A DNA stretch of 64,000 nt from Rhodohalobacter sulfatireducens (GTDB taxonomy: Bacteria; Bacteroidota; Rhodothermia; Balneolales; Balneolaceae), in contig NZ_JAKLWS010000015.1 of the NCBI RefSeq assembly GCF_022012475.1, positions 1-64,000 on the forward strand. The letters run 5' to 3'. The notes beneath the pieces were generated by a model. The model saw nothing but the letters and a program-made list of their open reading frames with translations, was not told the origin of the DNA and did not search any database. Made by a program: the position numbers and the translations under genes. Of this stretch, positions 1 to 64,000 are shown piece after piece (the first letter of the stretch is position 1; each line of letters begins with the position of its first letter).

Positions 1-35
1 ACAACCGTATTTCTTTACAGCTCTAGCGAACTATG

Positions 36-61
36 TACGTAGCTCGGCTCGCCTGAGCCGA
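36..61. repeat. REP-like palindrome (GAGCCG family), partial copy
   Basis: TACGTA is followed by the stem TCGGCTC-gcct-GAGCCGA (44-50 and 55-61). The same block recurs at 8425-8471. The rest of 1-197 shows no convincing gene. Confidence 0.6.
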
Positions 62-197
62 TAAGACAAATCAAACAAATTACCCTGATAAGCACGTTAC
101 TGGTAAATTGTATTGATGGGGAGCACTGAATGAGTAAAAAACCTTCAACTTTCTACCAGGACCACATCTTTGTTGTTCACGGCTCATGGAAACCGTA

Positions 198-842
198 TTA
201 CGTCTTTTTTTCCTTCACAAAAGCGTTGTGTTGCTTCTCTCTTTCGATGGTTGTGACCGGCCCATGTCCCGGATATACGGTTGTATTATCCGGCAAAATA
301 TAGAGTTTTTTACGGATTGATTGAGCAAGCGTATCAAAATTTCCTTTATAAAGATCCGTCCGCCCAATGCTTTCAAAAAAGATCACATCGCCAGCTATGA
401 GGACCCCTTCTTCCTTAAAATATAATGATACGTGGTCCGGGGCGTGGCCCGGTGTATAGAGTACATCAAACGTAAAATTACCCATCGTAAAGTCCTCCTG
501 CTCAGGGAGCGGTTCGGGAGTAAAATCAAATCCGACGGATTGAAATCCAAACGCCTTTGACTGCTGCTCAAAATGATTCCACAAATAGAGATCGGAATGA
601 TTCAGGTAAACAGGAACCTCAAAATCTCGCAATACTCGGTGAAGCCCTAAAATATGATCCACGTGAGCGTGCGTGAGACAAACCGCTTGTAACTCAGCCC
701 CGGTATCTTCTAATTCGCTTTTAAAAGATTTGTACTCATTTGGAGAAGAGAATCCAGGGTCAACAACCAAGGCCTGGTCGTCTTCCAACAGCAGATAGGT
801 GTTTTCGGAAAAAGGGCCTACTTCGAATTTCTTTAGCTTCAT
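198..842 (-). CDS. MBL-fold metallo-hydrolase (glyoxalase II-like)
   Basis: A 214-residue metallo-beta-lactamase fold hydrolase, probably cytoplasmic. The metal-binding THAHVDH motif is near residue 57. Later metal-site segments are visible (TPGHAPDHVSLY, IAGDVIF, YPGHGP). The size and motif set match the hydroxyacylglutathione hydrolase-like branch, which hydrolyses thioesters, but the substrate cannot be read from sequence. An upstream in-frame ATG at 878 lies inside the L31 gene's terminator hairpin, so I chose the ATG at 842, which gives the family's usual N-terminus (MKLKKFEVGPFSENTYLL). The gene follows rpmE on the same strand but is probably separated from it by that terminator. Confidence 0.85.
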   Translation of the reverse strand: MKLKKFEVGPFSENTYLLLEDDQALVVDPGFSSPNEYKSFKSELEDTGAELQAVCLTHAHVDHILGLHRVLRDFEVPVYLNHSDLYLWNHFEQQSKAFGFQSVGFDFTPEPLPEQEDFTMGNFTFDVLYTPGHAPDHVSLYFKEEGVLIAGDVIFFESIGRTDLYKGNFDTLAQSIRKKLYILPDNTTVYPGHGPVTTIEREKQHNAFVKEKKT

Positions 843-853
843 CGGCAGTATAT

Positions 854-887
854 AAAAAAAGGATGCAATGACATTCACTGCATCCTT
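854..887 (-). terminator. Rho-independent terminator of rpmE
   Basis: On the minus strand AAGGATGCA pairs with TGCATCCTT (887-879 with 867-859). The inner bases TGA/TCA extend the stem, and a run of seven T follows. It sits 20 nt after the rpmE stop and argues against the upstream start of the next gene. Confidence 0.85.
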
Positions 888-907
888 AAATTAGAAACTG
901 AATTTGG

Positions 908-1123
908 TTACTTATTCTTGTTGTAACGTTTATTAAAGCGGTCGATTCGGCCAGCTTTCTTCTGAATCTTCTTATTCTGGTTGTAAAACGGGTGATTCTT
1001 TGAATCTACCTCACTTTTGTAGACCCCTTCTTTAGTATTCATGGTACTTCTGGTGGTAAATTCAGTACCATCACTCATTACAACTGTAATTTCTTTGTAT
1101 TCGGGATGAATTCCTTTTTTCAT
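908..1123 (-). CDS. rpmE: 50S ribosomal protein L31 (zinc-free form)
   Basis: A 71-residue ribosomal protein L31. It begins MKKGIHPEY and has the conserved HPFYNQ and AGRIDRFNKRYNK segments. Zinc-binding L31 proteins carry paired cysteines (CxCG and CxxC) before HPFY. Here these are replaced (MSDG, VDSKN) and the protein has no cysteine, so it is the C-minus form, which does not bind zinc. A strong terminator follows directly, so it looks monocistronic. L31 binds the central protuberance of the large subunit. Confidence 0.95.
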   Translation of the reverse strand: MKKGIHPEYKEITVVMSDGTEFTTRSTMNTKEGVYKSEVDSKNHPFYNQNKKIQKKAGRIDRFNKRYNKNK

Positions 1124-1228
1124 GGTCTTATAATATTATTCAAAATCTTTTCAGACCCAAAAGATAAGAATATCGATTTCTTCATGCAATCGTAATGTTT
1201 GATATAAAGTTGTTCCGGTAATCATCAT

Positions 1229-3043
1229 TTAAAATGGCCAGATAACCGGGGCAAGAAGAATTACAACAGTCCAGAGGATCAATTGCAGCGGGAATCCAAC
1301 TTTAAAGAAATCTGTAAACCGGTAGTTTCCCGGACCGTAAACCATCAGGTTGGTTTGATATCCAATCGGGCTGATAAGCGACATAGACGCCGCAAGAGTT
1401 ACTGCCACAAATATTCCTCTTGGATCGATATCCATTGATCCGGCTACCGACAATACAATCGGAAACATGATAGCCACAGCCCCGTTATTTGTGATTATCT
1501 CAGTTAAAAATGCAGTAACCAATACAATACCGGCAAGCAGCACCCAGTTGCCATACTCGCTCGTTAAATCAATCATCCAAAAGCCTATCAAATCTGCCGT
1601 ACCGCTTACCTCCATCGCTTTCCCTAAACCTAATGCAGCACCAATTACGATGAGAACGGTCCAGTCCACGGATTTTCTGGCTTCCCCTGGATCGATCACA
1701 TTAAATGCCAATAATACTGCCACACCTATTAAACCAGCCAAAGCAATATGAATGATGCCGACAGCTACACTTACAACAATTCCTAAAAGTACAGCTACTG
1801 AAACATAAAGAGACTTACCCTCCGGTCGTTCTTCCTTTACTTCTTCCTTGTTTTCTATCTCTTCACCGCCTGCCTCACTTGTGAGGAAAAAATCCTCCGT
1901 ATCTTCATAAGCACCCCGGAAGCCCCGTCCTGTATCCAGTAGTAGTACATCACCGGGTTGTACCACAAAATCTCCAAGGGCTTTATCAATTCGTTTTCCC
2001 CTTCTCCTTACACCTGTTACAGCCGCCCCAAATCGCTCAAGCAATCGCGCATTCTCCAGGGATGAACCTACCAGCCGGGACCCTTCTTTTACTACAATCT
2101 GGTGCAATTCTCGATCCTGTTTCTTTTCCCTTTTAATAATTCTCGGGGGCTGATATAATATCTGCAACCCGGGGTAATCACTTAGAGATGGCACCTTCGC
2201 TGCAATTCCACCCTCTGCTGCATACATTAAATGATCACCAACCCTGAACTTTTCGTTTGGGGGTACCGGTGCTATTTCACGATCATTTCTATTAAGCCTG
2301 GAAAGATAGAAACCCGGTAGTCTGGCCAAACCAGTCTCGCGAATTGTTTTCCCGACAATCTGTGCTTTATCAGTGACTTCAATTTCAACCAACAGCTCCC
2401 GCTTTCTCTCCTCCTCATAACGAATATCCCTTCGCGCCGGTGTTAGTATCGGAGATACAAAAACAAGGTAGGTCAAACCTACAGCGGCACATGGTAGTCC
2501 AAGCCAAGCCAATTCAAAAAACGAGTACCCTTCAAAACCATAATCTTGTAAAAGCCCATGAGCTATAAGGTTCGTACTGGTTCCGATAAGTGTACATAAC
2601 CCACCCAGTATCGCTGCATATGAGAGTGGAATTAATAATTTTGAGGCCGGAATCCGGTTCTTTTGAGACCAACTTCTGATTGCAGGAATTCCCATCGCTA
2701 CGACGGGCGTATTATTCAAAAAAGCAGAATAAACCGAAACACTCGGGCATAGCCTTATTAAAATTCTGCGAATTTTCTTTGATTTTCTCCCGAGGATAAA
2801 CTCACTGGCCCTGTCTAATGCCCCGCTTTCTCGCAATGCGGCAGCTATAACATAAAGGCTCCCAAGGGCAAGAAGTGTTGTATTGCCAAATCCCATGGCA
2901 GCTTCTTCTAAGCTCATTACTCCCGATACAGTAACAATTGCAACTGCAGTTAACAATACCGCATCAGGACTCCACAGATCTGAAGCAAGCGCAATAATGG
3001 TAAGTAACAAAACCCCAAAAACAATGATTTGATCTGGACTCAT
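1229..3043 (-). CDS. SLC13/DASS-family permease with two TrkA-C (RCK-C) domains
   Basis: A 604-residue inner-membrane transporter of the divalent anion:sodium symporter group (SLC13). The first membrane half covers residues 1-210, including NNTPVVAMGIPAI and GTSTNLIAHG. Two soluble TrkA-C domains follow at about 215-300 and 310-395. The second membrane half runs from about 415 to 604, with EIITNNGAVAIMFP. The repeated SNT/TNN-type motifs in each half are typical of the Na+ and substrate sites. Relatives carry sulfate, phosphate or dicarboxylates, and the substrate here is not readable. It lies near a SulP transporter on the same strand. Confidence 0.88.
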   Translation of the reverse strand: MSPDQIIVFGVLLLTIIALASDLWSPDAVLLTAVAIVTVSGVMSLEEAAMGFGNTTLLALGSLYVIAAALRESGALDRASEFILGRKSKKIRRILIRLCPSVSVYSAFLNNTPVVAMGIPAIRSWSQKNRIPASKLLIPLSYAAILGGLCTLIGTSTNLIAHGLLQDYGFEGYSFFELAWLGLPCAAVGLTYLVFVSPILTPARRDIRYEEERKRELLVEIEVTDKAQIVGKTIRETGLARLPGFYLSRLNRNDREIAPVPPNEKFRVGDHLMYAAEGGIAAKVPSLSDYPGLQILYQPPRIIKREKKQDRELHQIVVKEGSRLVGSSLENARLLERFGAAVTGVRRRGKRIDKALGDFVVQPGDVLLLDTGRGFRGAYEDTEDFFLTSEAGGEEIENKEEVKEERPEGKSLYVSVAVLLGIVVSVAVGIIHIALAGLIGVAVLLAFNVIDPGEARKSVDWTVLIVIGAALGLGKAMEVSGTADLIGFWMIDLTSEYGNWVLLAGIVLVTAFLTEIITNNGAVAIMFPIVLSVAGSMDIDPRGIFVAVTLAASMSLISPIGYQTNLMVYGPGNYRFTDFFKVGFPLQLILWTVVILLAPVIWPF

Positions 3044-3164
3044 TTTGGCGAATAAATTTTTTTACTTACAAATATCGATGAAGAATTCTGTGATACTTGA
3101 GATAACGACCAAATCAAAATAACATAAATGACAGTATATTTACTATGTTTTTATGGAAGTATGC

Positions 3165-3437
3165 TTATGCGTTTTTTTGTTGATTTTTAAATCGAAATGT
3201 AACAGGAATTTCCCCATCAGTTGGAGTTCCAATGTGATAGAGTTCCCATTCAGAATCGTAGTTTGTAATCCTGTCTCTTAAAATCCTTACCAAATCTTCA
3301 GAGCTTCCATTTTCGGAATCGAAATTAAACTTCTCCACACGAAATCTGAGTTTTCGATCTTCTCCGTTTACATGAACATCAAGATTTACAATTTTCTTTA
3401 CATTGGGCACAGTGAACTGAACGCGTACGTTATGCAT
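3165..3437 (-). CDS. Small hypothetical protein
   Basis: A 90-residue soluble protein that I do not recognise. It alternates basic beta-type segments (VRVQFTVPNVKKIVNLDVHV, LRFRVEKFNF, EIPVTFRFK) with one helix (SSEDLVRILRDRI). It has no signal peptide, membrane segment or cysteine. It lies between two transporter genes on the same strand, with about 120 and 170 nt gaps, so operon membership is uncertain. Codon use resembles the neighbours, which supports a real gene. Confidence 0.6.
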   Translation of the reverse strand: MHNVRVQFTVPNVKKIVNLDVHVNGEDRKLRFRVEKFNFDSENGSSEDLVRILRDRITNYDSEWELYHIGTPTDGEIPVTFRFKNQQKNA

Positions 3438-3609
3438 GATTTTAGGAGTTAGGTTTAATCAAAGGCATTGTAATGAATTTATTATCAAGAAATGTGCCAA
3501 ACAGTTCTATATGCCTCATTGAACAAGTTCTAATGATTTCTTCGGTCAATCCTGTACGAAAACATACGGTTCATGTCCGATATTGGACACTGAATATCTT
3601 CATAAAAGA

Positions 3610-5400
3610 TTACTCGCTAACGTCATTCATATAGTCTTTCAAACGATGAGGTTCTTCAAACAGATCAACCAACTCCGGGCTGTGCGAATCTTTTTCTTGC
3701 TGATCCCACTTCTCCAACAGATATTTTACAGCCAGATGTGTGCTCTCATGAAAGTGATTACCGCCCAGGCTACGTGCCAAACCCGAACGCATCAGTAGTT
3801 TTTGGACCGGTGTTTTCATCCCGGCAAAATGGAATTCTATATCCCAGTTTTGGAGAGTTTCCATTACAGATCGAAGAGCTTCAATGGCGGTTGTATCCAG
3901 GTCGTTGATACTCTTCGCGTCCACGATGACAGCACGGATTTTCTTATTTCTCTCTTCACTTTTGTGAATAATAAAATCTTTGATGAACTCTGCATTGTTG
4001 AAATTTATGGACGCATCAAACCGAAGTATGAGCACCTCTTCAATTGGAGAAGCCTGTGGATTTCGGGTCACATCCCGATAGGTCCTTGACCCTTGCACGT
4101 GACCTAAAACTGCAAGATTGGGCCTGCTTGAGCGATAAAGGACGAGGAAAAGAGATGCCCCGATTCCCATCAAAATTCCTTCCTGAATGCCGATAAGTAG
4201 TACACTTAAAAATGTAAAGATTGCGATGTACCCATCTTGAGGCTTAGTGCGGAAGAAGTATTTTAGTTCTTCCAAATTGATCAACGAAAGAGCGGCCAAA
4301 ATGATAATGGCAGAGAGACCCGCCAACGGAATGTAATAAAACAGGGGAGTTAAAAAGAGTAACGTTAAGCAGACAACAATTGCACAGATAACATTTGAAA
4401 GGGTAGTCCGGGTACCGGCCTGCTCGCTCACAACCGTTCGCGAAAAACTGCCTGAAATAGGCGGGCTTTGAAAAAAGCTCCCGATGAAGTTTGCCGCACC
4501 TATTGCAAAAAATTCACGGTTTGGGTTGATGGGATATTTGTATTTGTTGGCATAGGTCTTACCGAGAGAAATCACTGTCATAAGCTGGACCAATACCAAA
4601 GTTGTTATGGTGGGAATTAGCCTGCGCAAGTTGTCGAGAGTAAAACCCGGCAGTTCAAATGAAGGCAACCCCGATGGAATCACTCCAATCACTTCAATAC
4701 CATATTCCTGTAAATTTAACCACCAAACCATCACACCTCCTGCAACTAAAAGCACAAGTGCTCTCGGGAAAAGAGGATTCCATTTTTTTAGCAGATAGAG
4801 AATCATAAATCCAATCAACCCGATTCCCAATGCTGTAAAATTAACCATCTCAATCTTTTCGATAATCTGCATCGCTATGATGCCGATATATTGGGATCGT
4901 TCGAGATCAACACCAAGAATATTACCCAGCTGGCTGAATACAATGATGAGCGGTGCAGCGGCCGTAAAACCAAAAATGACAGGTTTTGAAAGGAGGTTCA
5001 CCAAAAATCCCATCCGCAACAGGGATAGTGCAATGTGAACCAGTCCCACAAACATGGTGAGCAGTAATACTACAGACACGTACTCCCCGGTTCCCGGTTC
5101 GGCGATCATTCCGGCACCGGACGCGATAATAATCATGTCAGTTGCTACAATCCCGAGTGAAAGATGGCGCGAAGTTCCGAATAGCGGATAGATCAAAAGC
5201 GGAATAAGTGATCCGTATAATCCGTAAATAGGCGATAAGCCGGCAATGACAGCGTAAGCCATAACCTGTGGGATTACAATCACACCAATTGTAAGCCCTG
5301 CTTTTGTGTCGGCGATAAACTCTTGTTTGGAGTATCTGTGAATCCAGGTTAGAATAGTAAATTTATTCCTGATCCAGGAAAGAATAGCCGTCAGGTCCAT
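3610..5400 (-). CDS. SulP-family anion transporter with STAS domain
   Basis: A 596-residue SLC26/SulP permease. Residues 1-430 form the multi-helix transport domain, which starts with the family pattern GLTIGVIVIPQVMAYAVIAG. A second family signature (QSPPISGSFSRTVVSEQAG) is near residue 310. A cytoplasmic STAS domain covers about 445-560 (VDAKSINDLDTTAIEAL). SulP proteins move sulfate, bicarbonate or other anions, often with Na+ or H+. Sulfate is possible given the sulfite-reduction genes 11 kb away, but no linkage is visible. The gene stands alone. Confidence 0.92.
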   Translation of the reverse strand: MDLTAILSWIRNKFTILTWIHRYSKQEFIADTKAGLTIGVIVIPQVMAYAVIAGLSPIYGLYGSLIPLLIYPLFGTSRHLSLGIVATDMIIIASGAGMIAEPGTGEYVSVVLLLTMFVGLVHIALSLLRMGFLVNLLSKPVIFGFTAAAPLIIVFSQLGNILGVDLERSQYIGIIAMQIIEKIEMVNFTALGIGLIGFMILYLLKKWNPLFPRALVLLVAGGVMVWWLNLQEYGIEVIGVIPSGLPSFELPGFTLDNLRRLIPTITTLVLVQLMTVISLGKTYANKYKYPINPNREFFAIGAANFIGSFFQSPPISGSFSRTVVSEQAGTRTTLSNVICAIVVCLTLLFLTPLFYYIPLAGLSAIIILAALSLINLEELKYFFRTKPQDGYIAIFTFLSVLLIGIQEGILMGIGASLFLVLYRSSRPNLAVLGHVQGSRTYRDVTRNPQASPIEEVLILRFDASINFNNAEFIKDFIIHKSEERNKKIRAVIVDAKSINDLDTTAIEALRSVMETLQNWDIEFHFAGMKTPVQKLLMRSGLARSLGGNHFHESTHLAVKYLLEKWDQQEKDSHSPELVDLFEEPHRLKDYMNDVSE

Positions 5401-5551
5401 ATCTCAATGATTGAAACCTTGTTTTTTGTGATCGCCGTTGCCACAATTAATGATTTGATTAGCGGCTGAATATCAATCGGTAGTAGATTTAGAATCCGCT
5501 TATCTCCCTGAAAATATAAATAAAAATGCAATAATTGCGGTTTGTTTTATC

Positions 5552-7081
5552 TCATTCCATCGTGAATATGGATGAGTAAATATCCATACCGTACCAAATG
5601 TTTCCGATCCGGATATTTTCATCCGGGGCGTGCTGATTATTGTCATGATTCGCTATAGGGACAATTACAATCGGTTTTTGCATGATCTGCTCAAAATGAT
5701 AGATAGGCAGAGTTCCACCCATGGTCGGGTAGAGTATCAAATCATCAGAAGTGGCTTGTTTGATAGCATCTACAATTTGCTGTGTCATGGCATTATCAAC
5801 GGACGTCCGCATGGCCGGGTAACCGATTCCCCGTGTTACTTTAGCTATTTTTCGGTGCTTTAGACGAGTTTCCATATCCGGATCTTCCCTCACGATATGA
5901 TACCCCTGTTCGCGTATATGCGCTTCCAATTTATCCTTCATCTCTCCGGGTTGATTTCCTTTTGCCAGACGAATTCCCAACGATGCAGTTGCTGTCGTAG
6001 GAATTACATTTCGAGCCAGCTCACCGGTATTTCCGCTCGAAAATCCACGGATGGTTAACGTTGGATACATATAACTTTCAATGAGTGATCGCCCCTCATG
6101 TTCGGTCCATGTCAAGCCGAGATCTTCCCGAATTTCATCGTCCACATCCGGCAAGGTTGCAAATGCTTGGCGGTCGGCTTCTGTGATTGGAGCTGTGCTT
6201 TCATTGAAATCTTCGATCAAAATTTCACCGGTTTCATTTTTCATACTTGCCAACAAGTTGGCGAGCATCTGTCCGGGTACCGGAGACCATCCCCCGTAAT
6301 GACCACTATGTAACGGGCGCGAGGGACCGTAAACAGTTACTTCCATTCCCGTCACACCCCGAACGCCAAACACAACCTGCGGCCGGCCACTTTGATGCAT
6401 CGGTCCATCAAAAAAGAGCCACAGATCTCCATCCAGCATCTCTTTGTATTGCTGCAAAATTTGGCGAACGTGTGGAGATCCTCTCTCCTCCTCGCCATCA
6501 AAAAAGAACTTCAGGTTTGATGTGAGTTCCAAATCGTTTTGCTGAAGCGCATCCAGCGTTGCAAGAATAGCTGCGAATGGTGCCTTGTCATCCGAAGCCG
6601 ATCTACCGTAAATTCGCCAGTCAGGATTGATCGGTTCATCGACTTTGGGAAATTCTATCGGCTCTCCCCCATCTTCCATCGAAGCTGAATATAGCGTAGG
6701 CTCCCATGGTGAATGCGTCCAATTGACAGGGTCTGCGGGCTGACCATCATAATGTACGTAAATAATCAATGTTCGATCGGCCCCTGGTGTGTTGATCTCG
6801 CCATAAATAACGGGCGGTACTTCCGGTTGATCCGGCAGAGTCAACAACTCCATATTCGCACCGCGTTTTTCAAACTCAGTCATAATCGCACCTGCATTTC
6901 GCCGGATGTTCGGAAGATCGCAGGCCACATTCGGGATTCTGATTAACTCAAAATGAGTTTCCAGGATGGAATGAGCATGTTGGCTCCTGTACTCCCGGGT
7001 AGCTTGAACAGCAGTTGATTGAGCAAATATTAGGGAGGGAGTAAACAATAAAAAAAAGATGAGAGAAAGAAATCGGAACAT
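5552..7081 (-). CDS. Exported M20-family metallopeptidase
   Basis: A 509-residue M20/M25/M40 di-zinc peptidase. An N-terminal signal peptide (about 20 residues, ending near IFAQS) predicts export to the periplasm or beyond. Metal-ligand motifs are intact: YVHYDGQP, GRSASDDKAP and DGEEERGSPH. A dimerisation (lid) domain sits in the middle (HSGHYGG region), and the last ligand is in HAPDENIRI. The family removes single residues or cleaves dipeptides, with carnosinase-like and succinyl-diaminopimelate desuccinylase-like members. The substrate is unknown. No same-strand partner gene is close. Confidence 0.88.
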   Translation of the reverse strand: MFRFLSLIFFLLFTPSLIFAQSTAVQATREYRSQHAHSILETHFELIRIPNVACDLPNIRRNAGAIMTEFEKRGANMELLTLPDQPEVPPVIYGEINTPGADRTLIIYVHYDGQPADPVNWTHSPWEPTLYSASMEDGGEPIEFPKVDEPINPDWRIYGRSASDDKAPFAAILATLDALQQNDLELTSNLKFFFDGEEERGSPHVRQILQQYKEMLDGDLWLFFDGPMHQSGRPQVVFGVRGVTGMEVTVYGPSRPLHSGHYGGWSPVPGQMLANLLASMKNETGEILIEDFNESTAPITEADRQAFATLPDVDDEIREDLGLTWTEHEGRSLIESYMYPTLTIRGFSSGNTGELARNVIPTTATASLGIRLAKGNQPGEMKDKLEAHIREQGYHIVREDPDMETRLKHRKIAKVTRGIGYPAMRTSVDNAMTQQIVDAIKQATSDDLILYPTMGGTLPIYHFEQIMQKPIVIVPIANHDNNQHAPDENIRIGNIWYGMDIYSSIFTME

Positions 7082-7315
7082 AATGGCGGAGTTAACGCAT
7101 TTTTGGTTTTATTGATGTAATGACGCTTCTTTGTGAACATTCATGTCTTTGCGCCTTTTTGTGATTCATAAAGGGCGCCTCGAAAGCCCGAAGGCTCTAA
7201 GAAACACGAAGTATATTTTCCATTTAATAAATATGTTCAACTGATTAAATATAAATAGACAGGTTAAATGTAAGGAGTAAAAATGTAGAGTTAATTACTC
7301 AATATGAAGGGTAGT

Positions 7316-7690
7316 TTAATGATGGTGATAAAACCCCTTCAAAACATCGTTATCAGGCAAATTATTTATACTTCGGTCTGACTCTAAAAAATCTACAGTC
7401 GAATCAAAAGCATCTCTCAAAATATCGTATTCGCCCTCTTTCGCAAACACTGTAAAACTATAAAGCCGTTCTTTGCCACGGTAAATGGAGATTCTACCGT
7501 TATGAGTAATATCGCGATCAAATCGAACCAGGAGTTCTCCGTAGTGAAAATCATAGATCTTCTTCCCGAGAGGGATCTCCATCTCCTCTTCCCTTTCCTC
7601 AATATTTGATAGAATCCGATCAAGATCGATCTCGGGAGCTGGATGCTTTGACCGTTGATTATTTGAAAACAGGTTTGAAAAAAATCTCAT
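7316..7690 (-). CDS. Hypothetical protein
   Basis: A 124-residue soluble protein that I do not recognise. It has a basic, polar N-terminus (RFFSNLFSNNQRSK), an acidic helix (EIDLDRILSNIEEREEEME), a beta-rich core (GELLVRFDRDITHNGRISIYRG) and a C-terminal GFYHHH. The triple histidine could bind metal, but that is a guess. No signal peptide is visible. It stands divergent from the dCTP-deaminase-like gene about 130 nt away. Confidence 0.55.
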   Translation of the reverse strand: MRFFSNLFSNNQRSKHPAPEIDLDRILSNIEEREEEMEIPLGKKIYDFHYGELLVRFDRDITHNGRISIYRGKERLYSFTVFAKEGEYDILRDAFDSTVDFLESDRSINNLPDNDVLKGFYHHH

Positions 7691-7818
7691 AACAGATTTA
7701 TGGTTTTACCGGCTTGCACTCAGAAATAATGTAACGGAAATGGATGATTGAATGAAGTAACGGCTTTAAATTGTTGTATTGAATGGAAGCAATCGATAAT
7801 TATAAACACCTATACACC

Positions 7819-8280
7819 ATGAATTTACTATCATCTGATGAAATTTTAGATTTGACGGAAAACATTATCCATGAAGACACACAATTGCATAAAAACCACC
7901 TTGATCTGACCGTTGCCGAAGTTCATCGAATGGACGGTGCCGGTTCTTTAGATTTTGGCGGAAGTGAATTTACACCTGCAGACTCAAAGATCATTGATCC
8001 GGAGAAACGAAACGCGAATGATTCGTATGGTTGGTGGGATCTGAAAATTGATACTTACAAAGCAGTTTTTAATGAATCATTCGAGGTTCCTGAAAATACG
8101 ATTGCCGTAATTACACCACACAGCCATGCAGAGAAAGCCGGGGTCATTATCAACACCCTGTACATATCGCCTGAAGATGATCTCAATGACCTGAATATGC
8201 ATTTTCACGTTCCGGTTGCGGGTTGTAAAATCAAGGAGAACGCACGTATTGCAACGCTAAGATTTCTTGATCTTTCGTAG
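7819..8280 (+). CDS. dCTP deaminase/dUTPase-fold protein
   Basis: A 153-residue protein whose core resembles the dCTP deaminase/dUTPase trimeric beta-fold. It has an early HLDLTVAEVHRM strand, GSLDFGGSEF, a FEVPENTIAVITPHSHAEKAGVI stretch like the segment before the dUTPase active site, and a late IATLRFLDLS strand. I chose the second ATG because MNLLSSDEIL fits the family start; the ATG at 7783 would add 12 residues, and neither has a clear ribosome site. Whether it is catalytic is open, because the full dUTPase motif set cannot be matched by eye. Confidence 0.6.
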   Translation: MNLLSSDEILDLTENIIHEDTQLHKNHLDLTVAEVHRMDGAGSLDFGGSEFTPADSKIIDPEKRNANDSYGWWDLKIDTYKAVFNESFEVPENTIAVITPHSHAEKAGVIINTLYISPEDDLNDLNMHFHVPVAGCKIKENARIATLRFLDLS

Positions 8281-8285
8281 ATTTT

Positions 8286-8325
8286 CACGGCTCAGCAAGG
8301 CATGCTACGTACACCAACTCGTTAA
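8286..8325. repeat. Degenerate GAGCCG-family repeat
   Basis: CACGGCTC is followed by a decayed arm and TACGTA. This matches the first half of the complete copy at 8425-8471. Confidence 0.45.
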
Positions 8326-8424
8326 GCGACTAAACAACTTCGAGTCATCAATAAAATCAGTACCTGCAGAATTAAAAATTTTTGAATCCCTGAATCTCAT
8401 TATTCAATCACCCGAGTTTTCATA

Positions 8425-8471
8425 CACGGCTCAGGCGAGCCGTGCTACGTAAATCGGCTCGCCTGAGCCGA
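8425..8471. repeat. Complete GAGCCG-family double hairpin
   Basis: There are two adjacent perfect stems: CACGGCTC-aggc-GAGCCGTG (8425-8444) and TCGGCTC-gcct-GAGCCGA (8454-8471), with TACGTA (8446-8451) between them. The gene-free stretch 8281-8744 holds this, two degenerate copies and no ORF I trust. Confidence 0.75.
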
Positions 8472-8566
8472 TAACTCCCAAAACCTGATTCCACTAAAAA
8501 CTCCTATTTCAACTTATTTCCACAACATCTCCCCCCATTTCGTCTGAATAAAAACAACAAGGAGGG

Positions 8567-8620
8567 TCGCGGCTCAGTGAGACGCGTTACGTATTTTGGC
8601 TCACCTGAAATCATAACTCC
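8567..8620. repeat. Degenerate GAGCCG-family repeat
   Basis: It has CGCGGCTC...GACGCG, then TACGTA and TGGCTCACCTGA, then ATAACTCCC. The order is the same as in 8425-8480, but the arms have decayed. Confidence 0.5.
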
Positions 8621-8744
8621 CAATCCTCTTTTTGAATGAGACCGAAGTATAGATTTCTCATTTTGAAATTAAATTCAACGTTCTCTACCGTCCCCATTTT
8701 ATCTACGGCTTAACTCAATCGTGATACAAATCCAATCCATCCGT

Positions 8745-9425
8745 TTACTCATCGTACGGATTCTCTTCAACGACCACACCATCTTTTAAATTGACAATCC
8801 GATTTCCGTAACCGGCCATCTTTTCGGAATGTGTCACCTGTATTATCGTCACTCCTTCTTTGTTCAATTTTGTGAACATCTCCATGATCTCTTCGCTCTG
8901 TTCGGAATGAAGATTTCCGGTCGGCTCGTCAGCGAGAAGAAGTTTAGGACTGCCAATGATCGCACGGGCCACTCCCACAACCTGTTGCTGCCCGCCTGAA
9001 AGCTGAGGCGGGAACAGGTCTTTCTTTGCCACGATATTAAACCGATCCAGCATTTCAGCAACCATCGCCTTTCGTTTTTTGGATTTTACCTTCCTGTAAA
9101 GGAGTGGCATCTCGATGTTTTCGTAAACGGTCAATTCGTCAATCAGGTGATAGGCCTGGAATACAAAGCCGATGTGTGATTTGTGATAGTCCGACTTTCT
9201 TTTTTCAGTCAAATTATGAACCGGTTCATCCAAAAAGAAGTACTCACCCTCGGATGCATCATCCAAAAAACCAAGAATATTTAGCAGAGTAGATTTTCCG
9301 GCGCCGCTCGGCCCCATCACTGTTATGAAATCTCCCTCTTTTACTTCGAGATCTATATCCTTCAGAATAAAGGTCCTTTGAAACCGCTTATCGATATACT
9401 TGTAAATCTTCTTCAGTTTAATCAT
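8745..9425 (-). CDS. ABC transporter ATP-binding protein (MacB/LolD type)
   Basis: A 226-residue ATPase subunit. It has Walker A GPSGAGKST near residue 37, a Q-loop (GFVFQAYHLIDELTVYENIEMPL), the signature LSGGQQQ, Walker [12 protein letters not shown] and the switch histidine in VTHSEKM. The residue after LSGGQQQ is normally Arg (RVAIARA) but here reads VVGVARA, which could lower activity. It is the last gene of a minus-strand operon with three permease-type genes upstream, so it most likely energises those MacB-like permeases. Confidence 0.9.
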   Translation of the reverse strand: MIKLKKIYKYIDKRFQRTFILKDIDLEVKEGDFITVMGPSGAGKSTLLNILGFLDDASEGEYFFLDEPVHNLTEKRKSDYHKSHIGFVFQAYHLIDELTVYENIEMPLLYRKVKSKKRKAMVAEMLDRFNIVAKKDLFPPQLSGGQQQVVGVARAIIGSPKLLLADEPTGNLHSEQSEEIMEMFTKLNKEGVTIIQVTHSEKMAGYGNRIVNLKDGVVVEENPYDE

Positions 9426-9467
9426 TGAATATTATTTTTGATGATATCTCAATCGAATTCAATCAGA

Positions 9468-10109
9468 TCATATGGATTCAGCCGGATCTAATTTTGCCGA
9501 CTGAACGGCTTGCCAGCTCACAGTTGCAAATGCTATGATTAAAGTCAATCTATTACCGGGAATGTTTTGGATCACCCCTGTTACTTCATAATCACTGCCT
9601 CCAATCTCAAGTGTTTGGCCAACTGCATTATCATCCCCAAAATATCGGTCAGACATATCCTGAGTGAGAACTGCAGACTCAGGACTTTTTAATGCGTCAT
9701 TCTCGTTACCGGCTATCAACTCAAAATCAAAAACATCAAAAAGACTGGAGTCGGCGTAGACGATACTTCGCTGTTCGAAGACCCGGTTTTCATGTCGAAC
9801 TACCAATGGGTTGAAGGAGCCCACATCAAATAATCGAACACCGGTTTCAACTTCGGGAAACAAACGTTTGCTGGTTGGGAGAATCATGGAGGGTGTCATT
9901 GCAATATGCGCCCTGGGATGATCAATCGTTACTCTGTAGATACGGTCTGATTTAGTGTGATATTTATCATACGACATCTCATGAGATACATACAGATAGA
10001 TCAGGCTGCAAACCGCAATTCCTACTGCAAGCCCAAGGATATTAATAAACGAGTATCCCTTGTGCTTTTTAATATTTCGGCAGACAATTTTGAGGTAATT
10101 TATTAGCAT
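9468..10109 (-). pseudogene. Internally deleted MacB/FtsX-type permease remnant
   Basis: The 213 codons match the first ~188 residues of the neighbouring permeases: an N-terminal membrane helix (INILGLAVGIAVCSLIYLYV) and part of the MacB periplasmic domain. After IPGNR they jump straight to the extreme C-terminus (TVSWQAVQSAKLDPAESI). About 600 residues, with all other membrane helices, are missing in frame. The end is ESI-stop; the next in-frame codons read S-D-stop (to 9459), so a CGA-to-TGA change probably removed the paralogues' usual RS(D/E) ending. It lies between an intact permease and the ATPase. A small single-helix protein might still be made, but transport is not plausible. Confidence 0.8.
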
Positions 10110-10122
10110 GGTTTTGGATATT

Positions 10123-10188
10123 CTTAGTTGTCCGTGGATAGTGGTTTATAGATTACAACCAACAACTGACAACAAACCACTAACCAAT
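10123..10188. repeat. Heptad hairpin element 1
   Basis: Left-arm units (TTAGTTG, TCCGTGG, ATAGTGG) face right-arm units (ACAACCA, ACAACTG, ACAACAA, ACCACTA). It ends at the stop of the upstream permease gene. Confidence 0.65.
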
Positions 10189-12654
10189 TCATTCACTCCT
10201 CAAACTGTCCACCGGGTTTACCAACGTAGCTTTCACCGATTGATAACTAACTGTAAGCCATGCCACAACCAAAGCCGAAATACCCGCCAACAAAATAATA
10301 CCTAAACCGATATCAATTCTGTAAGCAAAATTCTGCAGCCAGCTCGACATGAAATACCAGGCAACCGGTACTGCAATTACAAAGGCGATAAGAACAAGTT
10401 TTGTAAACTCCTTGTTAACCAGCAAAACAATACTTGAGGAAGTTGCTCCCAAAACTTTACGAACTCCAATCTCTTTTGTTCGTCGAAGTACCATTAAGGA
10501 TGCCAAACCAAATAATCCCAAACAAGCAATAATGATTGCAAAGAAGGAACCAGTTGTAACGATCCGGCTCAAGCGTTGCTCCTGACGGTATTGAGCCTCG
10601 AGGGATTGATCGACAAAGGTGTAATTAAAAGGAGTGCCGGGCGATACAGTTTCCCATACGTTCTGGATAGATGCCATTGTTTTACTCAAATTGCCCGTAT
10701 TGAGCTTAAATGAAAAACGAGGAGATGGCGAATTGCTCAACATGATGTTATTGATACCACTAAATATAATTTCCGGATTCATGGTCATTGCAAGTGGGTC
10801 AATCTCTGTATGCAGCGATTCGTAATGGAAATCCTCAACAACCCCAATCACTTCGTGATCAATAAATTCCGGCCCGGGCAATCGCCGGCCAATGGGATTT
10901 TCCCATCCAAAGTAATCGACCAATGACTGATTCACGATCATAGCACGGCGTTCATCAGAGGGATTCACATCGGAAAAGTTTCTGCCCTGGATAATTTCAA
11001 TTCCGAGCGTGTTAATAAATTCAGCATCAATCACATTTGCGTGTAAATTTTGCTGTTGATTCTGATTATCACTGAATCCTATTCGAAACCAGCCAAATAC
11101 CTGAACCGGTGAAAATGTGGAAACCGAAATAGATTCTACTCCCTGAGCTCCTGATATTTCATTTGCTATTAAATCTCTCATCTGATACCCGTTCTGTATC
11201 AGCTCGCTCATAGGCACGGAAGGGCCCGCAGAGAGCCCGGACTCCACCACAACTACCTGGCCTGTTTGATATCCCAGATTCTTGTTTTGCATAAAGCTCA
11301 GTTGGCGATGAACCGTAATAGTCCCAAATATAAGTGCAATCGAGAGTGAAAATTGAAGAACCACCATCGACTGCCGGAAGAAACTTTTATCAGCCGAAAG
11401 ATTCAGATGACCTTTCAGAACTTCAACCGGCCGGAAACCTGATAATATCAATGCGGGATAGATCCCTGCAATCAAGCTGATTAAAATAGCAAGCCCGGCT
11501 AATATTCCGATCGATCCGAGAGTGAGTTGAAATTCAAGAGATGTGCCGGAAAGATCATTAAAGAGCGGAAGTAATAACTCACTGAAGGCAACTCCAACCG
11601 TGATAGCGAGAACGGTCATCATCAATGCTTCACCCCAGAATTGAGCCATCAAATGCTGACGAATTGCACCCATCGTTTTCCTGATTCCAACTTCCCTCGC
11701 CCGGGAAGCCGATTTGCTAATAGACAACGTCATAAAATTCACACATGCAATAAAAAGAATGAGTAAAGCGATAGCAGCCAACAGATAAGAGTAAGCCGGG
11801 TCACTTACAGAAGCGATATTAGGAGGAAATTCCGGATTGAGATGAATATCTGTCAACGGCTGTAAACCAATGGCGAAGTTTGTTTCACTCTGCAGTTCCT
11901 CTCCCAAAACTGTCTGCAGCATCGATTGGAATTTTGCATCTAATGCGTCAGATTCAGCATTCTCGGCCAAAAGTACATAGGTAGGCCCAAAAATATTAAA
12001 CCAACTATTGAACGAATTTTCACCTACAAGCCGATCTAGATTCTCATTCGGAAGAAGAATACTGTACTCCAGGCTGGAATTAGATGGAGCATTTTCAAGG
12101 ACACCGGTTACCGAAAAGCTCTGAAACTCATCATCAATACGAATGGAGAGTGTTTGCTGTAACGGGTTATCAGAACCAAAGAACCTCTCTGCTGTTTCCC
12201 GGCTTATCACCACAGATGACGGATTCTGAAACATAGTTTCTCTGTCCCCACTGATAAGTTCGAAATCAAATATGTCAAAGAAATCATTATGAACAACCAG
12301 CATCTGTTCATTTTGTTGATCCGGTCTTTCCGGTGCCTGAACAAGATTATTGAACCGGAATATGTAGGTCGATTTTTCAATCTCCGGAATGTACTCCTCC
12401 AGTGCCTGCCGGAGTGGAATCGGGGTAGATGTGTTTAACAATTCTCTGCCATCTTCCATGGTTTCCGTTGTCCATGCCCTGTAAATTCGGTCAGAGTTGG
12501 AGTGAAATGTATCGTAACTCCACTCATTTTGAACATACAAACCAATGAGCAGGCAGCAGGCAATCCCCACTGCCAAACCAAAAATATTTATAAATGAGTA
12601 AACCTTGTGCTTAAACAGGTTTCTAAGGGCAATCTTGAAGTAGTTTTTGATCAT
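10189..12654 (-). CDS. FtsX/MacB-type ABC permease, two-module
   Basis: An 821-residue inner-membrane permease. Residues 20-41 form the first helix, then a MacB-type periplasmic domain runs to about 245. An FtsX module with three helices covers about 285-400 and includes SREVGIRKTMGA. A second helix starts near 430 with its own periplasmic domain, and a last three-helix FtsX module covers about 690-800 and includes TKEIGVRKVLGA. The duplicated layout is common in Bacteroidota and gives eight helices in one chain. These proteins work as mechanotransmitters with an ATPase and a HlyD adaptor in export. It is the second gene of the operon. Confidence 0.92.
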   Translation of the reverse strand: MIKNYFKIALRNLFKHKVYSFINIFGLAVGIACCLLIGLYVQNEWSYDTFHSNSDRIYRAWTTETMEDGRELLNTSTPIPLRQALEEYIPEIEKSTYIFRFNNLVQAPERPDQQNEQMLVVHNDFFDIFDFELISGDRETMFQNPSSVVISRETAERFFGSDNPLQQTLSIRIDDEFQSFSVTGVLENAPSNSSLEYSILLPNENLDRLVGENSFNSWFNIFGPTYVLLAENAESDALDAKFQSMLQTVLGEELQSETNFAIGLQPLTDIHLNPEFPPNIASVSDPAYSYLLAAIALLILFIACVNFMTLSISKSASRAREVGIRKTMGAIRQHLMAQFWGEALMMTVLAITVGVAFSELLLPLFNDLSGTSLEFQLTLGSIGILAGLAILISLIAGIYPALILSGFRPVEVLKGHLNLSADKSFFRQSMVVLQFSLSIALIFGTITVHRQLSFMQNKNLGYQTGQVVVVESGLSAGPSVPMSELIQNGYQMRDLIANEISGAQGVESISVSTFSPVQVFGWFRIGFSDNQNQQQNLHANVIDAEFINTLGIEIIQGRNFSDVNPSDERRAMIVNQSLVDYFGWENPIGRRLPGPEFIDHEVIGVVEDFHYESLHTEIDPLAMTMNPEIIFSGINNIMLSNSPSPRFSFKLNTGNLSKTMASIQNVWETVSPGTPFNYTFVDQSLEAQYRQEQRLSRIVTTGSFFAIIIACLGLFGLASLMVLRRTKEIGVRKVLGATSSSIVLLVNKEFTKLVLIAFVIAVPVAWYFMSSWLQNFAYRIDIGLGIILLAGISALVVAWLTVSYQSVKATLVNPVDSLRSE

Positions 12655-12660
12655 AGTTTT

Positions 12661-12737
12661 GTGTGTTGTTAGTTGTCAGTGGTTAGTAGTTGGTTGTTTT
12701 CTTACAACAGACAACTGACAACCAACCACTGACAAAT
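12661..12737. repeat. Heptad hairpin element 2 (clearest copy)
   Basis: In register the left arm reads TTGTTAG, TTGTCAG, TGGTTAG, TAGTTGG. The right arm reads CAGACAA, CTGACAA, CCAACCA, CTGACAA, which is the complement. It fills the gap between the two permease genes. Confidence 0.75.
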
Positions 12738-15185
12738 TTATTCACTCCTTAAACTGTTTACGGGGTTTACGATTGCTGCACGGATGGACTGATAACTGAT
12801 TGTCAGCCAGGCAATTACAATGGCGGAACCACCTGCAATTACAAATGACCAGACCGGCATATCAATCTGGTAGGCAAAGCCTTCGAGCCATTGATCCATA
12901 GAATACCAGGCGATTGGTGTTGCAATGGCGATCGCCATAATCACGAGAAGGGTAAATTTCGTTGAAAGAAGCCATACGATTTGTGAAATACTGGCTCCAA
13001 GTACTTTTCGAATTCCAATCTCCTTGATTCTCTGCTGAGTTGTAAAAGAAGCCAATCCAAACAAACCTAACGCGGCGATGATGATTGCAATCAATGAAAA
13101 GAATCCGAAAAGTGTACCCAGCCGTTCTTCAGAGTTGTACTGTTCATCAAAATTGTCCTGAACAAATGAATACGTAAATGGATAGCCAGGGCGCAGCGTA
13201 GCCCACTGCTCTTCCAAAAAACTTAGGACCTCTTCGCGGGAATTATCCCGGATTTTAACCGCTACATTCCTGATTCGATCATCAGGAATCATGAATACAA
13301 TTGGTGCAATCGATTGATGCAGTGACTCAAAGTTGAAATCATTCACCACTCCGATAACCCTGCCCCTTCGGCCGCCATACAAAAACTGCTTTTCTATTGC
13401 CTCTTCAGGTGAATTCCACCCGATCGTTTCCACAGCAGATTCATTCAAGATAAATGCTTCGGTAGAATCGCTGGCCAGGTTGATATCAAAATTTCGTCCG
13501 GCAACCAGGTCGATATCAAACGTTTCAAGGAAATTATGGCTGATATGGATATCGGCAATTCGAAAATCGATATCCTGTAATTCGCCATCTACTTCGGCAC
13601 GTGTACCCTGGGAATCCAGTAACCGACCTGAAGGCACACGACTGGCAACAGATACGTTTAAAATTCCGGGATGCCCAAGAAGCCTCTCCCGAATATTTTC
13701 ATAATTTGAAGTAATCTGCTGGCTGACCGGTAAAACGGCAATATTTTCCTTGTTAAAACCCAAGTCCTTTGTTCGCATAAAATCGAGTTGGGTGTAAACA
13801 ATAATCATGCAGGTAATCAAGGCGATGGAGATCGCAAATTGAGTTACCACCAAAACAGACCGGAATCGTTCATGGACTTTCCCGGCCTTGAACGAGCCTT
13901 TCAAAACAGTTGCAGGTTGAAATCCTGAGAGAAAGAACGCCGGGTAACTACCTGCTACTAATCCCACAAAAAGAACAATTCCAGACAGCCAGAATAGTTG
14001 AGTGTAGTTCTGAAGAAGGTCTAATTCCAGGTTCAGGTTAATAAAATCATTCACAACCGGCAGCATCAGTTCAACAATTAAAATGGCAAATAGCAGGGAA
14101 AGCACGGCCATAACCACAGATTCCCCGATAAACTGGCGTATTAACGACCATCGATTTGCACCAATCACTTTTCGAAGACCTACTTCCACCGCTCTTTTTA
14201 CCGAACGAGCAGTGCTCAAATTCATAAAATTGATGCAGGCAATGATCAGAATAAAAAGTGCAATAGCACCATAGATATACACATATTCGATCCGGCTGTT
14301 GGCTTCAATTTCTGAATCGAGGTTCGAGTACAGGTGGATATCAGTGAGAGGTTGCAAAAAAAGCATAGTACCATCAGAAGCTGTTACCGGTTCTCCATCT
14401 TCTCCCAAATGAGTTTCTTCAGTACTCAGATGGCGATCCATAAATGCGGGAATCTGCTCTTGTAGCCGTTGATAATCGTACCCTTCCGGAAGCAGCAGAT
14501 AAGTGGCAAAGTTGTTACTGCCATAGTTTTGCATGAATGCTTCTTGTCCCCCATAAAACTGAACGACCGGTTCCATCGATGCCAGGAAATCGAACTGGAA
14601 ATGTGAATTCTCAGGAACATCTTCCATAATACCCCGAACCTGGAATTGAAGATTCATCCCCCGGATCTCCGCTTCAATGGATTTTCCCATGGGATCTTCA
14701 TCCCCAAAATATTTCTTCACCATGCTCTCCGTAACCACAAGGCCATCGGGGTAGGTTAACGCGGTAGACGGGTCACCCTCTATCATCTCCCAGGAAAACA
14801 TTTCAAAAACTTCAGGATCTGAAAAGAAAAATCTATTTTCTACAAACGCGTTCTCTTCATATCGCAGGAGTGGGCTGATTTCTAAAAAACGAACCATCTC
14901 TTCGATCGTACCCTCAAAATCTTGTTCCAAAAGCGGGCCAAAAGGCGGTGCGGCATGGCCAAGATGAAGACTGACCTGCCCATCCTGGTTGAACCAGGCG
15001 CGTGATGTACGAACGATACGATCAGAATTTTCATGATAATCATCGTAGCTGAGTTCATGCTGAACGTAGAGCAAAATGAGAATACAAATCCCCATCCCCA
15101 TGGCCAAACCAAAAATATTGATAAAGGAGTACCCCGGGTTTTTCCGAAGGTTTCTGAACGCGATGGTTATGTAGTTTTTAAGCAT
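12738..15185 (-). CDS. FtsX/MacB-type ABC permease, two-module
   Basis: An 815-residue paralogue of the next gene with the same eight-helix, two-module plan: first helix about 20-41, FtsX modules around 285-400 (VGLRKVIGANRW) and 690-800 (IKEIGIRKVLGA). It ends NPVNSLRSE, like its paralogue. It is the first gene of the operon and follows a sigma-54-like promoter and two upstream activator sites. The distance from the -12 element to the start is about 95 nt and contains a heptad hairpin. The two permeases may pair as a heterodimer with one ATPase; that is inference. Confidence 0.92.
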   Translation of the reverse strand: MLKNYITIAFRNLRKNPGYSFINIFGLAMGMGICILILLYVQHELSYDDYHENSDRIVRTSRAWFNQDGQVSLHLGHAAPPFGPLLEQDFEGTIEEMVRFLEISPLLRYEENAFVENRFFFSDPEVFEMFSWEMIEGDPSTALTYPDGLVVTESMVKKYFGDEDPMGKSIEAEIRGMNLQFQVRGIMEDVPENSHFQFDFLASMEPVVQFYGGQEAFMQNYGSNNFATYLLLPEGYDYQRLQEQIPAFMDRHLSTEETHLGEDGEPVTASDGTMLFLQPLTDIHLYSNLDSEIEANSRIEYVYIYGAIALFILIIACINFMNLSTARSVKRAVEVGLRKVIGANRWSLIRQFIGESVVMAVLSLLFAILIVELMLPVVNDFINLNLELDLLQNYTQLFWLSGIVLFVGLVAGSYPAFFLSGFQPATVLKGSFKAGKVHERFRSVLVVTQFAISIALITCMIIVYTQLDFMRTKDLGFNKENIAVLPVSQQITSNYENIRERLLGHPGILNVSVASRVPSGRLLDSQGTRAEVDGELQDIDFRIADIHISHNFLETFDIDLVAGRNFDINLASDSTEAFILNESAVETIGWNSPEEAIEKQFLYGGRRGRVIGVVNDFNFESLHQSIAPIVFMIPDDRIRNVAVKIRDNSREEVLSFLEEQWATLRPGYPFTYSFVQDNFDEQYNSEERLGTLFGFFSLIAIIIAALGLFGLASFTTQQRIKEIGIRKVLGASISQIVWLLSTKFTLLVIMAIAIATPIAWYSMDQWLEGFAYQIDMPVWSFVIAGGSAIVIAWLTISYQSIRAAIVNPVNSLRSE

Positions 15186-15189
15186 AATT

Positions 15190-15268
15190 TTGGTTGTTGA
15201 ATATTGTCAGTTGTTTGTTGTTTTGTTGGGCTATTGTACTTACAACTCACCACTCACAACTAACTACT
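15190..15268. repeat. Heptad hairpin element 3
   Basis: A GT-rich left arm (TTGTCAG, TTGTTTG, TTGTTTT) and an AC-rich right arm (ACAACTC, ACCACTC, ACAACTA, ACTACTT) lie in the leader of the permease operon. Confidence 0.6.
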
Positions 15269-15280
15269 TTACAAGTTTAA

Positions 15281-15296
15281 TCAACTATCATACCAA
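15281..15296 (-). promoter_or_regulatory. Sigma-54-like -24/-12 element, permease operon
   Basis: The minus strand reads TTGGTATGATAGTTGA. The spacing between GG and the second G is that of sigma-54 promoters (consensus TTGGCACG-N4-TTGCW), but the -12 dinucleotide is GA, not GC. The same variant occurs in front of the adaptor operon at 25979-25994. Confidence 0.6.
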
Positions 15297-15347
15297 ACCT
15301 TTTAAACTCCCTAAATTCACTTTAAACGCCTGTTTTATAGAACGATC

Positions 15348-15365
15348 TTGTTCGGATTGATACAA
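15348..15365. promoter_or_regulatory. Activator site, distal-operon proximal copy (weaker)
   Basis: On the minus strand TTGTATCAATCCGAACAA matches 11 of 18 positions of the site at 26067-26084. Its centre is 60.5 bp upstream of the -24 element, exactly as for the proximal site of the adaptor operon. Confidence 0.5.
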
Positions 15366-15368
15366 CTA

Positions 15369-15386
15369 CTGTACGATTGCGAACAG
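15369..15386. promoter_or_regulatory. Activator site, permease operon
   Basis: CTGTACGATTGCGAACAG is nearly identical to the site at 26046-26063 (CTGTACGAATTGCAACAG). Its centre is 81.5 bp upstream of the -24 element. It is probably an enhancer for the NtrC-type activator encoded at 26203. Confidence 0.65.
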
Positions 15387-15506
15387 TTTTCCAATGGATT
15401 AGTATTTATCAGCCCGAATTTACCAGGTTAGCGAAAAATTGATTCCTGTCTCTCTCTTTAAACTATAATTCATTTGTCAACCTATACAATGACGATGCAC
15501 CACATT

Positions 15507-15893
15507 CTAATACCAATAATCCAGCTCGGTCTTCTTCACCACGTATTTACCATAGGTGGAGGCGAATTCGAGATGCATCGGGTGCTCTTCGTACGATTTG
15601 AGATCTTCAAGGCTTTTAAACGTCAGAAACATACAGTGAGAGTAATCAGCATCTTCCTGGATATTGGTTCCGAACTCTAGCTCCCGGATTTGGGTAATAT
15701 TTTCTTCGAGTTCTAATAAATCCTGATTCTTCATTTTCACGATAGAGTCAGTTGCCTGTTCATTCAAATTTAAGAAAACCACATGCCTTAAAACCCGGGA
15801 TTGGTATTCTGTTGCATCCTTTATTTGGGTGAATCCAAAAAGGGCTGCGATTAAGAAAATTCCAACTGTGATAAAATGAAATCTATCCTTCAT
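15507..15893 (-). CDS. Dabb (stress-responsive A/B barrel) domain protein
   Basis: A 128-residue protein. Residues 8-22 form a hydrophobic stretch (TVGIFLIAALFGF) that is either a signal peptide or an anchor. The rest matches the Dabb ferredoxin-like barrel: RHVVFLNLNEQATD near the start, a helix LLELEENITQIRELEFGTNI, and the HCMFLTFKSLEDLKSYEEHP-type end with VKKTELDYWY. Dabb proteins form dimeric barrels, some of them enzymes, others of unknown role. It ends about 120 nt upstream of the activator sites of the permease operon, on the same strand, and is probably a separate unit. Confidence 0.8.
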   Translation of the reverse strand: MKDRFHFITVGIFLIAALFGFTQIKDATEYQSRVLRHVVFLNLNEQATDSIVKMKNQDLLELEENITQIRELEFGTNIQEDADYSHCMFLTFKSLEDLKSYEEHPMHLEFASTYGKYVVKKTELDYWY

Positions 15894-16181
15894 GATTTTC
15901 TGAGTTTTGCATTGTTGTTAAGGAGAATCGTTCAATCCAAAATTCCTCATATCATATAAATTTTTCATTTTAATCAGGAGCCTCACGCACAAAAAAGAAA
16001 ATAAACCCTGTCTGATATTGGGATATTAACCCGAAAATCAATAATCATTTTACCTATAAGAATATTAATTGTGACACTACATTCAATCAATAAAAGCGCT
16101 TTTCTGAAGTAATAAGTGCAGGTTGTCCGAATTAGAACTTTCTCCTTCTACCTGATAAATTTTCTTTTTTACAATAGAGGC

Positions 16182-16210
16182 TTGACATGAATTGATTTAG
16201 TGTTTAACCT
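16182..16210 (+). promoter_or_regulatory. Sigma-70-type promoter for the structured RNA
   Basis: A perfect TTGACA (16182-16187), a 17-bp spacer and TAACCT (16205-16210) put the start near 16217, about 40 nt before the outer helix of the folded RNA. Confidence 0.5.
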
Positions 16211-16254
16211 GAATTCACGTTAAAAACGACTTGATGTCTAACACAATTTTTTAA

Positions 16255-16365
16255 TGAATCAGCAAAACGGTTCCACAAACTTTTCCGCGACCGAGCACAA
16301 AAACATGTGCTGTATGATGTGTTGTAGAATGCCGCGAAAGGTAGTGGAAAAATTATGCTGATTTA
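16255..16365 (+). ncRNA. Unassigned rod-like structured RNA or leader
   Basis: Four nested helices form one rod. The outer helix TGAATCAGCA/TGCTGATTTA (16255-16264 with 16356-16365) has one wobble. Next come TTCCAC/GTGGAA (16271-16276 with 16344-16349), CTTTTC-c-GCG/CGCGAAAGG (16280-16289 with 16333-16341) with one bulged C, and the hairpin AGCACA/TGTGCT (16294-16299 with 16306-16311). A terminator follows at 16385. It does not show the conserved cores of the SAM-I, cobalamin, TPP or SRP RNAs. It may be an independent small RNA or an attenuating leader for the sulfur genes. Confidence 0.55.
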
Positions 16366-16384
16366 ATACAACGATCTTCATACA

Positions 16385-16417
16385 AAGCCCGCTACCGAAC
16401 AGGTGGTGGGCTTTTTT
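16385..16417 (+). terminator. Strong intrinsic terminator before the sulfur genes
   Basis: AAGCCCGCTACC pairs with GGTGGTGGGCTT over 12 bp (two wobbles) around the loop gaac/a, and T6 follows. It ends the structured RNA, or acts as an expression platform, about 90 nt before the rhodanese start. The region 15894-16181 shows no gene. Confidence 0.85.
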
Positions 16418-16506
16418 GTTTTAAAAACCTGTCTGCCTGTCTGGATGTTAGCTGGGCTTTGTGAGAATGAGCTTAAACACCAATCAAAAACACAAAGCAC
16501 AAAACA

Positions 16507-17349
16507 ATGCCAGATACACTAACACAAAAAAGAGTACTCGTAACTACCGATTGGGCAGCTGATCATCTAACCGATGAAGGCGTCCGTTTTGTAGAGGTCG
16601 ACGTAGACACTGAAGCCTATGATTCAGGACATATTCCGGGATCAGTCGGCTGGAACTGGAAGAAAGACCTCCAGGATCAACTCCGAAGAACCATCGCATC
16701 AAAAGAGGATTTTGAAAAACTGCTTCAAAAATCCGGAATTGATGAAGATACCACGGTTGTCTTGTATGGTGACAACAACAACTGGTTTGCCGCTTGGGCT
16801 TACTGGTTGCTTAAATACTATGGCTTCGATGATGTTCGCATTCTCGATGGCGGGCGCAAAAAGTGGGAAGCTGAAGGGCGTGAACTCACTACAGATCTCC
16901 CCAAATACGACTCCACCGATTACACAGTAGGTGATGTAAAAGGTGAATACCGTGCTTTCCGGGATGATATAAAAGAACGACTCAATTCTGATGACTTCGG
17001 ACTCGTTGATGTTCGCTCTCCGGATGAGTTCACAGGAAAAATCCTGGCTCCTCCCGGACTCGATGAACTGTCTCAGCGTGCCGGCCACATCCCCGGAGCG
17101 TCTAACATTCCATGGTCGAAAGCCGTGAATGAAGACGGAACCTTCAAAAGCAAAGAAGAGCTCACCAAAATCTATGCGGACGAAGGAATTACACCTGATA
17201 AAGAGATTATCGCTTACTGCCGAATCGGGGAGCGGTCAGCGCACTCCTGGTTTGTCCTGAACGAGCTGCTAGAATTCCCAACTGTGCGGAATTACGACGG
17301 TTCATGGACAGAGTGGGGGAACCTGATTGATGCTCCAATCGAACGGTGA
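16507..17349 (+). CDS. Two-domain sulfurtransferase (rhodanese family)
   Basis: A 280-residue tandem rhodanese. The N-terminal domain (about 15-130) is the inactive type, and the C-terminal domain (about 150-275) carries the active-site loop CRIGER with Cys238. CRxGxR is the loop of thiosulfate:cyanide sulfurtransferases (SseA-type mercaptopyruvate enzymes have a different loop). The enzyme moves a sulfane sulfur from thiosulfate to an acceptor such as cyanide or a thiol, in the cytoplasm. It heads a plus-strand run of sulfite-reduction and siroheme genes, which fits a role in sulfur assimilation. A long hairpin follows the gene. Confidence 0.92.
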   Translation: MPDTLTQKRVLVTTDWAADHLTDEGVRFVEVDVDTEAYDSGHIPGSVGWNWKKDLQDQLRRTIASKEDFEKLLQKSGIDEDTTVVLYGDNNNWFAAWAYWLLKYYGFDDVRILDGGRKKWEAEGRELTTDLPKYDSTDYTVGDVKGEYRAFRDDIKERLNSDDFGLVDVRSPDEFTGKILAPPGLDELSQRAGHIPGASNIPWSKAVNEDGTFKSKEELTKIYADEGITPDKEIIAYCRIGERSAHSWFVLNELLEFPTVRNYDGSWTEWGNLIDAPIER

Positions 17350-17360
17350 TCTACCATAAC

Positions 17361-17410
17361 AAAGGACTTGCTCGTTGCGGGCTTCGGCCTCGCAACGGGT
17401 CAACTCCTTT
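17361..17410 (+). terminator. Long intercistronic hairpin with UUCG loop
   Basis: AAAGGA...TCCTTT encloses CGTTGCG/CGCAACG and a GC-ttcg-GC tip, so the whole 50 nt folds as one interrupted stem. Only a weak T-tract follows. It may be a partial terminator or an mRNA-stabilising end between rhodanese and sulfite reductase. Confidence 0.55.
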
Positions 17411-17472
17411 CTTCTAATTGATTCTACTCCAACCAATTGTACAGGAATTTAAATTAACGCATCACCCCACAA

Positions 17473-19155
17473 ATGAGCAGTAAGAAAAAGAAAAGTAAAC
17501 TCGAAAAAATAAAAGAAGGCAGTGAGTACCTTCGCGGTCCATTGGATGTTGAGGTCACCAATGATGAAGATCATTTTAGCAAAGATGCCATCCAGGTATT
17601 GAAATTTCACGGTACCTATCAACAGGATGACCGCGATAAACGACAAGGCAGAGACCGCCATTATATGTTTATGATTCGCAGCAGAACTCCGGCAGGAAAA
17701 CTCACACCGGATCAATACCTGGCTGTGGATGATATCTCGAATGAGTACGCTGACGGAACCATTCGCGTGACGACACGGCAAGCTTTTCAGCTTCATGGAA
17801 TTATCAAATCAGAGCTCAAGAAAACCATCAAAGAAATTAATGACTCTCTGATTACAACTCTCGGTGCCTGCGGTGATATTGTTCGAAATGTGATGGCCAC
17901 ACCTGCTCCCGATATTGATGGACGGCAAGCCAAAGTTCAGGATTTTGCGGATGAACTGTCGGATATTCTGCTCCCCGCTACGAATGCCTATCATGAAATT
18001 TGGCTGGATGGCGAAAAAGTCTATTCCGGCAAAGAGGAAGTGACAAATGGCACCACCGAGCCGTTGTACAGCAGCAGTTATCTTCCACGGAAATTCAAAG
18101 TTGGAATTGCTCTTCCCGGCGATAACAGTGTAGATCTATACACACAGGATATTGGCCTGGTTGCTATTTTTGATGATGAGAATGAGATCATAGGATTTAA
18201 TGTCGTTGTTGGCGGCGGCATGGGGATGCACCATCGCAAGCCGGAAACGTTCCCACGATTGGGAGATCACCTCGGGTATATCACCAAAGACAAAGTGGTG
18301 GAAGTGGTAAAGGGAATCATCGGCATTCAGCGCGATTACGGAAACCGCGAAAACCGAAAACAGGCCCGGATGAAATACCTGATCCATGATTGGGGACTCG
18401 ACAAATTCAGAAGCGAATTGATCGACCGAATCGGGTATGATCTCGAAGAATTTCGGGAAATCCCTAAGTTTGAACTGGAGCTCTACTTGGGATGGCACCA
18501 ACAGTCCGACGGAAATTGGTTTCTCGGCGTCTCTGTAGAAAACGGCCGCATTAAAGATGAAAGAGATCTGAAACTGAAAACCGCCCTTCGAAAAGTTGTG
18601 AAGGAGTTCAGAACGGAAGTTCGCATGACCCCGAATCACAATGTTCTGCTCACAGACATACCTGAAGATCAAAAAGAACCGATTGAACAGGCCTTCAGAG
18701 ATCATGGAGTGGCCTTGGCCGATGAAATTCCAAACGCCATCAAATTTTCGATGGCCTGCCCTGCCCTTCCAACTTGCGGACTTGCCATTACGGAGTCAGA
18801 GCGAGCTTTACCTGCTGTCATTCGGGATCTGAATGATGTACTTGAAAAACTTGAACTGCAAGATGAAAAACTCTCTGTACGGATGACCGGCTGCCCCAAC
18901 GGATGCTCGCGTCCCTACGTAGCTGACATCGGTTTTGTGGGCCGATCCCTCGATAAATACAGCATTTTTATCGGCGGTGATCCGTCAGGTACAAGGCTCA
19001 ACAAAGAGTATAAAGACATGGTACCGCGAGAAGAACTGGTGCAGGAAGTGCGTCCTCTGCTTGAACAGTTTAAGAATGAACGCACAGATAACGAATCCTT
19101 TAGTGATTTCTGGAACCGAGTTGGAATACAAAATCCTGAAGAGGTACCGGCTTAG
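17473..19155 (+). CDS. sir: Siroheme [4Fe-4S] sulfite (or nitrite) reductase
   Basis: A 560-residue single-chain hemoprotein. Two repeats of the sulfite/nitrite reductase ferredoxin-like and catalytic domains are visible. The siroheme/[4Fe-4S] ligands are in CPALPTCG (near residue 435) and GCPNGCSRP (near 475). The family reduces sulfite to sulfide, or nitrite to ammonia, by six electrons. Sulfite is favoured because an APS reductase and siroheme-synthesis genes follow. No CysJ-type flavoprotein is in the window, so the electron donor (ferredoxin or a distant CysJ) is unknown. The gene ends 3 nt before cobA. Confidence 0.93.
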   Translation: MSSKKKKSKLEKIKEGSEYLRGPLDVEVTNDEDHFSKDAIQVLKFHGTYQQDDRDKRQGRDRHYMFMIRSRTPAGKLTPDQYLAVDDISNEYADGTIRVTTRQAFQLHGIIKSELKKTIKEINDSLITTLGACGDIVRNVMATPAPDIDGRQAKVQDFADELSDILLPATNAYHEIWLDGEKVYSGKEEVTNGTTEPLYSSSYLPRKFKVGIALPGDNSVDLYTQDIGLVAIFDDENEIIGFNVVVGGGMGMHHRKPETFPRLGDHLGYITKDKVVEVVKGIIGIQRDYGNRENRKQARMKYLIHDWGLDKFRSELIDRIGYDLEEFREIPKFELELYLGWHQQSDGNWFLGVSVENGRIKDERDLKLKTALRKVVKEFRTEVRMTPNHNVLLTDIPEDQKEPIEQAFRDHGVALADEIPNAIKFSMACPALPTCGLAITESERALPAVIRDLNDVLEKLELQDEKLSVRMTGCPNGCSRPYVADIGFVGRSLDKYSIFIGGDPSGTRLNKEYKDMVPREELVQEVRPLLEQFKNERTDNESFSDFWNRVGIQNPEEVPA

Positions 19156-19158
19156 ATT

Positions 19159-19962
19159 ATGAACACACTCAAACATTTAGAAAAAGGAAAGGTGTACCTG
19201 GTTGGTGCCGGCCCCGGCGATCCAGACCTTATAACAATGAAAGGATCGAAAGTTCTGGAATTGGCGGATGTCATCGTTTATGACCGACTGGCCAATCCGG
19301 AACTTCTGGGGCTTACCGGGGAAGATTCTGAACATATTTATGTGGGTAAAAGCCCGAATAAACCCTCTGTATCCCAGAAACAGATCAACCAGATTTTGGT
19401 ATCGAAAGCGCTGAGTGGCAAACATGTGGCCCGGCTTAAAGGCGGCGACCCGTTTGTATTCGGACGCGGCGGTGAGGAATGCGAAGAGTTGCGAGCCAAC
19501 AGCGTTCCTTATGAAGTGATTCCGGGCATCAGTAGTGCATTGGCAGCTCCGGCTTTCGCAGGCATTCCGGTTACGCATCGTAAAGCAGCCCGTTCATTTA
19601 CCGTTGTTACGGGGCATACGATTAAAGGAACCGACGATTTTGAAAACTGGTGCCATCTCGTTCATGCAGATACGCTGGTTGTGCTGATGGGCGTCAGAAA
19701 TTTGCCAAATATTTCAGAGACTTTGATCGAACTTGGAAAGAGCCCCGACACCCCGGCAGCCGTTGTTGAAAGGGCAACCTTTGAGTCACAAAAAGTAGCT
19801 GTTGGAACATTGTCGAATATTGCCGAAAAAGCTTCACATTTGTCGCCCCCGGCTACCATTGTGATTGGGGAACTTGCTGCTATGAGTCACGATTTAGCTT
19901 GGTTCAACACCGAAAAAGTGCGAGCGGACATCGATGTTCAACATCAATTATTAGCTATTTAA
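19159..19962 (+). CDS. cobA: Uroporphyrinogen-III C-methyltransferase (SUMT)
   Basis: A 267-residue SAM-dependent methyltransferase. It has the family landmarks VYLVGAGPGDPDLIT (residues 12-26), VIVYDRLA, ARLKGGDPFVFGRGGEE near 93 and VIPGISSALAAPAFAGIPVTHR near 120. It doubly methylates uroporphyrinogen III to precorrin-2, the first step of siroheme synthesis. It starts 3 nt after the sulfite reductase stop and must be translated from the same mRNA. Together with the Met8-like gene at 21019 it makes the siroheme the reductase needs. Confidence 0.96.
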   Translation: MNTLKHLEKGKVYLVGAGPGDPDLITMKGSKVLELADVIVYDRLANPELLGLTGEDSEHIYVGKSPNKPSVSQKQINQILVSKALSGKHVARLKGGDPFVFGRGGEECEELRANSVPYEVIPGISSALAAPAFAGIPVTHRKAARSFTVVTGHTIKGTDDFENWCHLVHADTLVVLMGVRNLPNISETLIELGKSPDTPAAVVERATFESQKVAVGTLSNIAEKASHLSPPATIVIGELAAMSHDLAWFNTEKVRADIDVQHQLLAI

Positions 19963-19965
19963 AAA

Positions 19966-20048
19966 TTGTCAGTTGTGAGATATGATGTTGTCAGTTGTTT
20001 GTAAAGACATATTAAAAAACAACAAACCACTGACAACGAACAACAAAT
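19966..20048. repeat. Heptad hairpin element 4
   Basis: The left arm contains TTGTCAG, TTGTGAG and TTGTCAG, TTGTTTG. The right arm is AACAACAAACCACTGACAAC. It fills the gap between cobA and cysH. Confidence 0.65.
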
Positions 20049-20060
20049 ATTCTTTGAATT

Positions 20061-20813
20061 ATGCAGGACGTTCTCGAACCAATTTTGAAAACAGATAAAT
20101 TCTCCTCAACAGAACTCAACCAGCTTAATCAACAATTTGAAACTACTGATCCCGGCGAAATACTTTCGTGGGTATATGAAACTTTTGGCACAGAGATGGT
20201 TCTCGGCACCGGGTTTGGTTCATCGGGTGTTTTCCTGATTCATCAGTTGCAAACGTACGGTATTGATATCCCGGTTTTTTATCTCGATACGAATCTCTTG
20301 TTTGATTCTACATACGAGTTAAAAGACAGAATTGAAGCTCGTTACAATATTGATATTACTAGAGTTACCCCTGAACTATCTTTGAAAAAACAAGCTGATC
20401 GATTTGGTGATGAACTCTGGAAGAGAAATCCTAATCAATGCTGCTTTTACAGGAAGGTGCTTCCGCTTCGGAACTATCTTTCTGATAAAAAAGCGTGGGT
20501 GACCGGAATCCGCCGAAGTCAATCGGACACAAGAAACCAGGTTCGAATTGTGGATTGGGATGAAGAGAATGATGTAATTAAAATCAACCCGGTGGCCCAT
20601 TGGTCAGGTAAAAAAATTTGGGATGAAATTCACCGACATAATTTGCCTTATAACCCGATGCACGATGAAGGATATCCGAGTATCGGATGTATACCATGCA
20701 CTCAACCGGTCAACGCCTCCAAGGAAAGCGACGACCGAAACGGCCGCTGGAATGGTACGGACAAAACAGAGTGCGGAATTCATTTTCCCGAGCATTATAA
20801 GAATGGGAGTTGA
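20061..20813 (+). CDS. cysH: Adenylyl-sulfate (APS) reductase, CysH family
   Basis: A 250-residue thioredoxin-dependent reductase in the PAPS/APS reductase fold. The catalytic cysteine is in the C-terminal KTECGIHF (near 235). Unlike E. coli-type PAPS reductases it has an iron-sulfur cysteine set, CC (NQCCFYRK, near 131) and CxxC (GCIPC, near 216). Known members with both pairs bind a [4Fe-4S] cluster and prefer APS. So it probably reduces APS to sulfite, which the neighbouring sulfite reductase uses. No ATP sulfurylase (CysD/N or Sat) is in the window. Confidence 0.93.
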   Translation: MQDVLEPILKTDKFSSTELNQLNQQFETTDPGEILSWVYETFGTEMVLGTGFGSSGVFLIHQLQTYGIDIPVFYLDTNLLFDSTYELKDRIEARYNIDITRVTPELSLKKQADRFGDELWKRNPNQCCFYRKVLPLRNYLSDKKAWVTGIRRSQSDTRNQVRIVDWDEENDVIKINPVAHWSGKKIWDEIHRHNLPYNPMHDEGYPSIGCIPCTQPVNASKESDDRNGRWNGTDKTECGIHFPEHYKNGS

Positions 20814-20817
20814 CAAT

Positions 20818-20922
20818 CCCCCTTTGAAGGGGGAAAAATCAACAACGTTGATTTAGGGGGATGACCTGTTGAGATCGAATTCACGCTAATAAACTTATTC
20901 GAATTCCGAGTGACCATCCCCC
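20818..20922. repeat. CCCCCTTNGAAGGGGG repeat, copy 1
   Basis: Inverted pair CCCCCTT-tg-AAGGGGG (20818-20833), then AATCAAC-aac-GTTGATT, then AGGGGGATGACC with its complement GTGACCATCCCCC ending at 20922. The layout is shared with 59011-59117. Confidence 0.75.
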
Positions 20923-20928
20923 ACAACT

Positions 20929-20952
20929 CGCGCAAGTTTGCAACTTGTGCGA
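20929..20952. repeat. CGCAAGTTTGCAACTTGTGCG palindrome, copy 1
   Basis: The near-palindrome GCGCAAGTTTGCAACTTGTGC also appears, with small changes, at 40135, 40232 and 45156. Confidence 0.7.
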
Positions 20953-21018
20953 TAATCGATTTTGGATATTTAGTCTAAAAAATTAACAACGAAATCAACT
21001 AGAATTAATCTCAAAAAA

Positions 21019-21702
21019 ATGTCAAAAGCATTAGATGTCTACCCAATTTACCTTCGCCGATTAAAAGAACGGAAAACCGTCATCGTAGGTGGGGACTGGG
21101 AAGCTGAAGGTAAGGTGAAAGATTTTCTGGATCGGGGGGCCTGGCTGACGGTTATCAGTCCGGAATTGAATGAGCAACTGCAGGAGTGGGCGGATGAAGG
21201 ACGTTTTGAATGGATTCCCCGTCAATATCAATATGGAGATTTTGAAGGTGCTTCGGTTGCTATCGTCGCTGAATTCGAAGGTGATATCAATAAAATAGCT
21301 TACAAAGAAGCCAAAGAGCGAAATATACTCATCAATGTGATGGACGACCTTCCCCATGCTAATTTTGCATTTGGGTCAATCGTAAAACAAGGTCCGCTGA
21401 CGATCTCCATATCTACAGGCGGAGCTGCTCCGGCCTTAGCTGTTCGGCTTCGTCAGCGATTCGAAAAGGAGTTCGGAACAGAATACGGCGAATTCCTTGA
21501 GTTCATGCAGAGCCTCCGGAAACCGATGAAGAAACACATCGACGAATTCGATACTCGCAAGAAACTTTGGTATGAGCTGATCGATTCAGAGATTCTTACC
21601 CTTTTCCGCGAAAGGAAAGTTGATGAAGCTTACAAACGAGCAAAGAAAATTTTGGGTGATGAACTTGTAGATGATGCTTTGGGAGTTGAAACTGCGGATT
21701 AG
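21019..21702 (+). CDS. Precorrin-2 dehydrogenase / sirohydrochlorin ferrochelatase (Met8/CysG-N type)
   Basis: A 227-residue bifunctional siroheme-synthase N-terminal type protein. The N-terminal NAD-binding part (VIVGGDWEAEGKVKDFLDRG, residues 21-40) is followed by a dimerisation and ferrochelatase portion with TISISTGGAAPALAVRLRQ near 130. It oxidises precorrin-2 with NAD+ to sirohydrochlorin and may insert Fe2+ to give siroheme. With cobA it completes the siroheme branch. About 200 nt of repeats separate it from cysH, so it may have its own promoter. Confidence 0.92.
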   Translation: MSKALDVYPIYLRRLKERKTVIVGGDWEAEGKVKDFLDRGAWLTVISPELNEQLQEWADEGRFEWIPRQYQYGDFEGASVAIVAEFEGDINKIAYKEAKERNILINVMDDLPHANFAFGSIVKQGPLTISISTGGAAPALAVRLRQRFEKEFGTEYGEFLEFMQSLRKPMKKHIDEFDTRKKLWYELIDSEILTLFRERKVDEAYKRAKKILGDELVDDALGVETAD

Positions 21703-21707
21703 ATGTT

Positions 21708-21766
21708 GATTGTCAGTGGTTTGTTGTCAATTACAACTAATAAAGAACAACAAATCACTAACCAGT
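21708..21766. repeat. Heptad hairpin element 5
   Basis: TTGTCAGTGGTTTGTTGTC faces ACAACTAATAAAGAACAACAAATCACTAACC, just after the Met8-like gene. Confidence 0.6.
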
Positions 21767-21816
21767 TCGATTTATTTCTTTAATAGGCCTGCCATCTGCA
21801 AAAAAGCAAATCACCC

Positions 21817-23262
21817 TTACCAACTCGAAATCTCACTATCCATCCATGCGAGGCGTTGATCCAACCAATCCCGCAGGTATTGAACCTCCTCCTCGTATGT
21901 ATCAAATACATAATAATTTCCAAATACCTGGTTACCCAGCAAAAACCAACGATCGAAGTTACGTGCTACAGCACCATCCTCAACCGGCGTAAATATAAGG
22001 TCTGAAATCAGTTGATTGAGTGATTCGTTACTCCATTCGGTTGCACGCATCTCCTGCCATCGCTCTTTCACTTTTTGTCGAAACATGGGATCATCAACCA
22101 ATCGCTCCCACCAAAACGGGACCAGCCAAAGATCATTCGGCAAAAATTGATTGTATTGATAGATCCACGTCTCCGGTGATCGCCTGAACTCCTGTCCATC
22201 ATTTCCCATCGACAGGTTAAAATCCCACACCGGACCCATATTTAATTTCCCATTGCGATCTTTATACATATATGTGCTTATCCGATAGGCATCCGCATTA
22301 TGAGCTAACTCATTCAACAAAAAGAAATCCACAAAACTATCGATATTCGCATAATCAGTAAACGTGTACTCACCGTCAAAGTCTTCCGACGTATCGTTCA
22401 AAAGAGCCGTTTCAAACTCATGTATATAATTTTGGATATACTCTTTCTGCTGATCGGTAATATCTTCCCAGGCCGGATCTTCATATAGAAAGTATGTTTC
22501 CTCGCTCTTCTTATCGAAATATGGATCGTATTCGAGTTCATTTCCATTGACTCCATATTGCGAACGAAATCCTAAAAATTCAGTATAGGTATGATCATTT
22601 TCAACCGGATCACCTGCAGTTTTGTCAATTTTCAGGATATAACCGCCGGTAATTTCTTCCGGACCATTTTCATCGGGATCGAGATCAGACAGGTCCAGGC
22701 GGACATCATCGCGCTTTATTTTTTCCATGAACACATATATACCCAAATATTCACCATCCAGGAATACCTCACAAAATCGTGTTCTTGATGCGTAATGCCC
22801 CATGTTTCTGGCTAACCTGTAAATAAAAACATTCCTGATAAGAGTTTTATCACTGTATGGCCCGTACAGAATCCAATCCTCCTCTTCAGGAAATCCCAGG
22901 AGGTCTACATCGATGTCGTCCCCGAATTCATCCCAGGTTTCGATCCCGTACGATTTCTTTGGGAAAAGAGCCTGAGAAGTTGCCCCGCGGTATTCAATAC
23001 CAATATGGCCGTCGTATGTGATTGAACCGTTCTCGTATACTTTTAAAAGAGCCGGGACTTTGGGTTCATCCACAATTTCTTCACTCTGAAGAGTGATGGA
23101 CAGTTGAGGTAATTGACTGTTGATATTTACCTGGTCCGGTTCAGGATCGGGCTCAGATCCATTTGAAGTACTATTTTCTTTACAACCGGATAAAGTGCTC
23201 CCGAAAACTACCAAGAAAACAATGAAAAGGATATATCGAGAGTTTGAAGTAACGTGTATCAT
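21817..23262 (-). CDS. CotH-kinase-like lipoprotein
   Basis: A 481-residue protein with a lipoprotein signal ending in LSGC (Cys near residue 27), then a low-complexity linker. The rest is a CotH domain: early RNVFIYRLARNMGHYASRT and FLDGEYLGIYVFMEKIKR, then GGYILKIDK and GPVWDFNLSMGN. In Bacillus CotH is an atypical protein kinase of spore coat proteins. Bacteroidota homologues are exported and their substrates are unknown. It lies downstream of the ABC ATPase gene, 147 nt away, with a heptad hairpin in the gap; the link may be chance. Confidence 0.85.
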   Translation of the reverse strand: MIHVTSNSRYILFIVFLVVFGSTLSGCKENSTSNGSEPDPEPDQVNINSQLPQLSITLQSEEIVDEPKVPALLKVYENGSITYDGHIGIEYRGATSQALFPKKSYGIETWDEFGDDIDVDLLGFPEEEDWILYGPYSDKTLIRNVFIYRLARNMGHYASRTRFCEVFLDGEYLGIYVFMEKIKRDDVRLDLSDLDPDENGPEEITGGYILKIDKTAGDPVENDHTYTEFLGFRSQYGVNGNELEYDPYFDKKSEETYFLYEDPAWEDITDQQKEYIQNYIHEFETALLNDTSEDFDGEYTFTDYANIDSFVDFFLLNELAHNADAYRISTYMYKDRNGKLNMGPVWDFNLSMGNDGQEFRRSPETWIYQYNQFLPNDLWLVPFWWERLVDDPMFRQKVKERWQEMRATEWSNESLNQLISDLIFTPVEDGAVARNFDRWFLLGNQVFGNYYVFDTYEEEVQYLRDWLDQRLAWMDSEISSW

Positions 23263-23354
23263 CTATTGATGGATTTTCTCAGAAATTTCTCTCAATATAG
23301 TGATTTTAAGCCCTTTGCATCCACAATTCAGTATTGAAACCAACTGTACTGAAA

Positions 23355-23410
23355 ACTGTCAGTCCTTTGTGGCAACTTTAAAACTGACAACTAACCACAA
23401 ACAACAAACT
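23355..23410. repeat. Heptad hairpin element 6
   Basis: AACTGTCAGTCCTTTGTGG faces AAACTGACAACTAACCACAAACAAC, between the CotH and ATPase genes. Confidence 0.55.
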
Positions 23411-24098
23411 ATACGTGAAACCCTTCCTGCATATTCTCTGTCACCACGTGGCCGTCGAACAAGTGAATCACGCGTCGGGCGTAATCGGCATCATGGGGAG
23501 AGTGGGTTACCATCACGATAGTCGTTCCGGCATCGTTGAGTTCAGCAAGCAATTTCATCACTTCGTCTCCGTGATCAGAATCGAGATTACCGGTCGGCTC
23601 ATCGGCGAGAATCAGTTTGGCGTTTGCTACAACCGCACGCGCAATGGCCACTCGCTGCTGCTGGCCACCGGATAGTTGCTGCGGAAAGTGATTACGCCGG
23701 TGCATCATTCCCATTCGCTCAAGGGCAGCTTCCACTTTCTCTTTGCGTTCTTTGGAATCCACACCAAGATAGAGAAGCGGCAGTTCCACATTTTCAAAAA
23801 CGGTGAGTTCATCAATCAGGTTAAAGCTCTGAAAGATGAATCCAATATTTCCTTTTCGAAGCTGAGCTCGTTCCCGTTCGGAATGGTCTGAGATCTCATG
23901 ATCCATAAAATGGTACTCACCTTCCGTTGGATTATCCAAGAGCCCCATAATATTCAGCAGAGTAGATTTTCCGCATCCGGAAGGCCCCATAATCGCGCAA
24001 AATTCGCCATCTTTAATTTCCAGGTTCACATCATTCAGGGCGGTCGTTTCCACCTCTTCAGTGACGTATACTTTTTTCAGATTCTTTGTTTTAATCAT
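23409..24098 (-). CDS. ABC transporter ATP-binding protein (MacB/LolD type)
   Basis: A 229-residue ATPase with every motif intact: Walker [10 protein letters not shown] near residue 37, signature [14 protein letters not shown] near 142, Walker [12 protein letters not shown] and switch VTHSPHDAD. It belongs with the HlyD adaptor 0.6 kb upstream, although a plus-strand gene sits between. No permease is next to it. Its natural partners are the MacB-type permeases at 10189-15185, whose own ATPase has an altered signature region. Confidence 0.93.
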
Positions 24099-24180
24099 GA
24101 TTTTGTTCGGTTTGTTGTTTGGTACTTGATAAAGTTTGTAAGGAATTCATGGTTTTCGGTTCATACTTGTAGAAGCTGTC

Positions 24181-24215
24181 CGTTGTGTGTTGTTAGTGGT
24201 CAGTTGTTTTCTTCA
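24181..24215. repeat. Heptad element 7 (left arm only)
   Basis: GTTGTGT, GTTGTTA, GTGGTCA, GTTGTTT run in register, but no AC-rich right arm follows. The four-helix-bundle gene starts 24 nt later. Confidence 0.5.
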
Positions 24216-24238
24216 ACATTCATCAAATCCTTCTCATT

Positions 24239-24604
24239 ATGGATATATCTAAATCAAATTTTGAAAATTTAGAGGTTTATCAACTTTCTGAAACCTTGGC
24301 TGATACAATTTGGGATATAATTGTCGTATGGAATTACTTTGCTAAAGATACAGTTGGCAAACAACTTGTTCGCGCTGCTGACAGTATTGGGGCAAACATC
24401 GCCGAAGGCAACGGCAGGGGCACTTTCAAAGGAAATAAACGATTTGTAAAAATTGCCAGATCCTCTCTTTACGAAACCAAGTTCTGGCTCAAAAGAGCTT
24501 CTAAGCGAAATTTGATTAGTAAGAAAGAACTTCATGTGATCGCTCCTATGATTAACGAATTAGCACCAAGATTAAATGCGTATTTAAATTCAATAGGAAA
24601 TTAG
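24239..24604 (+). CDS. Four-helix-bundle protein (S23/IVS family)
   Basis: A 121-residue S23-type protein. The family core is visible: FENLEVYQLSETLADTIW at the start, QLVRAADSIGANIAEGNGRG in the middle, KIARSSLYETKFWLKRA, then a last helix. These proteins were first seen in intervening sequences of 23S rRNA and are now found across genomes, folding as four-helix bundles (some as pentamers) with no settled role. It sits on the plus strand between an adaptor gene and its ATPase on the minus strand, bounded by heptad repeats on both sides, which suggests insertion. Confidence 0.9.
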   Translation: MDISKSNFENLEVYQLSETLADTIWDIIVVWNYFAKDTVGKQLVRAADSIGANIAEGNGRGTFKGNKRFVKIARSSLYETKFWLKRASKRNLISKKELHVIAPMINELAPRLNAYLNSIGN

Positions 24605-24677
24605 TTAGTGGTCAGTAGTTTGTTGCTTGTTGTAGGTCGGTATTAAAAATTTACCACTAACAACTAACAACTAACTA
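24602..24677. repeat. Heptad hairpin element 8
   Basis: Left TTAGTTA, GTGGTCA, GTAGTTT; right ACCACTA, ACAACTA, ACAACTA, ACTACAT. It borders the S23-type gene on its 3' side and the adaptor stop. Confidence 0.7.
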
Positions 24678-24685
24678 CATCCAAT

Positions 24686-25942
24686 TTATTCCAAAACCAG
24701 AACCTCATTATCCCCAAACGTATCATAACTTGAGGTAATCACTTTATCACCGGGTTCGAGGCCGGAGAGTACTTCAAAATATTCGGGATTCTGTCGGCCT
24801 AACCGGATCTCATGCCGTACGGCGCGAGTCTCATCCTCATTCAACAGAAAGACCCAATTGCCGCCTGTGGTTTGATAAAATCCGCCTCGAGGTAAACGAA
24901 CAGCCTGCGCCGATTCTCCCAATTCAAGCCTGATTCTAACCGTTTGGCCTCTCCGTAATCCATCAGGCGCATCACCGATAAATTCCATATCCACTTCAAA
25001 CTGTCCATTGGTAATAACCGGGTATATTTTCGTAATGACAAGCTCGTGATCTTCTCCATCAAAGGGGAACGAACCTTCCAGTCCCGGTATAATCCTGGAA
25101 AGATGAAACTCGTCGATATTCACACGAACCTTATAATCATCCAGGTTATCAACTTGCCCGATTCTCTCGCCCGCTGAAATGGATTGACCCTGGTTCAGCT
25201 CAATGGTACTGAGTTGTCCCGATGCGGGAGCCGTAACCGTTAAATTTTCCAAAATCTGTTGAACAGCTTCCAGGTTTTGGTACATTCGATCTTCTGAGTT
25301 ATCCAGTTGCCGAGCCTGCGTGATGGTTTGGATAGAATCTCTTCGGTAGGATTCATAGGTCAACTCATATCTTTCTTTTTGATAGCTATAGTTTGCCTGT
25401 GTCTCCTCAAATTCTTGTTCCGAGATTAGATCCTGTTCTCGCAGATGCTGATTCCTTTCGAACCGGGCCTCTAAAATCTGTAATTGCGACCGCGCATTGG
25501 CCAGCTGTTCCTGGAGCTGTAATGTGTTCTGCTCGAGGTTCAGGCGAGAATTTCGAACGTTATTAATTTGATCATACAGCGCTGAAGTCTGCTGCATCAC
25601 CTGTAATTGTAAATTGGAGTTCGACATCTCCAGAATTGTGTCCCCCTCCTGAACCATGGTACCCGATTCGAGGAACACCTGGTTTACAACCCCCCCTTCA
25701 ATGGCATCCAGGTATATCGTCTCTATGGGCTGAACGGTACCCGTAACTTGTATAAATTCCTGGAAAACATCCTCCTGAACGGTTGAAACTGTAACTCGTT
25801 CCCTGTCTACATTTAGCGTCGATCGTACATCCATAAACCCGATTACATACACAATCAATGCAGCGATGAGGATCCCTCCAACAACCATCAAAATACGCTT
25901 GGTTGTCCAGGTTTTCTTCTCAATTTTCCGATCCATTCCCAT
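24686..25942 (-). CDS. HlyD/MacA-type periplasmic adaptor
   Basis: A 418-residue membrane-fusion protein. Residues 14-32 form the single inner-membrane anchor (ILMVVGGILIAALIVYVIG). A lipoyl half-motif is near 78-110, a long coiled-coil hairpin (about 115-235, rich in Q and L: SRLNLEQNTLQLQEQLANAR) follows, then the second lipoyl half (LTVTAPASGQLSTIELNQGQ) and beta-barrel domains. It links an inner-membrane exporter with an outer-membrane TolC-type channel. It heads the operon behind a sigma-54-like promoter with paired activator sites, divergent from the activator gene. Confidence 0.92.
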   Translation of the reverse strand: MGMDRKIEKKTWTTKRILMVVGGILIAALIVYVIGFMDVRSTLNVDRERVTVSTVQEDVFQEFIQVTGTVQPIETIYLDAIEGGVVNQVFLESGTMVQEGDTILEMSNSNLQLQVMQQTSALYDQINNVRNSRLNLEQNTLQLQEQLANARSQLQILEARFERNQHLREQDLISEQEFEETQANYSYQKERYELTYESYRRDSIQTITQARQLDNSEDRMYQNLEAVQQILENLTVTAPASGQLSTIELNQGQSISAGERIGQVDNLDDYKVRVNIDEFHLSRIIPGLEGSFPFDGEDHELVITKIYPVITNGQFEVDMEFIGDAPDGLRRGQTVRIRLELGESAQAVRLPRGGFYQTTGGNWVFLLNEDETRAVRHEIRLGRQNPEYFEVLSGLEPGDKVITSSYDTFGDNEVLVLE

Positions 25943-25978
25943 ATTTAAAGCAATTCTTATGTTTTGAATATTATTAGT

Positions 25979-25994
25979 TCAACAAGCATGCCAA
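25979..25994 (-). promoter_or_regulatory. Sigma-54-like -24/-12 element, adaptor operon
   Basis: The minus strand reads TTGGCATGCTTGTTGA, a good -24 box with the exact sigma-54 spacing and GA in place of GC at -12. The predicted start near 25968 gives a leader of about 26 nt to the adaptor ATG at 25942. Confidence 0.65.
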
Positions 25995-26045
25995 ACTTTA
26001 TAATCGATGTTCACACGCTTTGAGCAACTGTTATTAGTATTTCAA

Positions 26046-26063
26046 CTGTACGAATTGCAACAG
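26046..26063. promoter_or_regulatory. Activator site, adaptor operon, proximal
   Basis: CTGTACGAATTGCAACAG has its centre 60.5 bp upstream of the -24 element. It forms an inverted pair with the next site, 21 bp away (two helical turns). Confidence 0.65.
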
Positions 26064-26066
26064 GGT

Positions 26067-26084
26067 GTGTTCGATTCCGTACAG
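26067..26084. promoter_or_regulatory. Activator site, adaptor operon, distal
   Basis: On the minus strand CTGTACGGAATCGAACAC has its centre 81.5 bp upstream of the -24 element. The distance is the same as for the matching site of the permease operon. Confidence 0.65.
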
Positions 26085-26202
26085 TTTTTCGACTAAAACC
26101 TTGGATTATAGTTAATATAAAGTACTTTACTTCAATGGTATGATTTTTGAGCAAATTGGTGTGAATGTACGGGAAACAATTTAAAATGTTATACAAGCCG
26201 GT

Positions 26203-27585
26203 ATGAACAAAGAACAAAAAATGGGACGTGTTCTCGTAATTGATGACGACAAGGATGTTCTGCATGCAGCACAACTTTTCTTAAAACAACATGTTGAGAA
26301 TGTTAAGATTGAATACAATCCCAAACGTATTCCCAACCACTTAGAGGAGCATGATTACGATGTTGTTCTGCTCGATATGAATTTTACCGATGATGTTAGC
26401 AGTGGCGAAGAGGGCTTTTTCTGGCTTGATAAAATTCTTGAAATCGACCCCTCGATAGCAGTCGTCTTAATTACCGCTTATGGTGATATTGAAAAAGCTG
26501 TTAAAGCTGTAAAAAAAGGAGCATCTGATTTTGTCTTAAAACCCTGGCAAAATGAGAAACTTCTCGCTACCGTACATTCCGCTGTGAATTTGAGCACATC
26601 AAAAAAAGAAGTGCGGGAGCTAAAAACCAAGTATGATACTCTGCGGTCTGACCTTGAACAGCCCTACCAAAATATCATTGGTACCAGTCCGGCTATGCAG
26701 AAGGTGTTTCACACTATCGAAAAAGTAGCAAAAACGGATGCCAATGTACTCATAACCGGGGAAAACGGTACTGGAAAAGAACTGGTTGCCAGGGCACTGC
26801 ATCGACGGTCCAACCGAAGTGAAGACACTTTTGTAACGGTGGACATGGGAGCCTTGCATGAAAATCTTTTCGAAAGTGAGCTGTTTGGTCACCAGAAAGG
26901 AGCCTTTACAGATGCACGAGAATCACGGGTGGGACGATTTGAGATTGCCAATGGCGGCACGCTTTTTTTGGATGAGATCGGGAATCTGCCTATTCATCTT
27001 CAACCCAAGTTGTTATCCGCTCTGCAAACTCATAAAATTGTTCGAATCGGATCCAATAAACCGATAGAGGTTGACATTCGGTTGATTTGCGCCACAAATG
27101 AGCCACTCAAAGAGATGGTTTCAGAAAATGCTTTCAGGCAGGATCTGCTATACAGAATTAATACGATTGAGATTCACCTCCCGCCGCTTCGGGATCGAAA
27201 TGAGGATATCGATCTGCTGGCCGATCACTTTCTCAAGCAGTACAAAAAGAAATACAAAAAAGAGAATCTGAAACTATCTGACAAAGCATTGGTTCATCTC
27301 AAATCCTACCATTGGCCCGGAAATATTCGGGAGTTGGAGCATGCTGTTGAACGGGCAGTGATTTTATCAGATGAGGATATTTTGTCCCCTGGAGACTTTC
27401 TGTTGACATCCGGTACCGGGGCATCGCACGAAATTCCCGTGGACGACCTGAACCTGGAAGAGATCGAAAAAGCGGTCATCCAAAAAGCACTAGAAAAACA
27501 CCGGGGAAATATCTCCCGCGCTGCCGAGGATCTCGGGCTTACGAGAACATCTCTTTATAGAAGAATGGAGAAGTATGAGTTGTGA
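26203..27585 (+). CDS. NtrC-type sigma-54-dependent response regulator
   Basis: A 460-residue activator. The receiver (about 8-125) has the acidic pocket DDD, the phospho-acceptor Asp in LLDMNF, and the K of VLKPW. The AAA+ domain (about 155-390) has Walker A GENGTGKE, the sigma-54 contact loop GAFTDA, and Walker B GTLFLDEIG. A Fis-type helix-turn-helix ends the protein (NISRAAEDLGLTRTSLYRRM). When phosphorylated such proteins remodel sigma-54 RNA polymerase. It is divergent from the adaptor operon and followed by its probable kinase gene. Paired sites at 26046-26084 are its likely targets. Confidence 0.95.
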   Translation: MNKEQKMGRVLVIDDDKDVLHAAQLFLKQHVENVKIEYNPKRIPNHLEEHDYDVVLLDMNFTDDVSSGEEGFFWLDKILEIDPSIAVVLITAYGDIEKAVKAVKKGASDFVLKPWQNEKLLATVHSAVNLSTSKKEVRELKTKYDTLRSDLEQPYQNIIGTSPAMQKVFHTIEKVAKTDANVLITGENGTGKELVARALHRRSNRSEDTFVTVDMGALHENLFESELFGHQKGAFTDARESRVGRFEIANGGTLFLDEIGNLPIHLQPKLLSALQTHKIVRIGSNKPIEVDIRLICATNEPLKEMVSENAFRQDLLYRINTIEIHLPPLRDRNEDIDLLADHFLKQYKKKYKKENLKLSDKALVHLKSYHWPGNIRELEHAVERAVILSDEDILSPGDFLLTSGTGASHEIPVDDLNLEEIEKAVIQKALEKHRGNISRAAEDLGLTRTSLYRRMEKYEL

Positions 27586-27589
27586 TTTG

Positions 27590-27663
27590 GTTGGTTGTAT
27601 GTGGTCGGTTGTTAGTGATTGAATTGATTTTACAACTAACAACTAACTACACACAACTAACAT
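27590..27663. repeat. Heptad hairpin element 9
   Basis: Left GTTGTAT, GTGGTCG, GTTGTTA; right ACAACTA, ACAACTA, ACTACAC, ACAACTA. It lies between the activator and kinase genes. Confidence 0.65.
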
Positions 27664-27736
27664 GTAATTTGAATGATTTAGACATACTGAAGCATCAAAT
27701 AAACTCTTAAAAAGTAAGAACCCTTAAATCAAAAAT

Positions 27737-29101
27737 ATGATCAAACGCTTTCGTTTAGGAATTGCAATTCGGGTGGTGTTACTCACTGTAACGTTGTTCT
27801 TGCTACTCTACCTGATTCTTGAGACGGAGTACTACATCAGCATGGGGTTTATGGTAATTTTAACCATCATGCAGATCGTTTTTTTGATCCAATTTCTTGA
27901 GCGAACCAATGTACTTTTAACCCGTTTCCTGGAATCCATTCGCTATTCTGATTTCACAGGTACATTTCAAAATCACGGCTTAGGGAGTAATTTTAATGAG
28001 TTGAATGAGGTATTCTCCAATGTGATTGAAAAATTTAAAGAAGAACGCAGCAAGAAAGAAGAGAGCCTGCGTTACCTGGAAACAGTTGTTGAACATATCG
28101 GAATTGGTTTGATCTGTATCAATTCCAATGGGGAAGTTATCCTGATCAACCGGGCAGCCAAGCGGCTTTTTGGGGTTTCCAATATGCGAACCATTCAATC
28201 CTTCAGAAAAATATCTGTTTCCCTCACCGATAAAATTATAAACCTTGAGGGAGGAGACCGAACCCTGGAACGAATCTCAATAGAAAATGAAAACCTGGAT
28301 TTGGCCATCGAAGCAACTGAATTTCGAATGAGGGGCGAGGCATTCAAATTGGTTTCCTTTCAAAACATCCAGACCGAACTGGAAGAGAAAGAGATGGAAT
28401 CGTGGCAAAATATCACACAGGTTCTCGCACATGAAATCATGAATTCCATCACTCCCATTGCATCTCTTTCCGGAACTATTCACATGCTTATTCAACAGCG
28501 TGCTAAAGAGGAGAATAATCATATTTTATTGGATCGCGAAACAGCCGAGGATGTAAATGAAGCGCTGAATACCATCAATAAGAGAAGTCACGGGCTGATG
28601 CGATTTGTCAACTCTTATCGCGACTTTACCCAGATTCCCACACCTGATTATGAATATTTCTCTGTTAAAGAACTTCTGCACCGAATTGAACATCTGATGA
28701 AAGCGGAATGCGAGAAAGAGGGAGTTGCTTTACATACTGAACTTCAGTCTGATACTCTTGAACTCCGGGCTGATCCCCAACTGATTGAACAGGTGTTGAT
28801 CAATCTCACAAAAAATGCGTTGAGAGCTCTTCGAAACGTCGAGGAACCGGCTTTAACCTATAAAGCCGGGATCAGCATGGATGGACGAATTTACATCGAT
28901 ATCATCGACAACGGTCCGGGAATAAAAAAAGAGGACCAGGAAAAAATCTTTATTCCGTTCTACTCAACCGCCGGTAATGATCCGGATAAAGGAACGGGAA
29001 TCGGATTGAGTCTTTCCCGCCAAATTATGCGGATTCACGGCGGCGCACTCCAGGTAAAATCCGAGCCCGGCAAACAGACGGTTTTTACGTTGAAGTTTTG
29101 A
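27737..29101 (+). CDS. PAS-domain sensor histidine kinase (NtrB-like)
   Basis: A 454-residue kinase. Two N-terminal membrane helices (about 9-29 and 34-52) have no large periplasmic loop between them. A PAS-type domain follows (YLETVVEHIGIGLICINSNG, about 112-200). The H-box is LAHEIMNSITPI with the phosphorylated His near 234. The ATPase domain has the N-box NLTKNALRAL and G-boxes DNGPGI and GTGIGLSLS. Order and adjacency make it the partner of the sigma-54 activator just upstream. The short sensor suggests detection within or next to the membrane rather than by an external domain. Confidence 0.92.
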   Translation: MIKRFRLGIAIRVVLLTVTLFLLLYLILETEYYISMGFMVILTIMQIVFLIQFLERTNVLLTRFLESIRYSDFTGTFQNHGLGSNFNELNEVFSNVIEKFKEERSKKEESLRYLETVVEHIGIGLICINSNGEVILINRAAKRLFGVSNMRTIQSFRKISVSLTDKIINLEGGDRTLERISIENENLDLAIEATEFRMRGEAFKLVSFQNIQTELEEKEMESWQNITQVLAHEIMNSITPIASLSGTIHMLIQQRAKEENNHILLDRETAEDVNEALNTINKRSHGLMRFVNSYRDFTQIPTPDYEYFSVKELLHRIEHLMKAECEKEGVALHTELQSDTLELRADPQLIEQVLINLTKNALRALRNVEEPALTYKAGISMDGRIYIDIIDNGPGIKKEDQEKIFIPFYSTAGNDPDKGTGIGLSLSRQIMRIHGGALQVKSEPGKQTVFTLKF

Positions 29102-29174
29102 TATGCTCCTCCTCTTGATATTTGTTCAACAATAATGGTCACGCTTTAATCTGTTTCGGGGTTTATCCCGGAGA

Positions 29175-29346
29175 GAGAGTCAGATTGGATTCAGCCCACT
29201 TCGGGGCTGCCACTTTTTGAATTCCATGTTCATAGCGCTATGCACTATGCTGACGATGGGCGCTCCTTTGGAGCTTCATTTATTACCGGTTCCAAAGGTC
29301 TCCTTTGGAACCTACACCTCGAAGTTCTGCTTCCACTGGAATCGGA
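29175..29346. repeat. Transposase-flanking direct repeat, left copy
   Basis: About 172 bp nearly identical to 29994-30166. It contains CAGCCC-acttcg-GGGCTG, GCTCC-ttt-GGAGC and the perfect GGTTCCAAAGG-tct-CCTTTGGAACC (29288-29312). Confidence 0.85.
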
Positions 29347-29431
29347 GATTCAGAATAAGTGAAGAAATTGATAACTAAGAAAAAGATGTAAGGACTTTGC
29401 AGAATTCGGTTCATACAGATAGTGACTGGTC

Positions 29432-29506
29432 CCAAAGGGACCGTTGTCATCAGCATAGTGCGAAGCGCTATGCCTTTACATGAAATAATTTACAAAAGCC
29501 CTGAAA
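29432..29506. repeat. Cluster of three small palindromes upstream of the transposase
   Basis: GGTCCC-aaa-GGGACC, a GCATAG...CTATGC pair and GCCC-tgaaa-GGGC lie between the left repeat and the transposase start. They resemble REP-type targets of RAYT proteins. Confidence 0.6.
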
Positions 29507-29532
29507 GGGCGAAGTCCGTAATCCATCAAACC

Positions 29533-29985
29533 ATGCCACAATCATTATCCAAAGTATACACTCATATTATATTCAGCACCAAGCACAGAAAAAATATGAT
29601 CGACAACCACATCGAAAATGACTTGTACAATTATTTGGGTGGAATTTGCGGAGATTTTGGGTGCAATCCCGTTCAAATCGGAGGGCATAAGAATCATGTC
29701 CACATTTTGTGTCTTCTGTCCAGAAAAGTTGCCCAAATGAACCTGATACAGGAGATCAAACAGGGTTCCTCCAAATGGATTAAAACGATGGGAAGCAAGT
29801 ATGCTGACTTTTACTGGCAGGATGGCTATGGGATTTTCTCTGTATCTCCTACAAATGTTGATAAATTAATCGATTACATTCGAAACCAGAAAATTCACCA
29901 TCAACAAAGAAGTTTTAAAGAAGAATTAATCCTATTTCTAAAAAAATATGGTGTGGATTATGACGAACGATATCTTTGGGCATAA
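29533..29985 (+). mobile_element. IS200/RAYT-type HUH transposase
   Basis: A 150-residue Y1 transposase. It has the HUH motif (NHVHIL) and the catalytic Tyr with the third metal ligand in YIRNQ near residue 118, so the active site looks intact. Start at 29533 because MPQSLSKVYTHIIFSTKHR is the family's usual N-terminus; upstream in-frame starts run into palindromic DNA. Such proteins cut and rejoin single-stranded DNA at small hairpins. Flanking direct repeats rich in palindromes mark it as a REP-associated (RAYT-like) element or an IS200 relative without tnpB. Confidence 0.9.
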
Positions 29986-29993
29986 TTGTACCG

Positions 29994-30166
29994 GAGAGTC
30001 AGATTGGAATCAGCCCACTTCGGGGCTGCCACTTTTTGAATTCCATGTTCATAGCGCTGTGCACTATGCTGCCGATGGGCGCTCCTTTGGAGCTTCATTT
30101 ATTACCGGTTCCAAAGGTCTCCTTTGGAACCTATACACCGAAGTTCTACTTCAAATGGAAGCGGAG
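29994..30166. repeat. Transposase-flanking direct repeat, right copy
   Basis: The second ~172-bp copy. It is followed at 30180-30200 by another perfect hairpin, TTCCGAAGC-tga-GCTTCGGAA. The remaining bases to 30294 hold only a CTCCTCT...AGAGGAG inverted repeat. Confidence 0.85.
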
Positions 30167-30294
30167 CTTCCTATAGGCATTCCGAAGCTGAGCTTCGGAA
30201 CAAGTGAACTACGAAAACACACCTCTAAGATAATTTCTATACGGATGTCTCCTCCTCTCCCCGACGGTTCGAGACAGGCAAGAGGAGAGTTATT

Positions 30295-31785
30295 CTACCT
30301 CTCATCAAAATCTTCGTCGTCGAAGCCGGTCATACCGCCGAGCATACTTCCCAGCATATCTGAATAGGTTCTGGTGATGTCAGCATCTTCTTTACCCAGT
30401 TTCGAGTTTTGGTGAAGTGCTTCGATCACCAAGTCCATCAATGCATATTCGTCATCGGAAGAATTTTTGGTAAATTTTTTCACGATTTGATGGAGTCCGG
30501 TCACATTATCTAATCGAGCTTTATACTCTTCGGAACTGAGCAGGTCAGGGATATCGAGCGAATTTCCTTTCGCAAACCAATCCAGGATCTCCTGGTATTC
30601 ACCCTGTTCTTCTGTATCTGACCTTTTCTGGGGATCAGGAAAGTACCCTTTAAATGTTTTATTGATCGCCTTTCCGATGATATGCTTTGCTACATTGGCA
30701 GCTCCTTCCTGTTCACCTTCATAAACCAATTCGAGTTTACCGGTTAGTGCGGGGATCATCGCGTAGAGATCTGTAATTCGAAGTGTTACTTCCGATTCTC
30801 CATTCGAAACTGCACGCCGCTCCGCAGCGGAAATAACCTGCTCCATAGCCGTGATGGTCATACGTGTGGAAACACCACTTTTTTGGTCAATGTATTCACT
30901 TTCCCGTGCTTCAAAAGCCACATTTTCGAGAATGGTTCTGTAGCTGTCGGGGATGATGACCTTTACTTCGCCATTTCTCTCCGCCCATGATTCCTGCCTG
31001 GTAATTTGAATAGCCACATCCATTTCGCGTGGATAATGGGTGATGATCTGAGAGTCAATCCGATCTTTCAGCGGTGTAATGATGTTCCCGCGATTGGTGT
31101 AATCCTCAGGGTTGGCAGAAAAAGCCATAGAGACATCCAAAGGAATTCGAATATTGAACCCGCGAATCTGGATATCACGCTCCTGCATAATATTAAGCAA
31201 CGCTACCTGGATTCTTGGCTGGAGATCGGGAAGCTCATTGATCACAAAAATTCCGCGATTCGTTCTAGGTATCAGGCCAAAATTTATAACCTCTTCATTG
31301 GCCAGCGCAATCTTTTTTGATGCCGCTTTTATCGGATCGAGATCACCAATCAGGTCCGCAACGGTTGTATCCGGAGTAGCCAGTTTTTCACCGTATCGCC
31401 GTTCCCTGTGAAGCCATTCAATAGGTGTGTCATCTCCCTTATCATCCAGCAAATCTTTGGCATATTTCGACACAGGATTGTATGGATCGTCATTCACCTC
31501 CGATCCTTTTACAACCGGTATATATTCATCCAGAAACTGAACCAACATCCGTAATATTCTTGTTTTGGCTTGACCACGGAGTCCCAAAAGAATCAGGTCA
31601 TGCCTGGCAAGGATTGCATTTTGAATTTGTGGACTCACCGTTTTTTCATATCCCAAAATACCGGGAAAAAGTTCTTCTCTGTTTTTCATCTTTTGGATGA
31701 GATTTCTCCGCATCTCCTCTTTAATAGATACAGATTCCCATCCACTTTCCTTTAACTGACCAAATGTTGTTGCTTTTTTTGTCAT
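30295..31785 (-). CDS. Magnesium-chelatase-subunit-I-like AAA+ ATPase
   Basis: A 496-residue AAA+ protein of the MoxR/ChlI branch. Walker A is GLRGQAKTR near residue 68. The Walker B-type segment is IFVINELPDL, followed by a helix-2 insert-like stretch and the sensor segment SANPEDYTNRGNI. This family is common in Bacteroidota as a stand-alone ATPase, often paired with a von Willebrand A protein that acts as its chelatase-D-like partner; none is in the window. The C-terminal ~120 residues carry acidic low-complexity stretches. No chelatase role can be claimed. Confidence 0.82.
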   Translation of the reverse strand: MTKKATTFGQLKESGWESVSIKEEMRRNLIQKMKNREELFPGILGYEKTVSPQIQNAILARHDLILLGLRGQAKTRILRMLVQFLDEYIPVVKGSEVNDDPYNPVSKYAKDLLDDKGDDTPIEWLHRERRYGEKLATPDTTVADLIGDLDPIKAASKKIALANEEVINFGLIPRTNRGIFVINELPDLQPRIQVALLNIMQERDIQIRGFNIRIPLDVSMAFSANPEDYTNRGNIITPLKDRIDSQIITHYPREMDVAIQITRQESWAERNGEVKVIIPDSYRTILENVAFEARESEYIDQKSGVSTRMTITAMEQVISAAERRAVSNGESEVTLRITDLYAMIPALTGKLELVYEGEQEGAANVAKHIIGKAINKTFKGYFPDPQKRSDTEEQGEYQEILDWFAKGNSLDIPDLLSSEEYKARLDNVTGLHQIVKKFTKNSSDDEYALMDLVIEALHQNSKLGKEDADITRTYSDMLGSMLGGMTGFDDEDFDER

Positions 31786-31846
31786 TTCAATTTTTTAATT
31801 CAATACCAATTGCAATTTCATAACTTAAAAACCGTGAGCTTCATTT

Positions 31847-33127
31847 CTAAAGATTCAATTCTCTTTCAAAAATTTCAGTCACGTTTCTGGATTTAATCAT
31901 ACACTCCTCCCACTCAGATTCCGGGTCAGAATCACTCGTAATGGCTCCGCCAACCGGGTAAAAAAGTGAATCGTCCTGCAGGATTGCTGTTCGAATAACG
32001 ACGTTAAAATCAAAATCATCCTCCGGGGTGATATACCCGATTGCGCCTGAATAAATTCCGCGTTTGTACATTTCTAATTGATCCGCCGTCTTCATCACTT
32101 CAATTTTTGGAGCGCCGGTCATAGATCCCATGGGAAAACAGTTTTTGATGATCTCCACCGGATCTATATGCTCTTTAGCCGTCGATTCCACAACTGAAAT
32201 AAGTTGATGTACGGTACCGAATGTCTGAACGTCGTAAAGTTTTGAAACTTGTACAGATCCCAATTTTGATACTTTTGACAGATCATGCCGAACCAAATCC
32301 ACAATCATCAAATTCTCTGCACGATTTTTTTCATTCATCAACTCATCGCGGTTAATCTTGTCCAGCTCCGAATCTAACGACCGCGCGGCAGTACCCTTTA
32401 TGGGTTCAGAACGAATTGAATTTCCATCCTTTTTCAAAAAACGTTCGGGAGATGCACAACAGACGGAAAATTTTTCATGAGATATAAATGCTCCAAATGG
32501 GACTGGATTAATCTCACGCATTCGTGAATACAACCAATATGGATTGCCCAGGTAACCTCCACACAAGGGAATGGTATAGTTCATCTCATAAAAATCTCCC
32601 TGATGAATTTTTTGCTGGATGGTTTTCACCGTTTCAAGATACTCGTCCTTTCCAATCAAAGGTTGAAATTCCATCTCAACGGAACCGGGCAGTTCCGATT
32701 TCAACGTCGGCTTCCAATCAAAATCATAGCCTAATAATTCTACATTGCTATCTTCAATTTTCAGCAAAATTTCCGGCTCCATAAAATACATGTCCGGGGT
32801 GTTGCTCAGAGGTAAATTTTTTGATTCCAAATCCTCAACGAAATTCTTCAAATCATATCCAAAATAGCCAAAAAGCCAGCTTTTTTTATCTTTTCTGAAC
32901 TCCTGAAGTGCATCCCAGGGATTCATTTCGAACATTTTTTTATCTCCATTTTCGAAGATTTCTATCGTTGAACCGTAAGCTGTAATTGAGCGTTTGGGTT
33001 TTGCCGCTATATAGGAACTCCCTGAAGAGGGGTGCCCGGCCAATTGCGATTCGAGTAAAATGAGTGGATATTGACCCAGTATTCCGTACAGCTCATCTAT
33101 AGACTTATTTTTTAGCGATGATTTCAT
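31847..33127 (-). CDS. pabB: Aminodeoxychorismate synthase component I-like (PabB)
   Basis: A 426-residue chorismate-binding enzyme of the PabB/TrpE family. Family segments are QGDFYEMNYTIPLCGG, PIKGTAARS, NLMIVDLVRHDLSKV, MTGAPKIEVM and YSGAIGYI. It aminates chorismate toward p-aminobenzoate or anthranilate. No glutamine amidotransferase partner (PabA/TrpG) and no trp genes are adjacent, which favours PabB for folate. I chose the ATG at 33127; a TTG at 33166 would add 13 residues without family support. It is divergent from pyrD. Confidence 0.86.
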   Translation of the reverse strand: MKSSLKNKSIDELYGILGQYPLILLESQLAGHPSSGSSYIAAKPKRSITAYGSTIEIFENGDKKMFEMNPWDALQEFRKDKKSWLFGYFGYDLKNFVEDLESKNLPLSNTPDMYFMEPEILLKIEDSNVELLGYDFDWKPTLKSELPGSVEMEFQPLIGKDEYLETVKTIQQKIHQGDFYEMNYTIPLCGGYLGNPYWLYSRMREINPVPFGAFISHEKFSVCCASPERFLKKDGNSIRSEPIKGTAARSLDSELDKINRDELMNEKNRAENLMIVDLVRHDLSKVSKLGSVQVSKLYDVQTFGTVHQLISVVESTAKEHIDPVEIIKNCFPMGSMTGAPKIEVMKTADQLEMYKRGIYSGAIGYITPEDDFDFNVVIRTAILQDDSLFYPVGGAITSDSDPESEWEECMIKSRNVTEIFERELNL

Positions 33128-33224
33128 GTGCTCAATGATAGTAGAAATATTATAACCTATGAACAAGTTTCGATCTTAACCGTTCACTCACTACATTACA
33201 GGAAATGTGTTCTGACCAAAAATT

Positions 33225-34307
33225 ATGTATAAATATTTAGCTCGGCCTCTGTTATTCAGATTATCAGCTGATTCAACGCATGATGCAACGGTAAAAATGG
33301 CATCATCCATTAGCAAACGGGCGTGGATGAGCAAAGCGGTTGGCTCTATCTACTCTTATTCTAACCCAAGCCTTGAACAAAATATCTTTGGATTAAAATT
33401 CCCGAACCCAATTGGGCTTGCCGCAGGTTTCGATAAAAACGCCACTATGGCCCCAGTGCTATCTCGCATGGGCTTTGGTTACCTGGAGATTGGGAGTATT
33501 ACCGCCAACCCATCCACCGGCAACCCAAAACCACGCAGTTTTCGGCTGCCGGCTGATCGTTCACTTATCAACCGGCTTGGTTTGAATAACGACGGAGTTC
33601 AAACCATTTCACGCAGGCTAAAGAATCTCGATCTGTCGATTCCGGTTGGTATTAATATTGCCAAAACGCACGATCCCACAATTACAGGGGAAGATGCAAT
33701 CAGGGATTATGGATATAGCTTCATCATTCTCAAAGAAATTGCCGATTACATAACATTAAATATTTCTTGTCCGAATACCACGGAAGGAAAAACATTTGAA
33801 GAACCTGAAACCCTGAACGCTCTTCTCGAACATCTTGAAATTGGTAAAGACTCAAGTTTGCCGCCGGTACTTGTAAAATTTTCAGTTGATCTGGATGACA
33901 ATCAGCTTGACGAATTGATTGCAATTTGTGAAGACCACGCTGTTGATGGTTATGTGGCTACAAACACCTCATCCGAAAGATATAATTTAAAGACTTCTAC
34001 TTCGAAAGTTGAGAAAATTGGCAGAGGCGGACTCAGCGGTAAAGCAATTGCAAAACGAAGCACGGACATAATCCGCAAAATTCATAAAATCACGAAAGGA
34101 GAAAAAGTGATCATGGGTGTTGGCGGAATTAGCAGCGGAAAGGATGCAATTGAAAAATTAAAAGCGGGTGCTGACCTTCTGCAAATTTACACTGCATTGG
34201 TGTATGAAGGGCCCGGAGTAGTTAAAAAAATAAACCGGGAAATTGCTCAATATCTTAAGGAAAATGATATAGAGCATGTGTATCACATCCACAAAATTAA
34301 AGATTAA
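33225..34307 (+). CDS. pyrD: Dihydroorotate dehydrogenase (quinone-type)
   Basis: A 360-residue flavoenzyme of pyrimidine synthesis. The N-terminal hydrophobic extension (LARPLLFRLSADSTHDAT) and total length fit class 2, the quinone-linked, membrane-associated type. FMN-binding segments IGLAAGFDKNA and IMGVGGISSGKDA are clear. The catalytic-base position, usually Ser in class 2 (NISSPNT), reads NISCPNT, so a class-1-like Cys. Its stop overlaps by 11 bp the end of the convergent lipoprotein gene. Confidence 0.92.
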   Translation: MYKYLARPLLFRLSADSTHDATVKMASSISKRAWMSKAVGSIYSYSNPSLEQNIFGLKFPNPIGLAAGFDKNATMAPVLSRMGFGYLEIGSITANPSTGNPKPRSFRLPADRSLINRLGLNNDGVQTISRRLKNLDLSIPVGINIAKTHDPTITGEDAIRDYGYSFIILKEIADYITLNISCPNTTEGKTFEEPETLNALLEHLEIGKDSSLPPVLVKFSVDLDDNQLDELIAICEDHAVDGYVATNTSSERYNLKTSTSKVEKIGRGGLSGKAIAKRSTDIIRKIHKITKGEKVIMGVGGISSGKDAIEKLKAGADLLQIYTALVYEGPGVVKKINREIAQYLKENDIEHVYHIHKIKD

Positions 34308-37029
34308 AGGGAAAAATCATCGTGCATTCAACCGGCTCTTCTGAGGAGTGAGCATCGAACCTCACATTGGTTTCAATTCCGCTTTCAAGCGCCTGGGGTA
34401 TTCCTGAGCGATCCATCCGGCTGAGTTGTTCGTAGGATTGAATGGTTCCATCCGGCTCAACCACAAACAAGTACTCCAGTTCACCACGAATAGATACATC
34501 CTGCGTCCACTCCGGGTAGCTCAGTGAATTCATAAACGATTCCATATCTCCACCCAGGTTGAGGGTGATTCCGGCCGCTTCACAGCTCGGATAATTCCCC
34601 ATCTCTTCCTCGGTTTCCTGTTGATCCTGAACCATCGTTGAATCCCTGACGCCAAGCGAACCTACCGATGGTTTGGAAAGTGTTTCCCGAAGAATTTGTA
34701 CCTGTGGCATGACTGTACTAGCAGAATACTCAGTTTCAATCTCCTGTAAAATGGACCGGGTGCTATCCCAATAAGCACCTTCAAAGGGGTAATTTTCCGT
34801 AATTTCTGGTTCCTTGAATGTCGAATCGGCAATCTGCTGCCAATATTGTTGGCGGGTATCATCTAGAGTGGTATCTGCCAGCATAACCCGTGCTGAGTCT
34901 TTAAGCTCCTCAAACTGGTTTCTTTTTGATTCTATCTCCTGTTGCTCCTCGAACCATTGGCTGAAATCTTCGTCAAATCCGGGTTGATTTCTCCCCTTTT
35001 GCATATATGTTTTGGCTTCGTCCAATAATAAAAAGGGGCGAACCAATTCAGCTTCACTGCTGTCAACCACGATCTCTGAAGCCAGGGCTTGAGCGGAATC
35101 AACTGTAGAATCGCTGACAGCCACGTTCATTCCTGAATCAGATCTGTTTTCATCTTCAATATTTTCAGACGATGGTATCCCCAATCGTTCCGCCAACCGT
35201 TCGGTATAGTTGGAATTAGGGGCTTGTGCTTTCAATTGCTCAAATAAATTTCCCGCTTCTTCCTGTTGATTTAGAAGTAATTTAACTTCAGCAATGGAGT
35301 AGAGAGATCGTATCGCCAGATCCTCATCATATCCTGAATTGGCCACTTTTTGGTAGTAGACCCCGGCACTGTCGGGCATATCCAGTGAGAGAAAGAATAA
35401 ATTTCCGAGCCGGTAGTTGTAGGATTCAATTTCTGCGTACATCTCATTTTTTGCCTCCTGTGAAAATGGAATTTCACTGGTGTCAATTGTGGGTTGGATC
35501 CCCGTAGCTCTGAGATCTACAGAGTTATCTTCGCTTGAATCATCTTCAGCTGCACGAACTTGGTCGAACCTGCTGCCACTTACTACCGATCTTCGTCGCC
35601 AGTTATCTGCTAAGGGGCGATCGCCCCATATTGCCTGGAACTGTAAACTTGCATCGGCAAGACGTGTGGCACTTTCAATATTCAGAAACCCATATTCAGT
35701 AGTAGTTGCTGCCTGAGCCGGCTCTTGAGATTGATCAGCCACTAGCATTTGATCCCTCTGATCCTGGATTTCCTCGAGCTCTTCCTCCATCTTTTCCAGC
35801 TCCTGCTGACGTAACTCATCCAGAAATGCCTCCAACTCTTCCTCATCCAATTCCGCAAGGTTCAGCAAGCTGTCTCTCCTTGAAATGTTCTCTTTTATAG
35901 ACACATATTCGCCATACGAACGGGCCAGTTCCCGGGCGTTAAAATCATCATCTAAAAGTGACTCATCCACTCTCTGCGATGCAGCAGAATCAAAATAAGC
36001 AGCTGCCATCCCCAAATCCTCATATTCATCTCGATAGATTTCACCAAGTCCGTAATAAGTTTTTGCAAGTGTAAAATCTGTAGGCGGCTGGATACGATTT
36101 CGAAGTACACTGTTGTAATTTTGAACAGCTGCCGCCTGATCGCCTTTTAATTGCAATGTTCGAGCAATTTCATACTGAAGGTCACTTCGGTACTCCAGGA
36201 ATTTATCGTCTCGCCGCATTCTCTGATAGATAGATACTGCATAATCATAATTCCCGATTTCACGTGATACTTCAGCCTGCTTTCGTATAGCATTAAATTC
36301 AAGGTCAAAGTCTGTCCGTAAATCATTGATTTGCGAATACGAGAAAAGCGCCCGGCTTAACTCATCCATATTTTCAAACACCTGACCCAGTAAAAACCGG
36401 GTTTTGGCTCGTTTTTCCTCTTGCTCTATGCCGGATAGTGACATTTCTAAATAATTGGCAGCCGTCTCCCAGTTTTCCAGTTCGGTATGAAGTTCACCTA
36501 AAGCCAGCTGAGCCTCCGCCCTCCATTTTGGAAGCCAGTTTTCCTCCCCACTCAACTCAAACTCCAAGACCTCAATTCCCTGATCATAATTAGACATCTC
36601 CAGGTAAGTTAAGCCGAGCCAAACGACAGCTTCCTGCCTTTGCTCTCCTTCGGCAATTGTATCCAATTCCTGGAATTTTTCGAGCGCCGCAAAAAAATCG
36701 GAGCGGTGATAGTAGGACTTACCTATAACAAAGAGTGCCGGTACCACAAATTTTGAATTGTCATGATCGCGGAGAATAGCACTTCCCTTTTCAATAGCTT
36801 TATCAAAATCTTCGAGACCTGCATCCGTAGGCGAGGGATGTACACGGATCGGAACTAAAGGGTTAATCTGCGGCTGTTGATTTCGATTTTTCTCTAACCC
36901 GCTGTTATAAAACTTTTTGGCATTATAGAATGTATTATAGTAGGCTGTAAAATTATTCCAACCCTGTTTCAGGCTGCCGCAGCCGGCAAGAAGAAAAACC
37001 AAAACAGTTATTTGAACAATTTTTCTCAC
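34297..37029 (-). CDS. TPR lipoprotein with C-terminal TonB-like domain (PorW/SprE-like)
   Basis: A 910-residue lipoprotein (signal LAGCGS, Cys near 17). The N-terminal half is a run of TPR-like helices (about 30-370), starting with the FTAYYNTFYNAKKFY segment seen in PorW/SprE type IX secretion lipoproteins. A Gln/Glu-rich coiled coil sits near 375-430, and acidic linkers follow. The last ~85 residues resemble a TonB C-terminal domain (LEYLFVVEPDGTIQSYEQL). Similarity suggests a role in cell-envelope secretion or gliding machinery, but no other type IX gene is in the window. Pyruvate kinase is 34 nt upstream. Confidence 0.75.
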   Translation of the reverse strand: MRKIVQITVLVFLLAGCGSLKQGWNNFTAYYNTFYNAKKFYNSGLEKNRNQQPQINPLVPIRVHPSPTDAGLEDFDKAIEKGSAILRDHDNSKFVVPALFVIGKSYYHRSDFFAALEKFQELDTIAEGEQRQEAVVWLGLTYLEMSNYDQGIEVLEFELSGEENWLPKWRAEAQLALGELHTELENWETAANYLEMSLSGIEQEEKRAKTRFLLGQVFENMDELSRALFSYSQINDLRTDFDLEFNAIRKQAEVSREIGNYDYAVSIYQRMRRDDKFLEYRSDLQYEIARTLQLKGDQAAAVQNYNSVLRNRIQPPTDFTLAKTYYGLGEIYRDEYEDLGMAAAYFDSAASQRVDESLLDDDFNARELARSYGEYVSIKENISRRDSLLNLAELDEEELEAFLDELRQQELEKMEEELEEIQDQRDQMLVADQSQEPAQAATTTEYGFLNIESATRLADASLQFQAIWGDRPLADNWRRRSVVSGSRFDQVRAAEDDSSEDNSVDLRATGIQPTIDTSEIPFSQEAKNEMYAEIESYNYRLGNLFFLSLDMPDSAGVYYQKVANSGYDEDLAIRSLYSIAEVKLLLNQQEEAGNLFEQLKAQAPNSNYTERLAERLGIPSSENIEDENRSDSGMNVAVSDSTVDSAQALASEIVVDSSEAELVRPFLLLDEAKTYMQKGRNQPGFDEDFSQWFEEQQEIESKRNQFEELKDSARVMLADTTLDDTRQQYWQQIADSTFKEPEITENYPFEGAYWDSTRSILQEIETEYSASTVMPQVQILRETLSKPSVGSLGVRDSTMVQDQQETEEEMGNYPSCEAAGITLNLGGDMESFMNSLSYPEWTQDVSIRGELEYLFVVEPDGTIQSYEQLSRMDRSGIPQALESGIETNVRFDAHSSEEPVECTMIFPFNL

Positions 37030-37062
37030 GGTATGATAACGCCGGAGCTTCCTCCAACGTAT

Positions 37063-38502
37063 TTATTGATCTGAAATGGTACTGACCTTGATCATATTTG
37101 TACGCCCGCGCTTGGCAAGTGGCATTCCGGTGGCTATAATAACCCGGTCTCCATCCATCACCAATCCGTTTTCGAGCAGATAATCTTCCATCATTTTTAC
37201 ACTCATATCAGTGTCAAAAATTTCATCGAGGCGAACTGAACTCACTCCCCAAACAAGATTTAACTGCCTGCGCACAATCTGGCTTTCAGTAAATGCCACA
37301 ACGGGTACTTTAGGCCTGAATTTTGCAATTCGCCTTGCTGTATTCCCGGAGTGCGTGATGGTACTGATTGCCTTGGCATCAACGTTATCAGCAATGGTTA
37401 CGCATGAATACGCTAACGATTCAATCACCTGTTTTTCCTTCCAATCGGGTTTACGGTATTTCAGGCTGTAGTAAATTGAAGTAGCATTTTGCTCAACCGA
37501 TTTGATAATTTTCTCCATAGTTTGAACAGACTCAACCGGGTATTTACCGGCTGCTGTTTCCCCTGAAAGCATTACAGCATCCGTACCATCAACCACAGCA
37601 TTGGCTACATCTGAACTTTCTGCTCGAGTTGCTCTCGGATTGTTGATCATAGAGTCGAGCATCTGTGTAGCTGTAATCACCGGTTTCCCCGCTATTCGGC
37701 AACGTTCAATTATTTTCTTCTGAACCAATGGAACTTGCTCACTTGGAATTTCAATTCCAAGGTCACCACGTGCAACCATAATACCGTCGGCTTCTTCGAT
37801 AATCTCATCGATCACTTCAACTGCCTCCGGTTTTTCGATTTTTGCGATAATAGCAGCGTTGCTTCCCTTTGCACGAACTCTCGAAATTACATCCTGAACA
37901 TCGCGTGCGGACCGCACGAACGACATTGCAACAAAATCAACCCCTACATCAAGTCCAAATTCAAGATCTTCAATATCTTTTTCAGTGAGTGAAGCCATCG
38001 AAATATCAACATCCGGAAGATTCACTCCCTTTCGTGATTTTAAAACGCCTCCAACAACTACATCTGCAGTAAGTTCAGATCCATTCTTTTCAACAATTTT
38101 AAGCTCTAGAAGCCCGTCATCTACCAAGATCTGGTTTCCTACAATTGCGTCTTCTGCAAGATTCGGATAGTCGATGGGTATCACTTCATTTGTTCCTTCA
38201 ACATTTTCAGTGGTTAGCTTTACCTTTGATCCTCTTTCCACAAACTGCCCACCGTCTTTCATTGAACCAACCCGAATTTTCGGTCCCTGCAGGTCCATCA
38301 AAACCGGAATAGAATATTGGTGTTTTTGTGCTACCTCACGTACATATCCAATTGTACGCTTATGATCTTCGTGTGAGCCGTGAGAAAAGTTAATCCGCAC
38401 CACATTCATCCCAGCATGAAAAAGCTTTTCAATTCCTTCGAATGTGTTGCTGCTTGGACCTAATGTGCAAACTATTTTTGTTCTTCGGGCACTTCCTAAC
38501 AT
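37063..38502 (-). CDS. pyk: Pyruvate kinase
   Basis: A 479-residue glycolytic enzyme that makes ATP and pyruvate from phosphoenolpyruvate and ADP. It shows the substrate and metal segments NFSHGSHEDH, IIAKIEKPEAVE (the signature with the catalytic Lys), GIMVARGDLGIEI and ITATQMLDSM. The lid (B) domain is about 72-170, and the C-terminal domain runs from about 350. Length and motifs are complete. The gene lies just upstream of the TPR lipoprotein gene, 33 nt apart, so the two may be cotranscribed. Confidence 0.97.
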   Translation of the reverse strand: MLGSARRTKIVCTLGPSSNTFEGIEKLFHAGMNVVRINFSHGSHEDHKRTIGYVREVAQKHQYSIPVLMDLQGPKIRVGSMKDGGQFVERGSKVKLTTENVEGTNEVIPIDYPNLAEDAIVGNQILVDDGLLELKIVEKNGSELTADVVVGGVLKSRKGVNLPDVDISMASLTEKDIEDLEFGLDVGVDFVAMSFVRSARDVQDVISRVRAKGSNAAIIAKIEKPEAVEVIDEIIEEADGIMVARGDLGIEIPSEQVPLVQKKIIERCRIAGKPVITATQMLDSMINNPRATRAESSDVANAVVDGTDAVMLSGETAAGKYPVESVQTMEKIIKSVEQNATSIYYSLKYRKPDWKEKQVIESLAYSCVTIADNVDAKAISTITHSGNTARRIAKFRPKVPVVAFTESQIVRRQLNLVWGVSSVRLDEIFDTDMSVKMMEDYLLENGLVMDGDRVIIATGMPLAKRGRTNMIKVSTISDQ

Positions 38503-38650
38503 AAATATGTGTTTGTTATTGAGAAAAATTTTGAATAGATAATATTAATACTGCTAAAGGTAAGCAATTATCACGCAGATTTACTGTTATAATAATGCAA
38601 AGTTCGTCTTTGCTATTATCAAGGACATTACCCCAGGTAAACGCATATTT

Positions 38651-40084
38651 ATGAATTTAACTATAAAGAAGTACAGCCTACTGTTTTTTTTGATCTTTGC
38701 AATGTACATGACGGGTTGTGTACGGTCTTCAAATCCTGATGTGGAGAGAGGATCTACGTTTCGTTTCCAGGATGGATACCCCGAAATCCGTATGTCATCC
38801 ATTGGAATTTTGAGTGAAGATGACGAACCACTAATTGATATAACAACCGATATTGTTCTCGGAAGTTTGATCTATTCTACCAATGATGAGGGAATCCGGA
38901 CGGCAAATGTATCTATTGAGATTCGAATTCTTCAACAAAATGGAGATTTTAATAAAACATTACGCAATGATTTTGTTGTTGAATCTGAATATGATGGAAG
39001 CTACCAAAGCCAGGATGTATTTAGTAATCGGCAGCGCATTGAAGTTGTTCCAGGTCAATTCGAAGTTACGATAACCGTTCTCGATCAATCTTCAGGAAAG
39101 GCCTCAAGCCGTACCAGTGAAGCAGATATACCTGACCCTCAAAACCCGGAAATTAACCTTACAACAATCCGCCTGATGGGTAAACACTCCCCTGAAGAAG
39201 TTGAAAATCCTCAATTTTTCCCAATTACTACATACACGGCATCTTCAGGTTTAGACAGCCTCCAGTTTATGTTCCAGGTGACAAATAATAACATGGAGGA
39301 TCCTCTTACTATCCAATCCCGGCTACTTAAATATGAAGCTGATACGACCGCTGCCCGGCCCATGAATTTTAACAACTATAGCCCTTCTACCCTGCCTTAT
39401 GAGGGAATCGATATGAGAGATCCGGAAGAGATTGATTTTACCACACGTAGATTAGATCAACCCGGAAGTGTTCTCATTGAATTTAAATACGAACAGCTTG
39501 GAAGAGGCACATACCGGTTTGAAGTGGAAACCACCAAAGAAAGTGGTGAAGAGATCTATAAGGCCAGGGACTTTTCAATAAAAAGTGAAAATTACCCAAC
39601 TCTTCAAAATCCCAAGGAACTGGCCGCTCCACTCATTTACCTGATGGACAGAAAAGATCATGAAGAGATGATGGAGATCGAAAACCCGGATTCTCTGAAA
39701 GAAGCCATCGATCGTTTTTGGCTTTCCAATATAGGGAACATGAATAAAGCAAAATCTGTCATTAGCCTTTACTATGAACGTGTGGAACAAGCCAATAAAC
39801 AGTTTACCAATTTCAAGGAGGGTTGGAAGACAGACCTTGGTATGGTCTACATACTGTTTGGCCCGCCCTGGTACGTAGACCGGTATCTCAATACAATGGT
39901 TTGGTCTTACTCTTACGACAGGACTGACCCACGTTATAATTACACTTTTGAAAGGCCACAGATGAGAAACGAGTATTTCCCATTTGATAATTACCTGCTC
40001 CAAAGAAACCAGGGATATTTCAATATCCAGTACAGGCAGATCCAATTGTGGTTATCCGGGAATATTTTAACAACCCGTATTTGA
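38651..40084 (+). CDS. GWxTD-domain lipoprotein
   Basis: A 477-residue exported lipoprotein (signal ending MYMTGC, Cys near 24). The middle part is beta-rich. The C-terminal region carries the GWxTD motif in FKEGWKTDLGMVYILFGPP (near 395) with the following PWYVDRYLN. The domain is known from Bacteroidota, Chlorobi and Acidobacteria as an uncharacterised module often on outer-membrane-associated proteins. Function is unknown. It is transcribed away from pyk and is probably monocistronic. Confidence 0.85.
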   Translation: MNLTIKKYSLLFFLIFAMYMTGCVRSSNPDVERGSTFRFQDGYPEIRMSSIGILSEDDEPLIDITTDIVLGSLIYSTNDEGIRTANVSIEIRILQQNGDFNKTLRNDFVVESEYDGSYQSQDVFSNRQRIEVVPGQFEVTITVLDQSSGKASSRTSEADIPDPQNPEINLTTIRLMGKHSPEEVENPQFFPITTYTASSGLDSLQFMFQVTNNNMEDPLTIQSRLLKYEADTTAARPMNFNNYSPSTLPYEGIDMRDPEEIDFTTRRLDQPGSVLIEFKYEQLGRGTYRFEVETTKESGEEIYKARDFSIKSENYPTLQNPKELAAPLIYLMDRKDHEEMMEIENPDSLKEAIDRFWLSNIGNMNKAKSVISLYYERVEQANKQFTNFKEGWKTDLGMVYILFGPPWYVDRYLNTMVWSYSYDRTDPRYNYTFERPQMRNEYFPFDNYLLQRNQGYFNIQYRQIQLWLSGNILTTRI

Positions 40085-40134
40085 TGCTCCAGAATCGCGC
40101 ATGTTTACAATGTGGGTGATAGAAAAATGGAAAT

Positions 40135-40159
40135 TGGTACAAGTTGCAAACTTGCACCA
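40135..40159. repeat. CAAGTTGCAAACTTG palindrome, copy 2
   Basis: The near-palindrome TGGTaCAAGTTGCAAACTTGcACCA belongs to the family at 20929. Confidence 0.65.
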
Positions 40160-40231
40160 GTATAGTGATCAGTGATCAGCCTTTAAGTGTTTAACTCTCC
40201 AAACTCTTAATAACGGTTTTCTGTTGCTCAA

Positions 40232-40258
40232 CTCGCTCAAGTTTGTAACTTGGGCGAT
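40232..40258. repeat. CTCGCTCAAGTTTGTAACTTGGGCGAT, copy 3
   Basis: Same family as 20929 and 45156, in the same orientation, about 100 bp after copy 2. Confidence 0.65.
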
Positions 40259-40324
40259 TAAAGATTCGAAAGCGGTTGTTCAACCCTTATAATCTCCTTA
40301 CTTGCAGTGACCTCTACCTACAAA

Positions 40325-40353
40325 AAAAGCCCGCCATAAAATGACGGGCTTTT
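40325..40353. terminator. Bidirectional intrinsic terminator
   Basis: AAAAGCCCG-c-CAT/ATG-a-CGGGCTTTT with loop aaa (40325-40353) has A/T tracts on both sides. It serves the bacilliredoxin gene (minus strand) and could also end the GWxTD transcript. Confidence 0.8.
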
Positions 40354-40374
40354 CTAATTTTTTTGAGCGGTTTC

Positions 40375-40827
40375 TCAGTCTTTCTGCTGCTTTTCTTTTA
40401 TAAAAGCTTCGAATACCATCTCTAAATCCTGGGCGACTTCTTGTTTCGTTCGCCCTTCAATTCTGTGCCGGGGGATCATCGCCTTAATTTCACCATCTAC
40501 AAAAAATGCGAATGCAGGTGAAGAAGGTGGGTACTCGCTAAAATATTCACGCGCCCGCGCAGTTGCCTCTTTATCTTGTCCTGCAAATACAGTTACAAGA
40601 TGATCCGGTTTTTCTTCTACATTCTCCAGGGCAATTCCAAGTCCCGGTCGGGCATTGCCGGCGGCGCATCCACATACGGAATTGATCGCCATCAGCATGG
40701 TTCCATTGTTATATTCTTTCATCGCTCGGTCAACATCTTCGGGAGTTTTTAATTCCTCCACTCCAATGTCTGTCAGCTCTTTCCTCATCCAGGAAGTATC
40801 AGGGCCTACGCCAAATCCAAATTGCAT
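40375..40827 (-). CDS. BrxA/BrxB-family bacilliredoxin-like protein
   Basis: A 150-residue thioredoxin-fold protein of the YphP/YqiW family. The CGC motif is in SVCGCAAGNARPG near residue 54. In Bacillus these proteins remove bacillithiol from mixed disulfides. Most of the fold and the TVFAGQDKEATARAREYF stretch match the family. Whether this organism makes bacillithiol is unknown. The gene is separate, with a terminator right after it. Confidence 0.88.
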   Translation of the reverse strand: MQFGFGVGPDTSWMRKELTDIGVEELKTPEDVDRAMKEYNNGTMLMAINSVCGCAAGNARPGLGIALENVEEKPDHLVTVFAGQDKEATARAREYFSEYPPSSPAFAFFVDGEIKAMIPRHRIEGRTKQEVAQDLEMVFEAFIKEKQQKD

Positions 40828-41015
40828 AGTGTACTTTGTTTTGTTGAAATTTATTTGTCAAATATAACGATTAATCATCACATTTCTTACCCACCTGTCT
40901 TTTACTTTTCCTATCGGTATATTCACTAAAATTGATAAAGAAAATGATTTCTTTTTTAGTGTCTCGCTCAGTATCCTAAAGAGTATCCTCAGACACATTC
41001 AACTATTAAGTAATT

Positions 41016-41819
41016 ATGAGTTTCATTCGTACTATCCTTTTATTCATTCTTGGTATTCTGCTTGTAAACTGTTCAGGCCCGGAACAACTTTCCATTTATA
41101 AGGAGAGTCAACCTTTGGAGATTGATGGAAACATCACAAATTGGAATCAATCCGAAACGCTGCTCGATTCAAAAACCGATGTAGATTACTATGCGGCTAT
41201 ATACGATAATAATTTATATCTATTTGTTGATGTTAAAGATCTTATGAAACACAGTGCTATCACGAAGTCTGGTTTAATTGTTTATTTGTCAAACTCAGAG
41301 AATAACCGAAAAAGGACCGGTATTGCATTTCCTCCAGGTTCATACAATCTCCTGAGAGAGTATCCTAATGCTTTTGAGGAATTTACTACCGATATGGAAT
41401 GGTCTCGTGAACCTGAAAATACCGAACTTTTGACTGATCTCAGCGAAGAGATGTACTCATCTGTATTGATTGTTGAGAGACCCGGCAGCTCCAACCATCC
41501 AGAATATGGATTTGTAGATAAATCGCAAATAGAAGTGAATGGCATTGAAGTCGCTGCCAATCGCGATCAGCGACATCTTTCCCTGGAGATGAAAATTCCT
41601 CTCGGAGAAAGCCCTCTTTTTAACTTGTCCGGTGATAACATCTGGCTGGGATTTGCAATAGAACCGCCCGATTTTAATTTCAGAATTGAAAATTCGTCTG
41701 CACCCAGCAGGCAAAGAGAGCGTTACGCGGACCAAAGCCGCCGAGAAGCCAATATGCGGTATGCAATCAGCCGAAATCTTGGTCAGGGTGAAGACTGGTA
41801 CATCATCAACGTGGAATAA
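41016..41819 (+). CDS. Lipoprotein with CBM9/DOMON-like beta-sandwich
   Basis: A 267-residue lipoprotein (signal ending LVNCSG, Cys near 19). After it come LEIDGNITNWNQSETLL and YYAAIYDNNLYLFVDVKD, a pattern of carbohydrate-binding-module-9/DOMON-like domains. The rest is mixed beta, ending in a basic, Arg-rich tail (RQRERYADQSRREANMRYA). Sugar or heme binding is only possible. It stands alone, with a terminator right after the stop. Confidence 0.68.
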   Translation: MSFIRTILLFILGILLVNCSGPEQLSIYKESQPLEIDGNITNWNQSETLLDSKTDVDYYAAIYDNNLYLFVDVKDLMKHSAITKSGLIVYLSNSENNRKRTGIAFPPGSYNLLREYPNAFEEFTTDMEWSREPENTELLTDLSEEMYSSVLIVERPGSSNHPEYGFVDKSQIEVNGIEVAANRDQRHLSLEMKIPLGESPLFNLSGDNIWLGFAIEPPDFNFRIENSSAPSRQRERYADQSRREANMRYAISRNLGQGEDWYIINVE

Positions 41820-41821
41820 AA

Positions 41822-41853
41822 AAAGGCGTTTCCCAAAAATGCGAAACGCCTTT
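41822..41853. terminator. Bidirectional terminator
   Basis: AAAGGCGTTTC/GAAACGCCTTT, a perfect 11-bp stem with a 10-nt loop, lies between the convergent lipoprotein and superoxide dismutase genes. The A-run at 41817-41824 gives the T-tract for the minus strand. Confidence 0.85.
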
Positions 41854-41885
41854 AAACAATCATTACGCTAAGTTAACTAAACTTG

Positions 41886-42494
41886 TTACTTAGCATTTTG
41901 ATAATTCTCTTCAACCTGATCCCAGTCTATAACGTCCCAAATTGCGGCTAAGTAGTCAGGACGTCGGTTTTGGTAATGCAAGTAGTAAGCATGCTCCCAA
42001 ACATCAACACCTAATATTGGTGTTAACCCGTGCATATAGGGACTATCTTGATTTGCAGTTGAAATCACTTTCAGTTCTCCGGAATCATCAACACATAACC
42101 ATCCCCATCCGGATCCAAACTGACCTGCAGCTGTAGATGAAAACTTCTCCTTAAACTTATCGAAGCTGCCGTATTTATCACTTATTGCTTCAGCAAGTTC
42201 TCCGGAAGGTTCTCCGCCACCGTCTGGTGATAATACTGTCCAGAAGAGTTTATGGTTTGCGTATCCACCGCCGTTGTTTATTACTGCTTGGCGAATGTTT
42301 TCAGGAACCTCTTCAATTCTCGTCAATACTTCTTCAATTGGGAGGTCGGCAAATGGATGCCCTTCGAGAGCAGCATTCACTTTGTTTGTATATCCCTGAT
42401 GATGCTTTCCATGATGAATCTCCATCGTTCTTTTGTCAATGCTTGGTTCAAGTGCATCATGTTCATATGGTAATTCAGGAAGTTCGTAAGCCAT
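41886..42494 (-). CDS. sodA: Superoxide dismutase, Mn/Fe family
   Basis: A 202-residue cytoplasmic enzyme that converts superoxide to oxygen and peroxide. Metal-ligand segments are [14 protein letters not shown] (His27), [12 protein letters not shown] and [19 protein letters not shown]. The TANQDSP and GGGxANH patterns are closer to Mn-type than Fe-type enzymes, though the metal cannot be settled from sequence and some such enzymes use both. Convergent with the lipoprotein gene. Confidence 0.96.
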
Positions 42495-42706
42495 TATATT
42501 ATCTTTAGTTTTTTTAATTAAGATTTAATTCTCTAACACATTGATGTTAAATGTGTTATCTGTTATCCATTACATTAGCAATAATAAAAATATCAATCAA
42601 AAACGTTCCAATTTTTTTAGCTGCACCAGATATTCATTAAACTTCGGAGGAATTGCTCGGTTAATTCTTCTATCTTTAGTTTTTCGAAATTTTAATCAAC
42701 TATTTT

Positions 42707-44161
42707 ATGAAGTACGATTACGATGTAATCATTATTGGCAGTGGCCCGGCAGGTTTCTCCTGTGCAATGCAAAGCACAAAATTTGATAAAAAAGTGTTGA
42801 TCGTAGAAGCAAGCGAAGAGAATCTCGGGGGCTCCTGGATTAACAAGGGAACCGTTCCAAGTAAAGCACTACGGGCAGCCGCCAAGCTAATACAGTCTTT
42901 TCACTCTCAATTCGGTGACGAACGAGGCAGAAAACCATTCGAGCGTTTTAGGATGGAAGATATTATGGATTACAAACGTCCCATTCTTGAGAGTAAAAAC
43001 AAGAAAGTAAAGGATGATATCGTTAAAAATGAGGTGGATACAGCCAATGGATGGGGAAAAATTATTGATGCAAATACTGTAGAGGTTTTTAAACAAGGTG
43101 AGGATACTAAGACTTATACCGGTAAAAACATTTTAGTTTCGACGGGTAGTCGTCCATCGGCCCCTCAAAATGTGAATATCGACAAAACAAAAGTCTTGGA
43201 TTATGCATCCATTCTAGATATTACACACATTCCGCGCCGGTTAGTAATTGTTGGAAGTGGAATTATAGCATTTGAATACGCAACCATTTTTGCTGCTCTT
43301 GGAACACGCGTCACGGTTTTAAGTGATCTCAGTGAAATATTACCATTCCTGGACCACGAAATTAAAAACGCAATGTTCAAGTCCATTCAGAAAAAGAACA
43401 TACAGATCTTTAACAATATCTCGATAGAGAATATATCGAGTAACGACCTCAGAACCTGCGAAGAGGTGTTGTTCAAAACCAAAGAGAATAATCGATTGCA
43501 AGTTGTGGAAACCGACCACGTTCTTTACATCGGTGGTAAGATTCCTAATACCGATAACCTTGGACTTGAAGAACTTGGCATTGAGCGGGATAAGGCCGGA
43601 TACATGAAAGTGGACGGAAAGTATCGTACAAATGTCCCAAATATTTACGCTGCAGGTGATGTAATTGGGTATCCTGCTCTTGCATCCGCTTCATTCCTGC
43701 AGGGACGACTCGCATCCTGCGAAATGTTTGGAAGCAAAGCCATAGCTGAAATGAGTGATACAAGTATGCCATATGGAATTTACTCCATACCCGAAATTTC
43801 CGGTATCGGTTTAACAGAAGAACAAGCAGAAGAGCTAAATATTGATGTGACAGTTGGCCGAGCTTATTACTCCAATCTCACCCGTGCCGATCTGAACCAC
43901 GAAACAGATGGGATTCTAAAGTTAGTTTTCAGAACTGATAATTTAAAACTGCTCGGGGTTCACATATTCGGCGAACAAGCTACAGATATGATCCATCTTG
44001 GGCAGAGTATCATGGCTCACAACGACAATATTAAATATTTCATCGAGCGCGTTCTGAACTACCCTACATACACCGAGGCGTATAAAATTGCGGCCTTTAA
44101 CGGTTTGAACCGTGTTCACAAAGCAGGTGTGAAGTACAAGAAGATTTTGAACAAGAGTTAA
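42707..44161 (+). CDS. sthA: Soluble NAD(P)+ transhydrogenase-like flavoprotein
   Basis: A 484-residue FAD flavoprotein of the dihydrolipoamide dehydrogenase fold. FAD-binding GSGPAGFSCA is near residue 11, the NAD(P) site is GSGIIAFEYATIFAALG, and FAD segment GKIPNTDNLGL and AAGDVIGYP follow. The active-site segment reads GGSWINKGTVPSKALR, so the redox-active cysteine pair is absent, as in SthA transhydrogenases, which move hydride between NADH and NADPH. It is divergent from sodA. Confidence 0.86.
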   Translation: MKYDYDVIIIGSGPAGFSCAMQSTKFDKKVLIVEASEENLGGSWINKGTVPSKALRAAAKLIQSFHSQFGDERGRKPFERFRMEDIMDYKRPILESKNKKVKDDIVKNEVDTANGWGKIIDANTVEVFKQGEDTKTYTGKNILVSTGSRPSAPQNVNIDKTKVLDYASILDITHIPRRLVIVGSGIIAFEYATIFAALGTRVTVLSDLSEILPFLDHEIKNAMFKSIQKKNIQIFNNISIENISSNDLRTCEEVLFKTKENNRLQVVETDHVLYIGGKIPNTDNLGLEELGIERDKAGYMKVDGKYRTNVPNIYAAGDVIGYPALASASFLQGRLASCEMFGSKAIAEMSDTSMPYGIYSIPEISGIGLTEEQAEELNIDVTVGRAYYSNLTRADLNHETDGILKLVFRTDNLKLLGVHIFGEQATDMIHLGQSIMAHNDNIKYFIERVLNYPTYTEAYKIAAFNGLNRVHKAGVKYKKILNKS

Positions 44162-44300
44162 GAATATGCAGAGTCATCGGATGAGTGAAAATGCTTACCT
44201 ATCTTGCAAGCTTATAATACTCATCCGTTGACTGATACAGCTTCAACAGTGTCTACCCGTCTGACCGCTTTGAGCGTTCTGACGGATATTTATTTGGAAA

Positions 44301-45008
44301 TCAAACGTAGTGAATTGCCTTCACCAAGCCATGTGAATCTTTCTCAGGATCTTCCGGAAGTGTTTTCAATCCCTTCTTTTGTGATTGCTTTGCCGCAAGA
44401 GCCAAAGCCATGGAATCCACAATATCATCTTCCTCCACCTCGTTTCTGCGAAACTCCTCTTTGATATCCCGGAAAAAATCTTTGGCGATCTCTTCTCGAT
44501 CACTCACGAGCGAAAGGCGATGGCGTAACCCTTTTTTGGTATTCTTCTTCTGAAAAATCATCCCACCATTCAGATTTCTAAAAATCAGTTCAGGGTGACT
44601 TTCAAAAACCTTTTCCTGTAGTTCCGGTTGATCGGTTAAAAATTGATCGACAGTCTTTATTTTTGGTGTGATATTCCACGCTTGGAGGGTCAGCTTTTTT
44701 TCGGTGAATTCGTAACTTTGCATATTCGCTTCCACATACGATGGAGCGTTCAGCGCCGGACGAATGGGCGGGCTAAACACGCTAGATGCATATTCTGAAC
44801 CTAACTCTTTTCGGAGAAGTGCATCGCATTCTCGCGTGTATTCTTCATCTTCCAGGCCAATCGGCATATCTATCAGAATCCGATCGAACTTGTGAAACGC
44901 TCCCTCTAAATCCTCGTCTGTTCGAAGTACTTCATAGAAAGCATTGTCGTCGTCAAATGTAATTAAAATCCAACCGGCTGCACAGCCGTCTATTCCCGCA
45001 GTTTTCAA
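44301..45008 (-). CDS. DUF429-domain protein
   Basis: A 235-residue protein. Its start (MKTAGIDGCAAGWILITFDDD) and IDMPIGLEDEEYTRECDALLR segments are typical of DUF429, a predicted RNase H-like nuclease fold. The acidic residues D7 and the ID of RILIDMPIGL fit that fold's active site, but no enzyme activity is established. It lies upstream of the repeat region at 45009-45364 and faces sthA convergently. Confidence 0.82.
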   Translation of the reverse strand: MKTAGIDGCAAGWILITFDDDNAFYEVLRTDEDLEGAFHKFDRILIDMPIGLEDEEYTRECDALLRKELGSEYASSVFSPPIRPALNAPSYVEANMQSYEFTEKKLTLQAWNITPKIKTVDQFLTDQPELQEKVFESHPELIFRNLNGGMIFQKKNTKKGLRHRLSLVSDREEIAKDFFRDIKEEFRRNEVEEDDIVDSMALALAAKQSQKKGLKTLPEDPEKDSHGLVKAIHYV

Positions 45009-45094
45009 AATATACTCTATTTAAGTTGATAATTAATTCTTGGTCATCAAATAAGTCGTTACGAGTAAACACTGTAATCTTCATGTTTCAAACA

Positions 45095-45130
45095 GGAGAT
45101 TGCCGTGGTTGCCAGGCTCCCAGGCAATGA
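45095..45130. repeat. GAGATTGCC...GGCAATGAC inverted repeat
   Basis: GATTGCC and GGCAATG arms around a 17-nt loop. The stretch 45009-45364 holds this, the next copy and an ACCATC...GATGGT pair, but no gene. Confidence 0.55.
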
Positions 45131-45155
45131 CTTTAATACCTAACTGCTACTCTGA

Positions 45156-45182
45156 CTCGCGCAAGTTTATAACTTGTGCGAT
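45156..45182. repeat. CTCGCGCAAGTTTATAACTTGTGCGAT, copy 4
   Basis: Same palindrome as 20929; it differs by a few bases in the centre. Confidence 0.65.
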
Positions 45183-45364
45183 TTAGGTCCATGTTACCTC
45201 GAAGAGATCCATTGCGGGGCAAACTTGAACCAGTTTCAAAGCTTTCTATAAACCGAAACCGCCCCCTTCGGACCATCGGACTCTTGAAGAAGGCTCTGAT
45301 GGTGCAAGTGTCCTCGCTAGTGACCAATCCCTTCTGAGTTCGTCTCACGGATCAGCGACCCAAG

Positions 45365-47140
45365 CTACTTATTTACCGTATTTCTCAGAGAAATATGGAG
45401 TTCAAGTAGCTGCTCTTCGTCAACCTCGCCCGGTGAATTATCCATCAGACTTTGTGCACGCTGGTTCTTTGGAAACGCAATCACATCGCGCAGACTTTGT
45501 GCTCCGGACATCAACATAATAATTCGATCGAGCCCAAATGCGATTCCACCGTGCGGTGGTGCTCCATATTTAAAAGCATCCATCAGGAAACCGAATTTTT
45601 CGTTCGCTTCTTCATCATCTATGCCCAGCACGTTAAATACTTTCTGCTGAAGTTCGGAGTCGTGTATACGAATAGAACCACCACCAAGTTCATTTCCGTT
45701 CAGCACTAAGTCATAAGCTCTCGATTTTACTTGCGCGGGTTCCTCATCCAGTAAGTCAATATCCTCCGGCTTGGGTGCTGTAAACGGGTGATGAAGCGAG
45801 TGGTATCGCAGATCTTCTTTCGACCACTCCATCAACGGGAAGTCGGTAACCCATAAAAATTTGGTTTGATCCGTTTGAATAAGGTCAAAATCTTTGGCGA
45901 CCATGAGCCTTAGTGTTCCCATCTGTTTATAAACGGCGGGAGATGGTCCCGCAAGAATCAATACCAAGTCCCCTTCTTTAGCGCCGGAAGTTTCCGCCAT
46001 ATTTGCCATTGTTTCATCATCCAGGAATTTCCCAACGCTGCATGTGAGCTCTCCACCCTGCCATTTCATAAAGATCATTCCGGCTGCTCCCGTTTGTGAC
46101 TGAACTCGATCCGTCAACCGGTCGAGTGCACCCCGTCCCATTGTTCCCTCACCGGGAACAGTTATGGAAACAACACGTCCGCCTTTGGCAACGGTAGATT
46201 GAAAAATCTTGAATTCTGAATCTTTTACATCATCGGAAATATCGTTGATTTCCAAACCGAACCGGAGATCCGGTTTGTCAGATCCATATTTATGAAGTGC
46301 TTCCTCGTATGGCATACGCTGAAAGGGCGTTTCGATCTCTATATCCAGGTGCTCTTTCCAGAGTTTTGCCATCAGCTCTTCATGCACTTCAAAAATATTC
46401 TCTTCATCCACGAACGACATCTCAACGTCAATCTGAGTAAACTCGGGCTGGCGGTCGGCTCTCAAATCCTCATCCCGAAAACATTTCACGATCTGGAAAT
46501 AGCGGTCCATCCCGGAAACCATCAGTAACTGCTTATAGGTTTGCGGACTCTGTGGGAGCGCAAAAAACCGGCCGGGATTCACACGGCTTGGTACCAGGTA
46601 ATCCCTGGCTCCTTCCGGAGTTGACCGCATCAAGACAGGTGTCTCAACTTCTGCAAATTTCTTGTCGTGATAAAAATTTCGAACCGCGTGAGCTACGTCC
46701 GATCTCAACATCAGCTTGTCCTGGATCTCTTTCCGACGGATATCCAGGTAGCGGTATTTCAGCCGGGTTTCCTCGTTGGTTGGTATTCCATCTTTAATTT
46801 CAAACGGAGGGGTTTCCGCTTTTGAATAGACAACCAGATCCGTCACCTCTACTTCAATCTTTCCCGTGGGCATCTCGGGGTTGATGGTTTCTTCATCCCG
46901 TTCAATTACTTTCCCCTTCACGCCAATAACATACTCCGAGCGAAGATCTTCCGCCATCTCATGAAGCTCCTTATTGGTCTCATCGAATACAATTTGGGTG
47001 ATGCCGTATCGATCCCTCAGATCGATGAAGATGAGGCCACCTAAGTCACGGCGTGTAGAGATCCAGCCGTTTAGTACAACCTCCTCTCCTTGATTGTTAA
47101 TTGTTAATTCGCCACATGTATGGGTTCGGTTCCAGCTCAT
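45365..47140 (-). CDS. aspS: Aspartate--tRNA ligase
   Basis: A 591-residue class II synthetase. It has the N-terminal OB anticodon-binding domain (LNGWISTRRDLGGLIFIDLRD, residues 25-45), motif 2 in FRDEDLRADRQPEFTQID (about 220-237), the bacterial GAD insertion (about 290-410) and motif 3 in GIAFGLDRIIMLM. Length is that of bacterial AspRS. The full GAD insert argues for the discriminating bacterial type or the non-discriminating type equally; these cannot be separated here. Confidence 0.97.
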   Translation of the reverse strand: MSWNRTHTCGELTINNQGEEVVLNGWISTRRDLGGLIFIDLRDRYGITQIVFDETNKELHEMAEDLRSEYVIGVKGKVIERDEETINPEMPTGKIEVEVTDLVVYSKAETPPFEIKDGIPTNEETRLKYRYLDIRRKEIQDKLMLRSDVAHAVRNFYHDKKFAEVETPVLMRSTPEGARDYLVPSRVNPGRFFALPQSPQTYKQLLMVSGMDRYFQIVKCFRDEDLRADRQPEFTQIDVEMSFVDEENIFEVHEELMAKLWKEHLDIEIETPFQRMPYEEALHKYGSDKPDLRFGLEINDISDDVKDSEFKIFQSTVAKGGRVVSITVPGEGTMGRGALDRLTDRVQSQTGAAGMIFMKWQGGELTCSVGKFLDDETMANMAETSGAKEGDLVLILAGPSPAVYKQMGTLRLMVAKDFDLIQTDQTKFLWVTDFPLMEWSKEDLRYHSLHHPFTAPKPEDIDLLDEEPAQVKSRAYDLVLNGNELGGGSIRIHDSELQQKVFNVLGIDDEEANEKFGFLMDAFKYGAPPHGGIAFGLDRIIMLMSGAQSLRDVIAFPKNQRAQSLMDNSPGEVDEEQLLELHISLRNTVNK

Positions 47141-47238
47141 AAAAATCTTTATTGATTAAATCCTTTATAAATCGTTTTCTTTGTAAGCGGCAAAAATAAA
47201 GAATCTGATAACCATTCGCTCATTTCATCTATAACTTT

Positions 47239-47667
47239 ATGTTGAGTCTCGCGCTTATAGCCAACATTTTTTGCAGTTTTGCCCTTTTTGGGTTGATTTG
47301 GTGTGTACAGCTTGTTCACTATCCGTTTTTTCTTCGAGCTGATAAAATCAATTTTATCGATCATATCGACTTTCACAAACTTCGAATTTCCATTGTTGTA
47401 GTTCCATTAATGACGATTGAATTAGCTACATCCGGAATCCTGGCTTTTACATCCGCGCAATTTGCCGGCTGGAATATGTTCGGCTTTGCAGTTGTGACTT
47501 TAATTTGGCTTGTGACATTCTTTGTACAGGTTCCGTTGCATAATCAACTTTCAGATGGTTATGATGAATCAACTGTTCAAAAACTTATAAAAACCAATTG
47601 GATTCGTACAGCTTTGTGGTCAGCTAAATCATTTTCGAGTTTGGTACTATTATTTTTTCTAGTCTAA
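47239..47667 (+). CDS. Small four-helix membrane protein, unknown
   Basis: A 142-residue integral membrane protein I do not recognise. Four hydrophobic segments lie near 5-25, 50-70, 78-100 and 122-141. Polar features between helices (QLVHYPFFLRAD, FVQVPLHNQLS) could face a substrate or a heme, but that is speculation. It is followed 84 nt later by the LuxR-type regulator gene on the same strand. Confidence 0.65.
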   Translation: MLSLALIANIFCSFALFGLIWCVQLVHYPFFLRADKINFIDHIDFHKLRISIVVVPLMTIELATSGILAFTSAQFAGWNMFGFAVVTLIWLVTFFVQVPLHNQLSDGYDESTVQKLIKTNWIRTALWSAKSFSSLVLLFFLV

Positions 47668-47751
47668 TATTCAGTGAATGATAAAATCCTTTACATTTTA
47701 GGATAAAGGATTATATTGATACAAGTAAAGACGGACCTACAGGCTATCACG

Positions 47752-48396
47752 ATGGGCAAAGTTCATGTATTAGTTGCGGAAAGTTTCGATATCTACAGGC
47801 ACGGATTGGAATCTATCCTGAACTCCTCTAATAAAGTTCATTTGGAATACGTCTGTAAATCCGGCAATGAACTTATCAAGTATTTCAGAAGAAAACCTAC
47901 TTCAGTTTGTCTTGTCTCTTCCGGAATACCTGATATGAACATACATGACCTGATGATGGAATTAGAGAAAGCTATCGAAGAACCTCCCGTAATAGTTCTT
48001 ACCCACTCAACAGAACTTACCCATCTCAACCAATCCCTGAAGGCCGGAGTGAAGGGGTATCTCACGAAAAACTCTCCATCTGAAGAATTGATCGATGCGA
48101 TTCTTGAAGTGAGCCAGGGACGGCAGGCATTCGGAAAATCGGCTTCACAGTTGATGATTGGCAAATACGCCGACAGTGCAAAAAAATTGCCCTCAAAAGG
48201 AAAAAAATTGATTACCAAACGGGAAAGGGAGATCGTAAAATTGATTGTACAGGGATACACCAGCGCAGAAATTGCCAACTTGCTCTATATCAGTACCCGG
48301 ACGGTAGAAACACACCGCGCCAACCTGATGAATAAACTGGAGTTAAAGAACACCGCTGCACTCGTTCGGTATGCGATGGAACAAGATCTAAGCTAA
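47752..48396 (+). CDS. NarL/LuxR-type regulator with degenerate receiver
   Basis: A 214-residue protein from the ATG at 47752 (a TTG at 47716 would add 12 residues). The N-terminal receiver keeps the fold and the Lys of GYLTKNS, but the acidic pocket reads AES instead of DD and the phospho-acceptor position reads SSGIPDM instead of D.xMP. So phosphorylation by the usual route is unlikely. The C-terminal LuxR helix-turn-helix is intact (LTKREREIVKLIVQGYTSAEIA...TRTVETHRANLMNKL). Such pseudo-receivers often act by protein contact or ligand. No kinase gene is adjacent. Confidence 0.85.
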   Translation: MGKVHVLVAESFDIYRHGLESILNSSNKVHLEYVCKSGNELIKYFRRKPTSVCLVSSGIPDMNIHDLMMELEKAIEEPPVIVLTHSTELTHLNQSLKAGVKGYLTKNSPSEELIDAILEVSQGRQAFGKSASQLMIGKYADSAKKLPSKGKKLITKREREIVKLIVQGYTSAEIANLLYISTRTVETHRANLMNKLELKNTAALVRYAMEQDLS

Positions 48397-48474
48397 CACC
48401 ACCCTACTACGTATTTATACGTAACTAAATTACGTTCAAATACTTATTGCAGAAGGCTCTTGATAAAAGTATGT

Positions 48475-48552
48475 TAAATTTGCAAATGGGGTAATAGCCG
48501 TCTGTAGATGATATTTAGCAGCACTCTTTGATCGGAGTGCTGCTAATTTTTT
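48475..48552 (+). ncRNA. Possible small RNA with intrinsic terminator
   Basis: A TAAATTTG box (48475-48482, like the TAnnTTTG element of Bacteroidota) precedes a 12-bp perfect stem TTAGCAGCACTC/GAGTGCTGCTAA (48515-48526 with 48535-48546) and T6. The terminator could simply end the LuxR-type gene 119 nt upstream. Just after that gene, TACGTA-ttta-TACGTA is a possible regulatory site. Confidence 0.4.
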
Positions 48553-48600
48553 GCCCCCTGCTTTCCTGAATCATCCATTTTCAAACTTACTATACTTGAA

Positions 48601-49860
48601 CTAAGTTTTAATATTTGGGTGCACCAAGGTAGACTGATTAGTCAAAATTTCTATCCAACTCTCAAACCACTCCGGATATTCAGTATCATACAAAAGAGTA
48701 TTTCCAGGTGCTTCCACTACATCGGATCCCCAGGAATCATTCACTTCAATAACACACAAACCTTGCTCCGATAGTGTGACATCCCATCCAAGGCAAAGAG
48801 TTTGGTAGTGTCTGTGAAGCATTTTTGTAAATTCAACTAATTCATCCCAACGGTAGAGTTTGCTACCTGTAATTTTTTCACCGGTATCAGGATGATAATC
48901 AAATGAAAAAGAGTTGTTAATAGGTTTTGATCTGACAGCCTTCCCCAGTGTTCCGGTTTGAATATCGATTTGCGATGCTATTCCACTTAACGAAAAATTA
49001 TCTGCATCAGATTTTTCAACGGGCATTCTTAAAGCTGCAAGGAAGAGGATAATCTCCTCATGATCAAACGGTGACCGACCGGTTACTATTCTACACGTTG
49101 CTAAGGATCCATTTGAGAATTTTCTCCACTTGTCGTGATTTTTCACTGCATCCTGGATAATCAAACTACGTCTTTTTGAGCCTTCTTTTAAGTAAGAAAG
49201 GATCTCATCATCTGTAAACGGCTGTCCTTTTAGGTCAATGAAAGAGTTTCCGGTGAATTTAAAATATTTTGCCCCGTCTCCTCTACCGCCGGCTAACTCT
49301 TTTATGAATAGATCTTTTGGAGGTAGTTTTGGTTTTTTTTCTTTTGGATAAATGAGTCTCCCATCCTCAGCTATACCATGTATTTTCGGTGTATTCCAAC
49401 CATTTTTCTCACACAACTGATAAAAATCGAACTTATTATTTATGAAATTTGATTCCCCTTCACATAAAAATCCGCTAAATCTTCTAAGAATTGAATAGTG
49501 TCTGCCAAAACTGAATCTTTCCCTATTCTCCCATCTATGTTGATCAAACAGATTATAAGATCTAAAAGCGCGTGTATCTGTCCGAACACTAAAAGCCAAG
49601 TAAGCCATCCTTTTCCATTGCTGAAAATAAGAGAGGCCTGACATTTTTTTAATTAAAGTGCCATATGTTCGCAGATTCAACAGTAGATTGATATTCCATT
49701 TAATCAGATAAAAAATATCATCCTTAACCCAAGACAATAATCGAATCGGCAGCTTTTTTTCATAGGATCGTTTATCACTCCATTTCTGAAAAGAATAATG
49801 GCGTTTGCTGTTCTGTATTCTTTGTAGCCAACGTTTCTTTTTTACAATCTTTTCAGTCAT
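48601..49860 (-). CDS. ATP-grasp protein (sugar-transfer-associated type)
   Basis: A 419-residue protein. A hydrophobic but not clearly membrane-spanning N-terminus leads into an ATP-grasp domain of the sugar-transfer-associated class. ATP-binding segment DLFIKELAGGRGDGAKYF is near residue 185, RIVTGRSP and ALRMPVEKSDADNFSL follow, and the metal-binding end is LCVIEVNDSWG. ATP-grasp enzymes ligate a carboxylate to an amine or thiol; the substrate here is unknown. It and the next gene are tandem paralogues in an AT-rich block. Confidence 0.72.
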   Translation of the reverse strand: MTEKIVKKKRWLQRIQNSKRHYSFQKWSDKRSYEKKLPIRLLSWVKDDIFYLIKWNINLLLNLRTYGTLIKKMSGLSYFQQWKRMAYLAFSVRTDTRAFRSYNLFDQHRWENRERFSFGRHYSILRRFSGFLCEGESNFINNKFDFYQLCEKNGWNTPKIHGIAEDGRLIYPKEKKPKLPPKDLFIKELAGGRGDGAKYFKFTGNSFIDLKGQPFTDDEILSYLKEGSKRRSLIIQDAVKNHDKWRKFSNGSLATCRIVTGRSPFDHEEIILFLAALRMPVEKSDADNFSLSGIASQIDIQTGTLGKAVRSKPINNSFSFDYHPDTGEKITGSKLYRWDELVEFTKMLHRHYQTLCLGWDVTLSEQGLCVIEVNDSWGSDVVEAPGNTLLYDTEYPEWFESWIEILTNQSTLVHPNIKT

Positions 49861-49898
49861 TATGCCCCACCTAATAAGTGCAATAATTTACATAGATC

Positions 49899-51179
49899 TC
49901 ATTCATATTTTTCCATCCACTTCTCGAAAAGTTCGGGATAAGCTGTATTCTTTAGCGAATCTTGAAATGGAATTTCATAACTACACGATGCCCAAGTAAC
50001 GTTTCCTTCAATCATACTGCAACCCTTTGTAGTTAGACTTACATCCCATCCTATGAATAGTGTTTTAAAATGTTGATGAACATCCAGAGTAAACTTTAAT
50101 ATATCATCCCAATATGGTAAAATTGCTCCATCAATTTGATTACACGTATCAGGGTGTTTTGTAAATTCAAATTTACCTTTTTTGGGAGTGGACGAAACAG
50201 CAACACCCAATTTTCCAGTCGATATATCAACGGGCGCAATGATCCCACCCAAAGAGTAATTATCCGCAACTAAATCACCTGCCGGCATTCTAAAGCAGCA
50301 AAAAAGAGGAACAATATTCAAATCATTAGGCATTTTTGCTGTTACGATTCTGCATGTAGCTAAACTCCCGGGTGTAAATTTTGCCCATGAATTATGATTT
50401 TTAAGCATGGGTTGTATAATTATAGCTCCATTGCTCAGAGATATCTCCTTGAGTTTGTCCTTTAACTGTTCTGAAGAATAGCTATTAGTTCTGTCTCGAT
50501 AAGTCCCGTTTACATATTTAAATCTATTGGTCCCGTCTCCACCCCCTCCCGATAGTTTTTTAATAAAAACAGATTTATGAGGAATGAAATCATCAAACAG
50601 TTGATATGTAACTTCACCACTCTCAATTACTGCTAATATTTCTGGTGTTGGAATATTTTCTGATACACAGTACTGATTGAACTCAAACTTATTTTTTAAT
50701 ATAGATAATTCACTTTTTGAAGACAGTTCTGCTAATTTCCGCTGCAAAGGGTAATGTTGAAGCGCAAAATCATCTATTAATTGTAAATTCTCTTTTTTAA
50801 AAAGCAATCTTGTTCTATAGTGTTTGGGATCACATCTCAGTACAAACTTAACATACATAATTCCTTTCCACTGACTCCAGTATGATCGTCCATACTCTCT
50901 TCGAATGGCAGGCCCATATCTCCGTATTTGAAGAATAACATTCAAACTCCATTTTGTTAAGTAAACTAAATCTTTCTGAAACCACCTTAACAGGCTAACA
51001 AGTGAATAAGGCTTTTTCCAATTTAGTAAGCTTAACTTTTCAAAAAAATACTTTCTCCTTCTTCTCTTCAGGCGATCATAATAATTTTTGAAATATTTTG
51101 GATTAGAATACTCCAAATGGCAGGTTTTTCTCAAATATTTGTAGATGAAATAAAAACTACTTAATAATAAAAAAACCAC
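49899..51179 (-). CDS. ATP-grasp protein, tandem paralogue
   Basis: A 426-residue paralogue of the next gene. It has the same KLSGGGGDGTNRF ATP segment, the RIVTAKMP and RMPAGDLVADNYSL segments and the end MIEGNVTWAS. The start is uncertain: the GTG at 51179 gives a hydrophobic stretch (VFLLLSSFYFIYKYL) absent from the paralogue, whose homology begins near residue 20. The gene ends 38 nt before the paralogue's start. Base composition is visibly more AT-rich than the genes on either side. Confidence 0.7.
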   Translation of the reverse strand: MVFLLLSSFYFIYKYLRKTCHLEYSNPKYFKNYYDRLKRRRRKYFFEKLSLLNWKKPYSLVSLLRWFQKDLVYLTKWSLNVILQIRRYGPAIRREYGRSYWSQWKGIMYVKFVLRCDPKHYRTRLLFKKENLQLIDDFALQHYPLQRKLAELSSKSELSILKNKFEFNQYCVSENIPTPEILAVIESGEVTYQLFDDFIPHKSVFIKKLSGGGGDGTNRFKYVNGTYRDRTNSYSSEQLKDKLKEISLSNGAIIIQPMLKNHNSWAKFTPGSLATCRIVTAKMPNDLNIVPLFCCFRMPAGDLVADNYSLGGIIAPVDISTGKLGVAVSSTPKKGKFEFTKHPDTCNQIDGAILPYWDDILKFTLDVHQHFKTLFIGWDVSLTTKGCSMIEGNVTWASCSYEIPFQDSLKNTAYPELFEKWMEKYE

Positions 51180-51212
51180 ATCACAATTCCCTTTAATATG
51201 GCTATTATTAAG

Positions 51213-51275
51213 TACCGTGGGGTGAAATCAAACTGCCGCGTGTCAACTCTTGGATATGAATCCGATCTTCTTTCC
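51213..51275 (-). pseudogene. Partial, degenerate copy of the tRNA-Met 3' half
   Basis: Both units share CCACATCACAA ... GGCT ... GTACCGTGGG and then TATGAATCCGA, spaced 106 and about 100 bp apart. The T-arm bases no longer pair, and the 5' half is lacking. Confidence 0.6.
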
Positions 51276-51315
51276 AAAAAAAATGCCACATCACAAACAT
51301 GCAATGTGGCTTTTT
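51276..51315 (-). terminator. Terminator of tRNA-Met
   Basis: On the minus strand GCCACAT...ATGTGGC (51310-51304 with 51291-51285) is followed by an eight-T run (51283-51276). Confidence 0.75.
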
Positions 51316-51318
51316 GTG

Positions 51319-51392
51319 TACCGTGGGAGGGACTTGAACCCTCGGCCTCCGGGTTATGAATCCGACGCTCTTACCACCTGAGCTACCACGGT
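51319..51392 (-). tRNA. tRNA-Met (anticodon CAT)
   Basis: Cloverleaf by hand: acceptor ACCGTGG/CCACGGT, D-arm GCTC/GAGC, anticodon loop TTCATAA, T-arm GAGGG-TTCAAGT-CCCTC, discriminator A. The 3' CCA is not encoded. A CAT anticodon may mean elongator Met, initiator or lysidine-modified Ile; the A-T first acceptor pair argues against initiator, and elongator Met is most likely. Confidence 0.9.
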
Positions 51393-51557
51393 AGTTCACT
51401 TTAAAAAATCAGAGTCTCAAAGATACCATTTTTATCAGAATGGTAAAATGTTCATTCTATAATTTTTTTCTGAAAAAACTTCTGTTAAATGATCTTTATC
51501 TTAAGATAATCATAAACTATTTTTCGACACTTAAAACTAATCAACAAAAGATCACTG

Positions 51558-53024
51558 ATGGCGAAACGTATCACGAATAGAAAAGACGATTATTCACAAT
51601 GGTATTTAGATGTAGTAAAAGAGGCAAAACTGGCTGATCACTCCCCGGTCAGAGGTTCTATGGTGATACGTCCGAATGGTTTCGCATTATGGGAAAATAT
51701 GAAGGGCGCGCTTGACCAGATGTTCAAAGATACAGGTCATGAGAATGCATATTTCCCATTGTTTATTCCCAAATCGTTTCTATCAAAAGAAGCACAACAT
51801 GTAGAAGGATTTGCAAAAGAGTGCGCAGTCGTTACCCACAGCCGGCTAAAAAGTGTGGATGGCGGCGTTGAGGTCGATCCAGAATCAAAACTGGAAGAGG
51901 AGTTGATCGTGCGCCCCACTTCAGAAACCATCATCTGGGATTCGTACAGAAACTGGATTCAATCATACCGCGATCTGCCAATTTTGATTAACCAATGGGC
52001 CAACGTAGTACGCTGGGAGATGCGTACCCGCCTCTTTCTCCGAACGATGGAGTTTTTGTGGCAGGAAGGCCATACGGCTCACTCGTCAGAAAAAGAAGCT
52101 GTTGAAGAAACCCGCAGGATGCTGGACGTTTATAAAACGTTTGCCCAGGATTTCATGGCGATGCCCGTTAAGACCGGTGTAAAAACCGCATCTGAGCGAT
52201 TTGCCGGTGCCGTGGATACCTATTGTATTGAAGCGATGATGCAGGATGGAAAAGCACTGCAAGCAGGAACTTCTCACTTCCTCGGGCAAAATTTTGCCAA
52301 GGCGTTTGATGTAAAATTCCAGGATACCGACGGCGAGCACAAGTACGTCTGGGCTACAAGCTGGGGCGTTTCGACCCGACTGATTGGTGGCTTGATTATG
52401 ACTCATTCAGATGACCAGGGACTTGTTCTGCCTCCTAAACTGGCACCCACCCAGGTAGTCGTGGTCCCCATTTACAGGAATGATGACCAACGCACGGAAG
52501 TACTCGACTATGCTAATCCTCTCATTAAAGAATTGAAAGATAAAGGTGTATCCGTGAAACTGGATGACCGCGAAAACCAGCAGCCAGGATACAAATTTGC
52601 TGAGCACGAAGCTGCTGGAATTCCGCTGCGGGTTGCGGTAGGTCCCCGGGATGTAAAAAACGGGAACCTGGAACTGGCCAGGAGAGATACACTCGATAAA
52701 AATATTATCAGCAAAGATGGAGCCGCAGAACATATTTCCGATCTTCTTGAAACGATTCAAACGGATCTATTCAATGCGGCACAAGAGCGAACAGAGAACG
52801 TAACCCGAGACGTGGAATCGTATGATCACTTCAAGGAACAAATTGAAGATGGCGGATTTATTTACGCTCATTGGGACGGCACCGACGAAACTGAAGCCAA
52901 AATCAAAGAAGAAACCAAAGCAACAATTCGGTTGATTCCAATCAACGGCGAATCTGAACCCGGAAAATGCATGGTTACAGGAAAAGAATCCGTACAAAAA
53001 GTGCTCTTTGCACGTTCTTACTAA
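51558..53024 (+). CDS. proS: Proline--tRNA ligase, archaeal/eukaryotic type
   Basis: A 488-residue class II synthetase of the short (type 3) form, without the editing insertion of E. coli ProRS. Its motif 1 region has [13 protein letters not shown]-type [15 protein letters not shown], motif 2 gives [16 protein letters not shown] and [20 protein letters not shown], and the anticodon-binding domain begins near 285 ([12 protein letters not shown]). The C-terminal Cys-containing domain ([15 protein letters not shown]) is typical. It starts a plus-strand run with nnr, 3 nt downstream. Confidence 0.96.
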
Positions 53025-53027
53025 ACA

Positions 53028-54551
53028 ATGCCTGATAAAATTTCCATACCGGTTGAATGTAAACTATCTAGCGCAGAACAGTCGCGATCTATGGATTCCA
53101 ATACCATCAATGAATTTGGAATTGATGGTTTTACACTCATGGAATTGGCTGCTTCTTCAGCTGCTGAACAGATCAAAAAACTACAGGGAACCGGTAAATC
53201 TGGTTTATTTATCTGCGGAAAGGGAAATAATGCCGGCGACGCCCTTGCGGCAGCCCGTTATTTAATTAATGACACCCGGCACAACGCCACTTTCTTTTTT
53301 GTTTTGGGCGATGACGATCTCTCCCCCGATGCTGGAACGAATCTTTCACTTCTTCATAAATTGAAAAATTTTGGCGCTGACATTGAGTTCATAAAAGATC
53401 TGCAAGATCTTGATGAACAAGAGTTTGACTATGTAATAGATGGTATTTTCGGAACCGGACTCAACAGCGATCTTCGGGGAAATCTGCCCAACATTGTGCA
53501 GAGAATAAACTCATTTTCAAAACCGGTGTATTCGATGGATATCCCCTCCGGTTTACATGCGGATACCGGACAAATTCTCGGGAGCTGCATCAAAGCGGAT
53601 TACACCTTTACATTTGGATCAAACAAAATTGGTTTACACTGGAAGGATTCACGAAAATACACGGGTGAGGTTGTATTCTGCAATCTGCCGTTCCCATCAA
53701 CTTACAGGGAATGGGATGCCGTACTGATCAACCAAAAACTTGTGAACTCTATCCCTGTCATTGAACGAACAGCTCGTCACAAATACGATGGTGGTGTTGT
53801 TCATATTATGGCGGGATCTGAAGGATTAACCGGCGCAGCTATGATGGCCGCAAAAAGTGCCTGGAAACAGGGGGCCGGAGCTGTTTTTCTATACGCACCG
53901 AAGGCACTCCTGCCTACTTATGAATCCACCCTGCCAAATATCATTAAAATTGGCGTGGGTAATGATTCTGATACCATCTTTAAGAAAAAACATGCCGAGA
54001 TCATCAAGAGAAATATTCACAATAAACAAGGTGTATTGCTTGCCGGTCCGGGCATTGGAAGGAGTTCTGATACCGGTGCTTGCCTGGTTTCAGTGTTGAA
54101 GGAACAAGAAGGTCCCACCATCTTAGATGCTGATGCACTCTCATTCTGGGAAAATATTGAGTCCTCTGATATTCCAATGGCCCAAAAAAGGAAATGGTTG
54201 TTGACCCCCCATATCGGTGAAGCAACAAACTATCTTGGCGCAGAATTTAAAAATGATTACGAGAGATTTAAATGGGCTCAGAATTTTTCGAATCAATCTA
54301 AAGTGTCACTTCTCATTAAGGGTAACCCGACTTTTGTATCACTCCGGGATGGTAATAATTTTATAACAGGTTACGATACCTTCATCTTTTCAAGAGCTGG
54401 TTTTGGTGATGTTCTGTCCGGTGCTCTGGCAGCAAATATATCAATTTCACAAAATGTGGAACTTGCCACAGTTTCTTCACTTTACAGTGCATATAGACGT
54501 TCACAAGAATTTGGTGAAAGTGAGTCATTTGGCCCCGAACATTTACTATGA
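53028..54551 (+). CDS. nnr: Bifunctional NAD(P)HX epimerase / ADP-dependent dehydratase
   Basis: A 507-residue repair enzyme for damaged (hydrated) NAD(P)H. The N-terminal YjeF epimerase domain (about 1-220) shows FICGKGNNAGDALAAARYL and DGIFGTGLNSDL. The C-terminal carbohydrate-kinase-like domain (about 245-505) shows HIMAGSEGLTGAAMMAAKSA and the ATP/ADP signature AGFGDVLSGALAA. It follows proS by 3 nt and overlaps the VanZ-like gene by 4 nt. Confidence 0.95.
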   Translation: MPDKISIPVECKLSSAEQSRSMDSNTINEFGIDGFTLMELAASSAAEQIKKLQGTGKSGLFICGKGNNAGDALAAARYLINDTRHNATFFFVLGDDDLSPDAGTNLSLLHKLKNFGADIEFIKDLQDLDEQEFDYVIDGIFGTGLNSDLRGNLPNIVQRINSFSKPVYSMDIPSGLHADTGQILGSCIKADYTFTFGSNKIGLHWKDSRKYTGEVVFCNLPFPSTYREWDAVLINQKLVNSIPVIERTARHKYDGGVVHIMAGSEGLTGAAMMAAKSAWKQGAGAVFLYAPKALLPTYESTLPNIIKIGVGNDSDTIFKKKHAEIIKRNIHNKQGVLLAGPGIGRSSDTGACLVSVLKEQEGPTILDADALSFWENIESSDIPMAQKRKWLLTPHIGEATNYLGAEFKNDYERFKWAQNFSNQSKVSLLIKGNPTFVSLRDGNNFITGYDTFIFSRAGFGDVLSGALAANISISQNVELATVSSLYSAYRRSQEFGESESFGPEHLL

Positions 54552-54973
54552 TTGACAGAGCAATTCTCTACTGTCTGAAAAACAGGCAGCTCATAAAAAT
54601 TCTCCTAATTATAGCTACTCTGGTAACTCTGTTTTTCACGATGCTGCCACCTGAACGAATGGGTAGTTCTCAACTTTACAGTTACGACAAGTTAGGTCAC
54701 TTTCTAATATTTTTTGGATGGACACTGTTATTTGGCCTATTCATGTTTTCCAAAAAGCAAACTGAAATAAAGTTTATCCTGATATTTCTTATTGGTTCTT
54801 TATTTGGCATATCAATTGAGATTTTGCAGGGAATCCTACCGATTGGCAGAACAATGGATATGTATGACGCAGTCACAGATATTTTGGGAAGTTTTGTGGC
54901 AGTAGTCATCCTTTTTTTGATAAAACGAAGGTATTTAAGCGGTGAAATGGAGAAAGAACTAAAAAAAATATAA
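54548..54973 (+). CDS. VanZ-family membrane protein
   Basis: A 141-residue protein with four hydrophobic segments (about 16-33, 46-65, 73-92, 105-123). The VanZ pattern DKLGHFLIFFGWTLLFGL and SIEILQGILPIGRTMDMYDAVTDILGS is clear. Vancomycin-island VanZ raises teicoplanin resistance, but chromosomal homologues have no agreed role. Its start overlaps nnr by 4 nt (ATGA-type), so the two are translationally coupled. Confidence 0.85.
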   Translation: MIDRAILYCLKNRQLIKILLIIATLVTLFFTMLPPERMGSSQLYSYDKLGHFLIFFGWTLLFGLFMFSKKQTEIKFILIFLIGSLFGISIEILQGILPIGRTMDMYDAVTDILGSFVAVVILFLIKRRYLSGEMEKELKKI

Positions 54974-55071
54974 AAATAATATAAGAATGAACCTGACCGT
55001 TGGATAATTACATGAAAATGAATTATACTCTCAATTGTCTCTAAGTAATAGTAAACCACAAATAACGACCA

Positions 55072-55731
55072 ATGACTGAACGCAAGAAACCAGATGCCGA
55101 TTTAAGAAATTTCCACACGGTTTTTCTCGAACTTGGCCTACTTATCACACTGGTTATATTCATTATAGCTGTACGAATGGATATCACCAGTGCGGAACCA
55201 GAAGAGGTTCAACTCGAAGAACAGGAAGTGGTTGAGATGGAAGAGGTCATCAGGACCGAGCAAGTTGAAACTCCTCCACCTCCACCCAGACCACCCGTAC
55301 CCGTTGAAGTACCTAACGATGAAATTGTAGAAGATGTAGAGATCAACATTGGTGGTGATCTTGATTTAGGCGGACAACTTGATATGCCTCCTCCACCTCC
55401 ACCGGCTGAAGAAGATGAAGGAGAAGAAGACTTCTTTGTAGTTGTTGAACAGATGCCGGAATTAATCGGTGGACTTGGAGAACTTCAGAGCCAGATTAAG
55501 TATCCGGAAATGGCACGACGAGCCGGTATTGAAGGCCGTGTATACATCCAGTTTATTGTAAACGAGCAGGGCAATGTTGAAGATCCACGCGTTATACGTG
55601 GAATTGGAGGCGGAGCTGACGAAGAAGCTCTTCGTGTTGTACGCCAGGCGAAATTTAAGCCAGGAATGCAACGTGGACGACCCGTTCGTGTTCAGTACAG
55701 TTTACCGATCTTCTTCAGATTGCAGAACTAA
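55072..55731 (+). CDS. TonB-type energy transducer
   Basis: A 219-residue inner-membrane protein. One N-terminal helix (about 17-35: VFLELGLLITLVIFIIAV) is followed by a Glu- and Pro-rich rigid part (about 42-120, PPPPPRPPVPVEV and PPPPPPAEED) and the C-terminal TonB domain (about 140-219: YPEMARRAGIEGRVYIQFIV, FKPGMQRGRPVRVQYSLPI). It carries proton-motive energy from ExbBD to outer-membrane receptors. No exbB/exbD is in the window. A strong terminator follows. Confidence 0.93.
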   Translation: MTERKKPDADLRNFHTVFLELGLLITLVIFIIAVRMDITSAEPEEVQLEEQEVVEMEEVIRTEQVETPPPPPRPPVPVEVPNDEIVEDVEINIGGDLDLGGQLDMPPPPPPAEEDEGEEDFFVVVEQMPELIGGLGELQSQIKYPEMARRAGIEGRVYIQFIVNEQGNVEDPRVIRGIGGGADEEALRVVRQAKFKPGMQRGRPVRVQYSLPIFFRLQN

Positions 55732-55753
55732 CAGACTGATTTAGTAAGATTCT

Positions 55754-55791
55754 AAAAAAGGCACAATTGTTCACTCAATTGCGCCTTTTTT
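55754..55791 (+). terminator. Terminator after tonB
   Basis: AAAAAGGC-a-CAATTG/CAATTG-c-GCCTTTTT with loop ttcact and a T-run, 23 nt after the tonB stop. Confidence 0.85.
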
Positions 55792-55858
55792 ATTTGTAAT
55801 ATAATCCCAGTTTATTGACAAGAGGGTCGGGACGCATTTACTTATCAGAATTTATGAC

Positions 55859-56278
55859 CTACCCAACTTCATTCAGGACATCTACGAGGTTCTGGAACTC
55901 CACTATCTTTTTTGCCTTTCCCAGCTCTTCCCATTTTACCTCAGTAATACCCTCTTTGACTTCCGGGGAGAATTTATAATCCGAATCTTCAAATTTCATC
56001 AGATACCAGTGGGTGGTTTTCCCATATTTCTTCCCATCTGCCTTATACGTATGATAGGTATCACAAAGAAATTTTTCGATGGAAAGGTCTTCAGCTCCGA
56101 CCTCTTCTTCAACCTCACGAACAGCGCACTCTTCTATAGTTTCTCCATCTTCGAGTTTTCCTTTTGGTATATCCCAAAATCCATTTCGCTTAATTAATAG
56201 GACTTTTTTCGGGCTAGACCCTACATCGTAAAGCACACCGCCTGCTGCAATAACAGGTGTAATGTTGTTACTTGTCAT
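55859..56278 (-). CDS. Nudix hydrolase
   Basis: A 139-residue pyrophosphatase-fold protein with a complete Nudix box (GKLEDGETIEECAVREVEEEVG, x between Gly and the REVEEE run). I chose the ATG at 56278, which overlaps the end of the DUF1844 gene by 11 nt; a GTG at 56302 would add eight residues. Nudix enzymes cut nucleoside diphosphates linked to another moiety, and the substrate is unknown. It is coupled to the DUF1844 gene upstream. Confidence 0.88.
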   Translation of the reverse strand: MTSNNITPVIAAGGVLYDVGSSPKKVLLIKRNGFWDIPKGKLEDGETIEECAVREVEEEVGAEDLSIEKFLCDTYHTYKADGKKYGKTTHWYLMKFEDSDYKFSPEVKEGITEVKWEELGKAKKIVEFQNLVDVLNEVG

Positions 56279-56606
56279 CGGCTGAACCGGCTTCTTCTCC
56301 ACTATCTTTTTTCTTTTCGTCTGCGTAGTTGAGCCTGAGATTGGTTAGTGTTTGGCTCAAAAAATCATCCAGTTCCTTCGGCAGATTGCCTTCGGTAAAT
56401 TTATCAAGCATAACCAAGGTATCAATAGCATACTTGGCAGATTTCAAATCCCTCTCAATCTTGTCTGTAGCTGGGTTTTTTACTTTACCCATACCCATCA
56501 TAGCAATCTGTTCGTGCTGTTGAATCAGCATCATAAAAAGTAGCTGCTGCTGCTGATCGGGACTAAACTTTTCATTATTTGGAGATGTTTTTTCGTTCTC
56601 GCTCAT
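56268..56606 (-). CDS. DUF1844-family protein
   Basis: A 112-residue protein with the DUF1844 pattern: QQQQLLFMMLIQQHEQIAMMGMGKVKNP and AKYAIDTLVMLDKFTEGNL. It is mostly helical and ends in a charged tail (KKKDSGEEAGSADDK). The role is unknown. Homologues occur in many bacteria near cell-envelope or translation genes. Its stop overlaps the start of the Nudix gene. Confidence 0.85.
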   Translation of the reverse strand: MSENEKTSPNNEKFSPDQQQQLLFMMLIQQHEQIAMMGMGKVKNPATDKIERDLKSAKYAIDTLVMLDKFTEGNLPKELDDFLSQTLTNLRLNYADEKKKDSGEEAGSADDK

Positions 56607-56706
56607 GTCAGTTAAATATTTATTTAAGTTTAGATTTATATACGCTGAAAAGTAAAAGAGTTTGTATACTTAACATTCATCAAAAATAAGAAAACGAACA
56701 GACTTA

Positions 56707-57918
56707 ATGGCAATAATTCACCCATTTAAAGGTTGGCTGCCCAAACCAGAAAAAGCAGACGAAGTAGCCAGCGTCCCCTATGATGTAATCAGTACCGAAG
56801 AAGCCGACGAGATGGCCAAGGATAAACCTTTTAGTTTCCTTCACGTTATTCGTCCTGAAATTGACCTTCCTGAAGGAACAGCTTTTAATGACGAATCCGT
56901 TTATGAAAAAGGAGCGGAAAATTTGAAAAATCTCCTTCGGTCAGACCTTTATGAACAAGATTCTAAATCTGCCATCTACATCTACCAGTTAGAAACGGAC
57001 GATCATACCCAAACCGGTGTTTTTACGTGTGCTTCAGTGGAAGATTATGATAATGATGTTATTCTGAAACATGAACTCACCCGGCCTGATAAAGAAGATG
57101 ACCGAACCCGGCACATACTTACGCAGGAAGCTCATGCCGAACCGGTGATGCTTACATTTAAAGATACAGAAGATATTGCTTTTCACATTCAGAAAGTGAC
57201 GATGACTTCTGAACCTTTCATCGAGCATACGGGCGATGACGGAGTTACTCACAAAATCTGGAAGTCTTTTTCGACTGTTGATTTTGTGAAGGGCTTCTCA
57301 AATATCGAAAATCTATACATTGCAGACGGTCACCATCGCTGCAAAAGTGCGTCACGTGTTGCGGAAATGCTTAGAAATAAAAGAAAAACATTTCCCGGAG
57401 AATCTGAATTTGAGTACTTCCCGGTCGTGCTGTTCCCGATGGACCAGATGAGAATTCTACCTTATAACCGGGTTTTGAAGAACGTATCAGATGAAACCTT
57501 TGACAAACTTGTTGAAAAGTTTGGTGCTGAGAAAACAACTTCAAAAGAGCCGGAACAGAAAGGTGTAATCAACCTCTATTACAAAGGTGACTGGTGGGAA
57601 ATGAATCTGCCTGAAGCCAAAGATGACAAGGTTGCTTCATCACTGGATGCCGCTATCTTGCAAGATCAGATCTTAAACCCTTTTTTCAACATTGAAAACC
57701 CACGAACTGACAAGAAAATCAATTTTGTTGGAGGAATCCGGGGTACGAAGGAACTTGAAAAAGTTGTTGATTCCGGAAAATACGATTTAGCAATCAGTAT
57801 GTATCCCACAAGTATACAGGAATTGGTAGACGTATCAGACCAGGGAGAATTGATGCCTCCAAAATCAACCTGGTTTGAGCCCAAATTAAAATCAGGATTA
57901 ATCATACACACATTTTAA
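56707..57918 (+). CDS. DUF1015-family protein
   Basis: A 403-residue cytoplasmic protein with the family start HPFKGWLPKPEKADEVASVPYDVIS and the DGHHRCKSASRVAE segment near 206. DUF1015 proteins commonly neighbour the serine-biosynthesis genes serC and serA and are thought to have a role in that pathway or in phosphate chemistry. serC follows after 7 nt. Function is not settled. Confidence 0.9.
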   Translation: MAIIHPFKGWLPKPEKADEVASVPYDVISTEEADEMAKDKPFSFLHVIRPEIDLPEGTAFNDESVYEKGAENLKNLLRSDLYEQDSKSAIYIYQLETDDHTQTGVFTCASVEDYDNDVILKHELTRPDKEDDRTRHILTQEAHAEPVMLTFKDTEDIAFHIQKVTMTSEPFIEHTGDDGVTHKIWKSFSTVDFVKGFSNIENLYIADGHHRCKSASRVAEMLRNKRKTFPGESEFEYFPVVLFPMDQMRILPYNRVLKNVSDETFDKLVEKFGAEKTTSKEPEQKGVINLYYKGDWWEMNLPEAKDDKVASSLDAAILQDQILNPFFNIENPRTDKKINFVGGIRGTKELEKVVDSGKYDLAISMYPTSIQELVDVSDQGELMPPKSTWFEPKLKSGLIIHTF

Positions 57919-57925
57919 AATAATC

Positions 57926-59005
57926 ATGAACAGAGTACACAATTTTAGCGCAGGACCGGCAACACTTCCCGTTTCGGTCTTAGAAAAAGCACAATCTGAA
58001 TTAACCAATTACAAAGGCAAAGGGGCTTCCATCATGGAGATGAGCCACCGAAGCACGGAGTATAAAGAAGTAAACGACCAGGCTGTAGCACGTCTGAAAG
58101 AACTGACCGGGGCTGGTGATGACTGGGAAGTTCTTTTCTTGCAGGGTGGAGCCAGCACACAGTTTTTAATGGCGCCTTTTAACTTTTTAAGCGAAGACCA
58201 AACTGCCGATTATATTGATACAGGCTCGTGGTCTGCAAAGGCAATTAAAGAAGCCAAGCTTTTTGGGAGTGTTTATGTTCCGTTTTCAAGCAAAGACAAA
58301 AACTACACACGGATTCCAACAAACGAGGAACTGAATTCGTCTGATGATGCTATTTATACGCACTTCACCAGCAACAATACTATTTTTGGAACTCAATTCC
58401 AGGCAGAACCCGAAACCGATGGGTCACTTTTAGTATGTGATGCATCTTCTGATTTTCTCTCACGGCCCATTGATATTGACAAATATGGGTTGATTTATGC
58501 CGGAGCTCAGAAGAACCTGGGACCTGCCGGTGTTACTGTTGTAATGATTCGGAAATCACTCATGGAGAAGCAGAAGTCAGTAGCTCTTCCAACCATGATG
58601 AATTACCAAACTCACATCGATAAGATTTTTAACACACCCCCCGTATTTGCTGTCTACATGGTGAATTATGTTCTGGAGTGGGTTCAGGAGAAGGGGGGAG
58701 TTTCTTACTTTGAAGAGTTCAACACCAAAAAAGCTGATCTACTTTATTCCGAGATCGATAAAGATGAGTTCTATCATGGAACAGTCGAAAAAGATTCCCG
58801 ATCAAAAATGAACGTGACTTTCAGAATCAAGGATGAAAACCTTGAACAAACATTTCTGTCTGAAGCGGCAGAAAGCGGTCTTGTTGCACTGAAAGGACAC
58901 AGAAGTGTAGGTGGAATTCGAGCGAGCATCTACAACGCCTGTGAGTACGACAGTGTAAAAACGCTAGTGGATTTCATGCAGGAATTCCGAAATAATAACG
59001 GGTAA
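57926..59005 (+). CDS. serC: Phosphoserine aminotransferase
   Basis: A 359-residue PLP-dependent aminotransferase that makes phosphoserine from 3-phosphohydroxypyruvate with glutamate. Visible are HNFSAGPATLP at the N-terminus, LFLQGGASTQFLMAP, the PLP lysine in AGAQKNLGPAG (near 201) and GHRSVGGIRASIYNA at the C-terminus. It is 7 nt behind the DUF1015 gene. serA and serB are not in the window. Confidence 0.96.
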   Translation: MNRVHNFSAGPATLPVSVLEKAQSELTNYKGKGASIMEMSHRSTEYKEVNDQAVARLKELTGAGDDWEVLFLQGGASTQFLMAPFNFLSEDQTADYIDTGSWSAKAIKEAKLFGSVYVPFSSKDKNYTRIPTNEELNSSDDAIYTHFTSNNTIFGTQFQAEPETDGSLLVCDASSDFLSRPIDIDKYGLIYAGAQKNLGPAGVTVVMIRKSLMEKQKSVALPTMMNYQTHIDKIFNTPPVFAVYMVNYVLEWVQEKGGVSYFEEFNTKKADLLYSEIDKDEFYHGTVEKDSRSKMNVTFRIKDENLEQTFLSEAAESGLVALKGHRSVGGIRASIYNACEYDSVKTLVDFMQEFRNNNG

Positions 59006-59010
59006 AAACT

Positions 59011-59117
59011 CCCCCTTCGAAGGGGGAAAGAATCGACGACGTTGATTCAGGGGGATGACTCTCTTAGCCTTAATTCGGTTTGTAAATAGTTATTCGTTAA
59101 AAATTTTGTCATCCCCC
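59011..59117. repeat. CCCCCTTNGAAGGGGG repeat, copy 2
   Basis: CCCCCTTCGAAGGGGG (59011-59026), AATCGAC-gac-GTTGATT, AGGGGGATGAC and its complement GTCATCCCCC (59108-59117). The order and spacing are the same as in 20818-20922. Confidence 0.75.
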
Positions 59118-59280
59118 ATTGCCCACTTCAAAGGGGGACACTTCTAATTTCGGGATAGCGCGAGCAGCCTGTCCCAAAATGTCGGGATCTCGCTCGTGCT
59201 TTCTTTTTTTGGCACAAGCCAGACGCTTGCGCCATTAAATTCCGTAAGGTCCACGCAGAGTTCGTTTCGCTTTACTGAAG

Positions 59281-59373
59281 CATGGTATTTCTTTTTAAGT
59301 TGAACAAGTATAAGCGATTTCAATTCATTATATGCTGATTTCCATTTCTTTGATCAGCAAAAGAAATACCATG
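59281..59373. repeat. Nested inverted repeat near the rhomboid 3' end
   Basis: Perfect 15-bp arms CATGGTATTTCTTTT (59281-59295) and AAAAGAAATACCATG (59359-59373). Inside, TGCTGAT/ATCAGCA (59333-59339 with 59353-59359) and a competing ATTTCTTT/AAAGAAAT hairpin share bases. 59118-59280 contains a decayed CAAG...GCTTGCG-type palindrome and no gene. Confidence 0.6.
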
Positions 59374-59382
59374 TTTTTTTGT

Positions 59383-59985
59383 TTACAGAAGTCCAAGAAT
59401 CGTCAAAATATGATCGATGCTGTTGGGCACGAAGAACAGCAGGTATAGAATCCCCCAAATGGCCCCGGCAATATGAGCTTCATGGTTTATTTTCATAGAA
59501 CCTTTTTGTCCCTCATAAATACTGTATGCCAGGAAAGCGGCTCCAAAAAGCCATGCAGGAATAGGAATGGGCAGTAGGAGAAGTATTAATTTCTCCGTCG
59601 GGAAAACAAATATGTAACTAAATAGAACAGCCTCTACAGCCCCTGATGCTCCTAACGTTGCATAACTCGGATTATCCCTGTGAAATAAAAAAGAGGGAAT
59701 TGATGAAACTGCAAGTCCGCTTATATAAAGTGCTAAAAAGTGGTAAACACCTAGAACTTGCTCCATCACCGAGCCAAAAAAGAAGAGAACAAACATATTA
59801 ACCAAAAGATGAGCCAGGCTTCCGTGCAAAAAACCTGAACTAATCACTTCATACCAGCTGTTTTTTCTCACCGTTCGATACGGGCGAAGCATTCCTAATT
59901 CGTAAATTTTTTCATTTCCATAAAGAGCTATCAAAGAGATTACGCAGGTTATGCCAATTAGAATAATTGTAACTGATATTGTCAT
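59383..59985 (-). CDS. Rhomboid intramembrane serine protease
   Basis: A 200-residue six-helix rhomboid with the catalytic Ser in GASGAV (near 113) and the catalytic His in HEAHIAGAIWG (near 169). The NMFVLFFFGSVME helix and EVISSGFLHGSLAHLLVN loop are family hallmarks. It cleaves membrane proteins within or near the bilayer. Length and motifs are complete. It is convergent with the serC side and separated from it by repeats. Confidence 0.93.
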   Translation of the reverse strand: MTISVTIILIGITCVISLIALYGNEKIYELGMLRPYRTVRKNSWYEVISSGFLHGSLAHLLVNMFVLFFFGSVMEQVLGVYHFLALYISGLAVSSIPSFLFHRDNPSYATLGASGAVEAVLFSYIFVFPTEKLILLLLPIPIPAWLFGAAFLAYSIYEGQKGSMKINHEAHIAGAIWGILYLLFFVPNSIDHILTILGLL

Positions 59986-60110
59986 TAGGAGATTTAAAAC
60001 AATTTGTTAATCGAATATGAGTTTATAGGTCAATAAGTCCTATATTTTTACCGTGTATAAGATAAAGACTTCTGCAATCCAGAGCCCAAAATATCATCTG
60101 TAGCCGTAAC

Positions 60111-60782
60111 ATGTCAGTAAAACATTCAAAAATCACACTTGCTATTTTGATGGTTGTTCTTTTGCTGATCACTTCATCCTGTGGGGTTATCCGGCGTTCA
60201 TCACCTCCTGAACTATCCGGATCGGGACGAATTATTGGAAGTGGCATCGCCAGCTGGTACGGCCCTAATTTTCATGGTAAACTCACAGCCAATGGCGAAC
60301 GGTATAACATGAATGATTACACCGCGGCTCACAAAACACTGCCTTTCAATACGATGGTACGGGTTGATAATGTTGAAAATGGGAAATCAGTCGTGGTAAG
60401 AATTAATGATCGCGGACCTTACATCGACAACCGAATCATCGATCTCTCAAGAAAGGCGGCACGACAGATCGACATGATAGGTTCGGGTACTGCTAGCGTA
60501 CGCCTGTCCGTTATGCGTGAAGGAGATCGGCCGATTGATCAGCAAAATATCAGCAGCTCAGAAACCTTTACCATTCAGCTTGCTGCTTTTGAGAGTGAGT
60601 CGGAAGCCAACGCCAAATCAAGTGAGATAACAAACTCAAGAGTTGAAAAAGTAAATGTGGAAGGCCGAACAATTTTCCGAGTTTACTATGGAACTTATTC
60701 CAATCCTCAAAATGCTAAAGTCGACCTTGATCGGCTTAATAACAAAGGTATTGAAGGTTTTGTAAAACAGGTTGAGAATTAA
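60111..60782 (+). CDS. rlpA: RlpA-family lytic transglycosylase-like lipoprotein with SPOR domain
   Basis: A 223-residue lipoprotein (signal ending TSSCG, Cys near 24). The double-psi beta-barrel (about 43-135) has GIASWYGPNFHGKLTANGERYN, DYTAAHKTLPFNT and IND RGPY-type residues with the catalytic Asp region. A C-terminal SPOR domain (about 147-223: SETFTIQLAAFESESEANA) binds denuded peptidoglycan. It acts at the outer membrane or septum and is divergent from the rhomboid gene. Confidence 0.94.
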   Translation: MSVKHSKITLAILMVVLLLITSSCGVIRRSSPPELSGSGRIIGSGIASWYGPNFHGKLTANGERYNMNDYTAAHKTLPFNTMVRVDNVENGKSVVVRINDRGPYIDNRIIDLSRKAARQIDMIGSGTASVRLSVMREGDRPIDQQNISSSETFTIQLAAFESESEANAKSSEITNSRVEKVNVEGRTIFRVYYGTYSNPQNAKVDLDRLNNKGIEGFVKQVEN

Positions 60783-60990
60783 AGTACTCTCCTTTTGAGT
60801 GGACACAGGCGGTAAAGCGTTTAGCTCGACCATCAGAGAAGTGTTTATAAACTTATAATTGGAGTCTACACCATCCCCAACCGCCCACTTCAAAAAGAAA
60901 TTCTATTAGCCATTCAAAAAAAATCGCTAATTTGGATTGATTCACTTCGTATTTTGGTTTGTAAGGGCGAACTAAAAAGAAAGTTGGTGT

Positions 60991-62469
60991 ATGAAGAAAG
61001 ATATTATCGTTATCGGAAGTGGTTTTGGAGGCCTGGGAGCTGCCTCGAGACTACTCTCACAAGGGCACAATGTTACAATTTTTGAGAAAAGAGATAAACC
61101 CGGTGGACGGGCTTATGTATATGAGATCGATGGATTTAAATTCGATGGAGGCCCTACCGTTATTACAGCTCCTTTTATGTTTGATGACATTTTTGAAGCA
61201 GCCGGGAAGAAGAGAGAAAATTACATAGAGTTTGTACCTTGTAATCCATTTTACAGGATTTTTGATCACAAAGGAGGTCAGTTCGACTATAATGACGATC
61301 ACGAATTTACTCTCGAAGAGATCAAGAAACGAAATCCTAAAGACGCCAAAGGATACGAGAAATTTCTAAAAACCACGAAAGCCATATTCGACAAGGGTTT
61401 TGTTGAATTAGCCGATAAGCCATTTCTAAAATTTACGGATATGCTGAAAGTGGCTCCCGACCTGATCAAACTACAATCCTATAAAACAGTTTATAAGTAC
61501 GTTTCCCAGTTCATTAAAGATGAGTTTCTAAGGCGATGTTTTTCATTTCATCCGCTGCTTGTGGGTGGAAATCCGTTTGATACAACATCTATCTATGCAA
61601 TGATCCATTACCTTGAACGTGAGTGGGGAGTACACTATGCATTGGGTGGAACCGGGTCAATTGTTGAAGCTCTGTGCAAATTGATTGAGGAACAGGGCGG
61701 CAAAATCCATCTGAGTTCTGAAATTGAAGAGATACTGGTTGAAAATGGAAAAGCAACGGGTGTTCGTCTAAAAAATGGGGATATTCACATGGCAGATGCA
61801 GTGGTATCAAATGCGGATGTTGCCTTCACCTATAAAAATCTAATCAACCCAAAACACCGAAAAAAATATACTGCCCGGAAGATCGAACGAACCAAGTACA
61901 GCATGTCTCTATTTGTGATCTACTTCGGGACGAAAAAACGGTATCTCGACTCCGGCCTGGCTCACCATAATATCATTTTGGGTGAACGCTATAAAGGACT
62001 TCTGGAAGATATCTTCCACAAAAAATACCTGGCGGAGGATTTTTCTTTGTATTTACATATGCCAACCATCACAGATCCCTCGATGGCACCGGATGGTCAT
62101 GAGGCATTTTATGTGCTTTCTCCTGTCCCCCATCTCGACAGCGGAACTGACTGGAATGAGATGACCCCCAAGTATCGCGATGCCATTATGAATTTTCTTG
62201 AAGAAAACTATCTTCCAGACCTTCAGGAAAATATCGTGGCGGAACATACTATCGATCCGCTTCATTTTAAAAACACACTCAACAGTTACAAGGGGTCTGC
62301 ATTTTCGGTTGAGCCGATCTTAACTCAATCCGCTTGGTTTAGGCCCCACAACAGATCAGAAGACGTGGACGAGCTTTACTTTGTGGGAGCAGGCACTCAT
62401 CCCGGTGCGGGACTTCCGGGAGTGCTGTCCTCAGCCAAAATTGCAGAGAATTTGATCGGTAAAGCCTGA
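60991..62469 (+). CDS. crtI: Phytoene desaturase (CrtI family)
   Basis: A 492-residue FAD flavoprotein. The N-terminal FAD site is [17 protein letters not shown] (residues 8-24), with [14 protein letters not shown] after it. The C-terminal family signature is [16 protein letters not shown]. CrtI adds double bonds to phytoene to make neurosporene or lycopene, or related substrates such as diapophytoene. No phytoene synthase is in the window, so the exact product is open. A plus-strand gene, probably its own unit. Confidence 0.92.
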
Positions 62470-62498
62470 GGTTCTGGTTAAAAAAACTCGATATAGAA

Positions 62499-64000
62499 TT
62501 AACTCCTGAGATGGATATCGATCATCTCTTTATATAGCTGCTCAACAGAATCCTTCGGTGATTGTTCAGTATCAATTTTAATCAGATGCCGTTCATCAAT
62601 TTCTTTCGGAGGTTGGAAGCCTGCTGTCAAAGTTTCAAAATCTTCAAGGCGCGCGTCAGAAATTACACCCGATTTCTCATCACGCGACTTTAATCGCTCA
62701 GTTATTGTCTCGTCACGGGACTTCAGCTCTATAAAAAGATACGGAGTAGATTTATGTTTTAAGCTATTGATGAGATTCCTCCTTTGTGCACTCTTACTAT
62801 AGGTGGCATCCAGGATGACCGTTTCCCTGCTCTTGATGGAATGAAGTGCCCTGGATATCAAGGTGTCATATGTTTTTTCAAACATGCCGGGGCTGTAGAG
62901 TGCTGATCGTTTGATTTCTGGTGTCCGTTCTGTTTGTGACACACCCGCCAGTGTTTTTCGAATTATATCTGAGGAGTGGTGCTTGATATCCAGATGGTCT
63001 GCAACAACTCCGGCCAGAGTGCTTTTGCCCGTTGCAACCCTGCCCATGAATATAATTACCATCGGCTCCGATCCCATCAATGCATAACGATGAGAGAGTT
63101 TGAAATAGCGAATAGCACGTTTTGAAGACCGTTTGCGCTCTTTTTTGGGCACCTCCTCCTCAACGCTTTGAAAACTTTTTACTTTTCCTTTTACATACGC
63201 CCGGTAGCACTTGTAGAAATCGATAATCTGTATTAGATCATCATCCTTCAAGTTATTTGACATCTTTTCAATAAAATAACGTTCCTCCTTTCTGCATCGG
63301 TTGAAATCGAAATCCATTGAAAGAAATGCAAGGTCAGCAGCAAGATCACCATATCGAAACCGCTCGTTGAATTCAATGCAGTCATATATCTGAACTTTTT
63401 CGGGAGTGATATGGATATGCTCCAGGTGTAGGTCCCCATGCCCGTCTACAATCCGTCCATCTTCAATACGTCGTTGAAAAAGCTGCTGATTTTTTTGAAA
63501 ATAGTGATTGGTGAAGTAACGGACAGCCTCATAAGCATTTCGCTGAATTGTATGGCCGATAAATTGTTCGGTTTGCCTAAAGTTCTCATCCGTGTTGACC
63601 TTAATTGTTTGAACCTCACCCCACTTCGATAACTTCCGGCCTTGTTTCTGTTTGAGATAAAAAGGAGTTAAAGTATCGGCAACCCGATCAAGATGTACAT
63701 TAGATAGCTCACCATCTTCAACAATTCGGTTCAAAAAATAAGCTTCATTCAATTTTCTCATCTTCACCACGTACTCAATAATCGCATCTGAACAGTTGTT
63801 ACTCTCTTCAAAATTAAAGTGCCCCTCTTTTCTGCAAATTCCCACAACTCCGATATAAATATCATCACTTAAGCGCCGGTTTAGTTCTACCTCCCTGTGG
63901 CAATATTTTTTACGCTTATTCAGAGTACTATAATCCAGAAATCCGAAATCGACGTGCTTCTTTAATTTGTAGACAAATGGTCCGGCAATAAATACATGTG
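62499..64000 (-). CDS. Fused APH-like kinase / AAA P-loop kinase, 5' end outside window
   Basis: This gene is partial: the frame stays open to the right edge, adding about 51 residues (AGPFVYKLKKHVDFGFL...) before the apparent GTG start at 63845. The first half is an aminoglycoside-phosphotransferase-like fold with the catalytic HGDLHLEHI and IYDCIEF Asp. The second half (from near residue 320 of the visible frame) is a P-loop kinase, GRVATGKSTLA, like gluconate or zeta-toxin kinases. This two-part protein is a widespread family with unknown substrates. A stop ends it at 62499. Confidence 0.85.
   Translation of the reverse strand, partial: HVFIAGPFVYKLKKHVDFGFLDYSTLNKRKKYCHREVELNRRLSDDIYIGVVGICRKEGHFNFEESNNCSDAIIEYVVKMRKLNEAYFLNRIVEDGELSNVHLDRVADTLTPFYLKQKQGRKLSKWGEVQTIKVNTDENFRQTEQFIGHTIQRNAYEAVRYFTNHYFQKNQQLFQRRIEDGRIVDGHGDLHLEHIHITPEKVQIYDCIEFNERFRYGDLAADLAFLSMDFDFNRCRKEERYFIEKMSNNLKDDDLIQIIDFYKCYRAYVKGKVKSFQSVEEEVPKKERKRSSKRAIRYFKLSHRYALMGSEPMVIIFMGRVATGKSTLAGVVADHLDIKHHSSDIIRKTLAGVSQTERTPEIKRSALYSPGMFEKTYDTLISRALHSIKSRETVILDATYSKSAQRRNLINSLKHKSTPYLFIELKSRDETITERLKSRDEKSGVISDARLEDFETLTAGFQPPKEIDERHLIKIDTEQSPKDSVEQLYKEMIDIHLRS

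Follow-up and report, generated by a model that had tools for sequence, protein, structure and literature searches.

In the trp attenuator of E. coli, a leader peptide with codons for the product amino acid is combined with alternative helices, 1:2, 2:3 and 3:4. In Rhodobacterales, the uORFC-8-2 motif, which occurs exclusively upstream of cysS, joins a short ORF with tandem Cys codons to an intrinsic terminator, and attenuation by Cys-tRNA has been proposed for it (PMC8632094). The cys operons of actinobacteria carry leader ORFs with runs of Cys codons, without conserved terminator hairpins (PMC1262725), and leaderless poly-Cys ORFs with cysteine-responsive attenuation have been described in mycobacteria (Canestrari et al. 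2020, as cited in PMC13236596). The leader peptide CruR, which heads copper operons, senses copper via a conserved CXXC, and involves an RAPP arrest motif and Rho-dependent termination (PMC9426467). The open literature yielded no report of such a system for Balneolales or of Cys leaders before sulfite reductase operons, which is weak evidence, as subscription papers were mostly outside this search.

We analysed a 64,000-nucleotide stretch of Rhodohalobacter sulfatireducens DNA (contig NZ_JAKLWS010000015.1, positions 1 to 64,000), referred to below as the window. A first-pass annotation had proposed that an unassigned structured RNA in it was either a new small RNA or a leader controlling sulfite and siroheme genes. 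The second proposal is supported and the first is not, since the element consists of a leader ORF, an antiterminator and a terminator at the head of sulfur operons. Positions 16182-16419 very probably constitute a ribosome-mediated leader-peptide transcription attenuator of the sulfate-assimilation operon, with cysteine as a signal. The genes downstream are the following.

16507..17349, plus strand: rhodanese (sulfurtransferase), first gene of the operon (Pfam PF00581, E 7e-39)
17473..19155, plus strand: siroheme sulfite/nitrite reductase (Pfam PF01077, PF03460)
19159..19962, plus strand: tetrapyrrole methylase (Pfam PF00590), probably uroporphyrinogen-III methyltransferase of siroheme synthesis, the exact function being taken from context
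20061..20813, plus strand: PAPS/APS reductase, cysH (Pfam PF01507)
21019..21702, plus strand: siroheme synthase, met8/cysG-type dehydrogenase (Pfam PF13241, PF14824, PF10414)

Judged by their domains, these genes encode the route from activated sulfate to sulfide, plus the cofactor. At a distance of 11 kb from the operon, an SLC13-type (sulfate/dicarboxylate-like) permease adjoins a SulP-type transporter (1229-5400, minus strand; names from sequence resemblance), and no Cys leader was found before either gene. The parts of the element itself are as follows.

16182..16210, plus strand: probable promoter, inferred from sequence (TTGACA 16182-16187, 17-nt spacer, TAACCT 16205-16210)
16254..16361, plus strand: leader peptide ORF from ATG 16254 to TGA 16361, 35 codons, MNQQNGSTNFSATEHKNMCCMMCCRMPRKVVEKLC, identified from sequence and from counterparts in relatives
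16271..16289, plus strand: segment 1, 5' side of the rod, pairing with segment 2 in the untranslated leader (MFE fold)
16308..16325, plus strand: control codons TGC TGT ATG ATG TGT TGT (Cys-Cys-Met-Met-Cys-Cys), read from sequence
16340..16347, plus strand: segment 2, GGTAGTGG, antiterminator strand within the leader ORF (pairing and covariation with segment 3)
16384..16396, plus strand: segment 3, 5' arm of the terminator, of which 16389-16396 (CCGCTACC) also pairs with segment 2 (pairing and covariation)
16402..16414, plus strand: segment 4, 3' arm of the terminator, followed by a T tract (pairing and covariation, 21 loci)

The structural observations of the first-pass annotation were borne out. 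The perfect TTGACA is present, and several relatives have layouts with a TTGA box, 17 nt and TA...T about as far from their leader ATG; the putative TTGACA/TAACCT promoter of the window is absent from the list produced by a consensus promoter scan. Transcription is expected to start near 16217, to judge from these boxes. The stretch 16250-16370 folds into a rod of -38.4 kcal/mol (z = -5.0; 0 of 200 shuffles equally good), whose 10-bp closing helix pairs 16255-16264 with 16356-16365. Besides the window, only the two relatives nearest to it show the closing helix in this sequence form, and an equivalent rod, with segment 2 paired upstream, is the MFE fold in all 21 loci compared (mean z -3.1). 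The strong terminator reported about 90 nt before the rhodanese gene lies at 16384-16414, with 13 pairs, 7 of them GC, a T tract and then 92 nt to the rhodanese ATG at 16507. No common riboswitch or SRP RNA had been recognised, and a search of the element against Rfam 15 (SAM, cobalamin, TPP, SRP, 6S and others) gave no family at the gathering threshold and nothing relevant at E<=10, the weak matches being far below threshold; the best of these by bits was trpB (24.2 of the 59 bits needed), a match that rests mainly on the terminator.

Elsewhere in the window, just past a serC-like gene, 59007-59059 (plus strand) matches the Rfam family whalefall-1 (RF01762), listed as an sRNA. Of 89 genomes in the window's family, 36 contain it, with a maximum of 54 copies in one genome. 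The copies often form plus/minus pairs about 30 nt apart, and the element looks like a dispersed palindromic repeat (REP/BIME or MITE type) and not like an sRNA.

The apparent non-coding rod overlaps the leader ORF, which also contains segment 2. This ORF is rich in codons of an amino acid to whose synthesis its own operon contributes: Cys occupies 5 of its 35 codons (19, 20, 23, 24 and 35), four of them in two tandem pairs. On both strands of the 64-kb window, no other ORF of up to 60 codons combines at least three Cys with an adjoining terminator, and the CCMMCC pattern has a single match in the genome. Other Cys runs in this genome were discarded, as many resemble antisense poly-Gln tracts and no terminator accompanies any of those inspected; matches to a CC..CC pattern elsewhere in the family (L111, L112, L113, L115, L116, L120) look like chance. 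Since an ORF of 20-60 codons with at least five Cys also arose in 271 of 20,000 order-1 random sequences (about 1.4%), it is the comparative evidence, and not the window alone, that carries the case.

We searched for the rhodanese protein in 128 genomes of the order and inspected the 500 nt upstream for Cys leaders. A Cys/Met leader ORF, 30-39 codons long and containing 4-7 Cys, was present at the same place in all 20 rhodanese-carrying genomes of the window's family and in one genome of another family (G123); a further member of the window's family, matched by the reductase alone (G017), likewise has a Cys leader ORF. The peptides diverge between genomes, as in Gracilimonas mengyeensis (L031, MKTQNYIQTTTAATEQAMNCCCMCMCMMCNTPTVVDVMC), except for the Cys/Met cluster, which takes forms such as CCMMCC, MCMCCCM and CCCMCMCMMC. 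Together, the leaders of the 21 loci hold 122 Cys and 115 Met among 739 non-start codons, against backgrounds of 0.55% and 2.1%, respectively. Within the Cys clusters, Met makes up 64 of the 104 non-Cys residues (background 2.1%), an enrichment whose binomial P is not independent evidence because the loci share kinship. Leaders were not detected ahead of the G031 rhodanese or in the Salinibacter and Salinivenus relatives examined, and the cysD loci of the window's family showed none within the flanks fetched. One genome (G055) carries a second rhodanese copy (C43:151675-152505, L150), which lies some 4.6 kb upstream of the copy with the attenuator and for which no Cys leader was found.

A direct DNA search with the element matched close relatives alone, a limit set by its fast evolution. 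The pattern of segments 2 and 3 was sought in 244 genomes of the class. Beyond the rhodanese loci, it revealed the device in a second family of the order, at the head of operons that begin with an SLC13-type transporter and, where read further, go on to cysD, cysN and rhodanese, and also before SUMT/cysH (gene names from sequence resemblance). In three genomes of this family, the divergent neighbour operon has a leader of two clustered Cys before sulfite reductase (MSMCCM, MPMCCM, MMCCM). In these genomes (L258, L259 and L260, from G119, G114 and G037) the sulfate genes form two divergent operons, both of them headed by a separate Cys-leader attenuator, and segment 2 of the sulfite reductase leader reads GGTGGTGG. 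Many other matches to the pattern occur in other contexts, have no Cys leader and look like chance.

The arrangement of a trp-type switch is predicted in 21 of 21 loci: three mutually exclusive helices, with 1:2 as the rod, 2:3 as the antiterminator and 3:4 as the terminator. The intrinsic terminator lies between the leader ORF and the first gene, and the exclusive antiterminator lies 3' of the control codons. Segment 2 is 8 nt long throughout, being GGTAGTGG or one of the variants GATAGCGG, GATAGTGG, GGCAGTGG, GGTAGGGG and GGTTGTGG; it resembles the 3' arm of the terminator, so that it can pair with the 5' arm in its place. It begins 9-18 nt past the last Cys codon, and the terminator starts 19-30 nt past the leader stop codon, in every locus. 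When the conservation and covariation of the helices were checked, as the first-pass annotation had recommended, both antiterminator and terminator proved 98-99% paired over the 21 loci, with two-sided changes in each. The 2:3 helix has 98.8% standard pairs and two-sided change in three pairs, its covariation score exceeds all of 500 shuffles, and shifting the alignment by one to three columns lowers the pairing to 25-59%; the 3:4 helix is 98.2% paired, with two-sided change in four pairs. Apart from the Cys/Met codons, segment 2 and the terminator, the sequence of the aligned leaders is not conserved. The reading frame across segment 2 varies by locus, AAG GTA GTG GAA in the window versus AAA GGT AGT GGA in G019, while its nucleotides are retained, so that selection there acts on the RNA.

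The 2:3 hairpin is the MFE structure of the stretch from segment 2 to segment 3 in 21 of 21 loci. The protector helix is predicted equally widely, as all 21 MFE folds pair 5-8 of the 8 bases of segment 2 with upstream RNA, but the best single 1:2 complementarity is often no better than in shuffled sequence and is weak in several loci. RNAalifold recovered the terminator alone from the alignment, as the three helices share strands. When the window was modelled without a ribosome, the rod and the terminator formed; with a ribosome at the Cys codons, the 2:3 hairpin formed (-16.8 kcal/mol before segment 4 exists); and with a ribosome at the stop codon, the terminator formed. Once segment 4 has been made, the terminator exceeds 2:3 in stability, so that antitermination would have to be decided kinetically, which is the general view for trp. 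Most of segment 1 precedes the Cys codons, so that a ribosome stalled on these would cover it only in part, and in G016 and G019, where the stop codon is 22 nt past segment 2, a ribosome at the stop may leave segment 2 uncovered.

We infer that the leader is translated and that ribosomes stall on it, and likewise the signal and the direction of the response, as follows. RNA polymerase would start near 16217 and a ribosome would translate the 35-codon leader. With charged Cys-tRNA (and possibly Met-tRNA) at hand, the ribosome would reach the stop codon and cover segment 2, 3:4 would form and the transcript would end near 16417. When cysteine is short, the ribosome would stall in CCMMCC and the free segment 2 would pair with the emerging segment 3; the 2:3 helix would then block the terminator, and the polymerase would go on to transcribe the genes for rhodanese, sulfite reductase and siroheme as well as cysH. 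In an untranslated leader, segment 2 would be held in the rod and the terminator would form. One might speculate that the interleaved Cys and Met codons make the leader a dual sensor, stalling the ribosome on shortage of either charged tRNA, a tentative idea towards which we lean slightly less than away. If it were true, one type of attenuator would report the total supply of reduced sulfur and govern transport, cysDN, cysH, sulfite reductase and siroheme genes across Balneolales.

Attenuation is in use in this lineage, as indicated by trpE, before which a WWW leader peptide and then an intrinsic terminator stand in 4 of the 4 genomes tested, that of the window included (example MKKSSMHNNWWWHGQTNLAVESL; own genome L303:699-770; L300, L301 and L302 alike). 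These are apparently Trp attenuators of the same type. Upstream of hisG in G012 (L313:1180-1254, minus strand of the locus), MTFKLHISHHLGHHHHGSHEHVVH has ten His in 24 codons and is probably a His leader peptide; a simple scan found no terminator there.

Another reading keeps the attenuator and changes the signal: the nascent Cys/Met peptide would bind a metal, for instance Cu(I), or sense sulfide or redox state, as a CruR-like uORF. The Cys/Met clusters do resemble metal ligands, and the nascent CXXC peptide of Bordetella CruR senses copper and acts via termination (PMC9426467). We nevertheless regard this as improbable, because ligand spacing is not fixed, the clusters varying with only their codon content kept, because the genes belong to sulfur assimilation and not to metal handling, and because a trp-type antiterminator/terminator pair is present. 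It is very improbable that the element is an independent small RNA, acting by base pairing or by protein binding, which has a terminator of its own and only happens to precede the operon: such an RNA would suit the promoter-like boxes, the stable rod and the strong terminator, and attenuated leaders are reported to act in trans elsewhere (Sinorhizobium peTrpL, as outlined in PMC7298713), but the homologues with Cys leader and terminator head sulfur operons in the same orientation, Rfam has no match, and attenuation in cis explains all the conserved features. Least credible of all is a metabolite riboswitch with the rod as its aptamer (for SAM, cysteine, sulfide or siroheme, say), for which the position, the terminator and pathway genes with good ligands would be apt, but which has neither an Rfam match nor a conserved aptamer-like core, RNAalifold giving only the terminator and the rod being conserved only as segment 2 pairing with whatever is upstream.

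With a cysteine-responsive attenuator as the preferred reading, an unannotated leader gains a mechanism and a likely signal, peptide-leader attenuation gains a lineage and a pathway, and the model predicts how Balneolales switch sulfate assimilation. More generally, what seems to be a structured non-coding RNA can turn out to be a small gene.

Among the known systems, the trp-type attenuators share with this element the leader peptide with product codons and the helices 1:2, 2:3 and 3:4; the codons here are Cys/Met and not Trp, segment 1 lies mostly upstream of the control codons, and the sequence is unrelated. Like CruR, the element has a Cys-containing uORF that is proposed to govern downstream transcription via ribosome behaviour, but the leaders listed here have neither RAPP nor fixed Cys spacing, and the CruR-type motif is lacking. 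With the poly-cysteine leaders of actinobacteria and mycobacteria it shares a Cys-run leader ORF before sulfur genes and, presumably, a response to cysteine; those of actinobacteria are without conserved terminator hairpins and those of mycobacteria, as far as the citing paper describes them, are leaderless ORFs, whereas here an intrinsic terminator and an antiterminator are present. With uORFC-8-2 it shares the short ORF with tandem Cys codons, the intrinsic terminator and the proposed ribosome-mediated attenuation by Cys-tRNA shortage. That motif belongs to another phylum and to a cysteinyl-tRNA synthetase gene, with two Cys codons at about 14-15, whereas the present element heads a rhodanese/sulfite reductase operon in Balneolales, with 4-7 Cys mixed with Met and a covarying antiterminator; it works like uORFC-8-2 but is not a member, differing from it in both position and Cys codons. 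Cysteine attenuation is already known in kind, and what is distinctive here is the Cys and Met composition of the leader and the pathway-wide use of the device.
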